64,000 bases of DNA from the NCBI RefSeq assembly GCF_026278245.1, contig NZ_CP111079.1, positions 870,501-934,500 on the forward strand, given 5' to 3'. Source of the DNA: Pontibacter kalidii (GTDB lineage: Bacteria > Bacteroidota > Bacteroidia > Cytophagales > Hymenobacteraceae). The position numbers and the translations under genes are program-made. Shown here in pieces: positions 1 through 64,000 of this stretch (its first letter is position 1; each line of letters starts with the position of its first letter). The notes under the pieces are model-generated. The model was not told the DNA's origin. It saw only the letters and a program-made list of their open reading frames with translations, and made no database searches.

Positions 1-1
1 C

Positions 2-685
2 AACGAGCCTTCCGACACCATCCCGGTCCGGCTGAAGGCGCAGGTACAGGAGGTGGACCTAGAGCAGCTGTTTGCCGTGGCCGAGCAGATGGAGCTGGAT
101 ATGCTGGAGAGCCGGAACATCAAAGGCAAGGCTGACTGCAACGTGGCCGTTTTTACCAAACTCGACCAAGCCTTTGTTCCAAGTTTCGACCGCACGGTCG
201 CCTATGCCAGCACTACTTTCCGTGACATGGAACTGATCAATGTGAAACCCATACAGGAGGCGCTCGGCTTTATGCGGGAGGAGCGGACCGGGCACCTGTA
301 CTTTGAGGATGTGGCGGCAGATTTCGTGCTCTACAAAAACAAATTCGTGGCACCCGGTTTCAGCTTGAACAACAACCTGTCGGCCTTCGACCTGCGGGGA
401 TCCTATACCATGAAAGGTAGCGCGCGCCTAAGTCTAGACGTGAATGTGTTCAATATTCTGTTCGGGAATAACGAGCGCCGCATAGGGCAGATACAGGAAG
501 ACTCGCTATCCCTGAACAGCAGCCAGAACAAGCAGCACCTGTTGCTAGTGCGCGAGGAGGAAAAGTATAAGGTGAAGCTGAGCAACAGCAAAGAAAGAGA
601 AGATATCTCGCAGGTGCTCTGCGATGAGTTCATGGATGTGCTACAGCACTACCAGATCGATACCGCCTTCACCGAAATCCAATAG
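2..685 (+). CDS. AsmA-like C-terminal region protein (5' end outside window)
   Basis: The reading frame is open from base 2, so the gene enters from the left; the GTG at 53 is internal. The 227 visible residues look like the AsmA-like C-terminal region: a hydrophilic beta-rich stretch with 'VKPIQEALGFMREERTGHLYF', then short strands such as 'FSLNNNLSAFDLRG' and 'KGSARLSLDVNVF'. AsmA-family proteins of the Bacteroidota envelope are large, have one N-terminal membrane anchor and span the periplasm, with proposed roles in outer-membrane lipid or protein homeostasis. The N-terminal anchor is not visible here. The protein ends in a charged helix. Family assignment is from sequence pattern only. 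Confidence 0.6.
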   Translation, partial: NEPSDTIPVRLKAQVQEVDLEQLFAVAEQMELDMLESRNIKGKADCNVAVFTKLDQAFVPSFDRTVAYASTTFRDMELINVKPIQEALGFMREERTGHLYFEDVAADFVLYKNKFVAPGFSLNNNLSAFDLRGSYTMKGSARLSLDVNVFNILFGNNERRIGQIQEDSLSLNSSQNKQHLLLVREEEKYKVKLSNSKEREDISQVLCDEFMDVLQHYQIDTAFTEIQ

Positions 686-872
686 CTATCCATACTTTCC
701 AGTAGCCCCAGCCGCCGGATAACAGCACAATTTACTGCCCCCGCCCAATTCCTTTGCGGATTGTCGTTTACTAACCTAATGCTTCATATATACGTTTATT
801 GTGTTGTGTAATTATTTGGCTTACAGCGGGTTATTTGTCCTGCTGTGGCCCTGGTTTAACAAACGATAAACT

Positions 873-1298
873 ATGGAAAGATTTTTAGGAAATTACAGCC
901 CGCAGCTCTACGCCTTGCTGCGTATTGTTGCCGGCCTGCTGTTTGCCATGCACGGCACGCAGAAGCTTTTTGGATGGCCCGGAGACGGCGAAACCGTGGA
1001 ACTGGCGTCGCTGATGGGGCTGGCGGGCATCATTGAGCTGGTGGGCGGCCTCCTGATCGCCTTCGGCTTTCTGACCAGCTGGGCTGCCTTTATTGCCAGC
1101 GGCGAGATGGCAGTAGCTTATTTTATGGCCCATGTTCCACAGGGCCCATGGCCTATCCTGAACCAGGGCGAGTTGGCCCTGCTGTACGCTTTCCTGTTCC
1201 TCTACATGGCCGCACGGGGCTCCGGTATCTGGAGCGTGGATGCTGCCAGGCATACGGGCGTACGGGCCGGCACTGAAACTCACCACCGGGTGATATGA
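873..1298 (+). CDS. DoxX family membrane protein
   Basis: This 141-residue protein is mostly hydrophobic, with four predicted membrane helices (about residues 10-30, 48-70, 72-92 and 103-120). It has the DoxX hallmarks: 'LLRIVAGLLFAMHGTQKLFGW' near the N terminus, 'GIIELVGGLLIAFGF' in the second helix and a Gly/Pro-rich loop before the last one. DoxX proteins are small inner-membrane proteins, some tied to thiosulfate:quinone oxidoreductase or oxidative stress; substrate is usually unknown. The next gene downstream is the oxidative-repair enzyme MsrB, which fits a redox theme but proves no operon. Confidence 0.88.
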   Translation: MERFLGNYSPQLYALLRIVAGLLFAMHGTQKLFGWPGDGETVELASLMGLAGIIELVGGLLIAFGFLTSWAAFIASGEMAVAYFMAHVPQGPWPILNQGELALLYAFLFLYMAARGSGIWSVDAARHTGVRAGTETHHRVI

Positions 1299-1384
1299 TA
1301 GCAAGCTGCAAAGAAGGTGCGGTAAAGAACACCGGGGCGGAATTATGTTCTTAGCAATAGGCTAAGTGCGTAAGCTTAGAGAAA

Positions 1385-1831
1385 ATGCTACGCTGGAAAG
1401 ACATCATTTACTATGCTAAATACAGCAATCCGGAACCTGCCAGTAGGGTAGAAAAAACGGAGGAGGAGTGGAAACAGCTGCTGAAGCCGGCACAGTACCG
1501 TGTGCTGCGGGAAAAGGGAACCGAGCCTCCTTACCGAAATGCCTACTGCCGGTCGTATGAACCCGGCAAGTATACCTGTGCCGGGTGCGGAAGCCTTTTG
1601 TTTAACTCCACCGAAAAGTACCATGCCATTTCCGGCTGGCCTAGTTTTACTCAACCCGCCAAAAGGGGCGCCGTCAGGTATGCCTTCGACAGCAGCCATC
1701 ATATGGAGCGGATAGAGGCGCTGTGCAATGTATGCGGTGGCCACTTAGGGCATGTGTTTCCGGATGGCCCGGAGCCAGCGGGCCTGCGTTACTGCATCAA
1801 CTCGGAAAGCTTGCATAGAATGGCCAAATAA
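1385..1831 (+). CDS. msrB: Peptide-methionine (R)-S-oxide reductase MsrB
   Basis: MsrB reduces the R epimer of methionine sulfoxide in proteins, using thioredoxin. The 148-residue protein carries the complete signature: zinc-binding CxxC pairs in 'YTCAGCG' and 'LCNVCGGHLGHVF', the 'HAISGWPSF' loop, and the catalytic cysteine in 'RYCINSESL' near the C terminus. Length is normal for a single-domain cytosolic MsrB and there is no signal peptide. The start at 1385 follows a short AT-rich leader. It stands 87 bases after doxX on the same strand. Confidence 0.95.
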   Translation: MLRWKDIIYYAKYSNPEPASRVEKTEEEWKQLLKPAQYRVLREKGTEPPYRNAYCRSYEPGKYTCAGCGSLLFNSTEKYHAISGWPSFTQPAKRGAVRYAFDSSHHMERIEALCNVCGGHLGHVFPDGPEPAGLRYCINSESLHRMAK

Positions 1832-1932
1832 TAGGTTGTTTACTAATAATATTAGTATTATGGGTTGTAATAACTTTAAAATGGAAACATGATGTTCTGT
1901 TTTGCGTAAAATATTAGCAAAAACAGAAAAGT

Positions 1933-2301
1933 ATGAAGCTGAAAATAGATGAAAAACCATTTCTACCGGAAGGCCGGCACGTGGTGAAAATAACGGAAGT
2001 AGAAGAAGGTAGAAGCGAAAACAAAGATATTCCGTTCATTAACTGCCGAATGGAAAATGAGGATGGTTTTGTGAACCAGCGCTTTTACCTGAGCGAGCCA
2101 GGCCAACCGATACTGGCTTCTTTCCTCAAAGCAATAGGCATCCATAAACAGGAGGTAGACTCGAAGGAACTGAAAGGGAAATCCCTCTCTATTGAAGTAG
2201 AAGAACGCAACTATGAAGATGCCGATGGCAAAGAAAAAACCATCAAGCAAGCGACGCATTTTGAAGCAGTAGGCAAAGCCGATACATCCAACAGGATATA
2301 A
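1933..2301 (+). CDS. Small phage-like DUF669-type (single-strand-DNA-binding-like) protein
   Basis: This 122-residue soluble protein has the layout of DUF669-type phage proteins, which sit in phage replication modules and are thought to resemble single-strand DNA-binding proteins: an N-terminal 'FLPEGRHVVKITEVEEG' strand pair, a middle 'FYLSEPGQPILASFLKAIGI' segment and a 'LKGKSLSIEVEERNYEDADG' strand pair. No other replication or phage genes surround it, so it is an orphan, and a cellular role is possible. It is followed by a strong Rho-independent terminator and is therefore probably transcribed alone. Family assignment is tentative. Confidence 0.5.
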   Translation: MKLKIDEKPFLPEGRHVVKITEVEEGRSENKDIPFINCRMENEDGFVNQRFYLSEPGQPILASFLKAIGIHKQEVDSKELKGKSLSIEVEERNYEDADGKEKTIKQATHFEAVGKADTSNRI

Positions 2302-2320
2302 TGCCTGCATCACTAAACAG

Positions 2321-2346
2321 AAAAGGAGCCTGGCGCTCCTTTTTTG
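2321..2346 (+). terminator. Rho-independent terminator after the DUF669-like gene
   Basis: A stem AGGAGC/GCTCCT with a CTGGC loop is followed immediately by a T run, 20 bases after the stop codon at 2299-2301. Confidence 0.8.
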
Positions 2347-2427
2347 CTTTCATGCCTTGTTTCAGGCGCATAATTAGGGCACTATGCCGTATGATAGGTA
2401 GGTATTCCTTATTTTTCAGGTGATGCG

Positions 2428-3123
2428 ATGGCAACAGCAAGAGACAGCTATAAAACAGGTAGGTTAACCACAAAGCCAGGAGTAGCCGCCGCCGGTAGCG
2501 GTAAAAAGCAGGCAGGAGTGCAGCGACTCGACTTAGACAGCCACAAGGATGGCTTTATCTATCTTCCAAAAGGGTATGACAGCAGCAGGCCAGCGGCGCT
2601 GGCTGTCATGCTGCATGGTGCCGGCGCTCATGCAGAGCAGGGCCTGTCTCTGCTTCGGAACCATGCCGATGCCAACAACCTCATACTTGTGGCACCGGCC
2701 TCCAGGTCCTACTCCTGGGACATCATCGCCGGCAGAGCCTTCGGGCCGGATGTCGTGCTGATTGATCAGGCCTTGGCGCTGGTTTTCCGAAACTACGTTA
2801 TTGATCCGGCACGCGTAGCTATTGGCGGCTTCTCTGACGGCGCTTCCTATGCCTTGTCCCTGGGCCTGACCAATGGCGACCTGTTCAGTCACATCCTTGC
2901 TTTCTCCCCCGGTTTTGCACATACAGTAGAGAAAAACGGGAAGCCCGAGGTGTTCATCTCGCATGGTGTTGATGACCCTGTATTGCCTATTGACCCTTGT
3001 GGCAGGCGTATTGTGCCGCAACTCCGGCGGGAGGGAATCGAGGTAAACTACACGGAGTTTGATGGAAAGCACGAGATACCGGGCTTCATTTCTGAAAAGG
3101 CGGTGACGTGGTTTCTCGCTTAA
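2428..3123 (+). CDS. Alpha/beta hydrolase, phospholipase/carboxylesterase type
   Basis: This 231-residue protein fits the predicted-esterase (phospholipase/carboxylesterase) branch of alpha/beta hydrolases. The oxyanion strand 'VMLHGAGAHAEQG' is at about residues 59-71, the nucleophile elbow is 'GGFSDGAS' (about 137), the acid is the Asp in 'HGVDDPVLPID' (about 190) and the base is the His in 'FDGKHEIPG' (about 213). An unusual 30-residue basic, Ala/Gly-rich N-terminal extension precedes the catalytic core and is not a clear signal peptide. The substrate cannot be read from sequence. Codon use matches its GC-rich neighbours. Confidence 0.8.
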   Translation: MATARDSYKTGRLTTKPGVAAAGSGKKQAGVQRLDLDSHKDGFIYLPKGYDSSRPAALAVMLHGAGAHAEQGLSLLRNHADANNLILVAPASRSYSWDIIAGRAFGPDVVLIDQALALVFRNYVIDPARVAIGGFSDGASYALSLGLTNGDLFSHILAFSPGFAHTVEKNGKPEVFISHGVDDPVLPIDPCGRRIVPQLRREGIEVNYTEFDGKHEIPGFISEKAVTWFLA

Positions 3124-3202
3124 AAGTATATGTATAATAGGTGAGCTGTAATTAGGTTTGGATAAGGTGTATAGCCGTTATCCGGGGTAAGGAGGAAGTA
3201 AG

Positions 3203-3547
3203 ATGTCTGCTGATCGAAATAACTTTAGCTTCTACAAAGAGGCGCATGGCACCTGGTACATCGACCTGCCGGATTATCCGGGGCCGAAGGGAGACCTGGC
3301 GATGGTGGCCGGGGCCGATGATATGCTCGACTACCTGGCCAGGGGCGGCAAAAGGGTGGAGGTGGAGATGAGCGAGCAGCCGTTTGCGGGCGCGCTTATC
3401 CTGGAACTGGTCAGAATGGGGGAGCCAGGGGGAGGAGCATACTACAAGCCTGTGAATCACAGCATCCAGTCTGTCTGGCTTTGTGATGTGACGCTGTTTG
3501 CGCTGCAGAAGTTTCCGGAAATGATCTACTTTCGAGCGATAGAATAG
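3203..3547 (+). CDS. Conserved hypothetical protein, DUF6717-like
   Basis: A 114-residue soluble protein with 'YKEAHGTWYIDLPDYPG', 'VAGADDMLDYLARGG' and a C-terminal 'VWLCDVTLFALQKFPEMIYF' helix, matching my recollection of the DUF6717 family. No catalytic motif is evident and the function is unknown. It has a good Shine-Dalgarno sequence (AAGGAGG, 3189-3195), rare in this window, which fixes the ATG at 3203. It converges with the hydrolase gene on the opposite strand. Confidence 0.6.
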   Translation: MSADRNNFSFYKEAHGTWYIDLPDYPGPKGDLAMVAGADDMLDYLARGGKRVEVEMSEQPFAGALILELVRMGEPGGGAYYKPVNHSIQSVWLCDVTLFALQKFPEMIYFRAIE

Positions 3548-3554
3548 CTCTCCC

Positions 3555-3584
3555 TTTGCCCCAGCAGCGCGAAGTAGGGGCAAA
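3555..3584. terminator. Possible shared hairpin between convergent genes
   Basis: TTTGCCCC pairs with GGGGCAAA across a 14-base loop in the 40-base space between two converging genes. There is no clean T run on either strand, so its terminator role is uncertain. Confidence 0.4.
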
Positions 3585-3587
3585 AGC

Positions 3588-4430
3588 CTACTCCACCTCC
3601 TTTAGCACCCTGGCTAGTTCCCGCCTGAATTCGGAGTTCTCGTTCATACCGTTATGTCCCTGCCCCTGCAGCAAGATCACTTGATCGGTGGGCTTGAGGT
3701 GGGGTCTCAGTTTCTCGGAAGAGCCGTGGTAAATGATCTCATCCCGATCGCCATGGAAGAGCACGACAGGCGCTGTCACTTTCTCCACGAACCGGAACGT
3801 CTCTAATCTATACTTTAGCAGAAACGTGGGCACAAAAGGGTAGAGGCTTTGCATCAGGTCGGGGAGACTGTAGTAAGGTGCCTGCAGTATAAGCAGCCTG
3901 GGACTATTGGTAGCGGCCACCCTGGCTGCTGCCGCCGTACCTATGGAGTACCCGATCACGATTATCTGCTTCTCTTCATACCTTGCTTTCAGGTGATCAT
4001 AGGCTGCCTGCACATCGCCGTAAAACTGTTCCTCGCTGCTGATCCTGCCCTCGCTTTTGCCGTAGCCGCGGTAGTCGAGCACAAAAATATCGTAGTGGAG
4101 GGCGGTATACGTTTGGGCAACCCAACCCCAGGAGGCCACAGAGCCTGCGTTGCCGTGGAGGTAAAACACCAGCCCCTTCGGCTCCTGTGCCCGGAAAAGC
4201 AGTCCATGCAGCCGGGTGCCGTCCTCGGCTGTCACGAATATTTCCTCAAAGTCCTCTTCAAACCGGAAGGCGTAATTGTCGGGCAGCTTCTCGGGAAAGA
4301 AGATTAGGCGCTCCTGTTGAAAAGATAATATGCCCATGAGTAGCAGGTATAGCGTGGCAAGTATAAGTCCCGTTCTGAATAAAGTTTTAAGCAAGGCAGC
4401 AGTATTGGCAACATCAACTTTAAGTAGCAT
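3588..4430 (-). CDS. Membrane-anchored alpha/beta hydrolase (serine peptidase S33 / BEM46-like)
   Basis: This 280-residue protein has one N-terminal membrane helix (about residues 18-38) followed by an alpha/beta hydrolase fold. Visible motifs are 'VFYLHGNAGSVASW' (oxyanion strand), 'YRGYGKSEG', the nucleophile elbow 'VIGYSIGTAAA', the acid in 'LFHGDRDEIIYH' and the catalytic His in 'GQGHNGM'. These are typical of BEM46/YfhR-like hydrolases, usually of unknown substrate. The N-terminal anchor suggests the active domain is held at the inner membrane. It is transcribed divergently from the GH172-like gene. Confidence 0.82.
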   Translation of the reverse strand: MLLKVDVANTAALLKTLFRTGLILATLYLLLMGILSFQQERLIFFPEKLPDNYAFRFEEDFEEIFVTAEDGTRLHGLLFRAQEPKGLVFYLHGNAGSVASWGWVAQTYTALHYDIFVLDYRGYGKSEGRISSEEQFYGDVQAAYDHLKARYEEKQIIVIGYSIGTAAAARVAATNSPRLLILQAPYYSLPDLMQSLYPFVPTFLLKYRLETFRFVEKVTAPVVLFHGDRDEIIYHGSSEKLRPHLKPTDQVILLQGQGHNGMNENSEFRRELARVLKEVE

Positions 4431-4512
4431 ACGTAATTAATTGTGGAAAAATATAGTAGAAGTAGTGCCCCTGCCTGCCATCAGTTAGAGAGGAGCATAA
4501 GAAGAAATAGCT

Positions 4513-6579
4513 ATGAGAAAACTGCTACTACTTGTACTTGTCGTCTTACTGCTGGTCAGTTTTCCGCTCATGAGCCAGGGGAAAAAGATCAGCTATGCGG
4601 AGCTTGTGGGCAGGCTCACGGACCTGAAGGCGCTGGCGGTACCACCGGTTGAGGGCGAGCGCAGCGGCATGGAGTCGAGTTATGACAGGCGCACGAAGGT
4701 GGATGAAGCTACCGGCCGGTTCGTAGCGTGGGGCGCCAACGACGATGGGCTGAACCCGCAGTACATCCGGAAGGAAGGGGAGAACATGGTGCTGGCCGAG
4801 ATGGAGGGGCCGGGGGCTATTGTGCGCATGTGGTCTGCCAACCCGGCCAAGGGGCGCGTAAAGGTCTACATCGACGGGCAGCAGATACCGGTGCTCGACA
4901 TGCCCTTCATCCAATATTTTGACACAACGGCCATCCCTGCATTTGCGTATCCGCAGCTGGTGTACGAAACAGCTGCCCGGGGCTTCAATAACTACGTGCC
5001 CATCACTTATCAAAAATCCTGCAAAATAGTGGCTGAACCGGAGTGGGGTCAGTATTACCATTTCAACTACATCACCTTCCCGAAGGAGGTACAACCAGAA
5101 GCTTTCAATCCAAAGCTTTCCCCGGAGAGCCGGGCTGCCTTAGCCAAGGTCAACAGTTTTTTCAAAAACAAGATGGGAGAACTCCCTTATCCGGTGCAGG
5201 AGGCCGAGACTAGGGAAATAGCGGAAAAAATAGCGCCTGGCGAAACCAAAACTATAACCCTTAAGGGCAGGAAAGCGATTTATGCTCTCAAAGCTAATTT
5301 AAATACTGCGGATGAAAAGCGGCTGGAGGAGGCCATGCGCAAGCTGATCCTGCAGATCCGGTGGGACAATGAAAAGGAGCCTGCCGTCTGGTCCCCGATC
5401 GGCGATTTCTTTGGTTCTGCCCCGGGCTACAACCTCTACCGTACCTTGCCCATGGGCATGACGAAGGAAAATATGTACAGCTACTGGTATATGCCTTTTG
5501 AGCAGTCGGCAACGATAACGTTGATAAACCACTTTGACCAGCCTGTTGACCTGAACTTGACCGTAGGCCTGGAAAACCTGAGCAGTAAGGAAAAGAACCC
5601 GAGCCGCTTCCATGCCAAATGGCACCGTAACCTGGAAGCCATAGCGGACACCGCCCGCTGGCCCGACTGGACGGTCCTGGAAACCGAGGGTAAAGGGCGT
5701 TTCCTGGGTATGTCGCTGATGGTCTGGAATCCGAAAGGCGGCTCCTGTCGGCAGTATGGCGGCGATGGCTACTTCTGGTGGGGCGAGGGCGATGAGAAGT
5801 TCTTTGTGGATGACGAGACATTTCCCTCTACTTTTGGTACCGGCACCGAGGATTATTTCGGCTATGCCTGGTGCATGCCCAATTACTTTACCCACGCTTA
5901 TCACAGCCAGAGCCATACAGAGGAAAACATGGGCTACCAGTCCCTGAACCGCTGGCAGGTTATTGATAACGTGCCATTTCAGAAGTCTTTCAAGGCCTAT
6001 CTGGAGAAGTATTTCCCTGATAAGTGGCCGACACAGTATGCGGTCACTACCTACTGGTACCTCAACCCAGGTGGGAAGGACCCTATCGGGCCAACCCCTG
6101 CGGCGGAACTTTATGGTTTTGAAATCCCCTACCAGGTATACCGCGAGCCGGGCGTGATCGAAGGGGAGGATCTGAAGGTGGAGAATAACACAGGTGGATG
6201 GGCCAACTCCGACGAGTTTGCTCATGAAAAAATGTTCGACCAGATAAGCGGGCACAAGCTATTGCTCTGGCATGGGGAGCCCCAAAAAGAAAACAAACTC
6301 ACCACGAGCTTTCAGGTGGATAAGCCGGGCAAATACAGGGTACGGGCGCACGTGGCCCGGAATCCGGAAGGCGGCAAGTTCCGGTTGGCGCTCAACGGGC
6401 AGCAAGTGCAACAGGAGCTAAACCTCAAAAGTGAGGTAACCCCTGCTGAAGCCAGCGTGGTGGAACTGGGTACCTTTGAGTTGAAGCCGGGAAAACAGGT
6501 GCTGGAATTCAGATGGCTGCCGGCAGAGGGGTTCGGCCAAAAGCTGATGATCGATTACTTAGACCTGGAACCCATTTAA
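4513..6579 (+). CDS. Secreted DUF2961 (glycoside hydrolase family 172-type) protein
   Basis: This 688-residue protein begins with a hydrophobic signal peptide (about residues 1-22). The main part fits DUF2961, now grouped as GH172, whose characterised members act on fructo- or arabinofuranosides. Seen here: 'GPGAIVRMWSANPAKGRVKVYIDG' with a following 'PFIQYFD', 'GFNNYVPITYQKSCKI', and the strongly conserved 'FPSTFGTGTEDYFGYAW' near residue 440. The C-terminal ~130 residues (from about 560) look like a beta-sandwich accessory domain. It is not next to a SusC/D pair, so the polysaccharide source is unknown. Substrate is inferred from family only. Confidence 0.82.
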   Translation: MRKLLLLVLVVLLLVSFPLMSQGKKISYAELVGRLTDLKALAVPPVEGERSGMESSYDRRTKVDEATGRFVAWGANDDGLNPQYIRKEGENMVLAEMEGPGAIVRMWSANPAKGRVKVYIDGQQIPVLDMPFIQYFDTTAIPAFAYPQLVYETAARGFNNYVPITYQKSCKIVAEPEWGQYYHFNYITFPKEVQPEAFNPKLSPESRAALAKVNSFFKNKMGELPYPVQEAETREIAEKIAPGETKTITLKGRKAIYALKANLNTADEKRLEEAMRKLILQIRWDNEKEPAVWSPIGDFFGSAPGYNLYRTLPMGMTKENMYSYWYMPFEQSATITLINHFDQPVDLNLTVGLENLSSKEKNPSRFHAKWHRNLEAIADTARWPDWTVLETEGKGRFLGMSLMVWNPKGGSCRQYGGDGYFWWGEGDEKFFVDDETFPSTFGTGTEDYFGYAWCMPNYFTHAYHSQSHTEENMGYQSLNRWQVIDNVPFQKSFKAYLEKYFPDKWPTQYAVTTYWYLNPGGKDPIGPTPAAELYGFEIPYQVYREPGVIEGEDLKVENNTGGWANSDEFAHEKMFDQISGHKLLLWHGEPQKENKLTTSFQVDKPGKYRVRAHVARNPEGGKFRLALNGQQVQQELNLKSEVTPAEASVVELGTFELKPGKQVLEFRWLPAEGFGQKLMIDYLDLEPI

Positions 6580-6709
6580 GGCATCGCCCTTGTTGAAATA
6601 GCGAAGCTGTTCAGTAGCCTTGCTCCTGTGCCTTCTGAAGCAGTGTTCAGCATTACAAAAGAAGCAGTCCTAGAAAGCTTTTTGAGATATCTCCGTTATA
6701 TAAATACCG

Positions 6710-6717
6710 TACATTTG
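6710..6717 (+). promoter_or_regulatory. Candidate Bacteroidota -7 element (TACATTTG)
   Basis: TACATTTG matches the Bacteroidota -7 consensus TAnnTTTG, about 110 bases upstream of the exporter operon start. A TTTG at 6681-6684 could be the -33 element, but the 25-base spacer is longer than the usual 19-21, so this is weak. Confidence 0.35.
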
Positions 6718-6827
6718 AGACATAATTTAAAAGGCGGGTGGGTATAGAAATCTATACTTGCGGGAGCCACTGTGTGACTCCCCAATACATACCTTGCTGT
6801 TGCGACCTCAGAACCCGGATTGCGCCC

Positions 6828-7910
6828 ATGAAGCCATACTTTGTTGTCACCCTGCTGCTGATTATACTTACCGCCTGCTCCGGGAAGCGGGAAAAAACGC
6901 AGCCAACTATAGCAGATATCACAGAATCGGTGTATGCCTCCGGGGTAGTAAAGAGCCGCAGCCAGTACCAGGTTTTCCCGACGGTGAGTGGTGTTATTCT
7001 GGATATTCCGGTGAACGAGGGAGATGTGGTGAAAAAAGGCGATCCGCTTTTCAGGCTCGACAACAAAGCAGCTCGCCTGAGCACCGAAAATGCCCGGATT
7101 GCCGCCGAGTACGCCCGTGTGAGCGCTAACTCCGAAAAACTGAACGAGCTGCGGGAAGCCATCGACCTGGCCCGGAGCAAGAAAGAGAATGACTCGTTGC
7201 TGCTGGTGCGGCAGCGCAACCTATGGGCAAACCGCATAGGGACGAAAGTACAACTGGAGCAGCGGGAGCTAAACTATAAAAACTCCGTTACAGCTTACAA
7301 ATCGGCCATACTTCGCTACAACGACCTCAAAAAGCAACTCAACTTCGCGGCCCGTCAATCAGAAAAAAACCTGCAGCTAAGCGAGACGATGTCGGAAGAT
7401 TACACGATCCGGAGCGAAACCGATGGAAAAGTATACAGCGTATTGAAGGAGGAAGGAGAACTGGTGACTCCGCAGACCCCGGTGGCGGTGGTGGGCAATG
7501 CCGATGAGTTCATACTGGAGTTGCAGGTCGATGAGTATGATATTGCCCGTGTAAAGCCGGGCCAGAAAGTGCTGCTTAACCTGGACAGCTACAAAGGACA
7601 GGTGTTTGAGGGCAAAGTATACAAGGTGAACCCGGCCATGAACGAGCGGACGCGCTCCTTTACCGTAGAAGCCAGCTTTGTTACTACACCTCCGGCCCTG
7701 TATCCGAACCTTACCACCGAAGCCAATATCCTCATCCAGACCAAAAAAGATGCGCTCCTTATCCCACGTGAATACCTGGTGGATGGGGCATTTGTGCTGA
7801 CGGAAAGCGAAGAAAAAGTACCTGTTAAGACAGGCTTGAAAGATTATCAGAAAGTGGAGATAGTGGAAGGCATCACGAAGGAAGACGTGCTACTCAAACC
7901 TGCCCGATGA
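6828..7910 (+). CDS. HlyD-type membrane fusion lipoprotein of an ABC exporter
   Basis: I start this gene at ATG 6828 because 'MKPYFVVTLLLIILTACSG' is a complete lipoprotein signal with the lipobox Cys; the upstream in-frame extension has no signal character. The 360-residue product has the first half of a barrel-sandwich hybrid ('GVILDIPVNEGDVVKKGDPLF'), a coiled coil (about residues 62-160), the second lipoyl half ('IRSETDGKVYSVLKEEGELVTPQ') and a beta-barrel domain ending near 'ALLIPREYL'. It bridges the inner-membrane permease to the outer envelope. Its stop overlaps the permease start (ATGA), showing translational coupling. Confidence 0.88.
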   Translation: MKPYFVVTLLLIILTACSGKREKTQPTIADITESVYASGVVKSRSQYQVFPTVSGVILDIPVNEGDVVKKGDPLFRLDNKAARLSTENARIAAEYARVSANSEKLNELREAIDLARSKKENDSLLLVRQRNLWANRIGTKVQLEQRELNYKNSVTAYKSAILRYNDLKKQLNFAARQSEKNLQLSETMSEDYTIRSETDGKVYSVLKEEGELVTPQTPVAVVGNADEFILELQVDEYDIARVKPGQKVLLNLDSYKGQVFEGKVYKVNPAMNERTRSFTVEASFVTTPPALYPNLTTEANILIQTKKDALLIPREYLVDGAFVLTESEEKVPVKTGLKDYQKVEIVEGITKEDVLLKPAR

Positions 7911-9166
7911 ACACCCGGCTCATATACGGCATAGCAAAATCGCTGCTGCTGGCCCGCTGGCGCCAGACGCTGGTGGCTGCCGTGGGGGTTGCGTTCAGTA
8001 TTGCCATGTTCATCACGCTGCTTGGCTTCATGAACGGCCTTAACGACCTGCTCGACGGCCTTATACTGAACCGTACCCCGCACGTGCGCCTCTACAACGA
8101 GATAAAACCAAGCGAAAACCAACCGGTAAATGCTGCGACCGAGTATAAACACTTCTACAACTTTATCAGCTCAGTTAAGTCCGGGATCTCGCGGCAGGAG
8201 ATCTACAACAGCGGCCCCATTCTGCAGGCTGTAAAAGACGATGCGCGGGTGCTGGGCGCAACGCCCAAGCTCACGGCCCAGGTGTTTTTTAACGAAGGCA
8301 CCATCGAGATCACCGGCACGATAAACGGGGTGGATGTGGAGGAAGAAAGCAGGCTGTTCAACTTCCGGGATTATGTGACTGCCGGGAATGCCATTGACGC
8401 CAAGAACGTAGCCAACAGCATTATACTTGGTAAAGGCCTGGCCGATATCCTGGTTGCTGATATCGGCGATGTGGTGCAGGTGACCACCATTCAGGGCGAA
8501 CGTATCCCGCTCAAGGTGGTGGGTTATTTCCAGTCCGGCATTCAGGAGATCGATAAAGTGCAGAGCTATGCCTCTATCAGCACGACCCAGAAGCTGCTGG
8601 GCAAACCCGCCAATTACATCACCGACATTCAGGTAAAGCTGCACGAACTGGACAGGGCGCCTGCCGTGGCAAAAGAGTATGAGCGGTTGTTTGACATCGA
8701 TGCAGAAGACATCCAGACGGCCAACGCGCAGTTTGAAACAGGCAGCAGCGTGCGCTCGATCATTTCTTACGCGGTAGGCATTGTGCTGCTTATCGTGGCG
8801 GGCTTTGGCATCTTCAATATCCTGAACATGATGATCTACGAGAAGATGGATTCGATCGCCATCCTGAAAGCCACCGGTTTTTCGGGCGCCGACGTGAACC
8901 GTATTTTCCTGCTGATAGCCTTAAGTATAGGCTTTTTCGGCGGGTTGGTGGGCTTGCTCTTCGGCTTTATTTTCTCTGTCATCATCGACAACATCCCGTT
9001 CGACACGGCCGCGCTGCCCACCATTAAGACGTACCCCATTAATTATAATCCGATGTTCTACTTTATAGGTGCTTCCTTCTCGCTGATCACCACCTACTTT
9101 GCCGGTTTCTTCCCGGCCCGAAAGGCAAGTAAAGTGGACCCGGTGGAGATCATAAGAGGGAAGTAA
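7907..9166 (+). CDS. FtsX/MacB-type ABC transporter permease
   Basis: This 419-residue inner-membrane protein has an N-terminal helix (about 17-40), a ~220-residue periplasmic core (MacB_PCD-like) and three C-terminal helices (about 288-310, 330-355 and 382-402), the FtsX layout. The conserved 'NILNMMIYEKMDSIAILKATGFS' and 'GFFPARKASKVDPVEIIRG' are visible. Permeases of this type do not move substrate through the membrane but transmit force to the periplasm (MacB, LolCDE). It overlaps the upstream adaptor gene by 4 bases and sits 268 bases before the ATPase gene, giving a MacA/MacB-like exporter of unknown substrate. Confidence 0.88.
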   Translation: MNTRLIYGIAKSLLLARWRQTLVAAVGVAFSIAMFITLLGFMNGLNDLLDGLILNRTPHVRLYNEIKPSENQPVNAATEYKHFYNFISSVKSGISRQEIYNSGPILQAVKDDARVLGATPKLTAQVFFNEGTIEITGTINGVDVEEESRLFNFRDYVTAGNAIDAKNVANSIILGKGLADILVADIGDVVQVTTIQGERIPLKVVGYFQSGIQEIDKVQSYASISTTQKLLGKPANYITDIQVKLHELDRAPAVAKEYERLFDIDAEDIQTANAQFETGSSVRSIISYAVGIVLLIVAGFGIFNILNMMIYEKMDSIAILKATGFSGADVNRIFLLIALSIGFFGGLVGLLFGFIFSVIIDNIPFDTAALPTIKTYPINYNPMFYFIGASFSLITTYFAGFFPARKASKVDPVEIIRGK

Positions 9167-9433
9167 AGGGCAAGAGCTTGCAGGATAAATTTTTATCCCC
9201 TGTGAGTAAAGGGCCGCTCAGCTTAAAACGATTGAGCAAAAAATTCAGTCACGTTGTAAAGAAACTTGGTAGAAATAGAGGGCCCTTCCTCCGGCAGGTT
9301 AAGCTATCGCAATTGGCCACCAGGATCCTTTCAGGATGACAAATGGGTAGAACTTAACCGCGCTGTTCCCGGAAGCGGGACATCGCGCGTAGCGAAACTA
9401 TTTATACTTTATAGCATAGAATACAGGCATCTC

Positions 9434-10114
9434 ATGCACGACATCATACTTGAGGCAAGGCATATTAACAAGGAGTTCCATGATCCGGTAACGGTGCAGG
9501 TGCTGACTGATATTACCTTTTCGGTGCGGAAAGGCGAGTTTGTGTCGGTGATCGGTAAATCGGGTAGCGGCAAGTCCACGCTGCTCTACATCCTATCCAC
9601 CATGGATACCGATTATCAGGGCGAACTGTTGCTTGATCAGGAACTGATGACGGGCAGAAGTGATGTGGAGCTGGCCCGCGTCCGTAATGAGAAGATCGGC
9701 TTTGTGTTCCAGTTCCATTACCTGCTCAACGAATTTACGGTGCTGCAGAACGTCATGCTGCCCGGCATGAAACTGGCAAAGTATAGCGAGCAGGAAGTGG
9801 AGTACCGCGCCATGGAAAAGTTAAAAATGCTGGGCATCGGTCACCTGGCCAAGAACAAGGCCTATAAAATATCCGGTGGCGAGAAGCAGCGCGTGGCCAT
9901 TGCCCGTGCCCTCATCAACGACCCGCTTATCCTGATGGGCGATGAGCCAACCGGCAACCTCGACGTGCGCAACAGCGAAATCGTATTCGATATCTTCAAG
10001 AAACTGACAGAGGTGCTCCACCATACTTTGCTCATCGTTACCCACGACCAAAGCTTCGCAGAACGCAGCGGCCGCATCATCGAGATGGAGGATGGCAGGA
10101 TCATCCGGAAGTAA
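9434..10114 (+). CDS. ABC transporter ATP-binding protein (LolD/MacB type)
   Basis: This 226-residue ATPase carries Walker A 'GKSGSGKST', Q-loop 'VFQFHYLL', signature 'ISGGEKQR', Walker B 'LILMGDEPTG' with the D-loop 'NLD' and the H-loop 'VTHDQ'. These match LolD/MacB nucleotide-binding domains. I place the start at ATG 9434; an open frame reaches back to a GTG at 9266, but that 56-residue extension is unlike the family. TATACTTT at 9402-9410 lies about 25 bases before the ATG. It completes the exporter begun at 6828. Confidence 0.9.
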   Translation: MHDIILEARHINKEFHDPVTVQVLTDITFSVRKGEFVSVIGKSGSGKSTLLYILSTMDTDYQGELLLDQELMTGRSDVELARVRNEKIGFVFQFHYLLNEFTVLQNVMLPGMKLAKYSEQEVEYRAMEKLKMLGIGHLAKNKAYKISGGEKQRVAIARALINDPLILMGDEPTGNLDVRNSEIVFDIFKKLTEVLHHTLLIVTHDQSFAERSGRIIEMEDGRIIRK

Positions 10115-10408
10115 GCTAATAGGCTTCTGTACACCTGCCATCCCGGAAGGCATGGGGTAATTTTTACTTTGGAGTATCTGTTTTCTCCTTCCGATTTATA
10201 CTTCCCGCACAACGGATTCGCTCTACTTTATAGTACTTTTTAAATATAGTGCTATCTGATAAAAATGCTGTTATTGAAACTTTGAGGCTGTATACAAGTA
10301 TCTACATATCCAAGCTGTTGGAACCTGTTTCTGCTCCGAAAGGATGGTTTTAGAGCTGGAAACGCACCTGTTCAAAGATTTTTATAACGTAAACTAGAAA
10401 ACAAGCTT

Positions 10409-11563
10409 ATGCTGGCAATGAATTATCGTGGGCCCAAACGGGTTCGCATAGACCACAAACCCATGCCCGAGATTCTGCATCCTGAGGATGCCATCGTCCG
10501 GGTAGTCCGCTCCTGCATCTGCGGCTCTGACCTCCACCTCTACAACGGCAACGTACCCGACACCCGCGTGGGCTCTACTTTCGGACACGAGTTTGTAGGG
10601 GTAGTGGAGGAAATTGGCCCCGATGTACAGAAACTGAAGGTGGGCGACAAAGTAATCGTACCATTCAACATTGCGTGCGGAAAGTGCGCTTTCTGTAAGC
10701 AGGAGCTTTACGGCAACTGCCACGAGGCCAACTCACAGGCTTCGGCGGTAGGAGGCATCTTCGGGTACTCGCACACTGCGGGTGGCTACAACGGAGGCCA
10801 GGCAGAGTATGTGCGCGTGCCTTATGCCGATGTAGGGCCAACCGTCATCCCGGAGGGTATGGACCTGGATGATGCCGTGATGCTCACTGACGTTGTGCCC
10901 ACCGGCTACCAGGCCGCTGAAATGGGCGGTATCCAGAAAGGCGACACCGTGGTAGTATTCGGGGCCGGGCCTATCGGGATCATGGCGGCGAAGTGCTCCT
11001 GGCTTTTCGGGGCAGGCCGCGTGATCGTGATAGACAAGGAAGAGTACCGCCTGGAGTTTGCCCGCAACTACTCCCAGTGCGAGGCCTATAACTTTATGGA
11101 GATGGACGACCCGGCGGTATTCGTGAAAAAGACCACCGATTGGATGGGAGCCGACGTGTGTATTGATGCCGTTGGCGCAGAGGCCGCTGGTAACGTGCTG
11201 CAGACCATCACGGGCCGCAAGCTGCTGTTGCAGGCAGGGTCCGCCACGGCGCTGCACTGGGCCATTAATTCGGTTAAAAAAGGCGGCATCGTTTCGATTG
11301 TAGGGGTGTACGGACCTACCGATAACCTGGTGCCGATCGGCAACGTGGTGAACAAAGGCATTACCATACGGGCCAACCAGGCCTCTGTGAAGCGCCTGCT
11401 TCCCCGCCTGATCGACCACGTGATGAATGGGGTGATCAAGCCGAAGCAGCTCATCACGCACCGCGTGCCGCTGGAGGAGGTGGCCGATGCCTACCGCATT
11501 TTCTCTGATAAGCTGGACAACTGTATCAAGCCAGTGCTTATTCCACCATCAGCCAACATGTAA
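10409..11563 (+). CDS. Zinc-dependent alcohol dehydrogenase
   Basis: This 384-residue medium-chain dehydrogenase has the catalytic zinc site 'CICGSDLHLYNG' with 'FGHEFVGVVEEIG', a structural-zinc loop 'ACGKCAFCKQELYGNC', and the Rossmann motif 'VVVFGAGPIGIMAA' (about residues 187-200). The long insertion after the structural zinc ('FGYSHTAGGYNGGQAEYVRVP') is typical of the formaldehyde-dehydrogenase-like group. The oxidised alcohol cannot be told from sequence. The 172-residue gene starts 12 bases after its stop, so the two are probably cotranscribed. Confidence 0.9.
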   Translation: MLAMNYRGPKRVRIDHKPMPEILHPEDAIVRVVRSCICGSDLHLYNGNVPDTRVGSTFGHEFVGVVEEIGPDVQKLKVGDKVIVPFNIACGKCAFCKQELYGNCHEANSQASAVGGIFGYSHTAGGYNGGQAEYVRVPYADVGPTVIPEGMDLDDAVMLTDVVPTGYQAAEMGGIQKGDTVVVFGAGPIGIMAAKCSWLFGAGRVIVIDKEEYRLEFARNYSQCEAYNFMEMDDPAVFVKKTTDWMGADVCIDAVGAEAAGNVLQTITGRKLLLQAGSATALHWAINSVKKGGIVSIVGVYGPTDNLVPIGNVVNKGITIRANQASVKRLLPRLIDHVMNGVIKPKQLITHRVPLEEVADAYRIFSDKLDNCIKPVLIPPSANM

Positions 11564-11574
11564 ATCAAAGTACT

Positions 11575-12093
11575 ATGGAAGACACAACAAAAGACTATTC
11601 GCATATAAATGGCTGGGGTATAGACGCCGATCCGAAGAATGATCCTACGTACCCCATGAAACGCCGTACCAACGAGGAGCACAGCGGCTATTCCTGGGAG
11701 CGGCCGCCACAGCAGCCCATCAACATGGAGGTGCTGCATTCTATCGAACGACCCAATATCAGCGCCGTGTTTGGTACGGCTATGCCTCCAAGCGGGCTGA
11801 GTGGCATGATCCGCAGGTTTGCCTTTAAGCATAGTGAGAACAGCTACCTGCACTGGCTTCCGCTCCTGTTGGCCGACCGCGTGAACGTGGTAGAGGGCAT
11901 CATCGAGGATTTTAAGGAGGGGAAAGCGCCTAACATCTTTGCCGAAAAAGGCTATCCAGCCGAATGGAAGTATGAGAAGGGCAGCCTTGTGACCAAGATG
12001 GCCGTTGGAGCCGCTGTCGTGGGCGTTGCCGTACTTATGTTCGCCGGGGAGAAGAAGCGTAAAAAGTGGTTCTATAACCTGATGGAGCGCTGA
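11575..12093 (+). CDS. Hypothetical protein with C-terminal membrane helix
   Basis: A 172-residue protein I do not recognise. The first ~130 residues are polar, with 'INGWGIDADPKNDPTYPMK' near the start and a helical 'YLHWLPLLLADRVNVVEGIIEDF' segment. A single membrane helix follows (about 142-158, 'MAVGAAVVGVAVLMFAG') with a basic tail 'EKKRKKW', so the bulk probably lies in the cytoplasm or the protein is tail-anchored. It follows the alcohol dehydrogenase by 12 bases and the unit ends at a very strong hairpin. A joint role with the dehydrogenase is inference from spacing. Confidence 0.72.
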   Translation: MEDTTKDYSHINGWGIDADPKNDPTYPMKRRTNEEHSGYSWERPPQQPINMEVLHSIERPNISAVFGTAMPPSGLSGMIRRFAFKHSENSYLHWLPLLLADRVNVVEGIIEDFKEGKAPNIFAEKGYPAEWKYEKGSLVTKMAVGAAVVGVAVLMFAGEKKRKKWFYNLMER

Positions 12094-12138
12094 TCCTTCC
12101 GTAGCATCATGCCTTTGCCGGGTACTTAAGCTTGGTAA

Positions 12139-12198
12139 GCATACAGAATAAAAGCCATCAGGCGCAAATCTGCGCCTGATGGCTTTTATTCTGTATGC
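12139..12198. terminator. 28-bp perfect hairpin, bidirectional terminator
   Basis: The arms 12139-12166 and 12171-12198 are perfectly complementary over 28 bases with a 4-base AATC loop. The stem holds AAAA/TTTT near its outer third. It lies between the gene ending at 12093 and a convergent ORF whose stop is at 12201-12203, as expected for a shared terminator. Confidence 0.8.
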
Positions 12199-12200
12199 GG

Positions 12201-12326
12201 TTAAGCTTTTAGCTCGGCAGCCTCGCTTTTACGCCTGGCAACCTTATAGTATATGTTCTTCTCAACTGATACAAGGGTGAACAGCATGGAAACACCTAGG
12301 CACAAAAAATGAGGAAGTGCCGCCAT
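12201..12326 (-). pseudogene. Short membrane-protein remnant (41-codon tail ORF)
   Basis: On the minus strand, ATG at 12324-12326 opens a 41-residue frame with a hydrophobic start ('LPHFLCLGVSMLFTLVSVEK') and a basic/acidic tail ending 'RRKSEAAELKA', stop at 12201-12203. The frame also stays open upstream for about 20 codons with hydrophobic residues before a stop, which suggests the last membrane helix of a larger transporter. The stop abuts the 28-bp hairpin, supporting a once-functional 3' end. It could be an intact tiny membrane protein. I cannot name the parent family. Confidence 0.45.
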
Positions 12327-12485
12327 GCTATGGCTGGTAAAGCTGGTTAAAATCAGAGAGGATAGGTGGTTATTTTGCTCCTTTTCTCTAGATTAGAATC
12401 AATAGTAAATGGGATGCATGTCATAGTGCTGGAGCAAGCACTACGAAAGAGAATTTATTTTGTAACTGTACAATGGAGGACTTGA

Positions 12486-13685
12486 ATGAATAAAGGTTTA
12501 AGCAGCTTATTCGATGTCGTGAACAAAGATAGAAGAAGGATCATCGGTCTTATGTCCGGCACATCACTCGACGGACTGGATGTTGCACTGTGCGAATTTA
12601 CGGGACATGGAACAGATACACAGATGACGCTTCTTGAATTTGCTACTATGCCCTATGACACCGCATTTAAAGCGCAGGTGAAATCGATCTTTTCCAAAAG
12701 AGAGGCTGACCTGGAGAAAGTGTGCCTGATGAATGCCTACGTTGGCAGTTTCCATGCAGATTTAATCAACGAGTGCCTCCAAACGTGGAATATTCAGCCA
12801 CGGGAAGTAGATGTTATTGCCAGCCACGGACAGACCATTTACCACGCTCCTGCCTCCTTGCACCAGATCCCGGGGATGCCCAATGCTACCCTGCAGATAG
12901 GGGATGGCGACCATATCGCTGTTAAGACGGGCATTATAACCTTAAGCGATTTCAGGCAGAAGCACATTGCAGCAGGCGGCGAAGGCGCACCTTTGGCAGT
13001 ATACGGCGATTACCTGCTGTTTTCTGAAAAAGGGCAAAACCGGATCATGCTAAACATCGGCGGTATAGCCAACTTCACGTTCTTGCCCGGCGACCTGAAC
13101 ACCTCCAGAATCTTCTCAACAGACGTAGGTCCGGGCAATACCCTTATGGATGCTTATGTACAAACACAGTACCCGGGTAAATATTTTGATGCTAATTCGG
13201 ATATTGCAAAAAAAGGAACGTATAATACAAGGCTGCTAAGTGCCCTTTTAGATCACCCTTTCTTTAACCAAGGCTTTCCGAAGACAACAGGTCCGGAGCT
13301 TTTTAACCTTGCTTACCTGGAACAGGCACAACAAAGGTCTGAGACAACGCATCTTTCTCCGGAAGATGTAATGGCTACCCTAAACCGCTTTTCTGCAACG
13401 GGTATTTGTGAGGCCTTGGAAAGAACCATGAATAAGGAGCATTTCGAGCTATTTTTGAGTGGAGGCGGCATGCACAACCCGCTGTTGATGGAGAATATAG
13501 CGGAAATGATAACAGGCGTAACGATACGAAATACGGCAGAACTGGGTGTGTCGCCGGACGCAAAGGAGGCAGTATTGTTTGCCACACTTGCCAACGAGTG
13601 CCTTGTAGGAAATGCCATCGACTTCGGGCCTGAACATACAGGTGTCCCTTCTGTGCACATGGGGAAGATCAGCTTGCCGGATTAA
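12486..13685 (+). CDS. anmK: Anhydro-N-acetylmuramic acid kinase
   Basis: AnmK phosphorylates and opens 1,6-anhydro-N-acetylmuramic acid, a murein turnover product, to MurNAc-6-phosphate. The 399-residue protein has the family signature 'IIGLMSGTSLDGLDVALCEF' (about residues 18-37), 'VIASHGQTIYHAP', the phosphate/sugar loop 'LNIGGIANFTFLPG', 'STDVGPGNTLMDAY' and the C-terminal 'ELFLSGGGMHNPLLM'. Length fits. The susC and susD genes follow 38 bases downstream in the same direction, suggesting joint expression and a role in peptidoglycan-derived or related sugar use. Confidence 0.95.
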   Translation: MNKGLSSLFDVVNKDRRRIIGLMSGTSLDGLDVALCEFTGHGTDTQMTLLEFATMPYDTAFKAQVKSIFSKREADLEKVCLMNAYVGSFHADLINECLQTWNIQPREVDVIASHGQTIYHAPASLHQIPGMPNATLQIGDGDHIAVKTGIITLSDFRQKHIAAGGEGAPLAVYGDYLLFSEKGQNRIMLNIGGIANFTFLPGDLNTSRIFSTDVGPGNTLMDAYVQTQYPGKYFDANSDIAKKGTYNTRLLSALLDHPFFNQGFPKTTGPELFNLAYLEQAQQRSETTHLSPEDVMATLNRFSATGICEALERTMNKEHFELFLSGGGMHNPLLMENIAEMITGVTIRNTAELGVSPDAKEAVLFATLANECLVGNAIDFGPEHTGVPSVHMGKISLPD

Positions 13686-13723
13686 AGTATAAATGCGAAG
13701 GAACAGTACAAAATAACCTAACT

Positions 13724-16700
13724 ATGGAAAAGATCTACATTAAAAGGAAGTCTTATGTAAAGGCTTCCTTTTTGTGTTTGCTCCTACTTGGTCTGCTAAA
13801 CCAGGCGGCGCTGGCACAGAACACACGCTACACCATTTCGGGGACTGTGACAGACGCCCGTACAAAAAGCCCCCTTCCGGGCGTTGTTGTTAAGTTTCAG
13901 AATAGCAACACCGCTACGGCAACAGATGCCAATGGTGAGTACGACCTAGTGGCTAATTTACCGCCGGGCACATACCAGCTAAATTTTTCGTTTATCGGTT
14001 TTAAACCGGAGACCAGGCCGGTTGTACTGGGTACTGCAGAGGCAGTTGATCTGGACGTTCAGCTAAGCGAGGATATTGTGGGGCTGGATGAAGTGGTGGT
14101 AACAGGTACCTCGGTAGCTACAAGTAAAAAGCAGCTAGGGAATGCCATTTCTACTGTATCCGGGGAAGCGATCGAAAACAGCATTGCCATTTCCATAGAC
14201 CAGGCCCTGGCAGGTAAAGTGGCCGGCGCCCAGATCACGCAGAATTCCGGTAACCCTGCCGGTGGTATCAGTGTGCGCCTGAGGGGTACCAGTACAGTAG
14301 TGGGGTCCGGCGACCCGCTCTATATCGTAGACGGTGTGATCATCAACAACAGCTCTCCGGAACTGATTGACCTGGGAGGATATGCCCAAAACCGTCTGGT
14401 AGATATCAACCCGAATGATATAGAACGCATCGAAATTATAAAAGGCGCTGCAGCAGCGGCAATCTATGGCTCACGGGCGAGCAATGGTGTGGTGCAGATA
14501 TTTACCAAGCGTGGTGTAGAAGGTAAGCCACAAATACAGGTATCTACCCAATTCAGAGTAAGCGAAGTGCGCAAAACACTGGAGTATAACGATTACCCTT
14601 TTCGTTTTATAAATACTACTGCCACTGACCTGACGCAGGAGCCGGTGCAGCGCTACGATTACCAGGACGAGATTTTCCGGACAGCATTTGGAACAGAGAA
14701 CAACGTTTCGGTTTCGGGAGGTAGCGCCAATACACAGTACTTTCTTAGCGGAAACTACTTACGGAATCAGGGGATTATTGATAACACTAAATTTAACAGG
14801 GGAGGCGCCCGCATCCGGGTTGACCAGACTCTGAAAGACTGGATATCCGTCTCGGTGGGGGCAAACTATGTGCTTAGCACCAGCGAGGAAATACCAAACG
14901 GCGGCTTAAGTGAGGCATATGGTGCCCTGACAGGCTTTATCTTTAGCAACAACTTTATTGATCCGCAGCCGGATCCGGTAACAGGAGTATATCCCTCTAC
15001 GGCCCCTACGGCTATACTTAGAAGAACAAACCCACTGGAGGCCATCAACCGGTTTGACTTCCGCCAGCGTACCAGCAGGTTTATTGGTGACTTCCAGTTG
15101 ATGGTAACGCCTATTGACAACCTTAACATCAACTATACATTAGGTTATGATAATTCTACGCAGATAGCCACCGGATTTATTCCGGTAGGCAACACCACTC
15201 CCTCCTACGATGCAGGTTATTCTCGACGTGCAGACAGAACGGCCTACCTGCTGAACAATGACCTCAACATTTCCTACAGAACGATGCTGTCTGATTGGCT
15301 GGAATCTACCACCGGTGTGGGAGCTACGGCTCAGACTGAGAAAATATACACGACAGGCATAACAGGTACACAGCTCGTGCCGCAGGCACAGACTCCTTCT
15401 ACGGCCGCCATTATAGTTACCGGTGAGGCAAGATCCGACATCAACATACTAGGCTTTTTTGCCCAGCAGACGTTTGGGTTCGGTGATCGTTTTTTCTTAA
15501 CAGGTGCAGGCCGGTATGATGTGTCCTCTGTTTTCGGGCCCGACGACAGGTGGCAGTTTTACCCCAAAGTGAGTGCCAGCTACCTGATTTCCAATGAGCA
15601 GTTCTGGCAGCGCTGGAGCTCGGTGGTGCCTACCCTGAAGCTTAGAGCATCGTACGGCCAATCTGGTAATTTAACAGCTATTCAGGCCTACGACCGCTTA
15701 ACAAACTTTGTGGGCGCCTCCTTGCCTGGTTTCCCCGGGGTGTCCTCTCCAACCCTGTTGGGTAACCCGGAAATCAAACCCGAGCGGCAAACAGAAACAG
15801 AGTTTGGCGTGGACATGAGCTTACTCAACGGTCGCCTGGGCTTAGAGTTCTCCTATTATACCAAAGACGTGGAAGATCTGCTGCTCAACATTTCGCTGGC
15901 ACCTACCACCGGTTACCTGACACAGTATGTAAACATTGGCACCCTGACCAATAAGGGCGTTGAGTTTCTGCTAACCGGCGCCCCGCTTCAAAAAGAGAGC
16001 GTTAAGTGGACGTCAACGCTGATATATTCCAGGAACAAGAACAGGCTAAACGACATACCGGGAGGCGTAGTAACCTTTCCTGGCGGCTTCGGGCAGGTGG
16101 CTGCTGTAAACGGGTATCCGATCGGGGCTTTTTACAGTACTTATTTTGCCAGAAACCCTGACGGATCGCTTTTACTGACCCCTGCGGGGCTGCCGCAGCC
16201 CGAACGTGTAGGGCGAAACCCCGAAACAGGGCAACCTGCTGGGGCAACCGTGCCGAAAGTGATCGGTGATCCTAACCCCGACTGGACAGGATCCTGGATA
16301 AACGAGATATCCCTGACGAATGGCTTTTTTTTCCGGGCGCAGTTTGATGCTGCCTACGGTTTTGATGTATTTAACTTTACACGCCGCGTAGGAGAGCGCG
16401 ACCTGTACGGTGGCCTTGCAGGATATGAGCCTGAACTGAGAGGAGAGGTGCCAAAAGGGACTTCGGCTGCCTTGTTCGGTATTTTTGAAAACTACATCGA
16501 AGACGGATCCTACATCAAGCTCCGAGAAGTATCGGTTGGCTATGACTTTAAGCCTGCATTTCTGGGAAACAGCAGCGTGCGCGTAAACCTGGCAGGCCGC
16601 AATCTTTTCTCCATTGATGATTACAGCGGCTACGATCCGGAAGTGAACGCTGCAGGGCAAACCAATGCCGTACGCGGTTTCGATTTTGTGGAGGTGCCCA

Positions 16701-16741
16701 TACCCAGAACTTATGCCTTAGGTGTAACTGTGGCTTTCTAA
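13724..16741 (+). CDS. SusC/RagA-family TonB-linked outer membrane protein
   Basis: This 1005-residue protein has a signal peptide (about residues 1-31, ending 'AALAQ'), a carboxypeptidase-regulatory-like domain ('YTISGTVTDARTKSPLPGVVV', about 36-115), the 'GLDEVVVTG' TonB-box region, a plug domain with 'GTSTVVGSGDPLYIVDGV' and 'IEIIKGAAAAAIYGSRASNGVV', and a C-terminal beta-barrel ending in an aromatic residue ('ALGVTVAF'). SusC proteins form the barrel of a TonB-dependent importer capped by SusD. The SusD gene follows 26 bases later and anmK precedes it. The imported ligand is unknown. Confidence 0.95.
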   Translation: MEKIYIKRKSYVKASFLCLLLLGLLNQAALAQNTRYTISGTVTDARTKSPLPGVVVKFQNSNTATATDANGEYDLVANLPPGTYQLNFSFIGFKPETRPVVLGTAEAVDLDVQLSEDIVGLDEVVVTGTSVATSKKQLGNAISTVSGEAIENSIAISIDQALAGKVAGAQITQNSGNPAGGISVRLRGTSTVVGSGDPLYIVDGVIINNSSPELIDLGGYAQNRLVDINPNDIERIEIIKGAAAAAIYGSRASNGVVQIFTKRGVEGKPQIQVSTQFRVSEVRKTLEYNDYPFRFINTTATDLTQEPVQRYDYQDEIFRTAFGTENNVSVSGGSANTQYFLSGNYLRNQGIIDNTKFNRGGARIRVDQTLKDWISVSVGANYVLSTSEEIPNGGLSEAYGALTGFIFSNNFIDPQPDPVTGVYPSTAPTAILRRTNPLEAINRFDFRQRTSRFIGDFQLMVTPIDNLNINYTLGYDNSTQIATGFIPVGNTTPSYDAGYSRRADRTAYLLNNDLNISYRTMLSDWLESTTGVGATAQTEKIYTTGITGTQLVPQAQTPSTAAIIVTGEARSDINILGFFAQQTFGFGDRFFLTGAGRYDVSSVFGPDDRWQFYPKVSASYLISNEQFWQRWSSVVPTLKLRASYGQSGNLTAIQAYDRLTNFVGASLPGFPGVSSPTLLGNPEIKPERQTETEFGVDMSLLNGRLGLEFSYYTKDVEDLLLNISLAPTTGYLTQYVNIGTLTNKGVEFLLTGAPLQKESVKWTSTLIYSRNKNRLNDIPGGVVTFPGGFGQVAAVNGYPIGAFYSTYFARNPDGSLLLTPAGLPQPERVGRNPETGQPAGATVPKVIGDPNPDWTGSWINEISLTNGFFFRAQFDAAYGFDVFNFTRRVGERDLYGGLAGYEPELRGEVPKGTSAALFGIFENYIEDGSYIKLREVSVGYDFKPAFLGNSSVRVNLAGRNLFSIDDYSGYDPEVNAAGQTNAVRGFDFVEVPIPRTYALGVTVAF

Positions 16742-16767
16742 TTGTCTTACCTGATATCGATACGAAC

Positions 16768-18084
16768 ATGAAAAATATACTTCAAAACCTGAAAATAGGT
16801 GTCCTCTCAGGCATGCTACTGTTAATAAGCGGTTGTGAGCTTGACCTCACCAACCCCAACGCTCCGGATGAAGAGCAGGTGGTCGAAACCCGGGAAGGCC
16901 TGATCGCACTAAGTGTTGGTGTAAGGCAGTTTTATTCCACCTCCGGGATCGAAGCCGCCTACCTGTACAGAGGAGTTACCGGCCGGGAGTTGAAAGGGGT
17001 GGCCACGTTCACGAACGTGCTGGAACTGGAGGCCGGAGGCACGGCATTACCCAGTTTTAACGGGAATATTCTTGGTATCTGGTCGAGGATGCAACGGGTG
17101 ATGCTGATGAGTGAGCAGATTCTGGAGAATGCCCCTAATGTTCCGACTATCACAGACGGTATGTTAAGTGGTATGCTTGCAAACGCACATTTATTTAAAG
17201 CTATCGCGCTTGCAACACTCGCCACTACTTTTGAGCAGGCAAATACCGAAACCAGCAGGGGCGAAAAAGTGACCTTTAAGCCCAGAGAAGAGGTGCTGGC
17301 GGAGGCTATATCACACCTTAACCAGGGCATTGCCATACTTGATGAAACACCGGTTTCTACGGAATTCACAAGGCTTGTTACAGGATCATCCTTTGATCTA
17401 AAAAATATACTTTATGCCTATAATGCAAGGTATAACCTGTATGCCGGCAACTACGAAGCGGCACTGGCCAATGCTAATCTTGTAGACTTGGAAAGTACGT
17501 CGGAGTTTGTTTACAGTACGGTTAGTCCTAATCCAGTTTATAATACCGTAGCTATACTTGGGTACTTCAGGCCGCGCGATAACTTTGGCTTACCGGCAGA
17601 ATTGTTTGAAGAAGGGGATGCACGAGAGGATTTTTATATGAGTGATCCGAGCGCAGTTGTGAACGGAGATCCGGTAAGAACACTTACAGGCTTCTTTTCA
17701 GAGCCAACAGATCCTATTCCGGTGTACCTGCCTGACGAAATTAAGCTGATTAAAGCAGAGGCTATACTTCGTAGTGATGGCTCGCTGGAAGAGGCCTTGG
17801 CTTTGATCAATGAAGTGCGGACACAGACATCCGGAGATCCGTTTGGGGTTAATGCTGCGCTGCCGGCGTATAGTGGCCCGGTTACAAGGGAGGCCCTGTT
17901 ATTGGAAGTATACAAGCAGCGTTCTGCCGAGCTATTCTTAACGGGGCAGAAATGGGAAGACAGCCGCCGTTTCGGTCGTCCGGGACCTCCGGAAAGTACG
18001 GCAGAGCGTAACAGAAACTTCTATCCTTACCCGGACCAAGAGCGACTCAATAACCCGAACACACCACCCGATCCGGCTATTTAA
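16768..18084 (+). CDS. SusD/RagB-family nutrient-binding outer membrane lipoprotein
   Basis: This 438-residue protein begins with a lipoprotein signal (lipobox 'LLISGCEL', Cys about 25) and shows SusD/RagB helical-repeat features, including 'MLANAHLFKAIALATLATTFEQ', 'LYAYNARYNLYAGNYEAALANA', 'EEALALINEVRTQT' and the conserved C-terminal 'LEVYKQRSAELFLTGQKWEDSRRFGR'. It caps the SusC barrel on the cell surface and binds ligand. The gene ends at a strong terminator, closing an anmK-susC-susD unit. It is somewhat shorter than many glycan-binding SusDs. Confidence 0.92.
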   Translation: MKNILQNLKIGVLSGMLLLISGCELDLTNPNAPDEEQVVETREGLIALSVGVRQFYSTSGIEAAYLYRGVTGRELKGVATFTNVLELEAGGTALPSFNGNILGIWSRMQRVMLMSEQILENAPNVPTITDGMLSGMLANAHLFKAIALATLATTFEQANTETSRGEKVTFKPREEVLAEAISHLNQGIAILDETPVSTEFTRLVTGSSFDLKNILYAYNARYNLYAGNYEAALANANLVDLESTSEFVYSTVSPNPVYNTVAILGYFRPRDNFGLPAELFEEGDAREDFYMSDPSAVVNGDPVRTLTGFFSEPTDPIPVYLPDEIKLIKAEAILRSDGSLEEALALINEVRTQTSGDPFGVNAALPAYSGPVTREALLLEVYKQRSAELFLTGQKWEDSRRFGRPGPPESTAERNRNFYPYPDQERLNNPNTPPDPAI

Positions 18085-18110
18085 GCTCCTTTGCAAAGCA
18101 ATAGTAAGCG

Positions 18111-18152
18111 AAAACCTCCTGCCGCAGTGAAAATTCGAGGGCAGGAGGTTTT
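18111..18152. terminator. Terminator after anmK-susC-susD
   Basis: A 13-bp perfect stem (AAAACCTCCTGCC with GGCAGGAGGTTTT) and a 16-base loop follow the susD stop by 27 bases, with T-rich flanks on both strands. It lies between convergent genes. Confidence 0.85.
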
Positions 18153-18234
18153 CCTGTTTTTGTAAGGAGCATACTTACCTGCAAGGGGTTCAATTACGGC
18201 GCAGGGGCAACCAGGTGACAGCGTCGCTTTAACC

Positions 18235-18999
18235 TTACTGCGCCAGATAAGCGCCATCCACGGCATAATAAGCGCCGGTTACGAACGAGGCCTTATCAGA
18301 GCTCAGCCAGATCACCAGTTCTGCCACCTCCTCTGCCTCACCGAGCCGGCCGATGGGGTGCTTTTGTGTTAGCATCTGCAGGGTTTCTTCCCCCATATCT
18401 GCTATCAAAGGCGTTCTGATAAAGGCTGGCCCCACCGCATTCACGCGTATGCCTCTTGCCGAGTACTCCAGCGCTCCGCTTTTAGTAAGACCCACTACGC
18501 CGTGCTTGGCTGCCACATAGCCCGCCGAGGTGGCAAAACCCACCTGCCCCAGTATAGACGAGTTGTTCACGATGGCCCCGCCGCCGTTCTGCAGCATCTG
18601 CCGGATCTGGTAGTGCATACAATAGAACACGCTGTTCAGGTTAATCGCAATCACTTTGTCCCAGCCCTCTATGCTCATGTCGCCTACAGGGTTCGTCTCC
18701 CCGCCAATGCCGGCGTTGTTAAAGGCAACGTCCAGGCGGCCAAACGCGGCCACGGCCTGCTTTACCACCTGCTCGCACTCTTCCGGTTTCGAGACGTCTG
18801 CCTTCACGAATATGGCCTCGCCACCACCGGCCTTTATCTCGTCCACCACCTGGCTGCCCTTGTCTTGGGCTATGTCCGAGACAACCACGCGAGCTCCCTC
18901 GCGGGCGTACTGCAGGGCAGCTGCCTTGCCAATACCCGACGAGGCCCCGGTTACAATGGCCACTCTGCCCGCAAACTGTTTGGCTGTGTTTTCTTTCAT
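18235..18999 (-). CDS. SDR-family oxidoreductase
   Basis: A classical short-chain dehydrogenase of 254 residues. The NAD(P)-binding motif is 'VTGASSGIGKAAA' (about 16-28), with 'FNNAGIGG' at about 91, the catalytic Ser in 'IVNNSSILG' and the active-site pair in 'AGYVAAKHG' (YxxxK). An Asp after the second strand ('VVVSDIAQDK') hints at NAD rather than NADP preference. The C terminus 'FVTGAYYAVDGAYLAQ' is typical of the glucose-1-dehydrogenase-like group. The substrate is not evident. It converges with susD. Confidence 0.9.
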   Translation of the reverse strand: MKENTAKQFAGRVAIVTGASSGIGKAAALQYAREGARVVVSDIAQDKGSQVVDEIKAGGGEAIFVKADVSKPEECEQVVKQAVAAFGRLDVAFNNAGIGGETNPVGDMSIEGWDKVIAINLNSVFYCMHYQIRQMLQNGGGAIVNNSSILGQVGFATSAGYVAAKHGVVGLTKSGALEYSARGIRVNAVGPAFIRTPLIADMGEETLQMLTQKHPIGRLGEAEEVAELVIWLSSDKASFVTGAYYAVDGAYLAQ

Positions 19000-19247
19000 A
19001 AGTTTGTTTTTAATGGTTCATGATATTGTACGGAGCAAAAATCGGCACCTGTTTATACTTTACTGATGACGAAGATCAGGAAAAGGATGTTTCTGATCAG
19101 TAATTTATACGGTGGCGGCCCTGTTTTAATATCATGTGTGGGTAATGCACTACCGATGAGAAAGCAAAGTATTTTTGGTTTGGAAGTATACTTTGATTTA
19201 GTGGTATTTTTTATACTTTCGTAGAGGTTGATTATCCTCCCCATTTT

Positions 19248-20630
19248 ATGAAGAAACTCGCGCAGCAGCTACTGAAGCCTATTAGTATTTACCCGCTGGT
19301 GTACTTCCGCATCCTGTTCGGGCTGCTGATGTTCTGCGAGGGGGTGGGGGCCGTACTCATAAACTGGGTGCAGGAGCATTACGTGGAGCCTACCTACCAC
19401 TTTGGCTATATCGGGCTGGAGTGGATAAGGCCGCTGCCGGGCTACGGCATGGTGTATGTGTACCTGCTGATGGCGCTACTGGGCTTCTTGATGATGGTGG
19501 GCTGGCGTTACAAACTCTCCTCCTTCCTGTTTTTCCTGCTGTTCGGCTATGGTTTCTTCTCCGAGAAAACGCATTACCTCAACCATCATTACCTTATCTG
19601 GCTCATCAGCGGGCTGATGGTGCTGCTGCCGGCGCACCAGAAACTATCGTGGGACGTGCAGCGGCAGCCGGAGCTGGAGACAGAGGTGGCGCCGCAGTGG
19701 ACGCTATGGCTCTTCAGGGGGCAGCTGCTGCTGGTATACTTCTACGCCGGCGTGGCCAAGTTGCAGCCCGACTGGCTGGCGGCAAAGTCCGTGAGCATCT
19801 GGTTGGCGGCAAAAACCCACTTTTACGTCATCGGCCCGTACCTGAACACGCCGGCTATGATTCAGTTGGTGGTGTGGGGCGGCGTGGTGTTCGACTTCCT
19901 GATCGGGTTTGCGCTGCTGTGGCCCCGCACGCGCATGGTGGCCTTCTGGGTAGCCTTTGCCTTTCATATCTTCAACTCGGCGGTGTTCCATGTGGGCGTG
20001 TTCCCTTACTTCATGATAGCGGCCAATGTGCTTTTCTTCAGCCCGGAGCAGATCGCGCGGTGGTTTTTCAGAAAGGATGTCGACCCGCAGGCGCTACAGC
20101 ACCTTCCCCTGAGGCAGCCGGGCTGGCAGCAGCGGCTGGGGGTGCAGTTCTTCATACTTTACCTGGGCTGGCAGCTGCTGTTCCCGCTGCGGCACTTCTT
20201 CATACCCGGCGACGTGAACTGGACCGAGGAGGGCCACCGCTTCTCGTGGCGCATGATGCTGCGCACCAAGCGCGGCACGGTTACCTACCTCGTAAAAGAC
20301 GCGGCTACGCAGCGGCAGGAAACTGTTTTCCCGAACCGATACCTGGCAAAGGAGCAGCTGAAGGAACTGCCCAAGCACCCCGACATGATCTGGCAGTTCG
20401 CGCAGTTCCTGAAAGGGGAGTACAAGCGGCAGGGCATGCAGGAGCCTGAAGTATACGCCGTCTCCCGACTCAGCCTCAACGGCTACCCGCGCCACCCCAT
20501 CGTAGATCCCAACGTAGATCTGGCTGCCGTGCCGTATACCTGGGGCGCCAAAAGCTGGGTAACGCCCCGGCCCGAGGCCGATGGCTGGCCCTGGCAGAAG
20601 CGCATGACGGCAGAGGCAGAACGACAGTAG
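19248..20630 (+). CDS. HTTM-domain (vitamin K-dependent gamma-carboxylase-like) membrane protein
   Basis: This 460-residue protein has about seven or eight membrane helices in its first 290 residues and a soluble C-terminal region. It matches the HTTM family of bacterial homologues of vitamin K-dependent gamma-carboxylase: 'LVYFRILFGLLMFCEGV', 'SEKTHYLNHHYLIWLISGLM', 'LLLVYFYAGVAKLQPDWL' and 'AFAFHIFNSAVFHVGVFPYFMIA'. The bacterial proteins mostly lack a proven reaction. Three TATACTT/AAGTATA copies sit in the 70 bases before the ATG. Confidence 0.88.
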   Translation: MKKLAQQLLKPISIYPLVYFRILFGLLMFCEGVGAVLINWVQEHYVEPTYHFGYIGLEWIRPLPGYGMVYVYLLMALLGFLMMVGWRYKLSSFLFFLLFGYGFFSEKTHYLNHHYLIWLISGLMVLLPAHQKLSWDVQRQPELETEVAPQWTLWLFRGQLLLVYFYAGVAKLQPDWLAAKSVSIWLAAKTHFYVIGPYLNTPAMIQLVVWGGVVFDFLIGFALLWPRTRMVAFWVAFAFHIFNSAVFHVGVFPYFMIAANVLFFSPEQIARWFFRKDVDPQALQHLPLRQPGWQQRLGVQFFILYLGWQLLFPLRHFFIPGDVNWTEEGHRFSWRMMLRTKRGTVTYLVKDAATQRQETVFPNRYLAKEQLKELPKHPDMIWQFAQFLKGEYKRQGMQEPEVYAVSRLSLNGYPRHPIVDPNVDLAAVPYTWGAKSWVTPRPEADGWPWQKRMTAEAERQ

Positions 20631-20783
20631 GAAGGCGGGAGTGTTATATTTTAAGTATACTAAATTATCATGATAAAGTATAACTAAATAATTGACAGGG
20701 GGTATAACTTATCATACACTGCTCGGAAACCTAATACCGGTGCAGAAGCAAAACCGATTGTTATACTTTAAAACCTACCGACT

Positions 20784-20963
20784 ATGAAAACTTTGAAGTG
20801 CCGCGATGTGGGCTTTGATTGCAATGCCGAAGTGCGGGCCAATACCGAGCAGGAAGTCCTGACCCAAGCCAGCAAGCACGCCCGCGAGGTGCATGGCGTA
20901 GACGTATCGCCGCAGATGGCCGAGCAGATTAAAACCAAGATCAAAGATGATGGAGTAAGGTAA
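20784..20963 (+). CDS. DUF1059 small protein
   Basis: This 59-residue ORF matches DUF1059: 'MKTLKCRDVGFDCNAEVRAN' at the start, then 'EVLTQASKHAREVHG' and 'MAEQIKTKIKDDGVR'. Two cysteines lie in the N-terminal third. The function of the family is unknown. TTATACTTTA lies about 20 bases upstream of the ATG. It is a complete short gene between the HTTM gene and the VLRF1-like gene. Confidence 0.88.
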   Translation: MKTLKCRDVGFDCNAEVRANTEQEVLTQASKHAREVHGVDVSPQMAEQIKTKIKDDGVR

Positions 20964-21020
20964 AGGGCTTAGGTAAAATACCGATCATGAGTGGGGCAGA
21001 GGACTGGCTTTATAAATCGC

Positions 21021-21809
21021 TCAGTCCCACTCCCCTATATCCTCTTCCTCCTCATCAAAGTACTCCTCCTCCTCCAGGTCGCCGGCCCACGCTGTTTTTT
21101 CATCCGAATCCCTTTCCTCCTCTAAGCCTGCTAAGCCGGCATCAGCCACCAGCTTATCCACCCATTCCTGCTGTTGCTCCTCGTAGATCAGCTCGCCACG
21201 CTGTAGGAAGCGGTTTGCATCGAGCAGCACCTCGTAAATAGGCGTGTGGATGTGTTTCGGGATCTTGAACAGGCGCGGGTCCTGCTTGTCGAAAGGCGTG
21301 GCCACTTTGGAGCTGTATAAGTAGGGGATGAGCGTTTTGGAGCAGCTGATGGCGACGCGGTGCACTTCGTGCGCCTCGAAATACTCCTGCAGCCGCTCGT
21401 TAATGTTCTCGAAGAACTCCACCGTTTCGCCCAGCCGCACCCGGGAGCCTGCCCGCGACTTGCCCTTGGTCTTGAGGTATTTGATCTGGCTCTTGCCTTG
21501 CTTCTTGCGCACCATGTAAGATCGGAACACCTTGTGGTTAAGGCAGCGGCCGCTCTCAAAATAGCCTAGCGCACAGTTGCCTGCCTGTATCAGCAAGATC
21601 ACATAGTTTATACTTTGGTTCGCCTGTGTAGGGTGTGGGAATGGAAGCGTTAAGGGCAAGCGGAGGTATAACTGTTCCAGCCCGGCCTCGTCCAGCAGCG
21701 TGAGGCGGTGTTTTTCCGGCTCATACGCCGCCCTGATACCTGATGACTGGATAGTGCGGAGCAGCCTGGCGGCGTGCTCTTGTGGGAAAAAACGGTTCAT
21801 GGGCATCAC
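21021..21809 (-). CDS. Bacterial VLRF1 (Vms1/ANKZF1-like) release-factor homologue
   Basis: This 262-residue protein resembles the Vms1/ANKZF1-like release-factor domain, an eRF1 relative that cuts peptidyl-tRNA on stalled ribosomes in eukaryotes. The diagnostic segment is 'YMVRKKQGKSQIKYLKTKGK' (about 97-116): the Q of 'GKSQ' occupies the place of the catalytic glutamine in the GxxQ loop, followed by 'AGSRVRLGETVEFFENINERL', as in Vms1 (GGSQ ... AGSxxRRYNE). 'FKIPKHIHTPIYEVLLDANRFL' closes the domain. The last ~40 residues are extremely acidic. There is no ankyrin or zinc-finger domain. A role in bacterial ribosome rescue is inference. Confidence 0.72.
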   Translation of the reverse strand: MMPMNRFFPQEHAARLLRTIQSSGIRAAYEPEKHRLTLLDEAGLEQLYLRLPLTLPFPHPTQANQSINYVILLIQAGNCALGYFESGRCLNHKVFRSYMVRKKQGKSQIKYLKTKGKSRAGSRVRLGETVEFFENINERLQEYFEAHEVHRVAISCSKTLIPYLYSSKVATPFDKQDPRLFKIPKHIHTPIYEVLLDANRFLQRGELIYEEQQQEWVDKLVADAGLAGLEEERDSDEKTAWAGDLEEEEYFDEEEEDIGEWD

Positions 21810-21878
21810 AGCCTAAAGCTGGGATATTTACGGGAATAAAGCAAAGGCTATAACAGGATGATAAAAGCGGCCCATACG

Positions 21879-22658
21879 TTACTCTGCCTTTAACTGCCGC
21901 ATGCTTTCCTGGTTCACCTTAATGATGCCCCTGTTGGGCCTGTCCAGATCTATGATGATGAAGACAACGAGCGAGATCAGAAACGTCATCATGGCAGAAG
22001 GCATAAAGGTTCTCTTCCGGCCCAGGCCACTGGCGTAGCCCATCAGCGCCCCCGACGAAATGAACACGACAAAGAGTATAAACAGGATCACCTCCGGCAC
22101 ATGCAGCTGCAGCCGGGCGTTGCGCTCCCCGTAGGCATTGATCATCTCATCGAGGGCGTTAAGGAAGTAGCCTGTCGTTACGGGGCGCGGATCGATGCGG
22201 GCTGCGCTTACGGCGTTCATCCAGACGGCTTTCTGCAGGTTTTTTGTCTCTTCAGCCAGCGCCTTTTGCTCCGTCACCATGGCGTAGTCGGTATTGCTTA
22301 GGGCCAGCCGGAGGTCTACGTATTGCTGCAGCTGCCTGTGCGTGAGCGAGTCGTAGGGATGGGGCAGCAGCCAAGTGTGCATCAGGGCAGTACTGATGGC
22401 GTTGGCCTCCTGGATGACGGCCTCGCTCCGGCCGTTATATCTTTGCAGCGACATGTTGAACGTAAAGCCAAGTATGAGCGCCAGTAAACCAAGCATGCCG
22501 GCCTGAATGGTGTTGGTATGCGCCTTTACATCCACATCGGTTTTGCCCTGGTGGTACTTCCCCAGCCTGTATCCCGCCTCTTCTGCCAACAGGATCAACA
22601 CAAAAAGGATCGCTACGATTAAAATACTGTTCTGGTCGTACATGATTTCATTTGCCAT
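21879..22658 (-). CDS. DUF4239 (bestrophin-like) membrane protein
   Basis: This 259-residue protein has four membrane helices (about 10-26, 50-67, 190-208 and 222-240) arranged two plus two around a ~120-residue soluble helical part. The 'QAGMLGLLALILGFTFNMSLQRYNGRSE' segment and 'EANAISTALMHTWLL' are the DUF4239 signatures. The family is annotated bestrophin-like, but transport is unproven. No operon partner is evident; the upstream neighbour on the same strand is far away. Confidence 0.82.
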   Translation of the reverse strand: MANEIMYDQNSILIVAILFVLILLAEEAGYRLGKYHQGKTDVDVKAHTNTIQAGMLGLLALILGFTFNMSLQRYNGRSEAVIQEANAISTALMHTWLLPHPYDSLTHRQLQQYVDLRLALSNTDYAMVTEQKALAEETKNLQKAVWMNAVSAARIDPRPVTTGYFLNALDEMINAYGERNARLQLHVPEVILFILFVVFISSGALMGYASGLGRKRTFMPSAMMTFLISLVVFIIIDLDRPNRGIIKVNQESMRQLKAE

Positions 22659-22887
22659 ACCTGTTTACACATCGGGAGAACGCAGTTCAGTCTGCCAAAG
22701 ATCTGGCGCTAAGGGGTATACGCTTCTGAAAGTATAAATGAAGTACAAATGCGTCGGGGAGGAGGAGCTTATACCACCAGAGCTTCCCTTGTGCGTATCA
22801 GGGCCGTTTGCCAGGCAAACTGAAGCCCCCTCTTGTGGGTGGGCCTGCCATTCGGACACATTTTGTTTCTGCCGAAAGCTTGCGGTT

Positions 22888-22988
22888 CGTGGTTCTCAGG
22901 GTCGGCCCAGTTTTCAGCCTGCACAAGTATAAGCGACACCTGCTGCCAGGCATGCAAACCAAAAGCTGGGCCGACCCTGAGAACCACG
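22888..22988. repeat. 23-bp perfect inverted repeat, 55-base spacer
   Basis: Arms 22888-22910 and 22966-22988 are exact reverse complements (CGTGGTTCTCAGGGTCGGCC...). The spacer holds AAGTATAA. It lies in a 427-base intergenic region with no convincing gene, between two minus-strand genes and too far from either stop to be an ordinary terminator. Confidence 0.75.
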
Positions 22989-23085
22989 CTTTGAAAACGC
23001 GCGGGAGGTGAGCCGAGTAGTGAGCCTATGTCCTGATCATACCCTTGAAGGGGTGGAAGTAGAGGGTGAGGCCCGGAAGCGGGCG

Positions 23086-23601
23086 CTAGCGCAGCAGCTT
23101 TATCTCTTCTTCTATAGCCGGGCTTAGCACCATGATCAGATGCTCGGCAAAGGCCGCGTTTTCTATCTGCTTCGCGTCCATCAGCACTGTCAGGCCGATC
23201 GGCTCATTTTCCTCCGAGAGGAGGATACTGCCCAGGTAACTCTCGATCTGCAGTTCCTGCAGTTCCTTGTCCTCCGGAAAGGAAGGGGCCACATCAAAAG
23301 GATGGTAACAGAAGCGTTGGGCAAGGGTCACTTCGCAGGGAGTGCCCTTCAGGGGGTAGGTATAGTTATCCAGCAATTTTTTATCGTCCATAAAGATAAG
23401 GGTGTGGATGTGTTCCCGGTCTTCGGAGAGCTGGCCGATAACGATGTACTTTGCGCCCGTATGCTCGGTGATAAACGTGGCTATCTCTGAGAGGTACCTG
23501 TTATGCCTTCCTTTTTTGGTAAGCGCCAGGGCCGCCTCCAGCACGCGCTCTTCCTCTTCCCCCGGCTCATACTGCCAATAATGAATCTTCCTGTACTCCA
23601 T
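23086..23601 (-). CDS. Stand-alone GAF-domain protein
   Basis: I start at ATG 23601 ('MEYRKIHYWQYEPG'); an 81-codon upstream extension lacks family character. The 171-residue product has a short helical lead ('EERVLEAALALTKKG') then a GAF-like fold: 'GAKYIVIGQL', 'PLKGTPCEVTLAQRFCYHPFDV', 'FPEDKELQELQIESYLGSILL' and 'EPIGLTVLMDAKQIENAAF'. This pattern usually precedes cyclase, kinase or phosphatase output domains, but none is present. It may bind a ligand or be a remnant of a larger sensor. The ligand is unknown. Confidence 0.75.
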   Translation of the reverse strand: MEYRKIHYWQYEPGEEEERVLEAALALTKKGRHNRYLSEIATFITEHTGAKYIVIGQLSEDREHIHTLIFMDDKKLLDNYTYPLKGTPCEVTLAQRFCYHPFDVAPSFPEDKELQELQIESYLGSILLSEENEPIGLTVLMDAKQIENAAFAEHLIMVLSPAIEEEIKLLR

Positions 23602-24050
23602 CAGGTTATTTTTGGTAAAAATAAGGCCAAAAGTATAAATCGTTTCCATAAAATTTAAAATTTTCGGGTATAACAAGGTTTTCTCAAAGCCAATGCACGC
23701 AACATGCCTGTGAAAGGTGGTGCCGTCTGCCATACACCCATACCCGCCGCCATTCTTCAGAGGATTTTTATGCAGTTCTCGCCCGTAAAAAGCTTCTCCT
23801 CCGGTGCAACCCAACAAGCGCTGCAAAGTATAAACTCTCTCCATCGAGAGATAGATACTTCCAGATATAGCGTTTTACCCAATTATAAGGTGGCTAACCT
23901 GGGCATATTTTTTTAAGTTGCCAGGGCATCCGGCTGCTTTGGCAGGCCATACCTTATACCCCGGAAGTACCGCAGGTATGGAATGTTTCCGTATGTAACG
24001 ATGGAAGGCCGAACCACGGCGGGGCGCAAAACTAACAGGCAATCGCAAAC
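23602..24050. other. Intergenic region without recognisable gene
   Basis: 449 bases upstream of two divergent genes (GAF protein leftwards, spanin-like protein rightwards). It contains several AAGTATA/TATACTT copies and an AATTTAAAATT stretch near 23652. I see no coding region with family features. Confidence 0.6.
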
Positions 24051-24602
24051 ATGAGGGTTATATTTCTACTAATGCTGCTACTGCTGTGCTCCTGCGCTAC
24101 CCAACGGCAGGCCGAAAAGTTCTTCGAGGATAACCCGGGGAAGCTGGCCGAGTACGTGGTTAAAAAGGAAGCCTACGCCCAAAGGCACGACGGAGCCCAC
24201 GCTGCCAGGCGCTTGCCCCCGAGGTTCTACCCGCCCGCCATACCTGCCAGGCAGCAGATCTCGCCCGACAGGTTGATTCCCAGCCCGATGCTGGTGGCCA
24301 GGCCGGACGCTGCTTTCGCCCCCCGCTACAGAAGCTGCCCCGAGTGCCCCGGCACCCCCCTCACAAAGACCGTTTACCTGCCCGATACCCTGCAACTGGA
24401 CTCCCTTAGCCGGGAGCTGAAGATCGAGCAGATGGCCAACGCGGCCATCCGGCAGAAATTAAAAGCCACGGAGGCCGACCGCGACTACTGGCAGGAGATG
24501 AACCGCAAGAAGCGCTGGGCACTAATCGCCATGGCTATTTTCGCGGTGCTGTACATCCTGTTTAAGGTACTGGCCTGGCGTGTGCGGGAAACAGGGGAGT
24601 AG
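24051..24602 (+). CDS. Lipoprotein with C-terminal membrane helix (unimolecular-spanin-like topology)
   Basis: This 183-residue protein has an outer-membrane lipoprotein signal ('LLMLLLLCSCAT', Cys about 15) and one C-terminal membrane helix (about 157-175, 'WALIAMAIFAVLYILFKVLA'). 'RQAEKFFEDNPGKLAEYV' after the lipobox and 'KTVYLPDTLQLDSLSRELK ... DRDYWQEMNRKKRW' near the end resemble small lysis-region proteins of Bacteroidota phages. The combination of lipobox and C-terminal helix is the topology of unimolecular spanins such as T1 gp11, which join outer and inner membranes during lysis. No holin or endolysin gene is nearby. Function is inference from layout. Confidence 0.55.
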   Translation: MRVIFLLMLLLLCSCATQRQAEKFFEDNPGKLAEYVVKKEAYAQRHDGAHAARRLPPRFYPPAIPARQQISPDRLIPSPMLVARPDAAFAPRYRSCPECPGTPLTKTVYLPDTLQLDSLSRELKIEQMANAAIRQKLKATEADRDYWQEMNRKKRWALIAMAIFAVLYILFKVLAWRVRETGE

Positions 24603-24776
24603 GAGCCTGCTCGCCAAAAACTGCTCGCGGAAAGCTATCAGCTGCCTTAATGCCAGGGGCCAAAGTATGAGCACTTTCTTCCCGGTGCTTGATGCGAGCA
24701 GCCGGTATAAATATAACCGCCCGGGCCGTGGGTCGTTTATAGGTAGAGTAACATTTTATAAACCTAATAAACAGCT

Positions 24777-25616
24777 ATGAACAGACAAGAAAGAGATCGT
24801 TACGGAAACAACAACTACGGACCTGATTATGGCGGGTACGAGGGCTACAGCAACGACTCCCACTACCACAGCGCCAGAAACCTGACGGATGACTTTGAGC
24901 GTCATTACAGGGGCGGCGACTACGAGCGCAACAGCCGCATCCGAAGCTACCATGAGGGCGACATGGGCGACGCCTATGAGCGGCGCAGGAGAGGGGAAGA
25001 CAGTTTTAGAGGCAACTCCGGCTACCCACGCAACGACTGGAGCCAGAACAGCCGCTACCCTGAAAACAGCAGCCACGACCGCGACAGGTTCAGGAATTAC
25101 CAGGATGATTACAGAGGGTACGAAGACAGCCGGGACAACGACCGGGGCCTGCGCGGCAACATACGTCAGGGATATGGCATCTCCAGCTACGAGGGCACCT
25201 CTGATAGGTATAACACCTTAGACAGCACCCGGAACAGGGGAGGTTCTGGAGATGACCAACCATATTACCCCGGTACCAGAGGCGGTTACAGAAGCTCACG
25301 CTTCGGCGATGGCATGGGCGAGTCCTCCACGCATTCCGATCGCGGCATTCCTAATTATGGCACGCGTAACTTCTCAGAGAACTACGGCACAGGCATGGGC
25401 AGCTCTTATGGAGGCAGCAACTACGGCGGCGGCACCGGCTACTCTAGTGGCCACCGGGGAGGCGCGTTCGGCCAAAGCACCTACGGAAGCTCTTCCGGAA
25501 ACTATGGCGGCTCCAGCTCAATGGGCGGCGGCAGCTATGGCGGCCGGAGTAACAGCGGCAACGGGGAAACCTCGCACAACACCGACAGAGGGACCAGAGA
25601 GTTCGGAGGGTTTTAA
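24777..25616 (+). CDS. Low-complexity Tyr/Gly/Arg/Ser-rich disordered protein
   Basis: This 279-residue protein has no hydrophobic core. Residues 1-130 are rich in Arg, Tyr, Asp and Asn with repeats such as 'DYGGYEGY' and 'YERRRRGED'; residues ~165-270 are Gly/Ser/Tyr repeats ('SSYGGSNYGGGTGYSSG'). No signal peptide or catalytic motif is present. The composition recalls eukaryotic prion-like or RGG-type RNA-binding tails and some bacterial stress-related disordered proteins. It is probably soluble and cytoplasmic. It has its own terminator. Confidence 0.7.
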   Translation: MNRQERDRYGNNNYGPDYGGYEGYSNDSHYHSARNLTDDFERHYRGGDYERNSRIRSYHEGDMGDAYERRRRGEDSFRGNSGYPRNDWSQNSRYPENSSHDRDRFRNYQDDYRGYEDSRDNDRGLRGNIRQGYGISSYEGTSDRYNTLDSTRNRGGSGDDQPYYPGTRGGYRSSRFGDGMGESSTHSDRGIPNYGTRNFSENYGTGMGSSYGGSNYGGGTGYSSGHRGGAFGQSTYGSSSGNYGGSSSMGGGSYGGRSNSGNGETSHNTDRGTREFGGF

Positions 25617-25642
25617 CCTCTCCTGATGCAAGTATAAGCAAG

Positions 25643-25680
25643 ACAGCCGTTGCCTGAAAAGCAGCGGCTGTTTTGTTTTC
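25643..25680 (+). terminator. Terminator after the disordered-protein gene
   Basis: ACAGCCGTTGC pairs with GCAGCGGCTGT (one G-T wobble) around CTGAAAA, followed by TTTTGTTTTC, 27 bases past the stop. Confidence 0.85.
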
Positions 25681-25774
25681 AAAAGCAGGTGGCGTCAGGC
25701 TGGTGCATATTGCTTTGGTGTGTTTTTAGTTATACTGTATAAGTGTATCTGGATGACGTATAGATCAGATAAAG

Positions 25775-25800
25775 AAAAGGGGCGTTTGGTTGCTCCTTTT
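25775..25800 (-). terminator. Terminator for the minus-strand small lipoprotein
   Basis: AAAAGGGGC pairs with GCTCCTTTT (one wobble). Read on the minus strand it follows the gene ending at 25836 and is trailed by a T-rich stretch. Confidence 0.65.
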
Positions 25801-25835
25801 ATGACTAATCTACAGCTCGTACTGGCTATCTTGTT

Positions 25836-26252
25836 TTAAATGTCATCCTCTACCCATAGTTTGCGGGCTACGCCAACGCCATACAGGGTGCCCTGTCCGC
25901 CGCCTCTCAGTAAGATAGCCACCCTCTGTCCCTGGCGTAATTCACTTACACTGATCGGCCCTCCATCCGGGCCAACCATCTGGGCTGTTGGCGTTACAAG
26001 CACATAAGCCCTTTGGTAGCGTGAATCCACAGAAGGAGCAAGCGCTTCTACCTCCAAAACAACCTGTCCTTCGGCATACCGGCTCGCAATAACGTTTCCT
26101 CTTATATCCACCCGTTGGGGAGCCAGGCTTCTGTTTTCCGCCGTAGCCGAACCCGGAGAGCCGCCAGGTGAGGTAGTCCGGCAGCCGCCCAGCCATAGGG
26201 TGCTCAGAAAGGCCAATCCCAGCACCCCTCGCTTTATGTGCTTCGTGTTCAT
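25836..26252 (-). CDS. Small lipoprotein of unknown function
   Basis: A 138-residue protein with a lipoprotein signal ending in 'LSTLWLGGCRTT' (Cys about 24). The mature part is short and beta-rich: 'VDIRGNVIASRYAEGQVVLEVEA', 'YQRAYVLVTPTAQMVGPDG' and 'ELRQGQRVAILLRGG'. This looks like an OB- or SH3-like small barrel with no catalytic residues I can name. TATACTTTC lies just upstream of its start. Not assigned to a family. Confidence 0.72.
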   Translation of the reverse strand: MNTKHIKRGVLGLAFLSTLWLGGCRTTSPGGSPGSATAENRSLAPQRVDIRGNVIASRYAEGQVVLEVEALAPSVDSRYQRAYVLVTPTAQMVGPDGGPISVSELRQGQRVAILLRGGGQGTLYGVGVARKLWVEDDI

Positions 26253-26362
26253 ATATTTATTTTTATACTTTCTCTAACGGTGGCCTGCCGGTACAGGATA
26301 TATTTCTTTTGATATTGCCAGGGCAAGGCCAGGTTAGGTAAGAAGCATAAACGGTGAGGAAC

Positions 26363-26390
26363 AAAAAAAGCCCGGACGATAAGCCCGGGC
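26363..26390 (-). terminator. Terminator after the lipocalin-like lipoprotein
   Basis: On the minus strand, AGCCCGG...CCGGGCT forms a GC-rich stem followed by TTTTTTTG, 30 bases past the stop of the gene ending at 26420. Confidence 0.85.
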
Positions 26391-26419
26391 CTGAGAATAA
26401 ACTATAATCTCTTATAAGG

Positions 26420-26899
26420 TTAGTTCTTCCGTACGAATTTCCAGACGTAGACTCCTTTTCGGGAGGTAGTTTTTTCCTGATCCGGTACTTCCTCCGGGAA
26501 GCCAGCCCAGTCGATCTCATCCACCCAGACCATCTCCGTGTCTGACATGGACGTAACTACATAGTCATTTGTCTCACCGCCTTGCTGTAGTTGTATGTAG
26601 GTAGAGTCATTCGGGTCCGGGAAGCTGTAGTTCCATACATCCTTATTGCTGCTACCTTGCAGGGTCACGGTCATCTTCTGACCATCGAAATGAAAGTTTG
26701 CCTGCCTCTCTGATGTGTCGGCATACATGACCGTGCCTGCGTCGGAGTAGTATGTTCTTTCTACGGAGGTATTGGTCCAGTCGCCACGCATGTCAGCATC
26801 CAGTTCCGAAACGGCCGGGATCACTGCTTCGTCGTCATCGTTGTTGCAGGAAGCCAGGAACAGGGAAAGACATAAGGGGATAAATAATAGCTTTTTCAT
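26420..26899 (-). CDS. Lipocalin-like lipoprotein
   Basis: A 159-residue protein with a clear lipoprotein signal ('LSLFLASCNNDDD', Cys about 18; the following Asp/Asn run is typical of exported Bacteroidota lipoproteins). The mature domain has 'MRGDWTNTSVERTYYSD', 'ANFHFDGQKMTVTLQGSS' and a C-terminal 'KGVYVWKFVRKN', the pattern of lipocalin-like/DUF-type beta-barrels seen in small Bacteroidota lipoproteins. Ligand is unknown. Confidence 0.72.
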   Translation of the reverse strand: MKKLLFIPLCLSLFLASCNNDDDEAVIPAVSELDADMRGDWTNTSVERTYYSDAGTVMYADTSERQANFHFDGQKMTVTLQGSSNKDVWNYSFPDPNDSTYIQLQQGGETNDYVVTSMSDTEMVWVDEIDWAGFPEEVPDQEKTTSRKGVYVWKFVRKN

Positions 26900-27219
26900 A
26901 AAATGTACAATTTAAGGAAATAAGGGTTTTAACGTAATAGGTATGTACAAATGGCTATAGGCGTATATATTGGTTTTTTAGCTTCTTTAGTACGTTCTGG
27001 CTGCTGCAGAGGTTATTAGAAATGTAATAAAACAGAAGCAGGTTTTCGGAAGTGGCTGATTCTGATAGACTATAAAGCATGAAATATACTATCCGACCAT
27101 AGCCAGAGGGAGAGTATAGGAGGATCCTGGTATCCGTAGCTCCTGCCCCCGCCGGAGGTGGCACCTTTTTTTCTAGCCCTCGTTTTTACATAAGTGTATC
27201 ACTTAAACGGTTTATACTT
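26900..27219. other. Intergenic region between divergent genes
   Basis: 320 bases, AT-rich, between the minus-strand lipocalin-like gene and the plus-strand DUF6152 gene; probably holds both promoters. TTTATACTTATG lies directly at the DUF6152 start. No gene recognised. Confidence 0.55.
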
Positions 27220-27573
27220 ATGGTCTTATCTGGTAACCTTCCCCTCTTTCTGCTCGTGCCCTTGTCTGTGGCTCTTTCGGTTTTGCATCATGGCTGGGCA
27301 AATTACGACCAGACCAAAACCCTCGACTATACCGGGCTGGTAGAGGAACTCACGTATGAAAACCCGCACGGGATGCTGAAAATGCAGCACGAGGACAACA
27401 TGTGGACTGTAGTGCTGGCCCCAACCAGCAGAATGGAATCCCGCGGCCTGACAGAGGACATGATTCAGCCCGGCGATTCGGTGCGCGTGGTGGGATATCC
27501 GCATAAGGAAGTAAAGGACGAGATGCGCGCCGAGAGAATTTATGTGGGGGATAAGAAATTTGAGCTGCGCTAG
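27220..27573 (+). CDS. DUF6152 exported protein
   Basis: This 117-residue protein has a signal-like hydrophobic start (about residues 6-25) followed by the DUF6152 pattern: 'HHGWANYDQTKTLDYTGLV', 'YENPHGMLKM', 'WTVVLAPTSRMESRGLTEDM' and 'GDSVRVVGYPH'. Members are small secreted OB-like proteins of unknown function. Its stop is two bases before the next start, so the pair is translationally linked. The pairing of these two families has been seen in other bacteria as far as I recall. Confidence 0.8.
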   Translation: MVLSGNLPLFLLVPLSVALSVLHHGWANYDQTKTLDYTGLVEELTYENPHGMLKMQHEDNMWTVVLAPTSRMESRGLTEDMIQPGDSVRVVGYPHKEVKDEMRAERIYVGDKKFELR

Positions 27574-27575
27574 CG

Positions 27576-28061
27576 GTGGGCCTTACCCTGGCAGAACTGC
27601 TGCAAGCACTGGAAGACTCCTCGCTGGCCGTAGTCATCCGGCAGTCAGCCTGGCTTTACCCTTTTCTGGAGATCCTGCACATCCTGGGCATTGTGCTGCT
27701 GGTAGGCGCTGCCTTTCTTTTTGATCTGCGCTTGCTGGGCTATGCCAGGAAGCTTCCTCTGCCAGACCTTGCCCATCATTTATTGCCCTGGTCCGGAAGG
27801 GGTTTATACCTGATCATCCCTTCGGGGATATTGCTGTTCAGCACCAATGCGGTAGCCTTGGCAGGCGATCCCGTTTTCCATATTAAGATGATCATGCTGG
27901 CAGTGGGCGGTTTAAATGCAGGGGTGTTTCAGAAGTATCTCGCTCCAGCATCGGCGGAGTGGGGGCATACCAAAACACCCTGGGCTGCAAAAGGCGTGGC
28001 CGTGTGCTCTATCGTGGTGTGGGTGGTGGTGATTGCGTGCGGGCGCCTGCTGGCCTATTAG
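27576..28061 (+). CDS. Small integral membrane protein, DUF6644/DUF2214-type
   Basis: This 161-residue protein starts at a GTG two bases after the DUF6152 stop. It has four hydrophobic segments (about 24-50, 70-92, 98-115 and 138-158) and 'SAWLYPFLEILHILGIVLLVGAAFLFDLRLLG', typical of the DUF2214/DUF6644 group. Conserved His residues in helices 1 and 2 could bind haem or metal, but this is speculative. It probably acts with the DUF6152 partner. Confidence 0.75.
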   Translation: MGLTLAELLQALEDSSLAVVIRQSAWLYPFLEILHILGIVLLVGAAFLFDLRLLGYARKLPLPDLAHHLLPWSGRGLYLIIPSGILLFSTNAVALAGDPVFHIKMIMLAVGGLNAGVFQKYLAPASAEWGHTKTPWAAKGVAVCSIVVWVVVIACGRLLAY

Positions 28062-28668
28062 CATTTCCTCTGAATTATTGCAGAAATCTGTTCAACTGCC
28101 TCTTCTACTTATAAAGTTTTTTGTCATCCTGGAAATTGAGAATCCCGAGCTTGTTTCGGGGAATCTTGAAGACAAATATAATCGGCTTAACCTCCCGGGG
28201 AAGGCCGTTAAGTTCTTACTTAAAGTGGCTTATCGTGGCGGTAAAGTTGAAAATAGTGAGAACTAGATTCTTCCCTTGAGGACAAGTGGGAGCAGGAGCT
28301 CGAAACTTGCGAGCGCAGCTCATGGTGGGGGGGCGCTTGGCAGAAAACATTGGCAAAGGCTTTACACCCCTGTGGTCCCCTCAAGGGGACAGTTTTCGGG
28401 AGAATCTAACGGCCCTGCCCTCAAGGGGAGAGTCTGCCTGAATGACACGACTCTTCCTTCGAAGAGGGTAGGGGAAGATCTACTGGTGAAGGATTGAAAA
28501 TGTGCTTAAAACCCCAATTGAATGAGCTGTAGATGATTTGCCCTTTGAACAATCTCTACCTGAAACCAGGAAAACAGCTAACTTGTGCCCCGGTAGCCAA
28601 AGTATAAACCTACTTCAACGCCAATACCATCGCCCTACATTCCTAACAAAGGAGACAAAAGATAAACT
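28062..28668. other. Repeat-containing intergenic region
   Basis: 607 bases with no convincing gene. It contains a palindromic stretch with CCCGAGCTTGTTTCGGG near 28143 flanked by GTCATCCTG... and ...CTTGAAGAC, and one copy of a composite repeat (28273-28391). AAAGGAGA about 15 bases before 28669 may be the ribosome site of the ABC gene. Confidence 0.6.
28273..28391 (+). repeat. Composite repeat B, copy 1
   Basis: Begins CCCTTGAGGACAAGT, contains the palindromic core GCTCGAAACTTGCGAGC, and ends TTTACACCCCTGTGGTCCCC then TCAAGGGGACA. The ends are inverted versions of each other (CTTGAGG... / ...CTCAAGGGG). Related copies are at 31725 and, inverted and partial, at 33562. Confidence 0.7.
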
Positions 28669-30417
28669 ATGTCAAAATCGAAAAAGCTGCACAACGTTAC
28701 CATGGCCCAGGTGTTTAAGACCATCATTTGGCCGCGAAAAAAATACCTGGGAGTCGGGCTGGTCCTGATCATCATTAGCCGGGTGGCGGGGCTGGTGCTG
28801 CCGGGGGCGAGCAAGTACCTGATTGACGACGTGATCCCCAACAACGACAGCACCATGCTGTGGTGGCTCATCGGAGGGGTGGTGGCGGCCATTGCCATTC
28901 AGTCGGTTACCTCTTTTGCGCTCACGCAGATCCTGAGCGTGGAGGCACAGCACCTCATCTCGCAGCTGCGGGCGCAGGTGCAGCGGCACATCATCCGGTT
29001 GCCCATCCGCTTTTTCGACAACACCAAAACCGGGGAGCTGGTGTCGCGCATCATGACGGATGTGGAAGGGGTGCGCAACCTGGTGGGCACAGGCTTTGCC
29101 CAGATGGTGGGCGGCGTGCTGACCTCGCTCATCTGCCTGGTGCTGCTCCTCTACATCAGCCCGCTTATGACAGGTTTTGCCTTGATTCCGGTGGCTATTT
29201 TCGGGATGATTTCCACAAAAGCGTTTGGCCGGATCAGGCCTATCTTCCGCGAGCGGGGCGTGATTAATGCCGAGGTGACGGGCCGCCTGACCGAGACGCT
29301 GGGCGGCGTGCGCGTGATCAAAGGCTTTAATGCCGAGGAGCAGGAGATCAAAACCTTTGAGAACGGCGTAACGCGGCTTTTCCTGAACGTGAAGCAAAGC
29401 CTGGTGACGACAAGTATGGTGACGAGTGCGGCAACGCTCCTGCTGGGCCTGGCCTCGGCGGGCATCATGGGCATTGGCGGTTACCTGATCATGAACGGCG
29501 AACTGACCTTCGGCGATTTCCTGGCCTTTACCTTATACTTAGGGTTTATGATCGCGCCTATCCTGCAGATGAGCAACATCGGGAGCCAGTTTACCGAGGC
29601 CTTCGCTGGCCTGGACCGCACGCAGGAGATCCTGAACACGCCCCCAGAAGATGCCAGCGGCCAGCGCACCCTGCAGCTCAACCACATCCACGGCGACATT
29701 GTGTTCGACCGGGTATCGTTTGCCTATGAAACCGGGAAGGACGTGGTGAAGGAGGTGAGCTTTAAGGCCCCTGCCGGAACCGTAACCGCCCTGGTAGGCA
29801 CGTCGGGCTCGGGCAAAACCACCATTGCCGGGTTGGCCGCTTCATTCCTGAACCCCGACAGCGGCACCATTACCGTAGACGGACACGACCTGCAAAGCAT
29901 CAGTTTGCAGAGCTACCGCAGCCAGTTGGGCGTGGTGCTGCAGGACGACTTCCTGTTCGAGGGCAGCATCCGCCAAAACATCCTTTTCCCACGGCCCAAC
30001 GCCACGGAGGCGCAGCTGATGCAGGCCGTGCAGGCAGCCCACGTGCAGGAGTTTACCGACCGTTTCCCAGATGGACTGAACACGCTGATCGGGGAGCGGG
30101 GCGTGAAGCTTTCAGGCGGGCAGCGGCAGCGTATTGCCATTGCCCGGGCTATACTTGCCGACCCGCGCATCCTCATACTGGACGAGGCTACCTCTAACCT
30201 CGACACCGAGAGCGAGAGCCTGATACAGGCCAGCCTTAAAAACCTGATGCAGGGCCGCACCACCTTCGTGATCGCCCACCGCCTCAGCACCATCCGCCAG
30301 GCCGACCAGATCCTGGTGATCGAGCAGGGGCGCATTGCCGAGCAGGGCCGCCACGAAGAGCTGCTCGAAAAGCAGGGAAGATACTACCAGCTGTATACCT
30401 ACCAGGCAAGGATCTAA
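28669..30417 (+). CDS. MsbA-like ABC transporter (fused permease and ATPase)
   Basis: This 582-residue half-transporter has six membrane helices in residues ~20-310 and a C-terminal ATPase. Motifs: Walker A 'GTSGSGKTT' (about 377), Q-loop 'VVLQDDFLF', signature 'LSGGQRQRIAIARAI', Walker B 'ILILDEATSNLD' and H-loop 'IAHRLST'. Proteins of this type act as homodimers exporting lipids or drugs. The substrate is unknown, and lipid A export (MsbA proper) is possible. It is monocistronic by spacing and converges with the cytochrome gene. Confidence 0.93.
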   Translation: MSKSKKLHNVTMAQVFKTIIWPRKKYLGVGLVLIIISRVAGLVLPGASKYLIDDVIPNNDSTMLWWLIGGVVAAIAIQSVTSFALTQILSVEAQHLISQLRAQVQRHIIRLPIRFFDNTKTGELVSRIMTDVEGVRNLVGTGFAQMVGGVLTSLICLVLLLYISPLMTGFALIPVAIFGMISTKAFGRIRPIFRERGVINAEVTGRLTETLGGVRVIKGFNAEEQEIKTFENGVTRLFLNVKQSLVTTSMVTSAATLLLGLASAGIMGIGGYLIMNGELTFGDFLAFTLYLGFMIAPILQMSNIGSQFTEAFAGLDRTQEILNTPPEDASGQRTLQLNHIHGDIVFDRVSFAYETGKDVVKEVSFKAPAGTVTALVGTSGSGKTTIAGLAASFLNPDSGTITVDGHDLQSISLQSYRSQLGVVLQDDFLFEGSIRQNILFPRPNATEAQLMQAVQAAHVQEFTDRFPDGLNTLIGERGVKLSGGQRQRIAIARAILADPRILILDEATSNLDTESESLIQASLKNLMQGRTTFVIAHRLSTIRQADQILVIEQGRIAEQGRHEELLEKQGRYYQLYTYQARI

Positions 30418-30495
30418 GGATCATTGCGTAGGTTTCCCTTACGCCAGCCTTCGCCCGGGGGCTTTTGCCGGATACGTTAGAGCAAAGTATACTGT

Positions 30496-31107
30496 TTATT
30501 TGCCGGGTGCGGCTGTAACCGGAGGCTCAGGGGCGGGAACAACATTCTTGATGGGCTTGGTAGACTTGAGGTAGGCGAAAATGGCGCTCAACTCTTCGTC
30601 TGTCATGTTTCTGTACATGTCCCAGGGCATGGGGGGCAGTAAGGGGCGGCTGGTTTCTATGCCTTTATACTTGCCTTCCCGTATGGCCGTAAAGAACTGT
30701 TTTTCCGTCCAGTTGCCAATGCCGGTAGCATCGGAGGTTATGTTGGCAGCATACGAAATTCCCCAGGGGCCTACCCAGGCGGTCAGGGTTTGGGTTACCA
30801 CCAGGCCTTTCTGCTCCATCTCCTTGCGGTTCACATCAGGCGGCGGCATATCGGCAGGGTGGCCGGATAAGGCTCTCGAGAAATCGAACTCCTGGCCTTT
30901 GGCAGTCATTTTCTTAGGCGTATGGCAATCGTGGCAGGCGGATGTAATGACCAGGTGCTCCCCGAGCTTAATCTTTTCCTGGTCATCCTGAAGGGCAGCA
31001 GCAGTACTGGTCGGCTTGCTGTTTTTTTCGGGCAGATCTTTTAAAGGCAGTGTAAGCAACAGGAAAGAGAAGAGAAGCAGGGAGGAAATAAATAAAAAGA
31101 TTTTCAT
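30496..31107 (-). CDS. Exported mono-haem cytochrome c
   Basis: A 203-residue protein with an N-terminal signal sequence (about 1-22) and one c-type haem motif, 'ACHDCHTPK' (CxxCH, about residue 60). Downstream 'NITSDATGIGNWTEKQFFTAIREG' and 'PPMPWDMYRNMTDEELSAIFAYLKS' are the usual helix and Met-containing region, with candidate axial Met ligands in 'PPMPW' or 'YRNM'. It is probably a periplasmic or membrane-attached electron carrier. The redox partner is not encoded next to it. Confidence 0.85.
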   Translation of the reverse strand: MKIFLFISSLLLFSFLLLTLPLKDLPEKNSKPTSTAAALQDDQEKIKLGEHLVITSACHDCHTPKKMTAKGQEFDFSRALSGHPADMPPPDVNRKEMEQKGLVVTQTLTAWVGPWGISYAANITSDATGIGNWTEKQFFTAIREGKYKGIETSRPLLPPMPWDMYRNMTDEELSAIFAYLKSTKPIKNVVPAPEPPVTAAPGK

Positions 31108-31267
31108 AGCAGTAAGGTTTTAGGTAAAATAAGTGTGAAAACTCTTACCTAATTTACCCATAAGCTAGCACATCCCGAACAACTTACAGAATTACCGCGT
31201 GAACGGCCCGGCGCCTGGTGTTAAGGCTGCAAATTCCGGAATAAAACGCTTACACAGTGGCCTAATG

Positions 31268-31485
31268 GGCGGCTATACTTCCTGAGGTGTGGCTCCAGTA
31301 CTACGATAGCCTCTGCCAGTTTTTCTGGTCTGTTAGCGCTATGTTCCACAACTCGATGGGTTGGGTATGTTGTTGTCAGAGCTGACGGTTTTTCACGTTG
31401 GGTAAGTATGGAAAAGTACTCCTCCCGCATGTGGACAAGCCTATCCGGGCCACAACCGCAAAGCCTAATCCTGCCTTTTTCTGAA
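31268..31485 (-). pseudogene. Internally deleted RAYT relic 1
   Basis: The sequence aligns by eye with the intact RAYT at 42313-42861. 31268-31300 matches the C-terminal codons, 31338-31405 the 'FWQQHNQPIELWST' region and 31410-31485 the first ~45 codons ('MREEYFSILT'), with about 300 bases missing between them and several frameshifts. Its upstream sequence also matches that of the intact gene, then a REP element follows at 31595. Confidence 0.75.
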
Positions 31486-31594
31486 ATTTATACTTGCTGT
31501 TTATTCTTACAACTACTTATAACAGCCGCCTCAGGGTAACGCACAAGGTATGTATCGGGCAGTGCTAGTATAAATTTGCGCTGGTATAGGTCAT

Positions 31595-31675
31595 GTTAGT
31601 GCGAGCTTCCAACTCGTACTGTTACCTCTGCTGGAGGTATAGCGCGTGGAAATGAAAAGACACGAGCTGCAAGCC
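31595..31675 (+). repeat. RAYT-type REP pair a (left part)
   Basis: GTTAGTGCGAGCTTCCAACTCGTACTGTTAC ... AAAAGACACGAGCTGCAAG, the same arrangement as the pairs at 41776 and 42909. The right palindrome is interrupted; its continuation (ACACGAGCTGGAAGCTCGCGCCAGCGGGG) appears at 31917-31943, after composite repeat B copy 2. Confidence 0.7.
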
Positions 31676-31724
31676 ATATCCTGTTCCATATCTTTTTCAG
31701 ATTCGGCCTTTTTGAGGTTAAACT

Positions 31725-31870
31725 ATCCCTTTGGGGACAAGTAAGAACGTGAGTTCGAAACTTGCGAGCGTAGGTCATAGGGATGTTTATACCTGCAGAT
31801 TCACCCGTTTTTGCGCACATGAGCAGCCTGCTCTGTAGTTTTACACCCCTGTAGTCCCCCTTAAGGGGAC
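31725..31870 (+). repeat. Composite repeat B, copy 2
   Basis: ATCCCTTTGGGGACAAGT, then the TTCGAAACTTGCGAGC core, ending TTTACACCCCTGTAGTCCCCC and TTAAGGGGACA. It sits inside a split REP pair, as if inserted there. Confidence 0.65.
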
Positions 31871-31916
31871 AATACTGCTACATGAGGCCTTGTTCCAGAA
31901 AAGTTATGGAACAAGA

Positions 31917-31943
31917 CACGAGCTGGAAGCTCGCGCCAGCGGG
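31917..31943 (+). repeat. RAYT-type REP pair a (right part)
   Basis: Holds CACGAGCTGGAAGCTCGCGCCAGCGGGG, the right half of a REP pair. The palindromic core is CGAGCT..AGCTCG with a three-base centre. Confidence 0.65.
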
Positions 31944-31953
31944 GAACACCTTT

Positions 31954-31998
31954 CGGCACAGAACAGGGGCTTTTCGTTAAAGCCCCTGTTCTGTGCCG
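31954..31998 (-). terminator. 19-bp perfect hairpin after the DUF748 gene
   Basis: Arms 31954-31972 and 31980-31998 are exact reverse complements (CGGCACAGAACAGGGGCTT) with a 7-base loop, 22 bases beyond the stop at 32020. It is most likely the gene's terminator, although the T run is weak. Confidence 0.75.
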
Positions 31999-32019
31999 GT
32001 AAAACCTCCTTCCTGCCGC

Positions 32020-33102
32020 TTACTTCTTTTCTTCTTTGGCTTCCGCTTTAGTTGCTTCTGCTTCTATGCCTTTGTTGAAGGCCTGGATGAAGGCATGGCG
32101 CAGGACGTTGAACACCGTGGTGGAAATGTCGGTGTCGGGCTTGTTCACATTACCGGAGATCGGCACCTTGGTCGCAACCTGGTCCCGTGGCTGATTTTCG
32201 GCCGCCTCCACAAACAAGCCTGCTATGGCTTCCCAGGTTGTCCGTAGAATACCTTCCTCTTTCACATCTTTTTTCAGGTTAAGCACCTTTACGTTTTCGA
32301 AAAAAGGCTTTACGTATCCATCCAACTGACCATCTTTCAGCTTTAGCTCGCTGTAGAGGTCCATGGTACCTCTTTCCACATCAAACTTGCCGTGGGCCTC
32401 TATAAAGTCGTTTATACTTGTCAGGTTTACCCGCGTGAGCTGCATGTTCATGTCGAAGTCAGGGATCTCCTTTAACAGGTTGGCTTTCATGTTCCCCTTC
32501 AACGCGCCACCACCCACCGATTTCCCGGTAAGGTATACCGTCGAGGGCAGTTCGTTTGCTGCATCTTCCACGTTGGCCAGGTTCAGGGCCACCAGCTGCA
32601 TGTCGGATATGTGCAGGTCTATCTGTTGCTTTTCCGTGAAGTCGAAGTAAGCCAACTTGCCGTTGTTCACCACAAAGCGGTTGATCTGGATAGGCATCAG
32701 GTCCTTTACCACATCCGACCAATGCTGTCGGGTAGGTTCTTCCTTGGAGGCAGTATCGGCCTTGGCAGCCTCCACAATGTTCAGCTGGGGCGCGTTCATG
32801 ACTACCTCGCCGGCCAGCTTTCCTTTAAACAGCGATTTCCACTCGATAGACAAGTGGGTTTGGTTAATTCTTAAAAACGGGTATTTGGGGTTGCCACCTT
32901 CTTCCTCCAGTACCAGGCCATCAATGGTATACGCACCCTTGTAGAGGTGCAGGTCAATATCCTCGACATGGCCCGTATAGCCGGGGAGTTCCTCGAGCGT
33001 CTTGTTCACATAGTCCTTCACCAGAGAGGGGAGGGCCAACCGGATGCCGATCAGTATGAGGATAATAACGGCCACTATTATGAATGATTTTTTGATGATC
33101 AT
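32020..33102 (-). CDS. DUF748/AsmA-like envelope protein
   Basis: This 360-residue protein has one N-terminal membrane helix (about 5-25) followed by a periplasmic beta-rich part: 'YTGHVEDIDLHLYKGAYTIDGLVLE', 'PFLRINQTHLSIEWKSLFKGKLAGEV' and 'PIQINRFVVNNGKLAYFDF'. These match DUF748, part of the AsmA-like superfamily of inter-membrane proteins. The C-terminal ~25 residues are a charged Lys/Glu/Ala tail. A role in envelope lipid or protein transport is inferred from the superfamily. Confidence 0.82.
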   Translation of the reverse strand: MIIKKSFIIVAVIILILIGIRLALPSLVKDYVNKTLEELPGYTGHVEDIDLHLYKGAYTIDGLVLEEEGGNPKYPFLRINQTHLSIEWKSLFKGKLAGEVVMNAPQLNIVEAAKADTASKEEPTRQHWSDVVKDLMPIQINRFVVNNGKLAYFDFTEKQQIDLHISDMQLVALNLANVEDAANELPSTVYLTGKSVGGGALKGNMKANLLKEIPDFDMNMQLTRVNLTSINDFIEAHGKFDVERGTMDLYSELKLKDGQLDGYVKPFFENVKVLNLKKDVKEEGILRTTWEAIAGLFVEAAENQPRDQVATKVPISGNVNKPDTDISTTVFNVLRHAFIQAFNKGIEAEATKAEAKEEKK

Positions 33103-33354
33103 CGCTCGTATCGGTTAATGGTATGCCTTAGGTACTACTACTTTATACGTTTTACCGCAACGTTTTTCCCTTCCTGCCAGTTCAGGCGCCGGTAATAGGT
33201 GCTTTCAGGGGATGTGCAGGAGAGGAGGCAGGGGACGGGGATTTATACTTGTAATCCAGGTTGCGATAAACCGGCCTTTAAGTATCACGCTCGCCAGCTC
33301 ATAACTTTTGTTCTGGTAGTCCGCGAAAGGGTGAGTTATACTTGCAGTATTGGG

Positions 33355-33380
33355 TCCAACCACCCCTAACCCCTCCTAAG
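33355..33380 (+). repeat. CCAACCACCCC repeat, partial copy
   Basis: TCCAACCACCCCTAACCCCT followed by CCTAAG; lacks the right half of the palindrome. Confidence 0.55.
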
Positions 33381-33460
33381 AAGTATGCTTGCATCTTTTC
33401 TGTCCTCCTGAAAGGATCTTGTGGGAAGGGAGGTGAAACCGAGGCCGCTGACTACGAAAT

Positions 33461-33501
33461 CCAACCACCCCTACCCCTCCTTAGCCAAGGAGGGGAGCCT
33501 G
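33461..33501 (+). repeat. CCAACCACCCC palindromic repeat
   Basis: CCAACCACCCCTACCCCTCC, TTAGCCAA, then GGAGGGGAGCCTG. The CCCCTCCTT / AAGGAGGGG arms can form a hairpin. Close copies are at 48966 and 63879. Confidence 0.75.
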
Positions 33502-33561
33502 CTTTTACTTCTGCTGAAGTATGAGTGCTGTAGCTGCTGCCCCTTCAAAGTATACCCCACC

Positions 33562-33618
33562 CTGTGAGCTTTGCTCGCAAGTTTCGAACTCCCGTTATTA
33601 TTTGTCCTCAAGGGGACA
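33562..33618 (-). repeat. Composite repeat B, partial inverted copy
   Basis: Read on the minus strand it gives TCCCCTTGAGGACAAATAAT then the GAGTTCGAAACTTGCGAGC core and AAAGCTCAC, matching the left half of copies 1 and 2. Confidence 0.6.
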
Positions 33619-33682
33619 GTTTCTGTAGTACTAGTTTATACTTCCCTTTTCAGTAGCAAAAGCTTTAACTAAGATGTGTCAA

Positions 33683-33990
33683 TCCCAGCCTTTGGGTTGA
33701 GCGCCTTGTGAGATCCGGTGCCGCGTGAGCGGCAGCGCCCTGGCGCAGGAGGGAACACAGCGCGATGCCCTTCATCGAGGGCCCCTACCCCCAAGGCGAG
33801 GCCTCCCGGCCTGGGAGGGCAGAAAGTATACTATGAAACGATAGGCCGGTGGGAACTAGAGGATCAGGGGTGTTTTGAAAGTATAGCTTAGTTCAAGTTG
33901 CGGGAAGCAGCGGCAAAAAGTATAAAGGCACAAGCGCACACTTGCGCCATAGGAAGTATAAAGTATAGCAGCAAGTATAAAAGTATGGCT
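33683..33990 (+). repeat. ~300-bp dispersed repeat, copy 1
   Basis: Similar by eye to 49202-49490 over its whole length. Shared landmarks in order are TTGAGCGCCTT, CCGGTGCCG, AGGAGGGAACACAGCGCGAT, AAGTATAGCT, CAAGTTGCGGGA, AAAGGCACAAGCG, GCGCCA and a final run of AAGTATA motifs ending AAAGTATGGCTT. It is non-coding as far as I can see. Confidence 0.7.
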
Positions 33991-34156
33991 TACACGGATC
34001 TGGTGATCCGCAGCAGAAATGGCTCCGGACACCGATGTCCGGAACAGCGGAAGAATTCATACCTTGCCTAGCGTCAAATGCCTTTTTGAACTGCCCTGCA
34101 CAACCAGGTTATCGCTAGCGTAGGCAATTGTTCCCGGGAGAATATTCCTGAGGCCA

Positions 34157-34212
34157 TCCCACTTCGCCAAAGTATAACCTGACACATTGGGTTATACTTT
34201 GGCGAAGTGGGA
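34157..34212. repeat. 23-bp perfect inverted repeat carrying AAGTATA
   Basis: Arms 34157-34179 and 34190-34212 (TCCCACTTCGCCAAAGTATA... and its reverse complement) are separated by 10 bases. Both arms contain the AAGTATA motif. It lies just beyond the T9SS fragment and could terminate transcription from the minus strand, although no T run follows. Confidence 0.75.
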
Positions 34213-34217
34213 CAGCG

Positions 34218-34309
34218 CTATTGCACGATAAATTTGAGCGTTTCTTTTTTTTCGCTGTTTACTTCCAGCAGGTACAGGCCAGGCTTTAACGCAGCCAAAG
34301 ACGGGGCTG
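34218..34309 (-). pseudogene. Orphan T9SS sorting-domain tail
   Basis: Immediately after the stop of the 1088-residue gene, in a different frame, the minus strand encodes 'APSLAALKPGLYLLEVNSEK' followed by a lysine-rich strand ending 'LKFIVQ' and a TAG at 34218-34220. This is a textbook last ~30 residues of a type A T9SS sorting domain, without the rest of a gene. It looks like what remains after deletion or recombination between two genes encoding sorting domains. Confidence 0.7.
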
Positions 34310-37300
34310 CTAGAGCTTCACAACTTTACGGATATGTACATTGGCTTTATGGTGTACCCGGATATGGTAAACTCCCGGCACTTGCTTGGTGAGGTCGAGC
34401 ACGTATTGCGCTGCATCAGGCAGAACAACGAGCACCAACTTACCTACATGGTCGAATACCTCAATGCGCTGTATTGGGTGCTGGTGCGAGAAGTAAAGCC
34501 TGTCCTGCGTTGGGTTCGGGTATACCTTTAGTTTTTGACCTTCTGCGTCGGCTATGCCCGTCGGAGCTGCTGTTGCGAAGGAGATTTTCTCGCTATGTAA
34601 TTCCTCGCCGTTCACCGTTCCCGTAATTCTGAAGTAGTATACCGTGTTGGGGGCAAGGTCTTTTATTTCGGCCTGTACCTTGCCTGTTCCGGAAATGAGT
34701 GAGTTTGGCGTGGCAGCAACCGTTTGGCCCAACTCTGCTGTTTCGCCATATTCTATCTGTAGATTCGTAATGGCAACACCCTGTGGGGCAACAAACCCTG
34801 AAAGAATAGCGCTGCTGCCAGCAACTACTGCCCTGTCAGGCTCGAGCAGTGCGCCGCCACTGGCCCTGAACATGTGCACATTACTATAAATAACCGTATC
34901 GCCCTGCAGGCCCTTCACACGATAATAGTACACTGTATTCGGTTCCAGGTCTGTTAACGAAAACTGGATGTTGCGCCACGTGTTGTTTGCTACAGCATCG
35001 GGCGCTGCAGCCGCTTCCTTTCCAAATTCACGGGTCTTGCCATACTCAAAAACTAAGTTGCTGATGTCGCCATTGTACGTTTCTACCCGTGCCCCCCATT
35101 GTATATCTGTCTCCGTAATAGTAGGGGAGTGCATCGTAATTCGATACTCCGGCCTGGTGTAAAAGCTGTAGACAGTACTATAATGCACTTTCCCTCTATG
35201 GGTAAATTTCAGACGGACAAAATACTGTGTGTCCGGTTTTAGCTGGCGTAGCGAAGCATTAACTCCCGAAGACCATTTAGCCTGTACCACAGCAGGGGTA
35301 GCTGCTATACTGGTGCTGTTTGTAAAGCTTTTGTCAGTAGCGTACTCGAATTGTATAGCCGTAATATCATCGAGATAGGAGGCGATTCTGCCGGTTATCT
35401 CGCATCCTGTGGTAGTCAGGTTAAAGGTCGACCCGAGCGACACGTTAAAAGCAGCGTAGGTTGTAAACTCAGCGATATCGCTAACGCGCTCAACGCCATT
35501 GTGGGTGGCCCTGATTCTGTAATAGTATTTAGTGGTGTATTCTAAGTCTTTTAAAGTATAGGTATACTTCTCGGCTGCATGTGCTGGCACTTCCGCTGGA
35601 GTGAGGGCGATGCTTTTGTCAAACAGCAGCATGTTTTTGCCGTACTCAAGCCTGACATTGGTAAGAGACCCGCTGTTTAAGGCTGCCACGACCGTAAGAT
35701 CAGCCCCATCTGCTGTAATGTTAGTGGCCGGCAACACCTTCAGAGAATAGGCAGGATTATCAAAGGTGCCTTTCAATATTCTGCCATAATCTCCCGAAAC
35801 AAAAATGTCATGATCATCTGTAACGATTAGTTTTGACATCATAGTAGGAAGCGCAACAGATTCCCAGCTATACCCGCCATCAAATGTGCGAAAGTTTTTC
35901 CCGTATTCGCCCAATACATAGCCTGTGTTTTCGTTATAGAAAGTAACTGACTTAAGATGGTCGTATTCTGTTTTGAGCTCTTCCCAATTCGCACCACCAT
36001 CTTTCGTTTTCAGCACCACGCCGTACTCCGCCGAAACGTAACCTACCTTATCGTTTACAAAACTGAAACCAGTAAAATTTCCATACACTTCATAGATTTT
36101 AGTCCAGTTAAGCCCTCCATCGCTTGTTTTGTACAAATCACCATACCGGATAGCAAAGCCATTGTTAATATCTATGAAATGCATTCTGCTCGCCCAATAG
36201 AAATCTGATACCTGTTGCCAGGTTTGTCCGCCGTCTGTAGTTTTAAGGAAGCCATTGCCATAATACCTGTCTGAGGTGCTCATGTATCCGACTCTGTTAT
36301 TGAGGAAGTATATAGCGCTGTACTGTTGCACATACATGTGGACGTCAATCTTCGTCCAGGATTTGCCGCCGTCTGTTGTTTTGATAAGCACGTCACGCGT
36401 GCTAGTTCCTGTATGCGCTACCACATAGCCTGTGTCCGCGGAGAAAAACTGCATCGATCCGTAAGCATGGTAGGATTCGTCCAGACCGGTGTTTAATGCC
36501 TGCCAATTTTGTCCTTTATCAGTAGTTTTATATAGTTCTGCGCCTGCTGCATACCCAGTGGTAGTGGTAGGAAATGCCATGTCCCGGATGTTATAGTAGG
36601 TAAAAGCCGGTGAGGTCCAGGTCTTGCCACCATCTGTCGTCTTCACGATACGGCCTCTCATGCCAGTCGCATAGCCCACGTTTTCATCTATGAAATGGAT
36701 GCCGTACATGGATGTGGCATCAACAAAGCCTGCCTGGAAACTCATCCTGGTCCAGTTATGGCCGCCGTCGCTCGTTTTGTACATACCACCGTGGTCTCCA
36801 GCTACGAAGCCTACCTGCTCATTCAGAAAATGCATGGTATAAGCGGCAGAAGAGACCTGCCTGAGGGTAGAAAGGGCAGCCCATGTTTCCCCACCGTCGG
36901 TAGTTTTCATCAAGGTGCTATGTTCTTTCGAGGCAAAGCCAACCTTGCTGTTGACAAAGAGGATAGTGAAATAGCTGGAAGGGATGGTGTTCGTGCTTTC
37001 TGTAACGTACCACGACTCACCCCCATCAATCGTTTTGAGGATGGTACCTCTGGAACTGGTGGCATGGCCTACTTTCGAACTGACAAAGTATGATTTTGTG
37101 ATGGTATAAGAATAGGGATCGGCTTGAGGAGGGGGGATTACTTTTATGGTCCAGGTTTTACCACCATCAGTTGATTTAATCAGGCTCTTATTTCCGGTGA
37201 TGTATATCGTATCCGGATGCAGGATATTAACAGAGTTCAGGTTTTCAGTTGTATTGACGGATAGTTTCTTCCAGTTTTCGCCTAAGTCGGTCGTTTGATA

Positions 37301-37576
37301 AACAGCACCAAAATCCCCCACTACAAAACCGGTCTGTCCATCAAACCTGACTTCGTTGCCTCTGGCCATACTTTGCTTCACACTCCAGGTAGCTCCAGCA
37401 TCTTTTGTTTGCAGCAACTCTGAGTCATTTACAATAAAACCTGTTTGCTCGTTTGCGAAGGTGATGCTCTTGCCTGTATTGCCGGAAGGTTTCGGGTTAA
37501 GCCATGTCCATTGGGCAAATGCTGTTGAGAGAGTAAGCGTGAAGAGGAGAAGGAAGGGGAGTAGCTTTGTTTTCAT
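34310..37576 (-). CDS. T9SS-exported YCF48/BNR-type beta-propeller protein
   Basis: This 1088-residue protein has a signal peptide (about 1-21). Residues ~22-620 are a long series of about 13 repeats with 'xTxDGGxTW' cores ('KTTDGGKTWT', 'KTSDGGLNW'), the YCF48/sialidase-like propeller pattern. Residues ~630-1000 hold four fibronectin-type-like repeats, each with 'LEYGK' and 'NTVYYFRI'-type strands. The C-terminal ~75 residues are a type A T9SS sorting domain ('LKVYPNPTQDRLYF ... GVYHIRVHHKANVHIRKVVKL'). It is secreted or cell-surface attached. Its ligand is unknown. Confidence 0.88.
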   Translation of the reverse strand: MKTKLLPFLLLFTLTLSTAFAQWTWLNPKPSGNTGKSITFANEQTGFIVNDSELLQTKDAGATWSVKQSMARGNEVRFDGQTGFVVGDFGAVYQTTDLGENWKKLSVNTTENLNSVNILHPDTIYITGNKSLIKSTDGGKTWTIKVIPPPQADPYSYTITKSYFVSSKVGHATSSRGTILKTIDGGESWYVTESTNTIPSSYFTILFVNSKVGFASKEHSTLMKTTDGGETWAALSTLRQVSSAAYTMHFLNEQVGFVAGDHGGMYKTSDGGHNWTRMSFQAGFVDATSMYGIHFIDENVGYATGMRGRIVKTTDGGKTWTSPAFTYYNIRDMAFPTTTTGYAAGAELYKTTDKGQNWQALNTGLDESYHAYGSMQFFSADTGYVVAHTGTSTRDVLIKTTDGGKSWTKIDVHMYVQQYSAIYFLNNRVGYMSTSDRYYGNGFLKTTDGGQTWQQVSDFYWASRMHFIDINNGFAIRYGDLYKTSDGGLNWTKIYEVYGNFTGFSFVNDKVGYVSAEYGVVLKTKDGGANWEELKTEYDHLKSVTFYNENTGYVLGEYGKNFRTFDGGYSWESVALPTMMSKLIVTDDHDIFVSGDYGRILKGTFDNPAYSLKVLPATNITADGADLTVVAALNSGSLTNVRLEYGKNMLLFDKSIALTPAEVPAHAAEKYTYTLKDLEYTTKYYYRIRATHNGVERVSDIAEFTTYAAFNVSLGSTFNLTTTGCEITGRIASYLDDITAIQFEYATDKSFTNSTSIAATPAVVQAKWSSGVNASLRQLKPDTQYFVRLKFTHRGKVHYSTVYSFYTRPEYRITMHSPTITETDIQWGARVETYNGDISNLVFEYGKTREFGKEAAAAPDAVANNTWRNIQFSLTDLEPNTVYYYRVKGLQGDTVIYSNVHMFRASGGALLEPDRAVVAGSSAILSGFVAPQGVAITNLQIEYGETAELGQTVAATPNSLISGTGKVQAEIKDLAPNTVYYFRITGTVNGEELHSEKISFATAAPTGIADAEGQKLKVYPNPTQDRLYFSHQHPIQRIEVFDHVGKLVLVVLPDAAQYVLDLTKQVPGVYHIRVHHKANVHIRKVVKL

Positions 37577-37968
37577 GCATTTAGTTAAGAATCTTAATGC
37601 TGAAATATAGTGATATTATGTATTAATTAAAATTGTTTGTATCTCAGCTAATTAAGTGGTTTTAAGCGGCGTTGCATTCACTCTCTTCCGTTGTTTTAAC
37701 TCATCTAGTACAAAAGCCGTGTGCTTACCTTGATCAAGGGACACGCTTTTGCTAGACGTAGCTGGGGTCCTGAGCTCATACCTGAATGCAAGGCAGCATC
37801 TACCTCCAACAATCCTTTGCCGCCGAAGCCTACAGCGCTGCTCTTACCTAATGGAGGTCAAATAACACAAAGCCAATCTGATAGCCACTCAGACACTCTC
37901 AGGACCTACGGACGCTGCGAGGTCTAAAGCAACTTCCAAATTCTTTAACTCCTAAACTCTCTAACTTT
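37577..37968. other. Intergenic region with RAYT relic and 3'-end repeat
   Basis: 392 bases between two minus-strand genes: AT-rich upstream DNA of the beta-propeller gene, a RAYT C-terminal relic (37795-37885) and a repeat shared with the 3' end of hrpB (37901-37978). Confidence 0.65.
37795..37885 (-). pseudogene. RAYT C-terminal relic 2
   Basis: TCCAACAATCCTTTGCCGCC ... GCGCTGCT ... AATGG ... ACACAAAGCCA ... AGCCAC tracks 42330-42410 of the intact RAYT base by base with small gaps. Minus-strand frames give 'GKGLLEVD' and 'GFV' in different frames, so it is frameshifted and only the last ~30 codons remain. Confidence 0.65.
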
Positions 37969-37978
37969 CTAACTCTCC
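37901..37978 (-). repeat. 3'-end repeat (GTTAGAAAGTT type), copy 1
   Basis: On the minus strand: TTGGAGAGTTAGAAAGTTAG ... GGAAGTTGCTT ... CGCAGCG ... AGGTCCTG. The first bases encode the last residues and stop (LES*) of the proline iminopeptidase gene. A related copy is at 48650, at the end of hrpB. Confidence 0.6.
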
Positions 37979-39000
37979 AACTTGTCCACCTCTTTCATAA
38001 ACCTCACCAGCCCTTCAAAGTAGGTTTTCTGGTCGTCGTAGAAGGCCATGTGGCTGCCTTGGGGGCAATGCAGGTAGCGGCCGTTCGGAAACTGGGTGGA
38101 CATCCATTCCATGTGTTTCGGGTCCATGGTGTCGTGCTGGCCGCCGATGGTGAGCGTGGGCACGTTTATACTTGGCAGATCCCGGGAGCGATTCCAGTGC
38201 AGGAGGGAGGCATTGCCCCGGATCCCAAACTCGCTCGGGCCCTGCATCTGCACATACACCGTCTGGTTCATGTGGTCGAACATGCGCAGCACCGGGTCCG
38301 GCCACGCTTCCAGCGGCATGCGCAGGGCGTGTTGAGTATAGAAGTGCGGCATGAGCAGCTCCATGTAGCGCGGATTTGTGAAGTCGTTTGCGGCTTCTAT
38401 CTGTTTTATCTCGGCCAGTACCTCGGCAGGCATCTGCGGACCCAGCACCTCGTCGGCATACGTGTTATAGTCTGGAATGCTCGACATCATGTTCGAGATG
38501 ATCAGGCCTTTGAGGTGTTGCTGGTATCTGAGCGCGTATTCGGTGGCCAGGATGCCGCCCCACGAGTGGCCCAGCAGGTAAAAATTGCTCTTGCCGAGTT
38601 GCAGCGCCTGACGCACCTGCTCCACTTCCTCTACAAAGCGGTCTATGTTCCAGAGGCTGGTGTCGTCGGGTTTGTCGCTGTAGTGGGAGCCCAGTTGGTC
38701 GTAGTAATAATACTCGATACCAGCCTTGGGCAGGTAGCTGTCGAAGCACTCGAAGGCCTCGTGTGTGCCGCCCGGGCCGCCATGCAGCAAGAGCAGTTTG
38801 ATGGTGGGGTTATTGCCTACCCGCTTCGTCCAGATGTAAAAGTCGTCTTTTGGGGTGCTGATGGTGATCCTGCGGGCGCCGCCGCTCAACTCGGCTTCCG
38901 TACCGGAGTAGTTGAAGTAATCTGTCACAGAAGGCGTGTGGCCGCCAGCATTTTCAGAAGTAGCAGGAGATAACTGCCGGATGGATCGGAGTGATTTCAT
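37969..39000 (-). CDS. Proline iminopeptidase-type peptidase (S33)
   Basis: This 343-residue alpha/beta hydrolase has the proline-specific peptidase motifs: 'LLLLHGGPGGTHEAF' (oxyanion, about 69-83), 'YYYYDQLGSHYSDKP', the nucleophile elbow 'LLGHSWGGILATEYA' (about 144-158), the acid in 'GQHDTMDPKHME' and the catalytic His in 'PQGSHMAFYD'. Such enzymes remove N-terminal proline or other residues from peptides. No export signal is clear, although a ~30-residue Ser/Thr-rich lead precedes the domain. The last residues 'KLES' come from a dispersed repeat. Confidence 0.9.
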   Translation of the reverse strand: MKSLRSIRQLSPATSENAGGHTPSVTDYFNYSGTEAELSGGARRITISTPKDDFYIWTKRVGNNPTIKLLLLHGGPGGTHEAFECFDSYLPKAGIEYYYYDQLGSHYSDKPDDTSLWNIDRFVEEVEQVRQALQLGKSNFYLLGHSWGGILATEYALRYQQHLKGLIISNMMSSIPDYNTYADEVLGPQMPAEVLAEIKQIEAANDFTNPRYMELLMPHFYTQHALRMPLEAWPDPVLRMFDHMNQTVYVQMQGPSEFGIRGNASLLHWNRSRDLPSINVPTLTIGGQHDTMDPKHMEWMSTQFPNGRYLHCPQGSHMAFYDDQKTYFEGLVRFMKEVDKLES

Positions 39001-39168
39001 GGGGTATCGGTTTAAGGTGAGAGGAAGGAATATGTACGTGAACTATAAATAAAGTATAGCTTCCTGGTCTTTAGGTTTAAATTTGCCTGGCAAATGCCAG
39101 CGGCGAGCCAGAGAGTATAGACCGTGCGATACGGGAAACGTAAAGCTAGGAAAGCACATAGCAGAAGT

Positions 39169-39534
39169 ATGAATCTGACAGTAGGTTGTAAAGTAGAATG
39201 GACAGAGTCGGTGTACACGCCTTATAGAGAAGGGGAGACATCAGACTTTATCGGGGAGCGGACTATTACCGGTAGGATAACGGCAGAGGGGTATGCGAAG
39301 AAAACGAACTATCATTTCTTCACAATTCATGTATATGGGGCTGAAGGGGTAAACGCACATGAGATAGAAGCAAACAGTAAGATCGTCCGGCGGGGCGTCG
39401 TGCTTTACCCGAAGTGCAGGCTATTGTCTACCCCAGACAACTACGATGAACTGGTGAAGGAAAAAGCTGAGCGAAAGGAAAACAGCAGCCCTGTATGTTA
39501 CGCCCAGTCAAAAGAATTACGGGAAGGTTTTTAA
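39169..39534 (+). CDS. Hypothetical protein
   Basis: I choose ATG 39169 ('MNLTVGCKVEWTESV') because the 15-codon upstream extension is basic and featureless. The 121-residue product begins with an SH3-like small barrel pattern ('VGCKVEWTE', 'RTITGRITAEGYAKKTNYHFFTIHV', 'GVNAHEIEANSKIVRRGVVLYPKC') and ends in a charged tail. It resembles small nucleic-acid- or protein-binding barrels but I cannot assign a family. The GC content is moderate compared with neighbours. Confidence 0.6.
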   Translation: MNLTVGCKVEWTESVYTPYREGETSDFIGERTITGRITAEGYAKKTNYHFFTIHVYGAEGVNAHEIEANSKIVRRGVVLYPKCRLLSTPDNYDELVKEKAERKENSSPVCYAQSKELREGF

Positions 39535-39567
39535 AACTAACTATAAAAACAGCGGTCTAATCGTCAT

Positions 39568-39597
39568 AAAAAAGCCCCTGTTTTAGCAGGGGGTTTA
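39568..39597. terminator. Bidirectional terminator
   Basis: CCCCTG and CAGGGG flank TTTTAG between two convergent genes. On the minus strand the stem is followed by CTTTTTTATG, a good T run; on the plus strand the T run is weaker. Confidence 0.7.
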
Positions 39598-39600
39598 TCT

Positions 39601-39777
39601 TTAGCTTATCGGTACAGGTACTAACTCACGTTCGAAGTATACCAGGTCCTTCTGCGAAGGATTACCTTTTACAGTACAGTAATAGATGCGTTTCAGGTAT
39701 TGACGAATGGTTAGTACTAGATCTGGATTCACTTTCGCGAACACTTCGGATCCAATGGGAAATTTGTTTTCTGTCAT
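39601..39777 (-). CDS. Small conserved Bacteroidota protein
   Basis: A 58-residue ORF, 'MTENKFPIGSEVFAKVNPDL' continuing with 'LTIRQYLKRIYYCTVKG' and 'KDLVYFERELVPVPIS'. The FPIGSEVFAKxNPDL ... RIYYC ... KDLVYFERE pattern is one I recall from many Bacteroidota genomes as a conserved hypothetical. The protein is likely an SH3-like mini-barrel. The ATG is at 39775-39777 and the stop at 39601-39603. It lies convergent with the gene at 39169, which also looks barrel-like. Confidence 0.7.
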   Translation of the reverse strand: MTENKFPIGSEVFAKVNPDLVLTIRQYLKRIYYCTVKGNPSQKDLVYFERELVPVPIS

Positions 39778-40022
39778 ACTCTAATGTACGCATTTTAATT
39801 GATTACCAACGGGTTATTCCAGACTGTTTCAGGAAAGGTGCCACAGGGCGGAATCAGTGGTCTTATTATTATTTTGCCAAACAACTTGGCCGGACCTTTT
39901 CTCGGTAACGAAAGCGCCAGAGAAGATACAGTAGGGATACAATGACTTGTCATGCTTTATGAAATAAACGTATAAATTATGTTTATCCGTCATGAATAGG
40001 TATAAAGCTAACCACTGATAAC

Positions 40023-40541
40023 TTGAAGAATCAGACAATAGATTTAAAGCAGGTACTTGGGCTGGTTGCGGAATATGATGAAGACCAGCAGTTGATCTCT
40101 CCGGATAAGCCTTTTATAGTAAAAGCAACATTCTATCCGGGTGCAGCATCCAACATCCACCGGCACCCTTACCAGGACGAGTACTACAAAATTCACGAAG
40201 GAGAACTGGAGCTATACCTGGATGGAAAGTGGAGAACACTTAAAGCCGGCGAAGAGGCTCACATACCCACAAATGCAGTTCATGGCTTCAAAAACACTTC
40301 TTCCCAACCTACCTACCTGACAAATATCCATACACCCGGCCTCAATTTCGGCGCATCGCTGGTTGCCATGGCGAAGCTGGCGAAAGAAGGAAAAGTTAAC
40401 GGTACAAAAGGATTTAAAAACCTGTTTTACCTCTCGCAGCATGCCCTGAACTATAAAGACACCATCCTATCTGTAAAACCGCCTGAATTTGTTTTAAACG
40501 TGATGGCGAAATTGGGGGCTTTGTTGGGCTACAGGATTTAG
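40023..40541 (+). CDS. Cupin-domain protein
   Basis: A 172-residue protein with a cupin-2 barrel. Motif 1 is 'NIHRHPYQDEYYKIHEGELELYL' (His-x-His ... Glu, metal ligands) and motif 2 'HIPTNAVHGFKNT' supplies the last His. The C-terminal ~65 residues form a helical extension ('GASLVAMAKLAKEG', 'FLNVMAKLGALLGYRI'-like). The only in-frame start after the upstream stop is TTG 40023, an uncommon choice; the frame upstream has no ATG. The ligand is unknown. Confidence 0.8.
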   Translation: MKNQTIDLKQVLGLVAEYDEDQQLISPDKPFIVKATFYPGAASNIHRHPYQDEYYKIHEGELELYLDGKWRTLKAGEEAHIPTNAVHGFKNTSSQPTYLTNIHTPGLNFGASLVAMAKLAKEGKVNGTKGFKNLFYLSQHALNYKDTILSVKPPEFVLNVMAKLGALLGYRI

Positions 40542-40564
40542 CAGCGCAGGAAAATGGGATTCCT

Positions 40565-40724
40565 TCGCTGGCGCGAACTTTCGGCTCGTGCCTCCACTTT
40601 AAAACAGATTGACTCTCCAACATATTGGTGCTGGTGCAAGCCTGTAGCTCGTGCTGGTACTATTGGTGAAAGTATAACTGTGTGAAAAGATAAGGCACGA
40701 GCAGAAAGCTCGAAGCAGATGGGG
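40565..40724 (+). repeat. Degenerate RAYT-type REP elements
   Basis: Three palindromic cores (40565-40591, 40629-40654, 40693-40724) of the form GGCGCGAACTTTCGGCTCGTGCC and GGCACGAGCAGAAAGCTCG, diverged from the 41776/42909 pairs. They fill the space between the cupin and truA stops. Confidence 0.6.
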
Positions 40725-40758
40725 ATTCTCAGGGTATCTGCCAGCCGGCATCTGTTAC

Positions 40759-41577
40759 TTAGTGGAAGGTAGGAGAGAAGGTAGGGCGGGGCGCCATGTC
40801 CAGGAAAGGGTAGGTTACTTTGGAAAGGTACAGCCCCTGCGGATATGCCGGTGTAAGGTGTTTGGGTGCTTTCTCAAGCGCCAGGTAACTTTCAAACTCC
40901 TGCAGGCTGAGCGCGCCGGTTCCGGTCTTCAGGAGTTGTCCCACCAGAATTCGGATCATGCGGCTCAGAAACCTGTTGGCCGTTATCTGAAAACGTAGCC
41001 TATTACCCTGTGGGTCCATCAACCAGCGGGCTTCTGTTACGTGGCAGATGGTGCTGTCCTGCTCTGCCGGCGTTAGGCACAGGTTTCGGTAATCGGTGTA
41101 AAGGGGGAGCAGAGCAGTGGCTGCCTGCATCGTGTCCAGGTCCAGGTTCCGAACGGGGTACAGGGTGCTTACATTATGCAGGAACGGATCTTTGTAAGTA
41201 TGTATAAAATAGTCGTAGCTTCTTTTGCTGGCGTCGAATCGGGCGTGGGGCTGGCCCTCCACCGGCATGATATCGAACACGGCGATATCGGGCGGTAACA
41301 CTTTGTTCAGCCGGAAAAGCATGTCAAATTCCCAGGGCTGCGCTACATCCAGGTGAAAAAAGAACTGGCTCGCATGTACCCCGGCATCTGTTCTGCCACA
41401 GCCAACAATCGCTACGGGCTGCTTCAGAATCTTTTGAAGACATTCCTCTATCACCTGCTGCACCCCTAGGCCATAGGGGTGTCGCTGCCAGCCTTTGTAG
41501 TGTGTGCCGCTATAGCCGATATGAAAGAAGTAGCGCAAGGTTTTGCTCCGGGTTACGTGATGGAAGTTCCCTTGCAA
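40759..41577 (-). CDS. truA: tRNA pseudouridine(38-40) synthase TruA
   Basis: TruA converts uridines 38-40 of the anticodon arm to pseudouridine. The 272-residue protein has the N-terminal 'YFFHIGYSGTHYKGWQRHP', the catalytic Asp in 'VGCGRTDAGVHASQF' (about residue 61) and the C-terminal 'ITANRFLSRMIRILVGQLLKTG' helix typical of TruA. The start is placed at the ATG of 'MQGNFHHV', about 12 residues before the conserved region; an internal start is possible. A RAYT relic lies 52 bases upstream. Confidence 0.92.
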   Translation of the reverse strand: MQGNFHHVTRSKTLRYFFHIGYSGTHYKGWQRHPYGLGVQQVIEECLQKILKQPVAIVGCGRTDAGVHASQFFFHLDVAQPWEFDMLFRLNKVLPPDIAVFDIMPVEGQPHARFDASKRSYDYFIHTYKDPFLHNVSTLYPVRNLDLDTMQAATALLPLYTDYRNLCLTPAEQDSTICHVTEARWLMDPQGNRLRFQITANRFLSRMIRILVGQLLKTGTGALSLQEFESYLALEKAPKHLTPAYPQGLYLSKVTYPFLDMAPRPTFSPTFH

Positions 41578-41628
41578 GATAGTGATAAAGGAGGTGCATT
41601 ATACTTGTTAGCACAAGGAATGCTGATG

Positions 41629-41733
41629 TTAAAGTACTTTTCCCGCTTGAAAACGTCTATCCGGTACACCACCGCAAAGCTGATAAAGTATAACCCTTTG
41701 CTTGTGGAATGTATACTTCCTGCTCATATATGG
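41629..41733 (-). pseudogene. RAYT N-terminal relic 3
   Basis: On the minus strand an ATG at 41733 opens 'MSRKYTFHKQ', matching the intact RAYT start 'MSRKYKFHNQ'. The DNA then follows the intact gene (GTACACCACCGCAAAGCTGA / CGTCTATCCGG) with one frameshift and stops being similar after ~35 codons. A REP pair sits 43 bases upstream, the same arrangement as in the intact copy. Confidence 0.8.
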
Positions 41734-41775
41734 CTTGTACTCTAATGCAAGCGCTACAGGTTATGAGTAAATCAA

Positions 41776-41869
41776 CGCTAGTGCGAGCTTGTAGCTCGTA
41801 CTGCTACTTTAGCTGAAGGTATAGCTGCGTGAAAAAAAGACACGAGCTGCAAGCTCGCGGCAGCGGTGG
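41776..41869 (+). repeat. RAYT-type REP pair c
   Basis: CGCTAGTGCGAGCTTGTAGC... then TACTTTAGCTGAAGGTATAG and CACGAGCTGCAAGCTCGCGG. It comprises two inverted palindromes (core CGAGCT/AGCTCG) joined by ~45 bases, nearly identical to 42909-43006. Confidence 0.85.
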
Positions 41870-41889
41870 AATCGCCTGCATTTTAATTT

Positions 41890-42231
41890 CTATGCGGGTA
41901 GCAACTTAAAGTAAATGATGGTGCAACGGTCATCGGCTGTAATGTCCGGATAAAACACTTTCAGGTCTGCCCGGAGGGTTTCCAAGCTCTCAAAGCCATC
42001 CGTTAGGGCATCAGCCTCGTTTAAGTCGGCAAACGATTTGGTAAAATCCAGCTTTTCTATCTGTGCCTTTTCTGGTAGGGTTAAATCGCCAAAAACCAGC
42101 GGCAACTGTATGGCGTTTGGCAGAACATACCCTAACCGGACGGTAGACGTTTTCTGACGCTTCCGCACCAGCTCAAGGTATTTTTCATGAAAGTGCAGGT
42201 GGTTGATGATCTCTGTTTTAGCTTTTTTCAT
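41890..42231 (-). CDS. ASCH-domain protein
   Basis: This 113-residue protein fits the ASCH (PUA-like) fold: 'FHEKYLELVRKRQKTSTVRLG' is the signature ligand-binding strand with the K..TxR pattern, followed by 'LPLVFGDLTL' and 'EALTDGFESLETLRADLKVFYP'-type helix. ASCH proteins bind RNA or nucleotide-like ligands and some hydrolyse N4-acetylcytidine. The C terminus 'CTIIYFKLLPA' is the last strand. It lies between two REP elements. Confidence 0.82.
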   Translation of the reverse strand: MKKAKTEIINHLHFHEKYLELVRKRQKTSTVRLGYVLPNAIQLPLVFGDLTLPEKAQIEKLDFTKSFADLNEADALTDGFESLETLRADLKVFYPDITADDRCTIIYFKLLPA

Positions 42232-42266
42232 GCACTAATCTACTTAAAATATAGCAGGCTGTTACC

Positions 42267-42306
42267 CCCGCTGGCCCCGCTGGCGCGAGCTTGCAGCTCG
42301 TGCCTT
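42267..42306 (+). repeat. RAYT-type REP d (downstream of the transposase)
   Basis: CCCCCGCTGGCCCCGCTGGC then GCGAGCTTGCAGCTCGTGCC. It has a single palindromic core with the GCTGG foot and abuts the stop of the RAYT gene at 42313. Confidence 0.8.
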
Positions 42307-42312
42307 CACCAT

Positions 42313-42861
42313 TCAGTCAATATCAATCTCCAACACACCTTTGCCGCCGCTAAAGTCAATTGCGCTGCTATACTTCCAATGGTGCGGTTCCGACACAAAG
42401 CCAGCTACCACGGGATTGTTGTGGATGTAGTCGATCTTCTGATCATCTATCACGGCAGTGCTCCACAGCTCGATGGGTTGGTTGTGCTGCTGCCAGAACT
42501 GCCGGTGCTGTACGTTGCTGTTCTTCAGCCCGGCCCGCTCCATGAGCCACAGCATCCATTCCTTCCGGCTCTCCTGGTTGTGCTCGGCAATGGCTTTCTG
42601 GAGTTGTTTGGAAGTATAGGTTTTCAGCTCCTTCAGCAGCATGCTGGGGTTATTGTCTTTGGCCCGGAAGATCAGGTGTACGTGGCTGGGCATGATGCAC
42701 CAGGCATAGATCTCCAGACCTTTGTTCTTGCGGCAGAAGTCCAGGCTGTCGGTAAGGATAGCAAAGTACTCCTCCCGCATAAACACGTCTATCCAGTACA
42801 CCACTGCAAAGCTGACAAAGTACAGCCCTTCCTGGTTGTGAAATTTATACTTCCGGCTCAT
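42313..42861 (-). CDS. REP-associated tyrosine transposase (RAYT, Y1-type HUH)
   Basis: A 182-residue Y1-type HUH transposase. It shows 'GLYFVSFAVVYWIDVF', the metal-binding 'CIMPSHVHLIFRA' (HxH), and the conserved 'DYIHNNPVVAGFVSEPHHWKYSSA'. The catalytic Tyr is probably in 'LKTYTSKQL' (about residue 82). RAYTs recognise and nick REP palindromes. Here REP elements lie directly downstream (42267) and 48 bases upstream (42909), the classic arrangement. Length and reading frame look intact, and it may be active. There are no IS-type terminal repeats. Confidence 0.92.
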   Translation of the reverse strand: MSRKYKFHNQEGLYFVSFAVVYWIDVFMREEYFAILTDSLDFCRKNKGLEIYAWCIMPSHVHLIFRAKDNNPSMLLKELKTYTSKQLQKAIAEHNQESRKEWMLWLMERAGLKNSNVQHRQFWQQHNQPIELWSTAVIDDQKIDYIHNNPVVAGFVSEPHHWKYSSAIDFSGGKGVLEIDID

Positions 42862-42908
42862 GTTTCTGCTTATACTTATGACAGCAGCGTCTGGGTTTTG
42901 GTCATTTT

Positions 42909-43006
42909 ACGCTAGTGCGAGCTTGTAGCTCGTACTGTTACTTTAGCTGAAGGTATAGCTGCGTGGAAAAGAAAAGCACGAGCTGCAAGCTCGCGCCAGC
43001 GGGGGG
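42909..43006 (+). repeat. RAYT-type REP pair e (upstream of the transposase)
   Basis: CGCTAGTGCGAGCTTGTAGC..., a linker TACTTTAGCTGAAGGTATAG, then GCACGAGCTGCAAGCTCGCG with a CCAGCGGGG foot. The two cores are inverted relative to each other, as in a BIME. Confidence 0.88.
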
Positions 43007-43022
43007 ATTAAATACGTTGATT

Positions 43023-44390
43023 TTATTTACCAATTTTTAAGAAGTATGCAAAGGAATTTTCGTACTTCTTTTTATTTCTTTCCCTTACTTTATTAGATAG
43101 TTGTAGCATTTCTTCTGAAAATACGGCACTCGTCCCTCCTAATAGAGCTATTAAGCCAGGTGATAGTCCTTGTATGGTTCCTATGTAACTTGAAATGGCA
43201 CCAACAGAAAATCTTATCGCTTTTTTAGATACTTCATTAGATAGAATATCTCTCTGTGCTTTTTGATAATTATTCAAATCAGGAATAAGCTTTGTATGCA
43301 TAAATTTTTCTACTTCTCTATTAAAGGTATACCCAAAGCCACTAGTGATTAAATCATTAAAATCGTTGATGAATACTTTTCTCAATTTATACAGTTCATT
43401 CAAACACTTTTCCTTATAAGATACAATTTCAGGAATTGTTAAGCTTCTCAATGTACTGTCTGTAATGTGTATTTCTGAAGCCTTTATAATCAATTGACTT
43501 AAGTTAAATAACGGAACTTCATTTGATTTATTCCATTCATTTACCACACCCAACTCTTTATTATTTCTAGCTTTCTCCACCTTGTAATTAAAAAAATTAT
43601 ATATGTTTTGATCGAGGAAAATTGGGACAAGATTATACTGCTCACATAAAGTGAGTTTTTTATTTACTTTGGCTATGATGGAAAGGAATTGCCTATCGTA
43701 ATCATAAAGTTTATTATTCTTCTCTGGAAATGAACTTTTATATTCTATACTCGGGAATAAGTTGGCTCCATACATGCTAAAACTAGGATGAACTATAAAG
43801 TAATTTAAGCCTTTCTCTCTCTTCTTTTTTACTAAAAGAGGAGCAAGAAAAGTTGCAGCACGCTTATCTATAGTATCATAATCATGAGCTATTTTTAAAG
43901 GGATACTATTTCTTACATAGAAATCTGAACTTTTGTAGTCCAGTACCTTTAAAAATTCTCTGTTTTGAGCGTATTCAAATTTGTCTAAAAGTCTATCTTC
44001 TTCATTTTCAAATTCTTTAGAATTGAATAAAGGCAAGATGTCATTCATAACTATAGCTTGGTAGGCACCATTCCTTGTACCCTTCTCACCTCCATAAGAA
44101 AGTATTGAAGCAGGAACTAGGGAATCAGGAGCTACTTCTGGCGGATGTATGTTTTCTTCAGCATATTGCTTCAACAACTCATAGCCATTTACACTGTCTA
44201 TTCTAACACCTCCTTCGATAGGTTGGTATGCATAACACAGAGCACCTTTTTCCAAGAAGTATTTGTTATCGCTAGGAGGTGTAAAATAAACTTCATCAAA
44301 AATTAGTAAAAGCCTTTTAAGCTGAATTTCAGTTAATGGTTGGTGGTGAACTACAAGACCTTTGATCCCTTTATCTAAGTCTATTTGCAT
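43023..44390 (-). CDS. AT-rich orphan protein of unknown function
   Basis: A 455-residue protein I do not recognise. It begins 'MQIDLDKGIKGLVVHHQPLT' with 'RLLLIFDEVYFTPPSD', is largely helical and Lys/Asn/Tyr-rich, and has one moderately hydrophobic Gly-rich stretch near the C terminus (about 393-425, 'SVGAISSYIGTIQGLSPGLI'). The DNA is about one third GC in sampled lines versus clearly over half in neighbouring genes, so recent transfer is likely. It sits between a REP/RAYT unit and a truncated hrpB copy. A defence role is possible but unsupported. Confidence 0.65.
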   Translation of the reverse strand: MQIDLDKGIKGLVVHHQPLTEIQLKRLLLIFDEVYFTPPSDNKYFLEKGALCYAYQPIEGGVRIDSVNGYELLKQYAEENIHPPEVAPDSLVPASILSYGGEKGTRNGAYQAIVMNDILPLFNSKEFENEEDRLLDKFEYAQNREFLKVLDYKSSDFYVRNSIPLKIAHDYDTIDKRAATFLAPLLVKKKREKGLNYFIVHPSFSMYGANLFPSIEYKSSFPEKNNKLYDYDRQFLSIIAKVNKKLTLCEQYNLVPIFLDQNIYNFFNYKVEKARNNKELGVVNEWNKSNEVPLFNLSQLIIKASEIHITDSTLRSLTIPEIVSYKEKCLNELYKLRKVFINDFNDLITSGFGYTFNREVEKFMHTKLIPDLNNYQKAQRDILSNEVSKKAIRFSVGAISSYIGTIQGLSPGLIALLGGTSAVFSEEMLQLSNKVRERNKKKYENSFAYFLKIGK

Positions 44391-44537
44391 ATTTTCTCTT
44401 TTAGTATTAAATCAAATATAAAGAGTATCAATCTAAATACTCATCTATTATTTTTAGTATTCTTAATACTAATACTCCTTTGTAAGTAAGATATGATTGC
44501 TCATATCCTTTTTTTATTTTTATTTAGATCACACCTA

Positions 44538-44666
44538 CTTTGCCCTTCAACCCCTTTACCATAGACTTACCCGTTCGGGAAATCATACCTGCCGTTAGGG
44601 AGCACCTGGTGGTGCAGAGTACGCTGATCGACTCCCGGAGCTGGTAAAAGCACCTTGCTGCCACTG
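44538..44666 (+). pseudogene. Truncated, frameshifted copy of the hrpB 5' end
   Basis: The sequence matches 46194-46328 of the intact hrpB with scattered substitutions and an 8-base deletion. It encodes 'LPFNPFTIDLPVREIIPAVR' as in the intact protein, then loses frame where the Walker A codons would begin. Similarity stops shortly after CACCTTGCTGCC. The two copies are separated by a ~1.5 kb block holding one lipoprotein gene. Confidence 0.85.
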
Positions 44667-44688
44667 AGACAGGATCGAGTATGATTGT

Positions 44689-44739
44689 AAGGAAAAACCC
44701 ACTGCTTTGCTGTATTAGCAATGCAGTGGGTTTTTCCTT
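44689..44739 (-). terminator. 17-bp perfect terminator hairpin
   Basis: AAGGAAAAACCCACTGC (44689-44705) pairs exactly with GCAGTGGGTTTTTCCTT (44723-44739), around a loop that itself holds TGCT/AGCA. On the minus strand it follows the lipoprotein gene by 24 bases. Confidence 0.88.
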
Positions 44740-44762
44740 AACCTATGTTGATTTTTCGTTTG

Positions 44763-46004
44763 TTAGAAGGTCTTGAAAATCTTCATTATAGATCTTGATT
44801 GTTCTACCTTATCGTGTAAGTACAAAGTATGATTAGCATTGATATTAAGATAATCTTGGTATGTGTGGTTTTTAAACTTGAGAGTGCTGACGCTTAGCAG
44901 TTCCAACTGAGGTAAATCTAGGTCAGCAAACTTCTTGCTTTTCAAGCCTTCTATAAAGGTTTTTAACTGGTAACTGGTTACATCTGGTGAGCCGTACACA
45001 ATCCAATTTACTATGAGACTGGGATCAATTGCTACCCAATGCGAGTTATAAATGTCCGGTTTATCCGTAGTGAACGATATCATGAAATCATCGAATTCAG
45101 ATTTAGAAACAGAAAAATCTGAAGTGGGTGAGAAATCAAACTCTGTAGGGATTTGCTTACCAGAGTAATGATAATTATGTAAGTAACCGTCGGCATCTTT
45201 ATATGACACGCCAAGGCTGTACACGTCGATACCTGTTGGGGGGAATTGCAAGTCATATTCCTCGCTATGGTAAAAGTTTGACCAATAAAGGTCGAGTCTA
45301 CTATTAAGATCACCGGCTTTGGTGTAGCCAGATAGATTTATTCTGTAATCAGTAACATTAGATGGCTTTTTATACTTGCGTTTCTCGGTTTTACCTGCAT
45401 CAGAAAAATCTGCCGTAGTCTGATCTGATGTTAGCTCTGTGAACAGGTACAGACCATGGCTTGGCAGCATAATATAAGCTAGATCTGTCGGAACTGCCCT
45501 GTCAAAGCCTTTAATAACAAAGTTGGTTCCAGGCCATGAGGCAGTATAGCCACTGCCGAACTTATATTTTGTCCTGAAGTGGAAATCACTGTCATAGGGA
45601 ACATTGGTATAGGTGATTTCAGCCTTCTCATGTTTGAATGATGTACTAGAAGCTGAAGGAAGGAAATTGAGGTGCCATTTATCAGGGTTAACCTGAAGGA
45701 ATGTTTCTATCACACACATATTATTAGTTGAATCTAATAGTATGGTAGTCAGGTCATGCTTGGTATCTTCTGATTTAACGCTTAGGTTATGGTTGGCGTT
45801 AACGGCTAACAAAGTATCTAAAAGAACTTTCCCTTCTTTATCGGACAAGATGAGCTCGAAGTCTTTCGCCTTCAGGTAGTTTTCGAACCTGAAGCTAAAG
45901 TCAAATGTTTTAACAGGTAGGGGTGCAGGTGCTGTTTCATTATCTGAGTCACAACTCAGTAAGGTGCAGGCAAAAAGTAGGCTCGCTAGTAGTTTTGTTC
46001 TCAC
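44763..46004 (-). CDS. Large lipoprotein of unknown function
   Basis: I prefer the GTG start at 46004, which gives an 18-residue lipoprotein signal ('LLASLLFACTLLSCDSD'); the longer frame begins at a TTG (46061) and would make an unusually long signal. The 413-residue mature protein is beta-rich and Tyr/Asp/Ser-rich, with no family I recognise ('FDFSFRFENYLKAKDFELIL', 'YRINLSGYTKAGDLNSRLDLYWSNFYH'). Its GC is intermediate (about 42 percent in a sampled line). It lies exactly between the broken and intact hrpB 5' ends and appears to be part of an insertion. Confidence 0.7.
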   Translation of the reverse strand: MRTKLLASLLFACTLLSCDSDNETAPAPLPVKTFDFSFRFENYLKAKDFELILSDKEGKVLLDTLLAVNANHNLSVKSEDTKHDLTTILLDSTNNMCVIETFLQVNPDKWHLNFLPSASSTSFKHEKAEITYTNVPYDSDFHFRTKYKFGSGYTASWPGTNFVIKGFDRAVPTDLAYIMLPSHGLYLFTELTSDQTTADFSDAGKTEKRKYKKPSNVTDYRINLSGYTKAGDLNSRLDLYWSNFYHSEEYDLQFPPTGIDVYSLGVSYKDADGYLHNYHYSGKQIPTEFDFSPTSDFSVSKSEFDDFMISFTTDKPDIYNSHWVAIDPSLIVNWIVYGSPDVTSYQLKTFIEGLKSKKFADLDLPQLELLSVSTLKFKNHTYQDYLNINANHTLYLHDKVEQSRSIMKIFKTF

Positions 46005-46129
46005 AGGTAAAATTGGGCTAAGGGTGTAATAAAATTTTATTGGGTAGTAAATGATCCGCAATATTAAGATTTCCTAGCATTAATTGATACACATCTTTCA
46101 GATTGATGCCTTTGCTGTAACAGAAAGAA

Positions 46130-48661
46130 ATGCTTCAGAACTTCCGTAACTTGCACTCATATTTTTTATTATTATCTAACATCAATATCACCCCCTTGCC
46201 CTTCAACCCATTTACCATAGACTTACCCGTTCGGGAAATCATACCTGCTGTTAGGGAGCACCTGGCGGCGCAGAACACGCTGATCGTAAATGCCCCTCCC
46301 GGAGCCGGTAAAAGCACCTTGCTACCGCTGGCTATACTTGATGAAGTATGGCTGACTGGCCAGAAGATTATCATGCTGGAGCCCCGGCGCCTGGCGGCCA
46401 AAACCATTGCCGAGCGCCTGGCACAGCTGCTGGGCGAGGAGGTAGGCCAGACCGTCGGTTACCGCATCCGTTTCGAGAACCGCATCTCCGCTGCTACCCG
46501 CATCGAGGTCGTAACCGAAGGCATCCTCACCCGCATGATCCACAGCGACCGCTCACTGACGGGCATCGGCATCGTGATCTTCGATGAGTTTCATGAGCGC
46601 AGCATCCATGCCGACGTGGCCATGGCCCTGAGCCGGGAGGCGCAGCACACGCTTCGCCCGGACCTGCGCATTATGGTGATGTCGGCCACCCTGGATATGC
46701 CCCAGCTCACGAGCCTGCTCAAGGCTCCGGTGGCGCAAAGCATGGGGCGGCAGTACCCCATCGAAACCTTTTACACCGGCGATGCTGACGACCGCATGCT
46801 GCCCGAAATGACGGCCAAAGTAGTGCAGCAGGCAGCGCAGGAGCAGGAAGGCGATATCCTCGTGTTCCTGCCCGGCGAAAACGACATCCGCAAAGTAGAA
46901 ATCCTACTTCGCAAGCAAATGCGCGGCGTGCAGATACACCCGCTGTTCGGTATGCTGCCCTTCGGCAAGCAGTACGCCGCCATCATGCCCGACCGCCAGG
47001 GCAGGCGCAAAGTGGTGCTGGCGACAAGTATAGCTGAGACCAGCTTAACCATAGAAGGCATTTCGGTGGTGGTGGATACAGGCTTCGGCAAAACCTCCCG
47101 CTTCGATCCGAAGTCCGGTTTGTCGCGCCTCGAAACGGTGCGCATCTCCAAAGACGCCGCCGACCAGCGGGCCGGTCGCGCCGGACGCCTGGGCCCCGGC
47201 ACCGCCTACCGCATGTGGAGCAAAACCACGCAGGAGCGCATGGCGCCGCACCGCACTCCCGAGATCATGGAAGCCGACCTGTCGAACCTGGTGCTGGACA
47301 TGGCGCAATGGGGCATTACGGATATCCGTGGCCTTACCTGGCTGAACCCGCCGCCGCGTGCTGCCCTGCAATATGCCACCGACATGCTGCACCAGCTGCA
47401 GGCCCTGGAGAATGGCCGTATCACCGAGCACGGCAAGCGCATGCACACGCTGCCTTGCCACCCGCGTATTGCGCACATGCTGCTCAAAGCCGAAGAAACC
47501 GGCCAGGTGCCGCTGGCAAGCGATATTGCCGCCGTCCTGGAAGAGCGCGACCCGCTGGACCGCAACGCCGGCATCGACATCAATTTAAGGGTAGAAGCGC
47601 TGCGCCGCTACCGGAAAGAGCAGGGGCAGGGCAAGCGTTTCAGTAAGATCGAGAAGATCGCCCGTTCCTACCGCCAGCTGTTTGAAGTGGAGCCCGAGAA
47701 CGGCGCGTTTGATGAATATGAAACAGGTGTGTTGCTGGCGCATTGCTACCCGGAGCGCATTGCCTACGCCCGCCCCGGCAACAACGCGCAATTCCAGCTG
47801 GCCAGCGGCCAATATGCTTCTGCCGGTCACCGCGACGACCTGGCGCACGAGCCCTGGCTGGCCATCGCGCACCTGCACGCGGGCACCGGCGATAACCCGG
47901 GCCGCATTTTCCTGGCCTCACCGCTCAACCCCCGCGACCTGGCACCGCTCCTAAAGCAGCAGGAAGTATACCACTGGGACGTGAACGACGGTGAGCTCAC
48001 CGCCTCGCTGGACACCCGCATCGGCAGCATTGTGCTGCAAAGCAAGCCGCTGCCACCACCCGACGAGAAGCACCGCGTACCGGCCATCTCCGAGGCCATC
48101 AAAGCAGAAGGCGAGCACCTGCTGGACTTCAACCACGAGCTAACGCAATGGCAAAACCGCGTGCTCAGCCTGCGCAAATGGCGCCCCTCCGAGTCCTGGC
48201 CCGATGTGAGCACGTCTACGCTGCTCATAACCAACTGGGACTGGCTGAAGCCCTACCTGTTCGACATCGAGCACCCGGATGAGCTAATGGAGCTGGAGCT
48301 GCTGCCTATACTGGAAAAGAAGTACCTGAACGAGGAGCAGCGGGCAAGGCTGGAGGTACTGGCTCCGGCAAGTATAAAGCTGCCGGATAGCTCACCTATA
48401 GAACTGGAGTATAAACCCGACGGCGCACAGCCAACACTGGAGATACGCCTGCAGGATATACTTGGCTGGGAGGAAAGCCCCAAGGTAGATGAAGGCGAGA
48501 TGACGGTGGAGCTGGCCTTGCTGACGCCTGACCTGAAAGCAATTACGACTGTCTCTGACCTATCGAGTTTCTGGAAAGGGAATTACCGCGTGATCAAACG
48601 GCAGCTGGAGGTGGTGTTTCCGGAGGTGAAGTGGGAGAGAGGTTCGTCGTTAGAAAGTTAA
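46130..48661 (+). CDS. hrpB: ATP-dependent helicase HrpB, Bacteroidota-type
   Basis: An 843-residue DEAH-box-like RNA helicase. Visible motifs: Walker A 'NAPPGAGKSTLLPLA' (about 54-68), 'LEPRRLAAKTIAERLA' (Ia), 'TEGILTRMI' (Ib), 'IVIFDEFHERSIHAD' (II, DEFH), 'MSATLD' (III), 'ATSIAETSLTIEGI' (V) and 'QRAGRAGRLGPG' (VI). HA2-like and HrpB C-terminal regions follow, ending 'SFWKGNYRVIKRQLEVVFPEV'. The last residues (SSLES) come from a dispersed repeat. A decayed copy of its 5' end is 1.66 kb upstream. The cellular role of HrpB is poorly known. Confidence 0.92.
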   Translation: MLQNFRNLHSYFLLLSNINITPLPFNPFTIDLPVREIIPAVREHLAAQNTLIVNAPPGAGKSTLLPLAILDEVWLTGQKIIMLEPRRLAAKTIAERLAQLLGEEVGQTVGYRIRFENRISAATRIEVVTEGILTRMIHSDRSLTGIGIVIFDEFHERSIHADVAMALSREAQHTLRPDLRIMVMSATLDMPQLTSLLKAPVAQSMGRQYPIETFYTGDADDRMLPEMTAKVVQQAAQEQEGDILVFLPGENDIRKVEILLRKQMRGVQIHPLFGMLPFGKQYAAIMPDRQGRRKVVLATSIAETSLTIEGISVVVDTGFGKTSRFDPKSGLSRLETVRISKDAADQRAGRAGRLGPGTAYRMWSKTTQERMAPHRTPEIMEADLSNLVLDMAQWGITDIRGLTWLNPPPRAALQYATDMLHQLQALENGRITEHGKRMHTLPCHPRIAHMLLKAEETGQVPLASDIAAVLEERDPLDRNAGIDINLRVEALRRYRKEQGQGKRFSKIEKIARSYRQLFEVEPENGAFDEYETGVLLAHCYPERIAYARPGNNAQFQLASGQYASAGHRDDLAHEPWLAIAHLHAGTGDNPGRIFLASPLNPRDLAPLLKQQEVYHWDVNDGELTASLDTRIGSIVLQSKPLPPPDEKHRVPAISEAIKAEGEHLLDFNHELTQWQNRVLSLRKWRPSESWPDVSTSTLLITNWDWLKPYLFDIEHPDELMELELLPILEKKYLNEEQRARLEVLAPASIKLPDSSPIELEYKPDGAQPTLEIRLQDILGWEESPKVDEGEMTVELALLTPDLKAITTVSDLSSFWKGNYRVIKRQLEVVFPEVKWERGSSLES

Positions 48662-48706
48662 AAGGTTAGAAAGTTGCTTACGATGTCGCAGCGCTCTAAG
48701 GTCCTG
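48650..48706 (+). repeat. 3'-end repeat (GTTAGAAAGTT type), copy 2
   Basis: GTTAGAAAGTTAAAAGGTTAGAAAGTTGCTT ... TCGCAGCG ... AAGGTCCTG. The first bases encode LES and the stop of hrpB, as copy 1 does for the iminopeptidase gene at 37969. Confidence 0.55.
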
Positions 48707-48965
48707 TAAGTCGAAGATCCCGAATATTTTCGGGGTGTCTGGGCTTGGCTACGAAGCAACGGCTCCCGGCATCAGACGCTCGCGGGTCTTGAAGACACCG
48801 CGAGGTCTATTGAGTTACAATATGTTTGTTAGGGGCAAGAGTTCTGGGATGAAAGGGGGGTGGAATAGTGATTACAACCGCCTCTGGCCCTCATCTCCTA
48901 ACTCCAGAACTCTCCTTTTCTTGAGGACCCCTACCCCATAACAGGAGATGGAGCTAGTACCGTGT

Positions 48966-49006
48966 CCAACCACCCCTGCCCCTCCTTGTCAAAGGAGGGG
49001 AGCCTG
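48966..49006 (+). repeat. CCAACCACCCC palindromic repeat
   Basis: CCAACCACCCCTGCCCCTCC, TTGTCAAA, GGAGGGGAGCCTG. The same size and layout as 33461-33501. Confidence 0.75.
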
Positions 49007-49201
49007 TCATTGCTCCTACCAAAGTATAAGTTTCATAGTTGCTGCCGTTGCGCGGACAGGTCGCGACCTGTCCCTACAAGTATAAACCCACCCCTAGCCC
49101 CTCCCAAGAGGGGAATTTTCAGCAGACGATTACATCCCCCTGTCCCCTTCAAAGGGGGACTTATACTTGTTCCATAGCAATGGCCGTGGCTATCGAATGT
49201 C

Positions 49202-49490
49202 ACCCAGTCTTTCCGTTGAGCGCCTTATAGATTTCCGGTGCCGAACGCCAGTGAGGCAGCCCGAGGCACGAGGGCAGGAGGGAACACAGCGCGATGCCAA
49301 AGGACGAGCCCTCTCGGGCTTGAGAGCAGAAAGCCAGAAATGAAACAAGTTGGTTGTAAGGCCGTGGATGAACGGCAGCTAAAAAGTATAGCTCTTGTCA
49401 AGTTGCGGGAGGCGGTGGTGAAAGGCACAAGCGGACGCTGGCGCCAGAGAAGAATGAAGTATAGCTCAAGTATAAAGTATGGCTTTTTAA
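49202..49490 (+). repeat. ~300-bp dispersed repeat, copy 2
   Basis: Second copy of the element at 33683-33990, same orientation, with conserved block order (GTTGAGCGCC, CCGGTGCCG, GGAGGGAACACAGCGCGATG, AAGTATAGCTCTTGTCAAGT, AAAGGCACAAGCGGAC). Divergence is perhaps a quarter of positions by eye. Confidence 0.7.
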
Positions 49491-49524
49491 GTCAGTCAGG
49501 ATACAGACTCGACACATGAGCAGA

Positions 49525-49565
49525 AACAAAAAGCCCTCACCGCTTCTAAAAAACAGTGAGGGCTT
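49525..49565 (-). terminator. Terminator of the small export protein gene
   Basis: GCCCTCAC pairs with GTGAGGGC; on the minus strand the stem is followed by TTTTTGTTTC. It lies 19 bases beyond the stop at 49584. Confidence 0.85.
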
Positions 49566-49583
49566 CCTTAAAGTCGTTTCTAA

Positions 49584-50048
49584 TTATAGCTTCTCCCAGC
49601 CGGCAACGCCTAAGTAGGTGCTAACACCTATGATGATAGAAGACATCACCACGCCAATCGTAATGGCCGCAAAGGCTTTCCTGCGTTCTATCTTAAAGAT
49701 TTCAGCTGCGATAGCACCCATATAAGCTCCGGTGCCGGGCAGCGGGATCATAACAAAGACCATAAGACCCCAGAACCCATACTTATTCACGTTGCTGCCG
49801 GCCATTTTCTTGGCTCTTTTGCAGAAGTAGATCACCCCCCTTTTATAGGCCCGGAAAGGCCAGAATTTCTTGCTGAACGTATCCACCAGCCACAAGAACA
49901 TGGGGTAAATCAATATATTACCTACTACGCCAACCAGGACGGCCCAAACCAGCTGCACATTGTTCAGAACAGCGTAAGGAATACCGGCGCGTGCTTCCCC
50001 AAACGGAGAGATGCTAAGTAAAAAAGTAAGAATGAGCGTTTCCAGCAT
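49584..50048 (-). CDS. Small multidrug-export-type membrane protein (COG2426)
   Basis: This 154-residue protein has three or four membrane helices. 'ISPFGEARAGIPYAVLNN' near the N terminus and 'VMIPLPGTGAYMGAIAAEIF' in the middle are the hallmarks of the putative small multidrug export family (Sm_multidrug_ex). Transport has not been shown for most members. The two similar half-motifs (FGEARAGIPYA and PLPGTGAYMGA) suggest an inverted-repeat fold related to DedA-like proteins. Confidence 0.85.
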   Translation of the reverse strand: MLETLILTFLLSISPFGEARAGIPYAVLNNVQLVWAVLVGVVGNILIYPMFLWLVDTFSKKFWPFRAYKRGVIYFCKRAKKMAGSNVNKYGFWGLMVFVMIPLPGTGAYMGAIAAEIFKIERRKAFAAITIGVVMSSIIIGVSTYLGVAGWEKL

Positions 50049-50638
50049 AAAAAAACTTTATAAATAGATCCTGCACTTGTTTTGGTCGCCACCATCGCAA
50101 AAGCAGGGTGCACCCCCAACCACACGAGCCAATCTCTATTTTTCGGTGCTACAGAGGGGTAACAGGTATCAAACGATAAAAATTCAAACAACGTATTTGT
50201 GTTGCCATAGGCCACTGCAGCTACGATGTATTTACCTAGTGCAGATCACAAATCTAGTAATAAATCAAGGAGGTGGTACATCTGCTACACCCCTTCACAT
50301 CTCTCCGTTACGCAGCCTCTACCTGCCTTAACAAGTGGGCCGTGCATTTTGAGCAGCGCAGGTTTATTCAGACTACAGCGCGCTGCCTGTTATCTCATAC
50401 GAGATGTGTAGTTGCTAAAATTGGACTATGGATGGATTTTACTGCTGTTAAACAGTGTGTTTAAGTTCCCTAGTCCGGTTCGGGTGCAAATATAGGGAGA
50501 GGAAAGCCGAAAAGTATGTCTCGGCTGAAGTATAAAGTATAATATTTAGCAAGGTATAGCGTATGAGGGCTTTATGTAAAAAGCGCGGGCCCATTTCTGA
50601 GCCCGCGCCATACTTTAACTATACTTGTAACTGTATGC
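50049..50638. other. Intergenic region, no gene recognised
   Basis: About 590 bases between two minus-strand genes. No ORF has family features. AAGTATAAAGTATAAT lies at 50528-50543, and the AGCS terminator is at 50578-50608. Confidence 0.55.
50578..50608 (-). terminator. Terminator after the AGCS symporter gene
   Basis: GCGCGGGC pairs with GCCCGCGC around a 10-base loop; on the minus strand it is followed by TTTTTACA. Confidence 0.82.
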
Positions 50639-52093
50639 TTATACCGCCTGCAGTTCCTTGTCCTCCTGCGCGGTCTTGTCCCAGTACTCTGCATTCCTGA
50701 TTCCTAGTTTCTCTGCGTTAAACACCGGATCCAGCCCGGCCTTGCGTTGCTCCTGGTAATCTTTAAGTGCACGGAGGGCTGGTTTTCTCAACAGTATGAT
50801 CGCCACCACGTTTAGCCAGGCCATCACGCCAACGCCGATATCGCCCAGCATCCAGGCAGATTCTGCTGTTTTAACTGAGCCGTAGAACGTGGAGGCAAGT
50901 ATGAGGGCACGCAATCCCCAGATCATCCACTTGTTACCTTTTGTGTTCAGGTAGCTCAGGTTGGTCTCGGCGATGTAGTAGTAGGCCATGATGGTGGTAA
51001 AGGCAAAGAAGAACAGAGAGATGGCCACAAAGCCGCTGCCAAGGGTAGGGAAGTAGGTATTAACAGCCGATTGGGTATACTCCGGCCCGAACGGTACGCC
51101 CGGCAGGTTCTCTACAATAAAACCACCTTCAGGGTTTACCACATTGTACTGGCCTGTGAAGAGGATCATGAAAGCCGTAGCGGTACAAACAAATAGTGTA
51201 TCTATATACACAGAGAACGCCTGCACCAGTCCCTGCTTGGCTGGATGGCTTACGGCCGCCGCCGCCGCTGCATGTGGTGCCGTGCCTTGGCCGGCCTCGT
51301 TAGAGTAAATGCCGCGCTTCACGCCCCACGCGACAGCCGTACCGAAGATGCCGGCAAAGGCAGGCTCCAGGTCGAAGGCAGAGCGAAAGATCAGGCTAAG
51401 GACGGCGGGTACTTCTGTGAGGTTCATAAGGATGATGACCACCGACATCAGGATATAGGCGCCCGCCATAAACGGAACAACTACCTGTGCTACCTTACCA
51501 ATACGCTTTACACCACCCATAATAATGAGGGCCAGCAGCAAGGTGACGGTGCCACCGGTATAGGCCACCGGTATCTGAAACGCATTGCTTACACCAGAGG
51601 CAATGCTGTTGCTCTGCACGCCCGGCAGGAAAAGCGCCATGCTCACGATCGTGGCTACGGCAAATACGACGGCGTACCATTTTATTCCCAGTCCTTTCTC
51701 GATATAAAAGGCAGGTCCGCCCCGGTATTGCCCGTCTTTTACCTGCTTGTAGATCTGCCCTAGGGTAGCCTCGATAAAAGCGGAGGAGCTTCCCAGGAAG
51801 GCGATCACCCACATCCAGAACACAGCGCCAGGCCCGCCCATGGCGATGGCCGTGGCCACTCCCGCAATGTTACCTGTACCCACCCGGCCCGCGATGGCTA
51901 CGGTAAAAGCCTGAAACGAGCTGATGCCTTTCTGTGAAGATTGGCCTTTGAACAGCAGGCGCAGCATTTCGCGGAGGTAGCGCACCTGCAGGAATTTAGT
52001 GACGACAGAGAAGTAGATCCCTGCGCCGAGGCAAAGTATGATGAGTGCGTTGCTCCAGACAATATCGTTTACGGCAGAAATAATGTTTTCCAT
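50639..52093 (-). CDS. Alanine/glycine:cation symporter (AGCS family)
   Basis: This 484-residue permease has about ten to eleven membrane helices. The AGCS signature 'AIAGRVGTGNIAGVATAIAMGGPGAVFWMW' region is at about 66-95, and 'FGTAVAWGVKRGIYSNEAGQGTAPHAAAAA' (about 245-275) is also diagnostic. Family members take up alanine or glycine with sodium or protons. The C-terminal ~40 residues are hydrophilic and charged. The gene has its own terminator. Confidence 0.93.
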   Translation of the reverse strand: MENIISAVNDIVWSNALIILCLGAGIYFSVVTKFLQVRYLREMLRLLFKGQSSQKGISSFQAFTVAIAGRVGTGNIAGVATAIAMGGPGAVFWMWVIAFLGSSSAFIEATLGQIYKQVKDGQYRGGPAFYIEKGLGIKWYAVVFAVATIVSMALFLPGVQSNSIASGVSNAFQIPVAYTGGTVTLLLALIIMGGVKRIGKVAQVVVPFMAGAYILMSVVIILMNLTEVPAVLSLIFRSAFDLEPAFAGIFGTAVAWGVKRGIYSNEAGQGTAPHAAAAAAVSHPAKQGLVQAFSVYIDTLFVCTATAFMILFTGQYNVVNPEGGFIVENLPGVPFGPEYTQSAVNTYFPTLGSGFVAISLFFFAFTTIMAYYYIAETNLSYLNTKGNKWMIWGLRALILASTFYGSVKTAESAWMLGDIGVGVMAWLNVVAIILLRKPALRALKDYQEQRKAGLDPVFNAEKLGIRNAEYWDKTAQEDKELQAV

Positions 52094-52328
52094 AAGGGAA
52101 AGAAAGCTGTTAGATTTTCAGTGGTAGACTATACTTTGGCCCGGAAAGAAGAGGCCGTCCCTAAAATTAAGGGAAATTTTCTGGACTGGCGCAACAGAAC
52201 CGGTAGCTTATGAGAAGAAAGAAAGAAAAAAAGGAAGGGACTGCATCTGAGGCTGGTGCCCGTGCAGGTATACAGGGTGATTCCGGCGCGGCCTTCTAAG
52301 TGAAGCGCCGTACCGGAGCGTGAAGTGC

Positions 52329-53066
52329 TTACTTCTGGGAATGTCCTTCTATGTATTGTATCAGTTTCCTTAGCTGTGCTTCGTTATCAAAATCTACTTT
52401 GTTGGTTTTAAAATATTCGCTCAGGGCGTCTTTGGCATTAGGATAAAGCCGGAAGATATTGCGCTTACTCGCCTCATAGTAGTGATCATTCAGGTCGGCC
52501 AGGTAATAAGAGGTCTTTACCTTGAACTTATAATTGTCGCTCGACTTGAGGTTATATGTCTGCGACTTATCTGTATACTGGGTGGCACTGGTGGCCGCAA
52601 TAGAACTGGGGCTGGAGCCCATGGCACCCTTACTCTTGATATCAGCCACCTCATACTTTTCCTTTACAAGCAGTGTGGCCGATCTGAACTTTTCCAGCTG
52701 CTGCAACAAGCTGTTGCTTTCCTGATCATAGAAATACAGGTCGTCCCCGATAGAGATGGAGGAGATGGTGAGCATGTTATCGATAGCCAACGTATCTTGG
52801 CCCTTCACAAACTCCACTTCACCTGAGAAGACGTTGTAGTTAAGGTTGGCTATTGTAGCAGTTCCATTCTTAAACGTCACTTTCCCCTCTTTAAACTCCG
52901 GATAGCGATACATTTTATTTTGGATTACGCTGGAGCCACTGCCGTTAGCTGGGGCCACTTCTATACTTTTACCTTCGCGTTTTTGTGCTGACAGCGGTAA
53001 AGGCAAAATAGGCAGGGAGCCCATGGCAAGAGCTAAGGCGCTAACATAAACGTGTTTCAAATTCAT
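52329..53066 (-). CDS. Exported protein of unknown function
   Basis: A 245-residue protein with a signal peptide (about 1-27, ending 'LPLSAQ'). The mature part has 'YPEFKEGKVTFKNGTATIANLNYNVFSGEVEFVKGQDTL', a beta-rich pattern common in Bacteroidota exported proteins, and a C-terminal helix 'YPNAKDALSEYFKTNKVDFDNEAQLRKLIQYIEGH'. No catalytic motif is visible and I cannot name a family. It is probably periplasmic or surface exposed. Confidence 0.72.
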   Translation of the reverse strand: MNLKHVYVSALALAMGSLPILPLPLSAQKREGKSIEVAPANGSGSSVIQNKMYRYPEFKEGKVTFKNGTATIANLNYNVFSGEVEFVKGQDTLAIDNMLTISSISIGDDLYFYDQESNSLLQQLEKFRSATLLVKEKYEVADIKSKGAMGSSPSSIAATSATQYTDKSQTYNLKSSDNYKFKVKTSYYLADLNDHYYEASKRNIFRLYPNAKDALSEYFKTNKVDFDNEAQLRKLIQYIEGHSQK

Positions 53067-53255
53067 ACGCTTCTATCGTTAATGGTGAGAATCCGGTGTG
53101 TTGATCAGTCGCAAAGTATGGCTAAAGCCATACTAAAGTGGGATAATTTAAACAAATATCCTAGAATTATTCCTGTTTTTGATGTAGCGCTCATAAAAGC
53201 ACGATGGTAGGGCCAGTTGCTGACATGAACAGCAGAAGAAAACGTTTTGCCTCAG

Positions 53256-55805
53256 CTATTGTGGACGCTTCTTGGTGCCTCGCGTAGGCTGGGCCGAAAG
53301 CGGATCGTCTGGCCAGTGATGCTTGGGATAGCGGCCACGCAGGTCTTTGCGCACGTCAAAGTAGCCGTTGCTCCAGAAGCTGCGGAGGTCGCGGGTAACC
53401 TGCACCGGACGTGAGGCGGGGGAGAGGAGGTGCAGGAGCAGGGGTACTTTACCGCCCCCGATGCGGGGTGTGTCCAGCATGCCGAATACCTCCTGCAGCC
53501 GAACCGCCAGTACAGGTGTCGCAACATCGGAATAGTCTAAGGCAATGCGGGAGCCGCTGGGCACCTGCAGGTGCGAGGGGGCCAGTCGGTCCATTTCCTG
53601 CCGCTGCTCCCAACTCAGGTCCGAAAGGAGCATCTCCCCTAAATCGAGCCTCGCCACCTGGTCCAGCGAGCGGAGTCCGTAGAGATGTGGTGCCAGCCAT
53701 ACTTCCAAACTTTCTGCCAAGGCCTCATCCGACACATCCGGCCAGTTTTCCGGCTCCAGCTCATGCAGAAACGCAAGCCGCTGCCGTATGCCTGTTGCGT
53801 CTTTTGACCAGGGCAGCCTGTCAATACCTTTTTCGCGCAGCGCCTGCAGTAGCGCCTCTGCAACCTGCTCCTGGTTAGGTTTGGCGATGTTGGACTCTTC
53901 CAGCACCAGTGCGCCCAGTTTGGTTACTCTTCTGGCGGTTACCTGTTGTGTCGCCTCCTGCCAGCGTACTTCCTCTAAAGTCTCCAGCTGTTCAGAAAAG
54001 TGCTCCAGCAACTCTGTTTTAGCGAGTGGTGCCGCCAGAAGTACCCGCGGCTGCTTGCCCAGGTCCAGGTGTGCTATGGCGTAGTAGTCTGCTTCGCCAA
54101 ACAGCTCGGTTGGAAGGCTTGCCCGCTGGCCGGTTACAAGTCGCACCCGCCCCGACGACTCGCGTTGCGCCAGCCGATCGGGGTATGCCAGGGCCGTAAG
54201 TATACCGGCCAGTTCCGGGTTTATACTGGCATCAGTAGCGCGGAGCCGCTGGCGCAGGTTCTGGGCCTGTTCCTTTACCCGGCGCAAGGCATTTTCGTCC
54301 AGTACAAAGCCCGGTGTGTGTGGTCGTTTGCCAGCCAACAGTTCCAGGCGCAGGTGCAGGTCGGGCAGGCCATCTCCCCACGAAAGTTGCTGCGGCTTCA
54401 GCAGGTCGCGCTCCGAAAGTATGGCGGCCAGCGCACAGGCGGTAGCACCGTAGCCTAGTTCATGTCCGCGCACGACCAGGTGGCCCAGGCGCGGGTGCAT
54501 CCCCAATGCGGCCAGGGCCTTTCCGTGGGGCGTTGGGTTTCCGTTGTTGTCTATAGCCTGCAGGCGTAGCAAGAGGTCTTTGGCTAAGGAAAGAGCGGCC
54601 GCAGGTGGTGTGTCCAGCCAGTTGAGTTCAGCAGCATCCTTTACCCCCCACAGGGCTAGCTCCAGCATTAAGCCCGACAGGTCGGCATCGAAAATCTCCG
54701 GATTCTGACGCTCCGGCAACTGCAGCTGATCAGCCGTAGACCACAGCCGGTAGCAAACGCCGGGGCCAAGCCGGCCTGCCCTGCCACGCCGCTGGTCTGC
54801 ACCTGCCTTGGACACGGGCACGGTGTCCAGTGTGGTAAGGCCGGTACGCGGCACGAATTTGGGCACACGGGCGTATCCTCCGTCAATCACGATCCGGACC
54901 CCCTCAATAGTTAAGCTGGTTTCGGCGATGCTGGTGGCCAGCACTACTTTCCGCCTTTTCTGGGGAGATGGCTGTATGGCTGCCACTTGTCTGGAGAGCG
55001 GGAGGTCTCCGTGTAGCAGGTGCAGTTCAACGCCTGCTGCTAACTTTCCCTCCAGTTGCTGCGCCACTTTGCGGATCTCGCCCATGCCTGGCAGAAAAGT
55101 AAGTATGTCTCCTTCCGGTTCCTCGGCAAGCGCTTTCCGTATGGCTGCAGGCACCAGGTTCGTCAGTCGCTGGCTTGGGTAGTTTCCGGCTGCGGCCACT
55201 TCGGCAGGGGAGAGGTAATGTGTCTCGACCGGAAACATGCGCCCCTCGCTGCTGATGACAGGGGCCTCCAGCCAGTTGCCTATCCCTGTGGCATCTAAGG
55301 TAGCGCTCATCACCAAAATACGCAGGTCCGGGCGTAGTACAGCTTGTGCGTCCAGCGCCAGCGCCAGGCCTACATCCGCCTGCAGGTTGCGCTCGTGGTA
55401 CTCATCGAAGATGATGGTCGCAATGCCTTCCAATGCCGGATCCTCCTGAATGAGGCGGGTAAGGATGCCCTCGGTCACCACTTCTACGCGAGTTTTAAGC
55501 GATACCTTATGATCCATCCGCACCCAATAGCCTACTGTTTGCCCCACCGGCTCGCCCAGCAGGTCGGCCATGCGTTCGGCGGCGGCACGGGTAGCCAGGC
55601 GGCGCGGTTCCAGCACGAGGACTTTGCCATCGCTGCGCCAGCTTGCCTGCAGCAGTGCCAGCGGCACCAGCGTGGTTTTACCTGCTCCGGGAGGCGCCTC
55701 CAGCACGGCGCGATTACAGTTTTCCAGGGCATCCAGCAGCCGTGGCAACGCCTCTTTTACAGGCAGGTCGGGTAGTATAGGCAGTAAGTCAGCAGTCGGT
55801 ATCAC
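53256..55805 (-). CDS. hrpB: ATP-dependent helicase HrpB, canonical type (second copy)
   Basis: An 849-residue helicase with the same motif order as the first HrpB: Walker A 'EAPPGAGKTTLVPLA', 'LEPRRLATRAAAERMADLLGE', motif II 'IIFDEYHERNLQAD' (DEYH), 'MSATLDA', 'ATSIAETSLTIEGV' and 'QRRGRAGRLGPG'. Its C terminus 'DVRKDLRGRYPKHHWPDDPL ... PTRGTKKR' closely follows the ending I recall for E. coli HrpB, unlike the shorter ending of the copy at 46130. The two proteins are therefore old paralogues or one was acquired by transfer. Confidence 0.92.
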   Translation of the reverse strand: MIPTADLLPILPDLPVKEALPRLLDALENCNRAVLEAPPGAGKTTLVPLALLQASWRSDGKVLVLEPRRLATRAAAERMADLLGEPVGQTVGYWVRMDHKVSLKTRVEVVTEGILTRLIQEDPALEGIATIIFDEYHERNLQADVGLALALDAQAVLRPDLRILVMSATLDATGIGNWLEAPVISSEGRMFPVETHYLSPAEVAAAGNYPSQRLTNLVPAAIRKALAEEPEGDILTFLPGMGEIRKVAQQLEGKLAAGVELHLLHGDLPLSRQVAAIQPSPQKRRKVVLATSIAETSLTIEGVRIVIDGGYARVPKFVPRTGLTTLDTVPVSKAGADQRRGRAGRLGPGVCYRLWSTADQLQLPERQNPEIFDADLSGLMLELALWGVKDAAELNWLDTPPAAALSLAKDLLLRLQAIDNNGNPTPHGKALAALGMHPRLGHLVVRGHELGYGATACALAAILSERDLLKPQQLSWGDGLPDLHLRLELLAGKRPHTPGFVLDENALRRVKEQAQNLRQRLRATDASINPELAGILTALAYPDRLAQRESSGRVRLVTGQRASLPTELFGEADYYAIAHLDLGKQPRVLLAAPLAKTELLEHFSEQLETLEEVRWQEATQQVTARRVTKLGALVLEESNIAKPNQEQVAEALLQALREKGIDRLPWSKDATGIRQRLAFLHELEPENWPDVSDEALAESLEVWLAPHLYGLRSLDQVARLDLGEMLLSDLSWEQRQEMDRLAPSHLQVPSGSRIALDYSDVATPVLAVRLQEVFGMLDTPRIGGGKVPLLLHLLSPASRPVQVTRDLRSFWSNGYFDVRKDLRGRYPKHHWPDDPLSAQPTRGTKKRPQ

Positions 55806-55902
55806 CTCCCAAAGTTCGGGATTGTTTTTGAGAAAGTATAGGAGGGGAGTGTGGAGGGAGAAGCGGAGGCTATCGGCAGGTTAAGGTTCAGAGTTGATAT
55901 AA

Positions 55903-56010
55903 CTCCTTTTGTCATCTCGAACGCAGTGAGAGATCTCTTTAGAATTCCAGATAGGTCTCTCAGCTACGCTGGCTCCCTTTGGCTCTCGCCTCGAGAATGT
56001 TCGAGACGAC
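55903..56010 (+). repeat. Left ~108-bp inverted repeat flanking the GIY-YIG gene
   Basis: The reverse complement matches 56389-56497 with about eight differences. The arm is itself palindromic at its ends (GTCATCTCGAAC ... GTTCGAGACGAC) and holds AGAGATCTCT and GAATTC. It ends 63 bases before the nuclease ATG. Confidence 0.88.
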
Positions 56011-56073
56011 AGGTTGGGGAAATGAAAGGTAGGAACTGAACTACGCTACACTCATGAACGTAGCGTAACCATC

Positions 56074-56379
56074 ATGGCCTCGCATAACTACTTCGTCTAT
56101 ATTACAACCAACCCGAAAAGAACAACGCTTTACACGGGTGTAACCAATGATTTGCCCCGCAGACTGAGGGAGCATTTCATGAACTGTGGCAATCCCTCTA
56201 CCTTCGCTGGGAAGTACTTTTGCTATAACCTTGTCTACTATGAGCGCCATACACAAGTTGAGCATGCTATTGCGCGGGAGAAGGAAATTAAGAGGTGGAG
56301 CAGGAGCAAGAAAGAAGCCCTTATCTATAGCTTTAATCCATTCTGGAAGGTCCTGAATCAGGAAGTGCAGGATGAGTAA
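56074..56379 (+). CDS. GIY-YIG nuclease (UPF0213/YhbQ-like)
   Basis: This 101-residue single-domain protein has the GIY-YIG motifs: 'FVYITTNPKRTTLYTGVTND' (first strand pair and the GVTND turn), the conserved Arg in 'LPRRLREHF' and the metal-binding Glu in 'AIAREKEIKRWSRSKKEALI'. The C-terminal 'NPFWKVLNQE' is typical of this small family. Such nucleases are widespread in Bacteroidota and of uncertain function. The gene is tightly bracketed by near-identical inverted repeats: the left ends 63 bases before the ATG and the right begins 10 bases after the stop. Confidence 0.9.
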   Translation: MASHNYFVYITTNPKRTTLYTGVTNDLPRRLREHFMNCGNPSTFAGKYFCYNLVYYERHTQVEHAIAREKEIKRWSRSKKEALIYSFNPFWKVLNQEVQDE

Positions 56380-56388
56380 ATAAATGAT

Positions 56389-56497
56389 GTCATCTCGAAC
56401 ACTCTCGAGGCGAGAGCCAAAGGGAGCCAGCGTAGTTGAGAGATCTATCCGGAATTCTAAATAGATCTCTCACTATGTTCGAGATGACAAAAGGAGA
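56389..56497 (-). repeat. Right ~108-bp inverted repeat flanking the GIY-YIG gene
   Basis: The inverted partner of 55903-56010, with the shared outer end CTCCTTTTGTCATCTCGAAC (read inwards from each side). It lies between the nuclease stop and the gltD stop, so it may also affect gltBD transcript ends. Confidence 0.88.
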
Positions 56498-56527
56498 GTT
56501 TTTTAATTAAAATATGGTGATTACAGC

Positions 56528-57985
56528 CTACCCCTCCAGCACTAGCCTCGACACCTCCTTAGAAGGCAGGTCGGACTTGCCTGTCAGGTGGATGTCGATG
56601 GCACGGGCGGCTTCGCGGCCGTCGGAGATCGCCCATACCACGAGCGACTGGCCCCGGCAGGCGTCGCCGGCGGCGAAGATGCCGGGCACGTTGGTTTGCC
56701 AGTCCCGGAGTTTGAAGTTGCCCCTGGAATCAGTTTCAAAATCGAAGCTGGCCTTGAAGGCATCGTGCAGCGGGCGCTCGTAGCCAATGGCAATCAGCGC
56801 CAGGTCGCAGGGCAGTACTTTCTCACTTTCGGGTTTCTCGGTATACTCGTGGCTGTTCTTCCACTCCAGCTCTACCACCTTCAGCCCTTTAACGTGGCCG
56901 TTCTCATCGGCAACGAACTCTTTGGTTAGCCATCCCCAGCTGCGCTCACAGCCCTCTTCATGCGAGCTGGAGGAAGTGTAGGTCATAGGCCACTCCGGCC
57001 ATGGGTTATGCGGGGCGCGTGCCGTAGACGGCATGGTACGATACTGCAGCTGGCTGATAGAGCGGGCAAATTGCCGGTTGGCCGTGCCCACACAGTCGGA
57101 GCCTGTGTCGCCACCACCAATGACGAGCACGTGCTTGTCCGTCGCCAGCAGGTCTTCCTCAGGCGCTATACTTTCTCCGGCCACCCGGCGGTTGTGCAGG
57201 GTCAGGTAGTCCATAGCGAAGTGAATGCCCTTCAGGTGGTGACCCGGGATGTTGAGCAGGCGCGGTTTGCTGGAGCCGATGGCCATCAGCACGGCGTCAT
57301 ACTTGCGGTGCAGCTTTTTCAGGGTGATTTGCTTCCCGATCTCCACCCCAAGGTGGAAGTGAATGCCTTCTTCTGCCAGGATGTCCAGGCGGCGGTCGAT
57401 CACCCACTTCTCCAGCTTAAAGTCCGGAATTCCGTAGCGCAGCAGGCCGCCGGCTTTATCGTCCTTGTCGTATACATGCACCTCGTGACCAGCCTGGTTG
57501 AGCTGGGCTGCCGCCGCCAGGCCGGCAGGGCCTGAACCTATGACAGCTACTTTCTTGCCCGTGCGGTGCAGCGGTGGCTGTGGCTTTACCAACCCCAGCT
57601 CAAAAGACTTCTCGGCTATACTTTTCTCAATGTGCTCAATGGCTACCGCAGGCTTGTTGATCGACAGCACGCAGCTTGACTCGCAGGGGGCAGGGCAGAT
57701 GCGGCCCGTGAACTCCGGGAAGTTGTTGGTGCTGTACAGGATTTGCGCCGCGCGCTCCCACTCACCCTCGTACACGGCATCGTTAAAGTCCGGAATCTGG
57801 TTGCCTAGCGGGCAGCCGCTGTGGCAGAACGGCACGCCGCAGTCCATGCAGCGGCTGGCTTGCTGCCGGGTTTTTTCTTCCGGAAAGGAAGTATAAATTT
57901 CGTTCGAGTCGTTGATTCTTTCTTTAGGGTTGCGGGCTTGCGGCAGCTCGCGGGTATATAGCAGGAATCCGTCTGTCTTTCCCAT
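56528..57985 (-). CDS. gltD: Glutamate synthase small subunit
   Basis: GltD passes electrons from NAD(P)H to the large subunit. The 485-residue protein has the N-terminal iron-sulfur cysteines 'RCMDCGVPFCHSGCPLGNQIPD' (about 41-62), further Cys in 'RICPAPCESSCVL', the FAD motif 'VIGSGPAGLAAAAQLNQAGHEVHVYD' (about 149-174) with 'GGLLRYGIPDFKLEK', and the NAD(P)H motif 'VLVIGGGDTGSDCVG'. Its ATG overlaps the gltB stop by one base (TAATG), indicating translational coupling. Confidence 0.96.
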   Translation of the reverse strand: MGKTDGFLLYTRELPQARNPKERINDSNEIYTSFPEEKTRQQASRCMDCGVPFCHSGCPLGNQIPDFNDAVYEGEWERAAQILYSTNNFPEFTGRICPAPCESSCVLSINKPAVAIEHIEKSIAEKSFELGLVKPQPPLHRTGKKVAVIGSGPAGLAAAAQLNQAGHEVHVYDKDDKAGGLLRYGIPDFKLEKWVIDRRLDILAEEGIHFHLGVEIGKQITLKKLHRKYDAVLMAIGSSKPRLLNIPGHHLKGIHFAMDYLTLHNRRVAGESIAPEEDLLATDKHVLVIGGGDTGSDCVGTANRQFARSISQLQYRTMPSTARAPHNPWPEWPMTYTSSSSHEEGCERSWGWLTKEFVADENGHVKGLKVVELEWKNSHEYTEKPESEKVLPCDLALIAIGYERPLHDAFKASFDFETDSRGNFKLRDWQTNVPGIFAAGDACRGQSLVVWAISDGREAARAIDIHLTGKSDLPSKEVSRLVLEG

Positions 57986-60900
57986 TAGGCAATCGCTTTA
58001 ACTGTTTCACTTTCATTTCTCTGCAGGGCCTTCTTCAGGTCGTGCGGCATCACTTTCTGGAAGAATTTCTGATGCACGTGCCAGCCTTTAAGCAGGTCTT
58101 TTGCCAGGGCGCTGTCGGTGTAGGCAGCGTGTTCTTTCAGCTTCTGCTCTATCCAGGCCAGGTCGGAATTGTCGGGTTGCTCCAGGTCTACCATGCTTAG
58201 GTTACACTGGTCGGGGAAAGCGTTGGCGGGGTCGTAGATATAGGCCATGCCACCGCTCATGCCTGCGGCAAAGTTGCGGCCCACAGCACCAAGTATAAGC
58301 ACTTTGCCCCCGGTCATGTACTCACAGCCGTGGTCGCCGATGCCCTCAACTACAGCCTCAGCCCCGGAATTGCGGACGCAGAAGCGCTCACCGGCCATCC
58401 CGTTGATATAAGCTTTACCGGAAGTAGCGCCATACAAGGCCACGTTGCCCGTGATGATGTTCTCCGAAGCCACATAGGTAGAGCCCTCGAAGGGTTGCAG
58501 GATCAGCTTTCCACCCGAGAGGCCTTTGCCCAGGTAGTCGTTTGCTTCGCCTACCAGGCGGAAGGTAAGCCCTGGTGCCAGGAAGCCTCCGAACGTTTGG
58601 CCTGCCGAGCCATGGAAGGTGGCGTTGAAGCTATCCTCCGGTAAACCATCCTTGCCATACTTAGTGGACACTTCATAAGAAAGCATTGCGCCAACAGAGC
58701 GGTCCACGTTGATGATGCGGTACTCGTAGGGCGCTTTGCTGTCTCTCCTGAAGTCGCGGATGAGCTTCTTGTCCAGTACGTCTTCAATGTCGTGCTCCTG
58801 GTGTATCTGGTGGTAGATGCCCACGTTGTTAGGCGCTACCTCCTGGTGCAGGATCGGGTCGAAGCTTAGGTTCTTGAACTTCCAGTGGTTGAGGTCGTTG
58901 CGTACCTTGAGTACCTGCGGCTGCCCCACCATCTCATTTATACTTCTGAAGCCGAGCGATGCCATGATCTCGCGCAGTTCCTGGGCCATGAAGCGGAACA
59001 GGTTCACCACATGCTCCGGATCGCCGGTAAAGAGCTGGCGCAGGTCCGGGTTTTGGGTGGCGATACCTACCGGGCACGTGTTCAGGTGGCATTTGCGCAT
59101 CATAATGCAGCCCTCCACAATCAGGGCGGCAGTAGCCACCCCATACTCTTCCGCACCCAGCAAGGTAGCTACCGCCAGGTCGAAGCCTGTCATCAGCTTG
59201 CCGTCGGTTTGCAGCACCACGCGGCTGCGCAGGTTGTTTTTTACCAGCGTCTGGTGCGCCTCGGCCAGGCCCATTTCCCAGGGCAAGCCCGCATGGCGGA
59301 TCGAGCTAAGCGGGCTGGCACCTGTGCCACCGTCAGCACCGGATATCATGATCGCGTCGGCTTTGGCTTTGGCCACGCCGGCTGCAATAGTGCCCACGCC
59401 TGCTTCCGCCACCAGCTTCACATTGATGCGGGCATTCGGGTTGGCATTCTTCAGGTCGTAGATCAGCTGTTTCAGGTCCTCGATAGAGTAGATGTCGTGG
59501 TGTGGCGGAGGCGAGATCAGGCCCACGCCCGGGGTGGAGTGGCGCACGCGGGCAATCCACTTGTCCACTTTATGCCCCGGCAGCTGTCCGCCCTCTCCGG
59601 GCTTGGCTCCCTGCGCGATTTTGATCTGGATCTCGTCGGCATTGGCCAGGTAATGGCTGGTGACGCCAAAGCGGCCGGAGGCCACCTGCTTGATGGCAGA
59701 GCGTTCCGAATCGCCATTTTCCTTTATGATATAGCGTGCCTCGTCTTCGCCGCCTTCGCCGCTGTTGCTCTTGCCCCCGATGCGGTTCATGGCAATGGCC
59801 AGGGTGCTATGTGCCTCATGCGAAAGGGAACCGAAGGACATGGCCCCGGTGGCAAAGCGTTTGAGTATACCTTCTACGGGCTCTACTTCCTCCAACGGTA
59901 CCGACTGGCGCTTGCGAAACTCGAAGAGGTGGCGCAGGGTAATGGCCGATTGCTGGTGCTCGCGCAGGAGTTTAGCATACTCTTTGTAGAGGCGGTAATC
60001 ACCCAGGCGGGTAGACTTTTGTAAGAGGTGGATCACCTCGGGCCGCAGCAGGTGCTCCTCGCCGCGTCTTCGCCACTGGAAGTAGCCGCCTGCCTCCAGT
60101 AGCTTGTCGCCACTGGCAAAGGCGGACCAGTGTTTAGTTAGGGCTTCCTGCTCCAGGTCCTCGAAGTTCAGACCCTCCAGGCGACTAACCGTTCCTTTAA
60201 AGCATTTCTGGATCACTTCCTGTCCAAAGCCGATACATTCGAAGATCTGCGCGCTCTGGTAGGCTTGCAGCGTGCTGATGCCCATTTTGGAGAGTATCTT
60301 CAGCAGGCCGTTGCCCACTGCCTGAATGTATTGCTCCGTATAATAGGAAAAGGATTTTGTCGTATCCAGTTTCTCCTGCTCCAGCAGGTGTTGCACGGTG
60401 TCATATACCATGTAAGGATACACGCAGCTGGCCCCGTAGCCGATGATGGTCGCAAAGTGATGTGTTTCCCATACATCACCGGCCTCTACCACCAGACCGG
60501 CTTTGGTACGGATGCGCTTTTCCACCAGGTGGTGATGGATGGCACCTACGGCCAGCAGCGAAGGGATAGCCGCACGGTTGGCTTCCACAGCGCGGTTCGA
60601 GATGATAAGGATCTTTTTGCCCCTGCCGATGGCAGCCTCTGCCGCCGCGCATATTTCGTCCAGCGCCTTTTGCAGCGAGCCTTTCTCATGGGTGGAGAAA
60701 GTAGCGTTGATGGTGTAGTTATCGAACCCCTCGGATTTCAGGTTGATGAGCTTGTTGAAGTCACCGTGACTGAGCACCGGATGCGAGATATGGATCTGGC
60801 GCGTGTGGGCCGGTGTCTCATCCAGCACGTTCAGCGACTCGCCCAGGCGGGTAAACAAGGACATCACCAGCCGCTCCCGGATCGGGTCGATGGGTGGGTT

Positions 60901-62490
60901 GCTTACCTGCGCGAAGTGCTGCTTAAAGTAGTTGGCCACGTGCTGGCTCTGTCGCGAGAGTACCGCCAGCGGCGTATCGGAGCCCATACTTCCCAGCGGC
61001 TCCTTGCCGGTCGTGGCCATGGGCTGGATGATGAGTTTCAGGTCTTCGGAAGTATAGCCATAGGCTTTCTGTTTCTGCCGCAACTCCTCCGGTGATACGG
61101 TGTTCAGGCAGAAAGCGGGATCCGGGCGCTGGTGCAGCTTAATACGGTTCTGCTGTATCCATTCAAAGTATGGCTTATCGTTGCAGACCAGCTGCTTGAT
61201 CTCCTCGTCTTCATAAATTCTGTTCTCCTCCAGGTCAGCGAGCAGCATCTTGCCAGGTTGCAAACGTCCACGCCGTACCACATCCTTCGGGTTCACCGGC
61301 AGCGCGCCTGCTTCCGAGGCCATCACCAACCGCCCCTGCTTTGTGATGCAGAAGCGTGCCGGTCGCAGACCGTTACGGTCCAGGGTGGCGCCGATTTGCT
61401 TGCCGTCGGTAAAGAAAAGGGCAGCAGGGCCATCCCACGGCTCCATCAGCGCTGCATGGTATTTATAAAATGCCTTCCGGTACGGGTCCATAAAGGCGTT
61501 ATCCTGCCAGGCCTCGGGCACCAGCATCATCATCACGTGGGGGAGTGGGCGCCCCGCCAGCGTGAGCAACTCTACCATGGCATCAAGGTTGGCCGAGTCG
61601 GAGTTAGCCGGGTTTGTGATCGGCAGGAGCCATTTAAGTTCTTCCTCCGTAAAGAGTGGGGAAGACATCAGTGCCTCCTTCGACTTCATCTTGGTCACGT
61701 TGCCCCGGATGGTGTTGATCTCGCCGTTGTGGGCGATAAAGCGGAAAGGCTGTGCCAGCTTCCAGTTCGGGAAGGTGTTGGTCGAGAAGCGGGAGTGGAT
61801 GAGGGCCAGGGCTGATTTAAACTCCGGGTGGCGCAGGTCGTGGTAATAGGCCTCCACCTGGTCTGTTTTCAGTTGCCCTTTATAAATAATGGTGCGCGAG
61901 GAGAAGCTGGGCATGTAAAAAGTGCCATTTTCGCCGCTCACCGTTTTGTTGATCTCGTGCGTGATGAGGCTGCGCAGTACATATAGCTTACGCTCCAACT
62001 CATCGCCGTTTATACTTGCATCTACAGGCTGCACAAACACCTGCTCAATATAAGGTTCCACCGCTTTGGCTTCGTGTCCGGGCACGCGGCCATTAACAGG
62101 CACCAGGCGATAACCCAGCAGTGTGAAGCCCAGCTGCCGGATGCACTCGTTCATCACCTGCCTGCATTTATCCCTGACCTCGTAGACAGTGGGGAAGAAG
62201 ATCATCCCAACACCATAGCTGCCTTCCTGGGGCAGTCTAATGGCAAACTCGCTCAGTTGCTTTTTAAGAAAGCTGTGTGGGAGCTGCACCAGGATGCCGG
62301 CACCGTCGCCGGTTTCAGGGTCGCTGCCTGTGGCGCCGCGGTGCTCCATGTTGGTGAGCATCGTCAGGGCATCTTTAACAATGCTATGCGATTTCTTACC
62401 ATTCAGGTTTACCACACATCCAACACCGCAGGCATCGTGCTCAAACTCGGATTTGTACAATCCTTTGGAGGCGTTTTTTAGTTTGGCCAT
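57985..62490 (-). CDS. gltB: Glutamate synthase large subunit
   Basis: GltB makes two glutamates from glutamine and 2-oxoglutarate. The 1501-residue protein begins with a short propeptide and the N-terminal nucleophile Cys in '[14 protein letters not shown]' (Cys 21), then the class II amidotransferase domain, the central domain, the FMN-binding synthase domain ('[16 protein letters not shown]', '[29 protein letters not shown]'), the 3Fe-4S cysteines in '[18 protein letters not shown]' and the C-terminal beta-helix ('[11 protein letters not shown]'). It is full length. It is first in a gltB-gltD operon. Confidence 0.97.
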   Translation of the reverse strand: [1501 protein letters not shown]

Positions 62491-62956
62491 TAGAAGGGGT
62501 TTAGGGTTTATACATCGGTTCTTATTAAGAAGAATCCATAATTTATACTTTAAATATTAGATATCCAAATTGTGTGATTTAAAAACCTGATAAATTTTAT
62601 TTGAAGATGCTGCCTATAATGTAATATGGGGTCGTAAAATTTGAGGTTTTGATACCGAATTGGAGCTTTGTTAAGGAATTGATTTTATGGTCTTCTTTTT
62701 GCCTTGCTAAGGTGCAGGTAGCAGTTCTTAGGTAGGTAGATCATTTTGGTGGAAATTAATGAAAGTGAGTCATTACTTAGGTGTATTTGAAAAGTGATAA
62801 TGTGTCTTGTGTTGTGCGGAAAGATGCGTGTTTGCTTGTAGCGAAGCCTGGCATGGGGTACAGGTAGGTGCAGGTGCCGGTTTTGCTGTTCGCTTTTTCA
62901 TTTCTGATAAAGTATTCGTTATTTCAGCTTCATATTTTCAGTTAGGATATTAGCGC
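62491..62956. other. Divergent intergenic region upstream of gltBD and the ROK gene
   Basis: 466 bases, AT-rich, between two divergently transcribed units; it must hold both promoters. TTTATACTTTAAA lies 40 bases upstream of the gltB start. I found no exact TAnnTTTG element on either side and no gene. Confidence 0.55.
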
Positions 62957-63820
62957 ATGAACCCTTTTGTACTAGGAGTTGATATTGGAGGCACGCACAT
63001 AACGGCGGCAACAGTGGACATGGAATCAAGAACGCTGCTGCCCCAGGCACAGGTGCGGGAACACATAGATGCAGGCGCCTCCCCGGAAGAAATCACGACA
63101 GCCTGGGCAGGAGCGATGAAGGCGGCTATGGAAAAGTGCACCGAGCGGGTAGGGAAGATCGGGATAGCCATGCCAGGGCCATTTGACTATACTAACGGAA
63201 TAGCGCTGATGCAGGGGCAGGGCAAATATGACGCGCTGTATGGTGTGGACGTTATCGCCATGGTAGCCGACAAACTCGGACTCTCTAAATCGGATATCCG
63301 AACCTTAAACGACGCCGCCTGCTTTCTGCAGGGAGAGGTGTTTGGTGGGGCAGCAAAAGGCTACAGCCGCGCCATCGGCGTGACCCTCGGAACCGGGTTG
63401 GGCACTGCCAGATTTAAAGATGGCTTGGCCGAAGACGCCGATCTGTGGGATACGCCTTTCGGTGAAAGTATAGCGGAGGAGTACCTGAGTTCGAGATGGT
63501 TTGTGAAGCGCTATAACGAGCTGACGGGAAAGCAAGTGCCCCATGTAAAAGCGATGGTGGACAGGTTACCGCAGGAGCCGGTGGTGGAGGAGATCTTCCG
63601 GGAATTTGGCGAGAACCTGGCCACGTTCCTGGTGCCCTTTATCCGGGAGGCGGAGCCAGAGGTATTGGTGCTGGGAGGCAACATCAGTAAGGCCTATGTC
63701 CTTTTTGAGTCCGCGCTGCGGCAGGGGCTGGAGCAGCAGCACTGCCTGATTCCTGTTAAAACGGCTATCCTTGGAGAAGAGGCTGCGCTGCTGGGGGCGG
63801 CCAGTTTGTGGGTGGAGTAG
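62957..63820 (+). CDS. ROK-family sugar kinase
   Basis: This 287-residue protein has the ROK phosphate-1 motif 'VLGVDIGGTHITAATVD' (about 5-21), 'IGIAMPGPFDYTNGIA', the catalytic Asp in 'TLNDAACFLQGEVFGG' (about 117), the phosphate-2 motif 'GVTLGTGLGTARFKDG' and the adenosine motif 'VLVLGGNISKAY'. It lacks the usual ROK zinc-binding CxCGxxGC cysteines, so it is a divergent glucokinase-like member. The sugar is unknown. Confidence 0.85.
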   Translation: MNPFVLGVDIGGTHITAATVDMESRTLLPQAQVREHIDAGASPEEITTAWAGAMKAAMEKCTERVGKIGIAMPGPFDYTNGIALMQGQGKYDALYGVDVIAMVADKLGLSKSDIRTLNDAACFLQGEVFGGAAKGYSRAIGVTLGTGLGTARFKDGLAEDADLWDTPFGESIAEEYLSSRWFVKRYNELTGKQVPHVKAMVDRLPQEPVVEEIFREFGENLATFLVPFIREAEPEVLVLGGNISKAYVLFESALRQGLEQQHCLIPVKTAILGEEAALLGAASLWVE

Positions 63821-63836
63821 GTTCACCTCACCCCAA

Positions 63837-63860
63837 CCCTCTCCTAAAAACAGGAGAGGG
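63837..63860 (+). terminator. Hairpin after the ROK gene
   Basis: CCCTCTCCT and AGGAGAGGG surround AAAAAC, 17 bases past the stop. There is no T run, so it may be part of a dispersed repeat rather than a true terminator. Confidence 0.45.
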
Positions 63861-63878
63861 AACTTTGCAGTACCGGGT

Positions 63879-63939
63879 CCAACCACCCCTGCCCCTCCTT
63901 GGCTTTTTCGAGGGCCCCTACCCCCAAGAGGGGAGCCTG
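63879..63939 (+). repeat. CCAACCACCCC repeat with internal insertion
   Basis: CCAACCACCCCTGCCCCTCC, TTGGCTTTTTCGAGGGCCCC, TACCCCCAAGAGGGGAGCCTG. The same ends as 33461 and 48966, but ~20 bases longer in the middle. Confidence 0.65.
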
Positions 63940-64000
63940 TAACTGCTTTAGCCAAAGTATAAGCTTTATAGCCTCTGCCTCTACAAGTATAACCCACCCC

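Follow-up and report, generated by a model that had tools for sequence, protein, structure and literature searches.

Recurrent pairing of a small GIY-YIG nuclease gene with TGTC/CGTC-tagged hairpin repeats in several bacterial phyla

Why does a small nuclease gene of Pontibacter kalidii lie precisely between two long palindromic repeats, and is the repeat a partner of the gene or merely its neighbour? The gene belongs to a stretch of 64,000 nucleotides (contig NZ_CP111079.1, positions 870,501 to 934,500), here called the window, to which all coordinates below refer unless contig positions are stated.

The nuclease locus and its inverted arms

The original prediction, made from the letters of the sequence, described an intact 101-residue GIY-YIG gene enclosed by two inverted arms. 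This arrangement was confirmed, the earlier coordinates being one base off. The gene (56074..56379, plus strand), identified by the list of open reading frames, Pfam, alignment and a structure model, is preceded by a left arm at 55903..56011, a REPIN-like hairpin pair with a TGTC...GACA core at 55910-56011, and followed by a right arm at 56388..56496 with its core at 56388-56489; neither arm is assigned to a strand. The arms are 109 nt each, inverted, 376 nt apart and 93% complementary, in line with the earlier description of inverted copies differing at about eight positions. A recount of the bases left between arms and open reading frame gave 62 on the left and 8 on the right, replacing the 63 and 10 given before.

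Each arm is composed of a short-tip and a long-tip hairpin, both TGTC-tagged and opposed to each other. In the left arm, the short-tip hairpin occupies 55910..55936 on the plus strand (TGTCAT-CTC-GA-ACGCAGT-GA-GAG-ATCT; contig positions 926410-926436) and the opposed long-tip hairpin 55953..56011 on the minus strand. In the right arm, the long-tip hairpin lies at 56388..56446 on the plus strand and the short-tip one, read from the sequence as TGTCATCTCGAACATAGTGAGAGATCT, at 56463..56489 on the minus strand. Both long-tip hairpins were delimited by their sequence and by copies elsewhere in the genome. An inner palindrome had been proposed for each arm; it is perfect in the right arm (TGTCATCTCGAACA/TGTTCGAGATGACA, 56388-56401 and 56476-56489). 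Taken alone, the 27-nt short-tip half of the left arm gave no stable prediction (z +0.7 against shuffles), which counts against hairpins formed on single strands or in cruciforms, whereas the core of the right arm, folded as single-stranded DNA, is far better than its shuffles (z -6.9) and that of the left arm moderately better (z -2.3).

The site is bordered on the left by a gene at 53256..55805 (minus strand), which we take from its sequence to encode an HrpB-type ATP-dependent helicase, and on the right by a gene at 56528..57985 (minus strand), presumably gltD, encoding the small subunit of glutamate synthase. Positions 55800-56600 gave no match to any known RNA family, and the nuclease locus none to defence-system models.

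The predicted protein matches Pfam family PF01541 with 57.4 bits (cut-off 22.6). Residues Y9, Y20, G22, R30, E69 and N88, which we assume to be catalytic, are invariant across 22 aligned rows. The structure model (mean pLDDT 85) has its best fold match in UPF0213 (E 9e-4), followed by a weak match to Slx1 (E ~0.1, TM ~0.5). By sequence, the UPF0213 proteins 1zg2 and 1ywl are the nearest solved relatives, and 1zg2 is so by fold as well. UPF0213, the type named in the original prediction, is thus the nearest solved relative of the protein, but the unflanked paralogue that is fixed in place (class B, below) is another gene carried by these genomes.

BLAST with one arm as query detected at least 40 distinct arm copies in the 5.05-Mb genome, a lower bound because 40 of 88 candidates were scored and then merged; a pattern count of tagged hairpins gave 44 and 43 on the two strands. 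Besides its single gene of the window nuclease subfamily (class A), the genome contains one paralogue of the GIY-YIG type at 33% identity (class B). Arms lying mostly far from the gene had been named as an objection in case the association did not exceed chance. Indeed, 38 of the 40 copies are away from it, yet the association is far above chance: with 38 copies distributed randomly, the gene would have one on both sides at ~175 bp or less with p ~4e-6. This probability, together with the genus and phylum counts given below, rules out a chance encounter of a single gene with a single repeat.

By eye, most of the dispersed copies that were read (L003-L030) form part of a larger mosaic in which a CGCTCAACCCAAGGACTGGG...TTCGATAGCC module lies to one side of the copy and a AAGTATAATTCCCCTCC...GGAGGGG module to the other; the nuclease locus itself is without these modules. 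The long-tip form is common to both window arms and 20 dispersed copies, and the orthologous locus in another genome of the genus (G011) has short arms, which suggests that arms have been homogenised within the window genome.

Association of the gene with tagged hairpins

Fifty Pontibacter genomes were compared. Class A rows and those of the ~33%-identical class B paralogue came from one protein search, so that the flanks had no role in choosing loci. Among 66 rows at 51% identity or more, 64 were taken as class A, the fragments G012:C6:352793 and G048:C12:64530 not being counted apart; 26 of the 45 rows of lower identity (28-45%) were taken as class B. Hairpin heads of three types were present within 140 bp of 61 of the 64 class A loci, none of the 26 class B loci and 13 of 360 shifted intervals. 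A bracketing inverted repeat exceeding the best of 320 shuffles was found at 46/64 class A and 0/26 class B loci, the high score of one locus (L060) being due to a different long inverted repeat; at another (L050), cut by a contig end, the downstream flank is misplaced in these counts and in the tree labels used below, and the hairpins lie upstream. The 64 class A loci, moreover, are distributed over 20 genomic contexts, while all class B loci share one. The UPF0213-like paralogue is a gene at one fixed locus with no flanking repeats, whereas the class A gene is repeat-flanked in many places, and the possibility that relatives simply share one locus without repeats does not hold.

The units are of fairly constant build. 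TGTCAT stands exactly at -46, counted from the start of the match, in 21 of the 64 class A loci. Both ends were found for 37 genus units, of which 30 measure 384-440 bp, the lengths of L118 and L127 beginning at an extra TGTCAT further out. At L097, L098, L103, L117 and L121, about 19 extra bases (AGAGGGCCCCTACCCCCGGGA-like) separate the left hairpin from the gene and shift TGTCAT from -46 to -65.

On a protein tree of 50 of the 64 class A proteins (fourteen with stops or shorter than 80 aa were left out), the type of flanking repeat changes 4 times, against a shuffled mean of 20.3, a co-phylogeny that linkage alone would also produce. Twelve genomes carry both a TCGA-type and a CTG-type unit. 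Dispersed repeats follow the gene type only partly. The count of TCGA repeats is associated with the TCGA gene type (p 0.003) and CTG repeats with the CTG gene (p 0.03; not significant at two or more copies, p 0.12), but CTG repeats set against TCGA genes give an association of the same strength (p 0.04 and 0.01). The best pair of class A genes within one genome is only 88% identical, which indicates no recent transposition.

For the phylum, a protein-alignment scan of genome contigs yielded 80 loci, nearly all from Bacteroidota (one is titled Verrucomicrobiia, and some are from the window's genus). A bracketing repeat above the genus threshold was present at 55 of the 79 loci scored, L225 being too short. 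Among 303 shifted intervals, 10 had such a repeat, and a single repeat-rich locus accounted for three of them. The hairpin motif GTCAT-nnn-GA-(3-11)-GA-nnn-AT occurs within 250 bp of the gene at 52 of the 80 loci; its density in Bacteroidota falls from 3.63/kb in these 250 bp to 0.67/kb at 500-750 bp, at most 0.10/kb beyond 1.5 kb and 0.00-0.05/kb beyond 1.75 kb. In a second class A set, the best-match loci of 395 genomes (the window's own included), 21 of 29 were flanked. None of 30 Y1-transposase loci from hairpin-rich genomes had these hairpins; L256 and L321 were too short for the class A / Y1 flank scoring, L321 having no motif anywhere. RAYT-type (Y1) genes are ruled out as the repeat partner in these genomes by the same count.

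Presence of the gene also goes with hairpin number. At least four hairpins were counted in 91 of 204 gene-bearing and 25 of 191 gene-less genomes (odds ratio 5.3), gene presence being judged from the best 12 candidates per genome, so that gene-less genomes are possibly overcounted. When gene presence was permuted within families, none of 5000 trials attained the observed value with the gene cut-off set to 1e-10 or 1e-20, and 0.2% did so with 1e-30. Seventeen of the 395 genomes have ten or more hairpins and no class A match; rechecked with PF01541, three of these contained a small or broken GIY-YIG frame, and 14 long frames only or none.

One of these 14 genomes (G051) contains 247 tagged hairpins with neither a small GIY-YIG gene nor a Y1 transposase match. 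In 400 kb of it, 20 of the 22 motif hits form 10 gene-less head-to-head pairs, 21-26 bp apart, several of them with unequal arm stems; the remaining hits are one single hairpin and one chance-like match. There is no sign that the unit is carried by phage or virus: neither among phage records nor, in one scan, among viral contigs was a relative found to be encoded.

The motif used does not require the stem to be complementary. Stems near the gene are fully Watson-Crick paired in 123 of 144 cases (shuffled mean 16.4, maximum 34 in 2000 shuffles), and in 44 of 52 when one arm per locus is counted (5.8 shuffled). Eleven stem types occur among them. The Bacteroidota stem consists of AT, which the search motif demands, and three covarying pairs, followed by GA/GA and the tip. 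Opposed arms within 130 bp make up 99 distinct two-arm elements, in which arrays give some arms repeatedly. The two stems are unequal in 59 of these elements, and in 39 of the 59 each arm is still fully self-paired. Preservation of pairing within arms where pairing between arms is lost favours hairpins formed on single strands or in cruciforms over an inverted-repeat site in double-stranded DNA.

Homologues in a plasmid collection (45 records matched, 36-56% identity to the window protein) extend the association to other phyla. Thirteen proteobacterial loci were read from these records, near-duplicates being skipped, and ten have CGTC/TGTC-tagged hairpins on both sides: Sinorhizobium meliloti, Rhizobium CIAT894, Neorhizobium, two Shinella, Novosphingobium, Sphingobium, Azospirillum, Aeromonas and Neisseria. 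The Photobacterium locus has a hairpin on one side, and no tagged hairpin was found in the flanks of the Rhizobium tumorigenes and Sinorhizobium C101 loci. Over 15 loci (Salinivibrio excluded), tagged hairpins have a density of 4.13/kb in the 250 bp next to the gene and of 0.74/kb at distances above 500 bp. Most proteobacterial hairpins have a stem of 8-9 bp; those of Novosphingobium and Sphingobium lack the AT start. The Salinivibrio protein, 32% identical to the Sinorhizobium one, has flanks without hairpins. In the cyanobacterium Planktothrix, arrays of Bacteroidota-type hairpins, missed by the tagged-hairpin scan, are visible by eye on both sides of the gene. Recurrent pairing of this GIY-YIG subfamily with TGTC/CGTC REPs is thus found in several phyla.

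Some of these loci have features of their own. On the Planktothrix plasmid (L333), the gene and its arrays lie between an MmeI-type restriction enzyme and the DISARM gene drmA. The Neisseria hairpins (L374; CGTCATTCCCGC...GCGGGAAT) resemble the neisserial dRS3 repeat, and the enzyme may accordingly be tied to neisserial intergenic mosaics. At three Rhizobiaceae loci (L325, L326, L330), the stem of the upstream hairpin starts at -46 from the start codon, a spacing close to that of CTG-type units in the window's genus.

Filled and unfilled sites and the possible role of the nuclease

Filled and unfilled sites were compared at four places. At the fnrL locus of Sphingobium, some strains have REP-gene-REP and two have a single REP in the same place, perfect in TYG64 and imperfect in TYG74; at two other Sphingobium fnrL sites no tagged REP was found. 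In Azospirillum lipoferum 4B the unit lies between sufB and sufC, and it is absent from four aligned relatives. In Shinella it is present in two and absent in two. No tagged hairpin was found at the four unfilled Azospirillum and two unfilled Shinella sites. The helicase-gltD site of the window's genus contains the unit in the window genome (G000), G011 and G024, and the two genes adjoin without a nuclease gene in G016, G025 and G022; the empty sites of G016 and G025 have other repeats and a TGTCATCT stub, and that of G022 shows no tagged hairpin by eye. Unfilled sites, which the original prediction had proposed to look for, therefore exist in the window's genus as well as in Sphingobium, Azospirillum and Shinella. 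By eye, neither the unit flanks nor the filled/unfilled alignments, whose partners are diverged, gave evidence of a target-site duplication.

A nuclease-linked repeat system parallel to RAYT/REP, as first proposed, is strongly supported by an association far above chance in the genus, the phylum and the proteobacterial loci, by a repeat type that follows the protein clade and by the unfilled sites. What the data establish is the association, the unit architecture, the covariation within hairpins, the co-phylogeny, purifying selection on the gene and the existence of filled and unfilled sites; that the protein recognises the hairpin, nicks it at the tag and mobilises the repeat is inferred. We estimate at about two in three the probability that the unit is a gene-bearing form of the REP/REPIN system, organised as hairpin(s)-GIY-YIG-hairpin(s), in which the nuclease recognises and nicks tagged hairpins and so mobilises the units. 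Each hairpin consists of an unpaired TGTC tag (mostly CGTC in Proteobacteria) and a short stem. Two hairpins with their tags outward constitute the common gene-less element, and a gene placed in their spacer makes it a gene-bearing unit. The 101-aa protein, a putative structure-specific nuclease, would recognise the tagged hairpin extruded on single-stranded or cruciform DNA and nick it at the tag, whereupon units could be excised or copied. Gene-less pairs might be moved by the nuclease in trans, a step weakly supported by the repeat counts. Counting in favour of this account, besides the associations given above, are the purifying selection on the gene and the weak fold match to the structure-specific Slx1. 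Counting against it are the 17 hairpin-rich genomes with no class A match, the lack of a visible target-site duplication and of recent gene copies, the linkage that could by itself explain the co-phylogeny, the partial match of repeat counts to gene type, the unstable 27-nt hairpin, and the three proteobacterial loci with a hairpin on one side or none.

Alternatively, the nuclease could be a host enzyme that trims or resolves REP hairpins and cruciforms and is kept near REPs, the repeats spreading by other means. Such housekeeping would agree with the strong purifying selection on the class A gene, as judged from a median dN/dS of 0.067 (50 pairs with pS < 0.6), and with the abundance of hairpins in some gene-less genomes; after UPF0213, moreover, the nearest fold is that of Slx1, a branch-resolving enzyme, albeit with a weak E value. 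A housekeeping gene should, however, keep its position, like class B with its one context for 26 loci, whereas class A occupies 20 contexts and displays a repeated unit architecture and unfilled sites. We consider a host function of this kind unlikely.

GIY-YIG enzymes form a homing-endonuclease superfamily (I-TevI type), and the nuclease might cut REP sites and be copied into them by repair, REPs being landing sites rather than cargo. A similarity, weak and below threshold, to a model of a group I intron endonuclease fits this, as do the two Sphingobium relatives with one REP where others have REP-gene-REP. Yet the filled Sphingobium site, the single one compared in this respect, contains two complete hairpins, not one split by the gene, and no tagged hairpin is present at the four Azospirillum, the two Shinella and two of the four Sphingobium gene-less sites, nor by eye at the empty site of G022, though G016 and G025 keep the TGTCATCT stub. 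Homing thus appears distinctly improbable. That a small nuclease gene was caught by chance, and then carried along, at hot spots of insertion formed by the repeats or their surroundings is hardly credible, for although window-genome repeats lie in larger mosaics, as hot spots do, neither Y1-transposase genes of hairpin-rich genomes (0/30) nor the sister GIY-YIG paralogue (0/26) were caught, and the same pairing is seen in Bacteroidota as well as in Alpha-, Beta- and Gammaproteobacteria.

Carried to its full extent, the reading of the unit as a gene-bearing REP/REPIN would describe a new kind of mobile DNA, an element of ~400 bp whose sole enzyme is a GIY-YIG transposase of ~100 aa acting on TGTC/CGTC-tagged hairpins. 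Gene-less REPINs would be its non-autonomous offspring, the nuclease would be the missing enzyme of CGTC REPs, and the element would inhabit Bacteroidota, three classes of Proteobacteria (Alpha-, Beta- and Gammaproteobacteria) and, probably, Cyanobacteria. We put this forward tentatively, rating its chances as somewhat below even. If the nuclease does mobilise the repeats, a REP/RAYT-like lifestyle would have two origins based on unrelated enzymes, and mobile DNA could be driven by nothing more than a GIY-YIG domain.

Comparison with known systems

Slx1 is a structure-specific GIY-YIG nuclease that the window protein weakly matches in its modelled fold; the window protein has no partner domain. 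With GIY-YIG homing endonucleases the protein has the family of the catalytic domain in common, but here there is no intron and no DNA-binding extension in the 101 aa, and hairpin repeats bound the unit.

RAYTs are HUH enzymes of the Y1 type (PF01797), and their REPs carry the tag GTAG, whereas the units described here have a GIY-YIG enzyme (PF01541) and the tag TGTC/CGTC. Since the enzyme is PF01541 and not Y1, this is not a RAYT system. The unit nevertheless resembles one in layout: in both, a small nuclease-type gene is flanked by tagged hairpins, and many gene-less inverted pairs are dispersed. RAYTs and REPINs are the subject of PMC3116915 and PMC8266576. No link of a GIY-YIG gene to REP/REPIN repeats was found in the open-access literature (preprints being outside its scope); the main text of a GIY-YIG phylogenomic paper (PMC1564403) contains neither "palindrom" nor "inverted repeat", and the accessible text of RepRanger (PMC12306157) has no word starting with "nuclease" or "GIY".

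The closest parallel is the CGTC REP superfamily. Sections of the published survey (Di Nocera et al. 2013, PMC3733652) place CGTC/TGTC-tagged hairpins in many bacterial genomes, mainly of alpha-Proteobacteria and also of Bacteroidetes and Neisseriae, with S. meliloti and A. lipoferum among the species. There the repeats are described as having a CGTC tag, often TGTC, a stem of 8-9 bp whose first pairs are A-T and T-A, and a loop of 4-5 nt, and as forming mostly head-to-head dimers. According to the same sections, they "apparently lack a dedicated transposase", no tyrosine transposase gene flanked by CGTC REPs being reported for the CGTC-positive species named. The unpaired CGTC/TGTC tag and the head-to-head dimers are likewise found here. 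Most proteobacterial hairpins also have the AT start, which for Bacteroidota was a requirement of the search motif; the described stem is a perfect one of 8-9 bp, whereas in Bacteroidota the arms combine a stem of 5 bp with a GA/GA interruption and a tip of 5-9 nt. The recurrence of the pairing in several phyla suggests that this widespread family of hairpin repeats has its long-missing partner in the nuclease, and with a defined candidate the origin and turnover of the repeats become testable by hairpin-cleavage assays. In those sections the superfamily is presented without a dedicated enzyme; here its hairpins flank a GIY-YIG gene, and they do so in S. meliloti and A. lipoferum of its own list.
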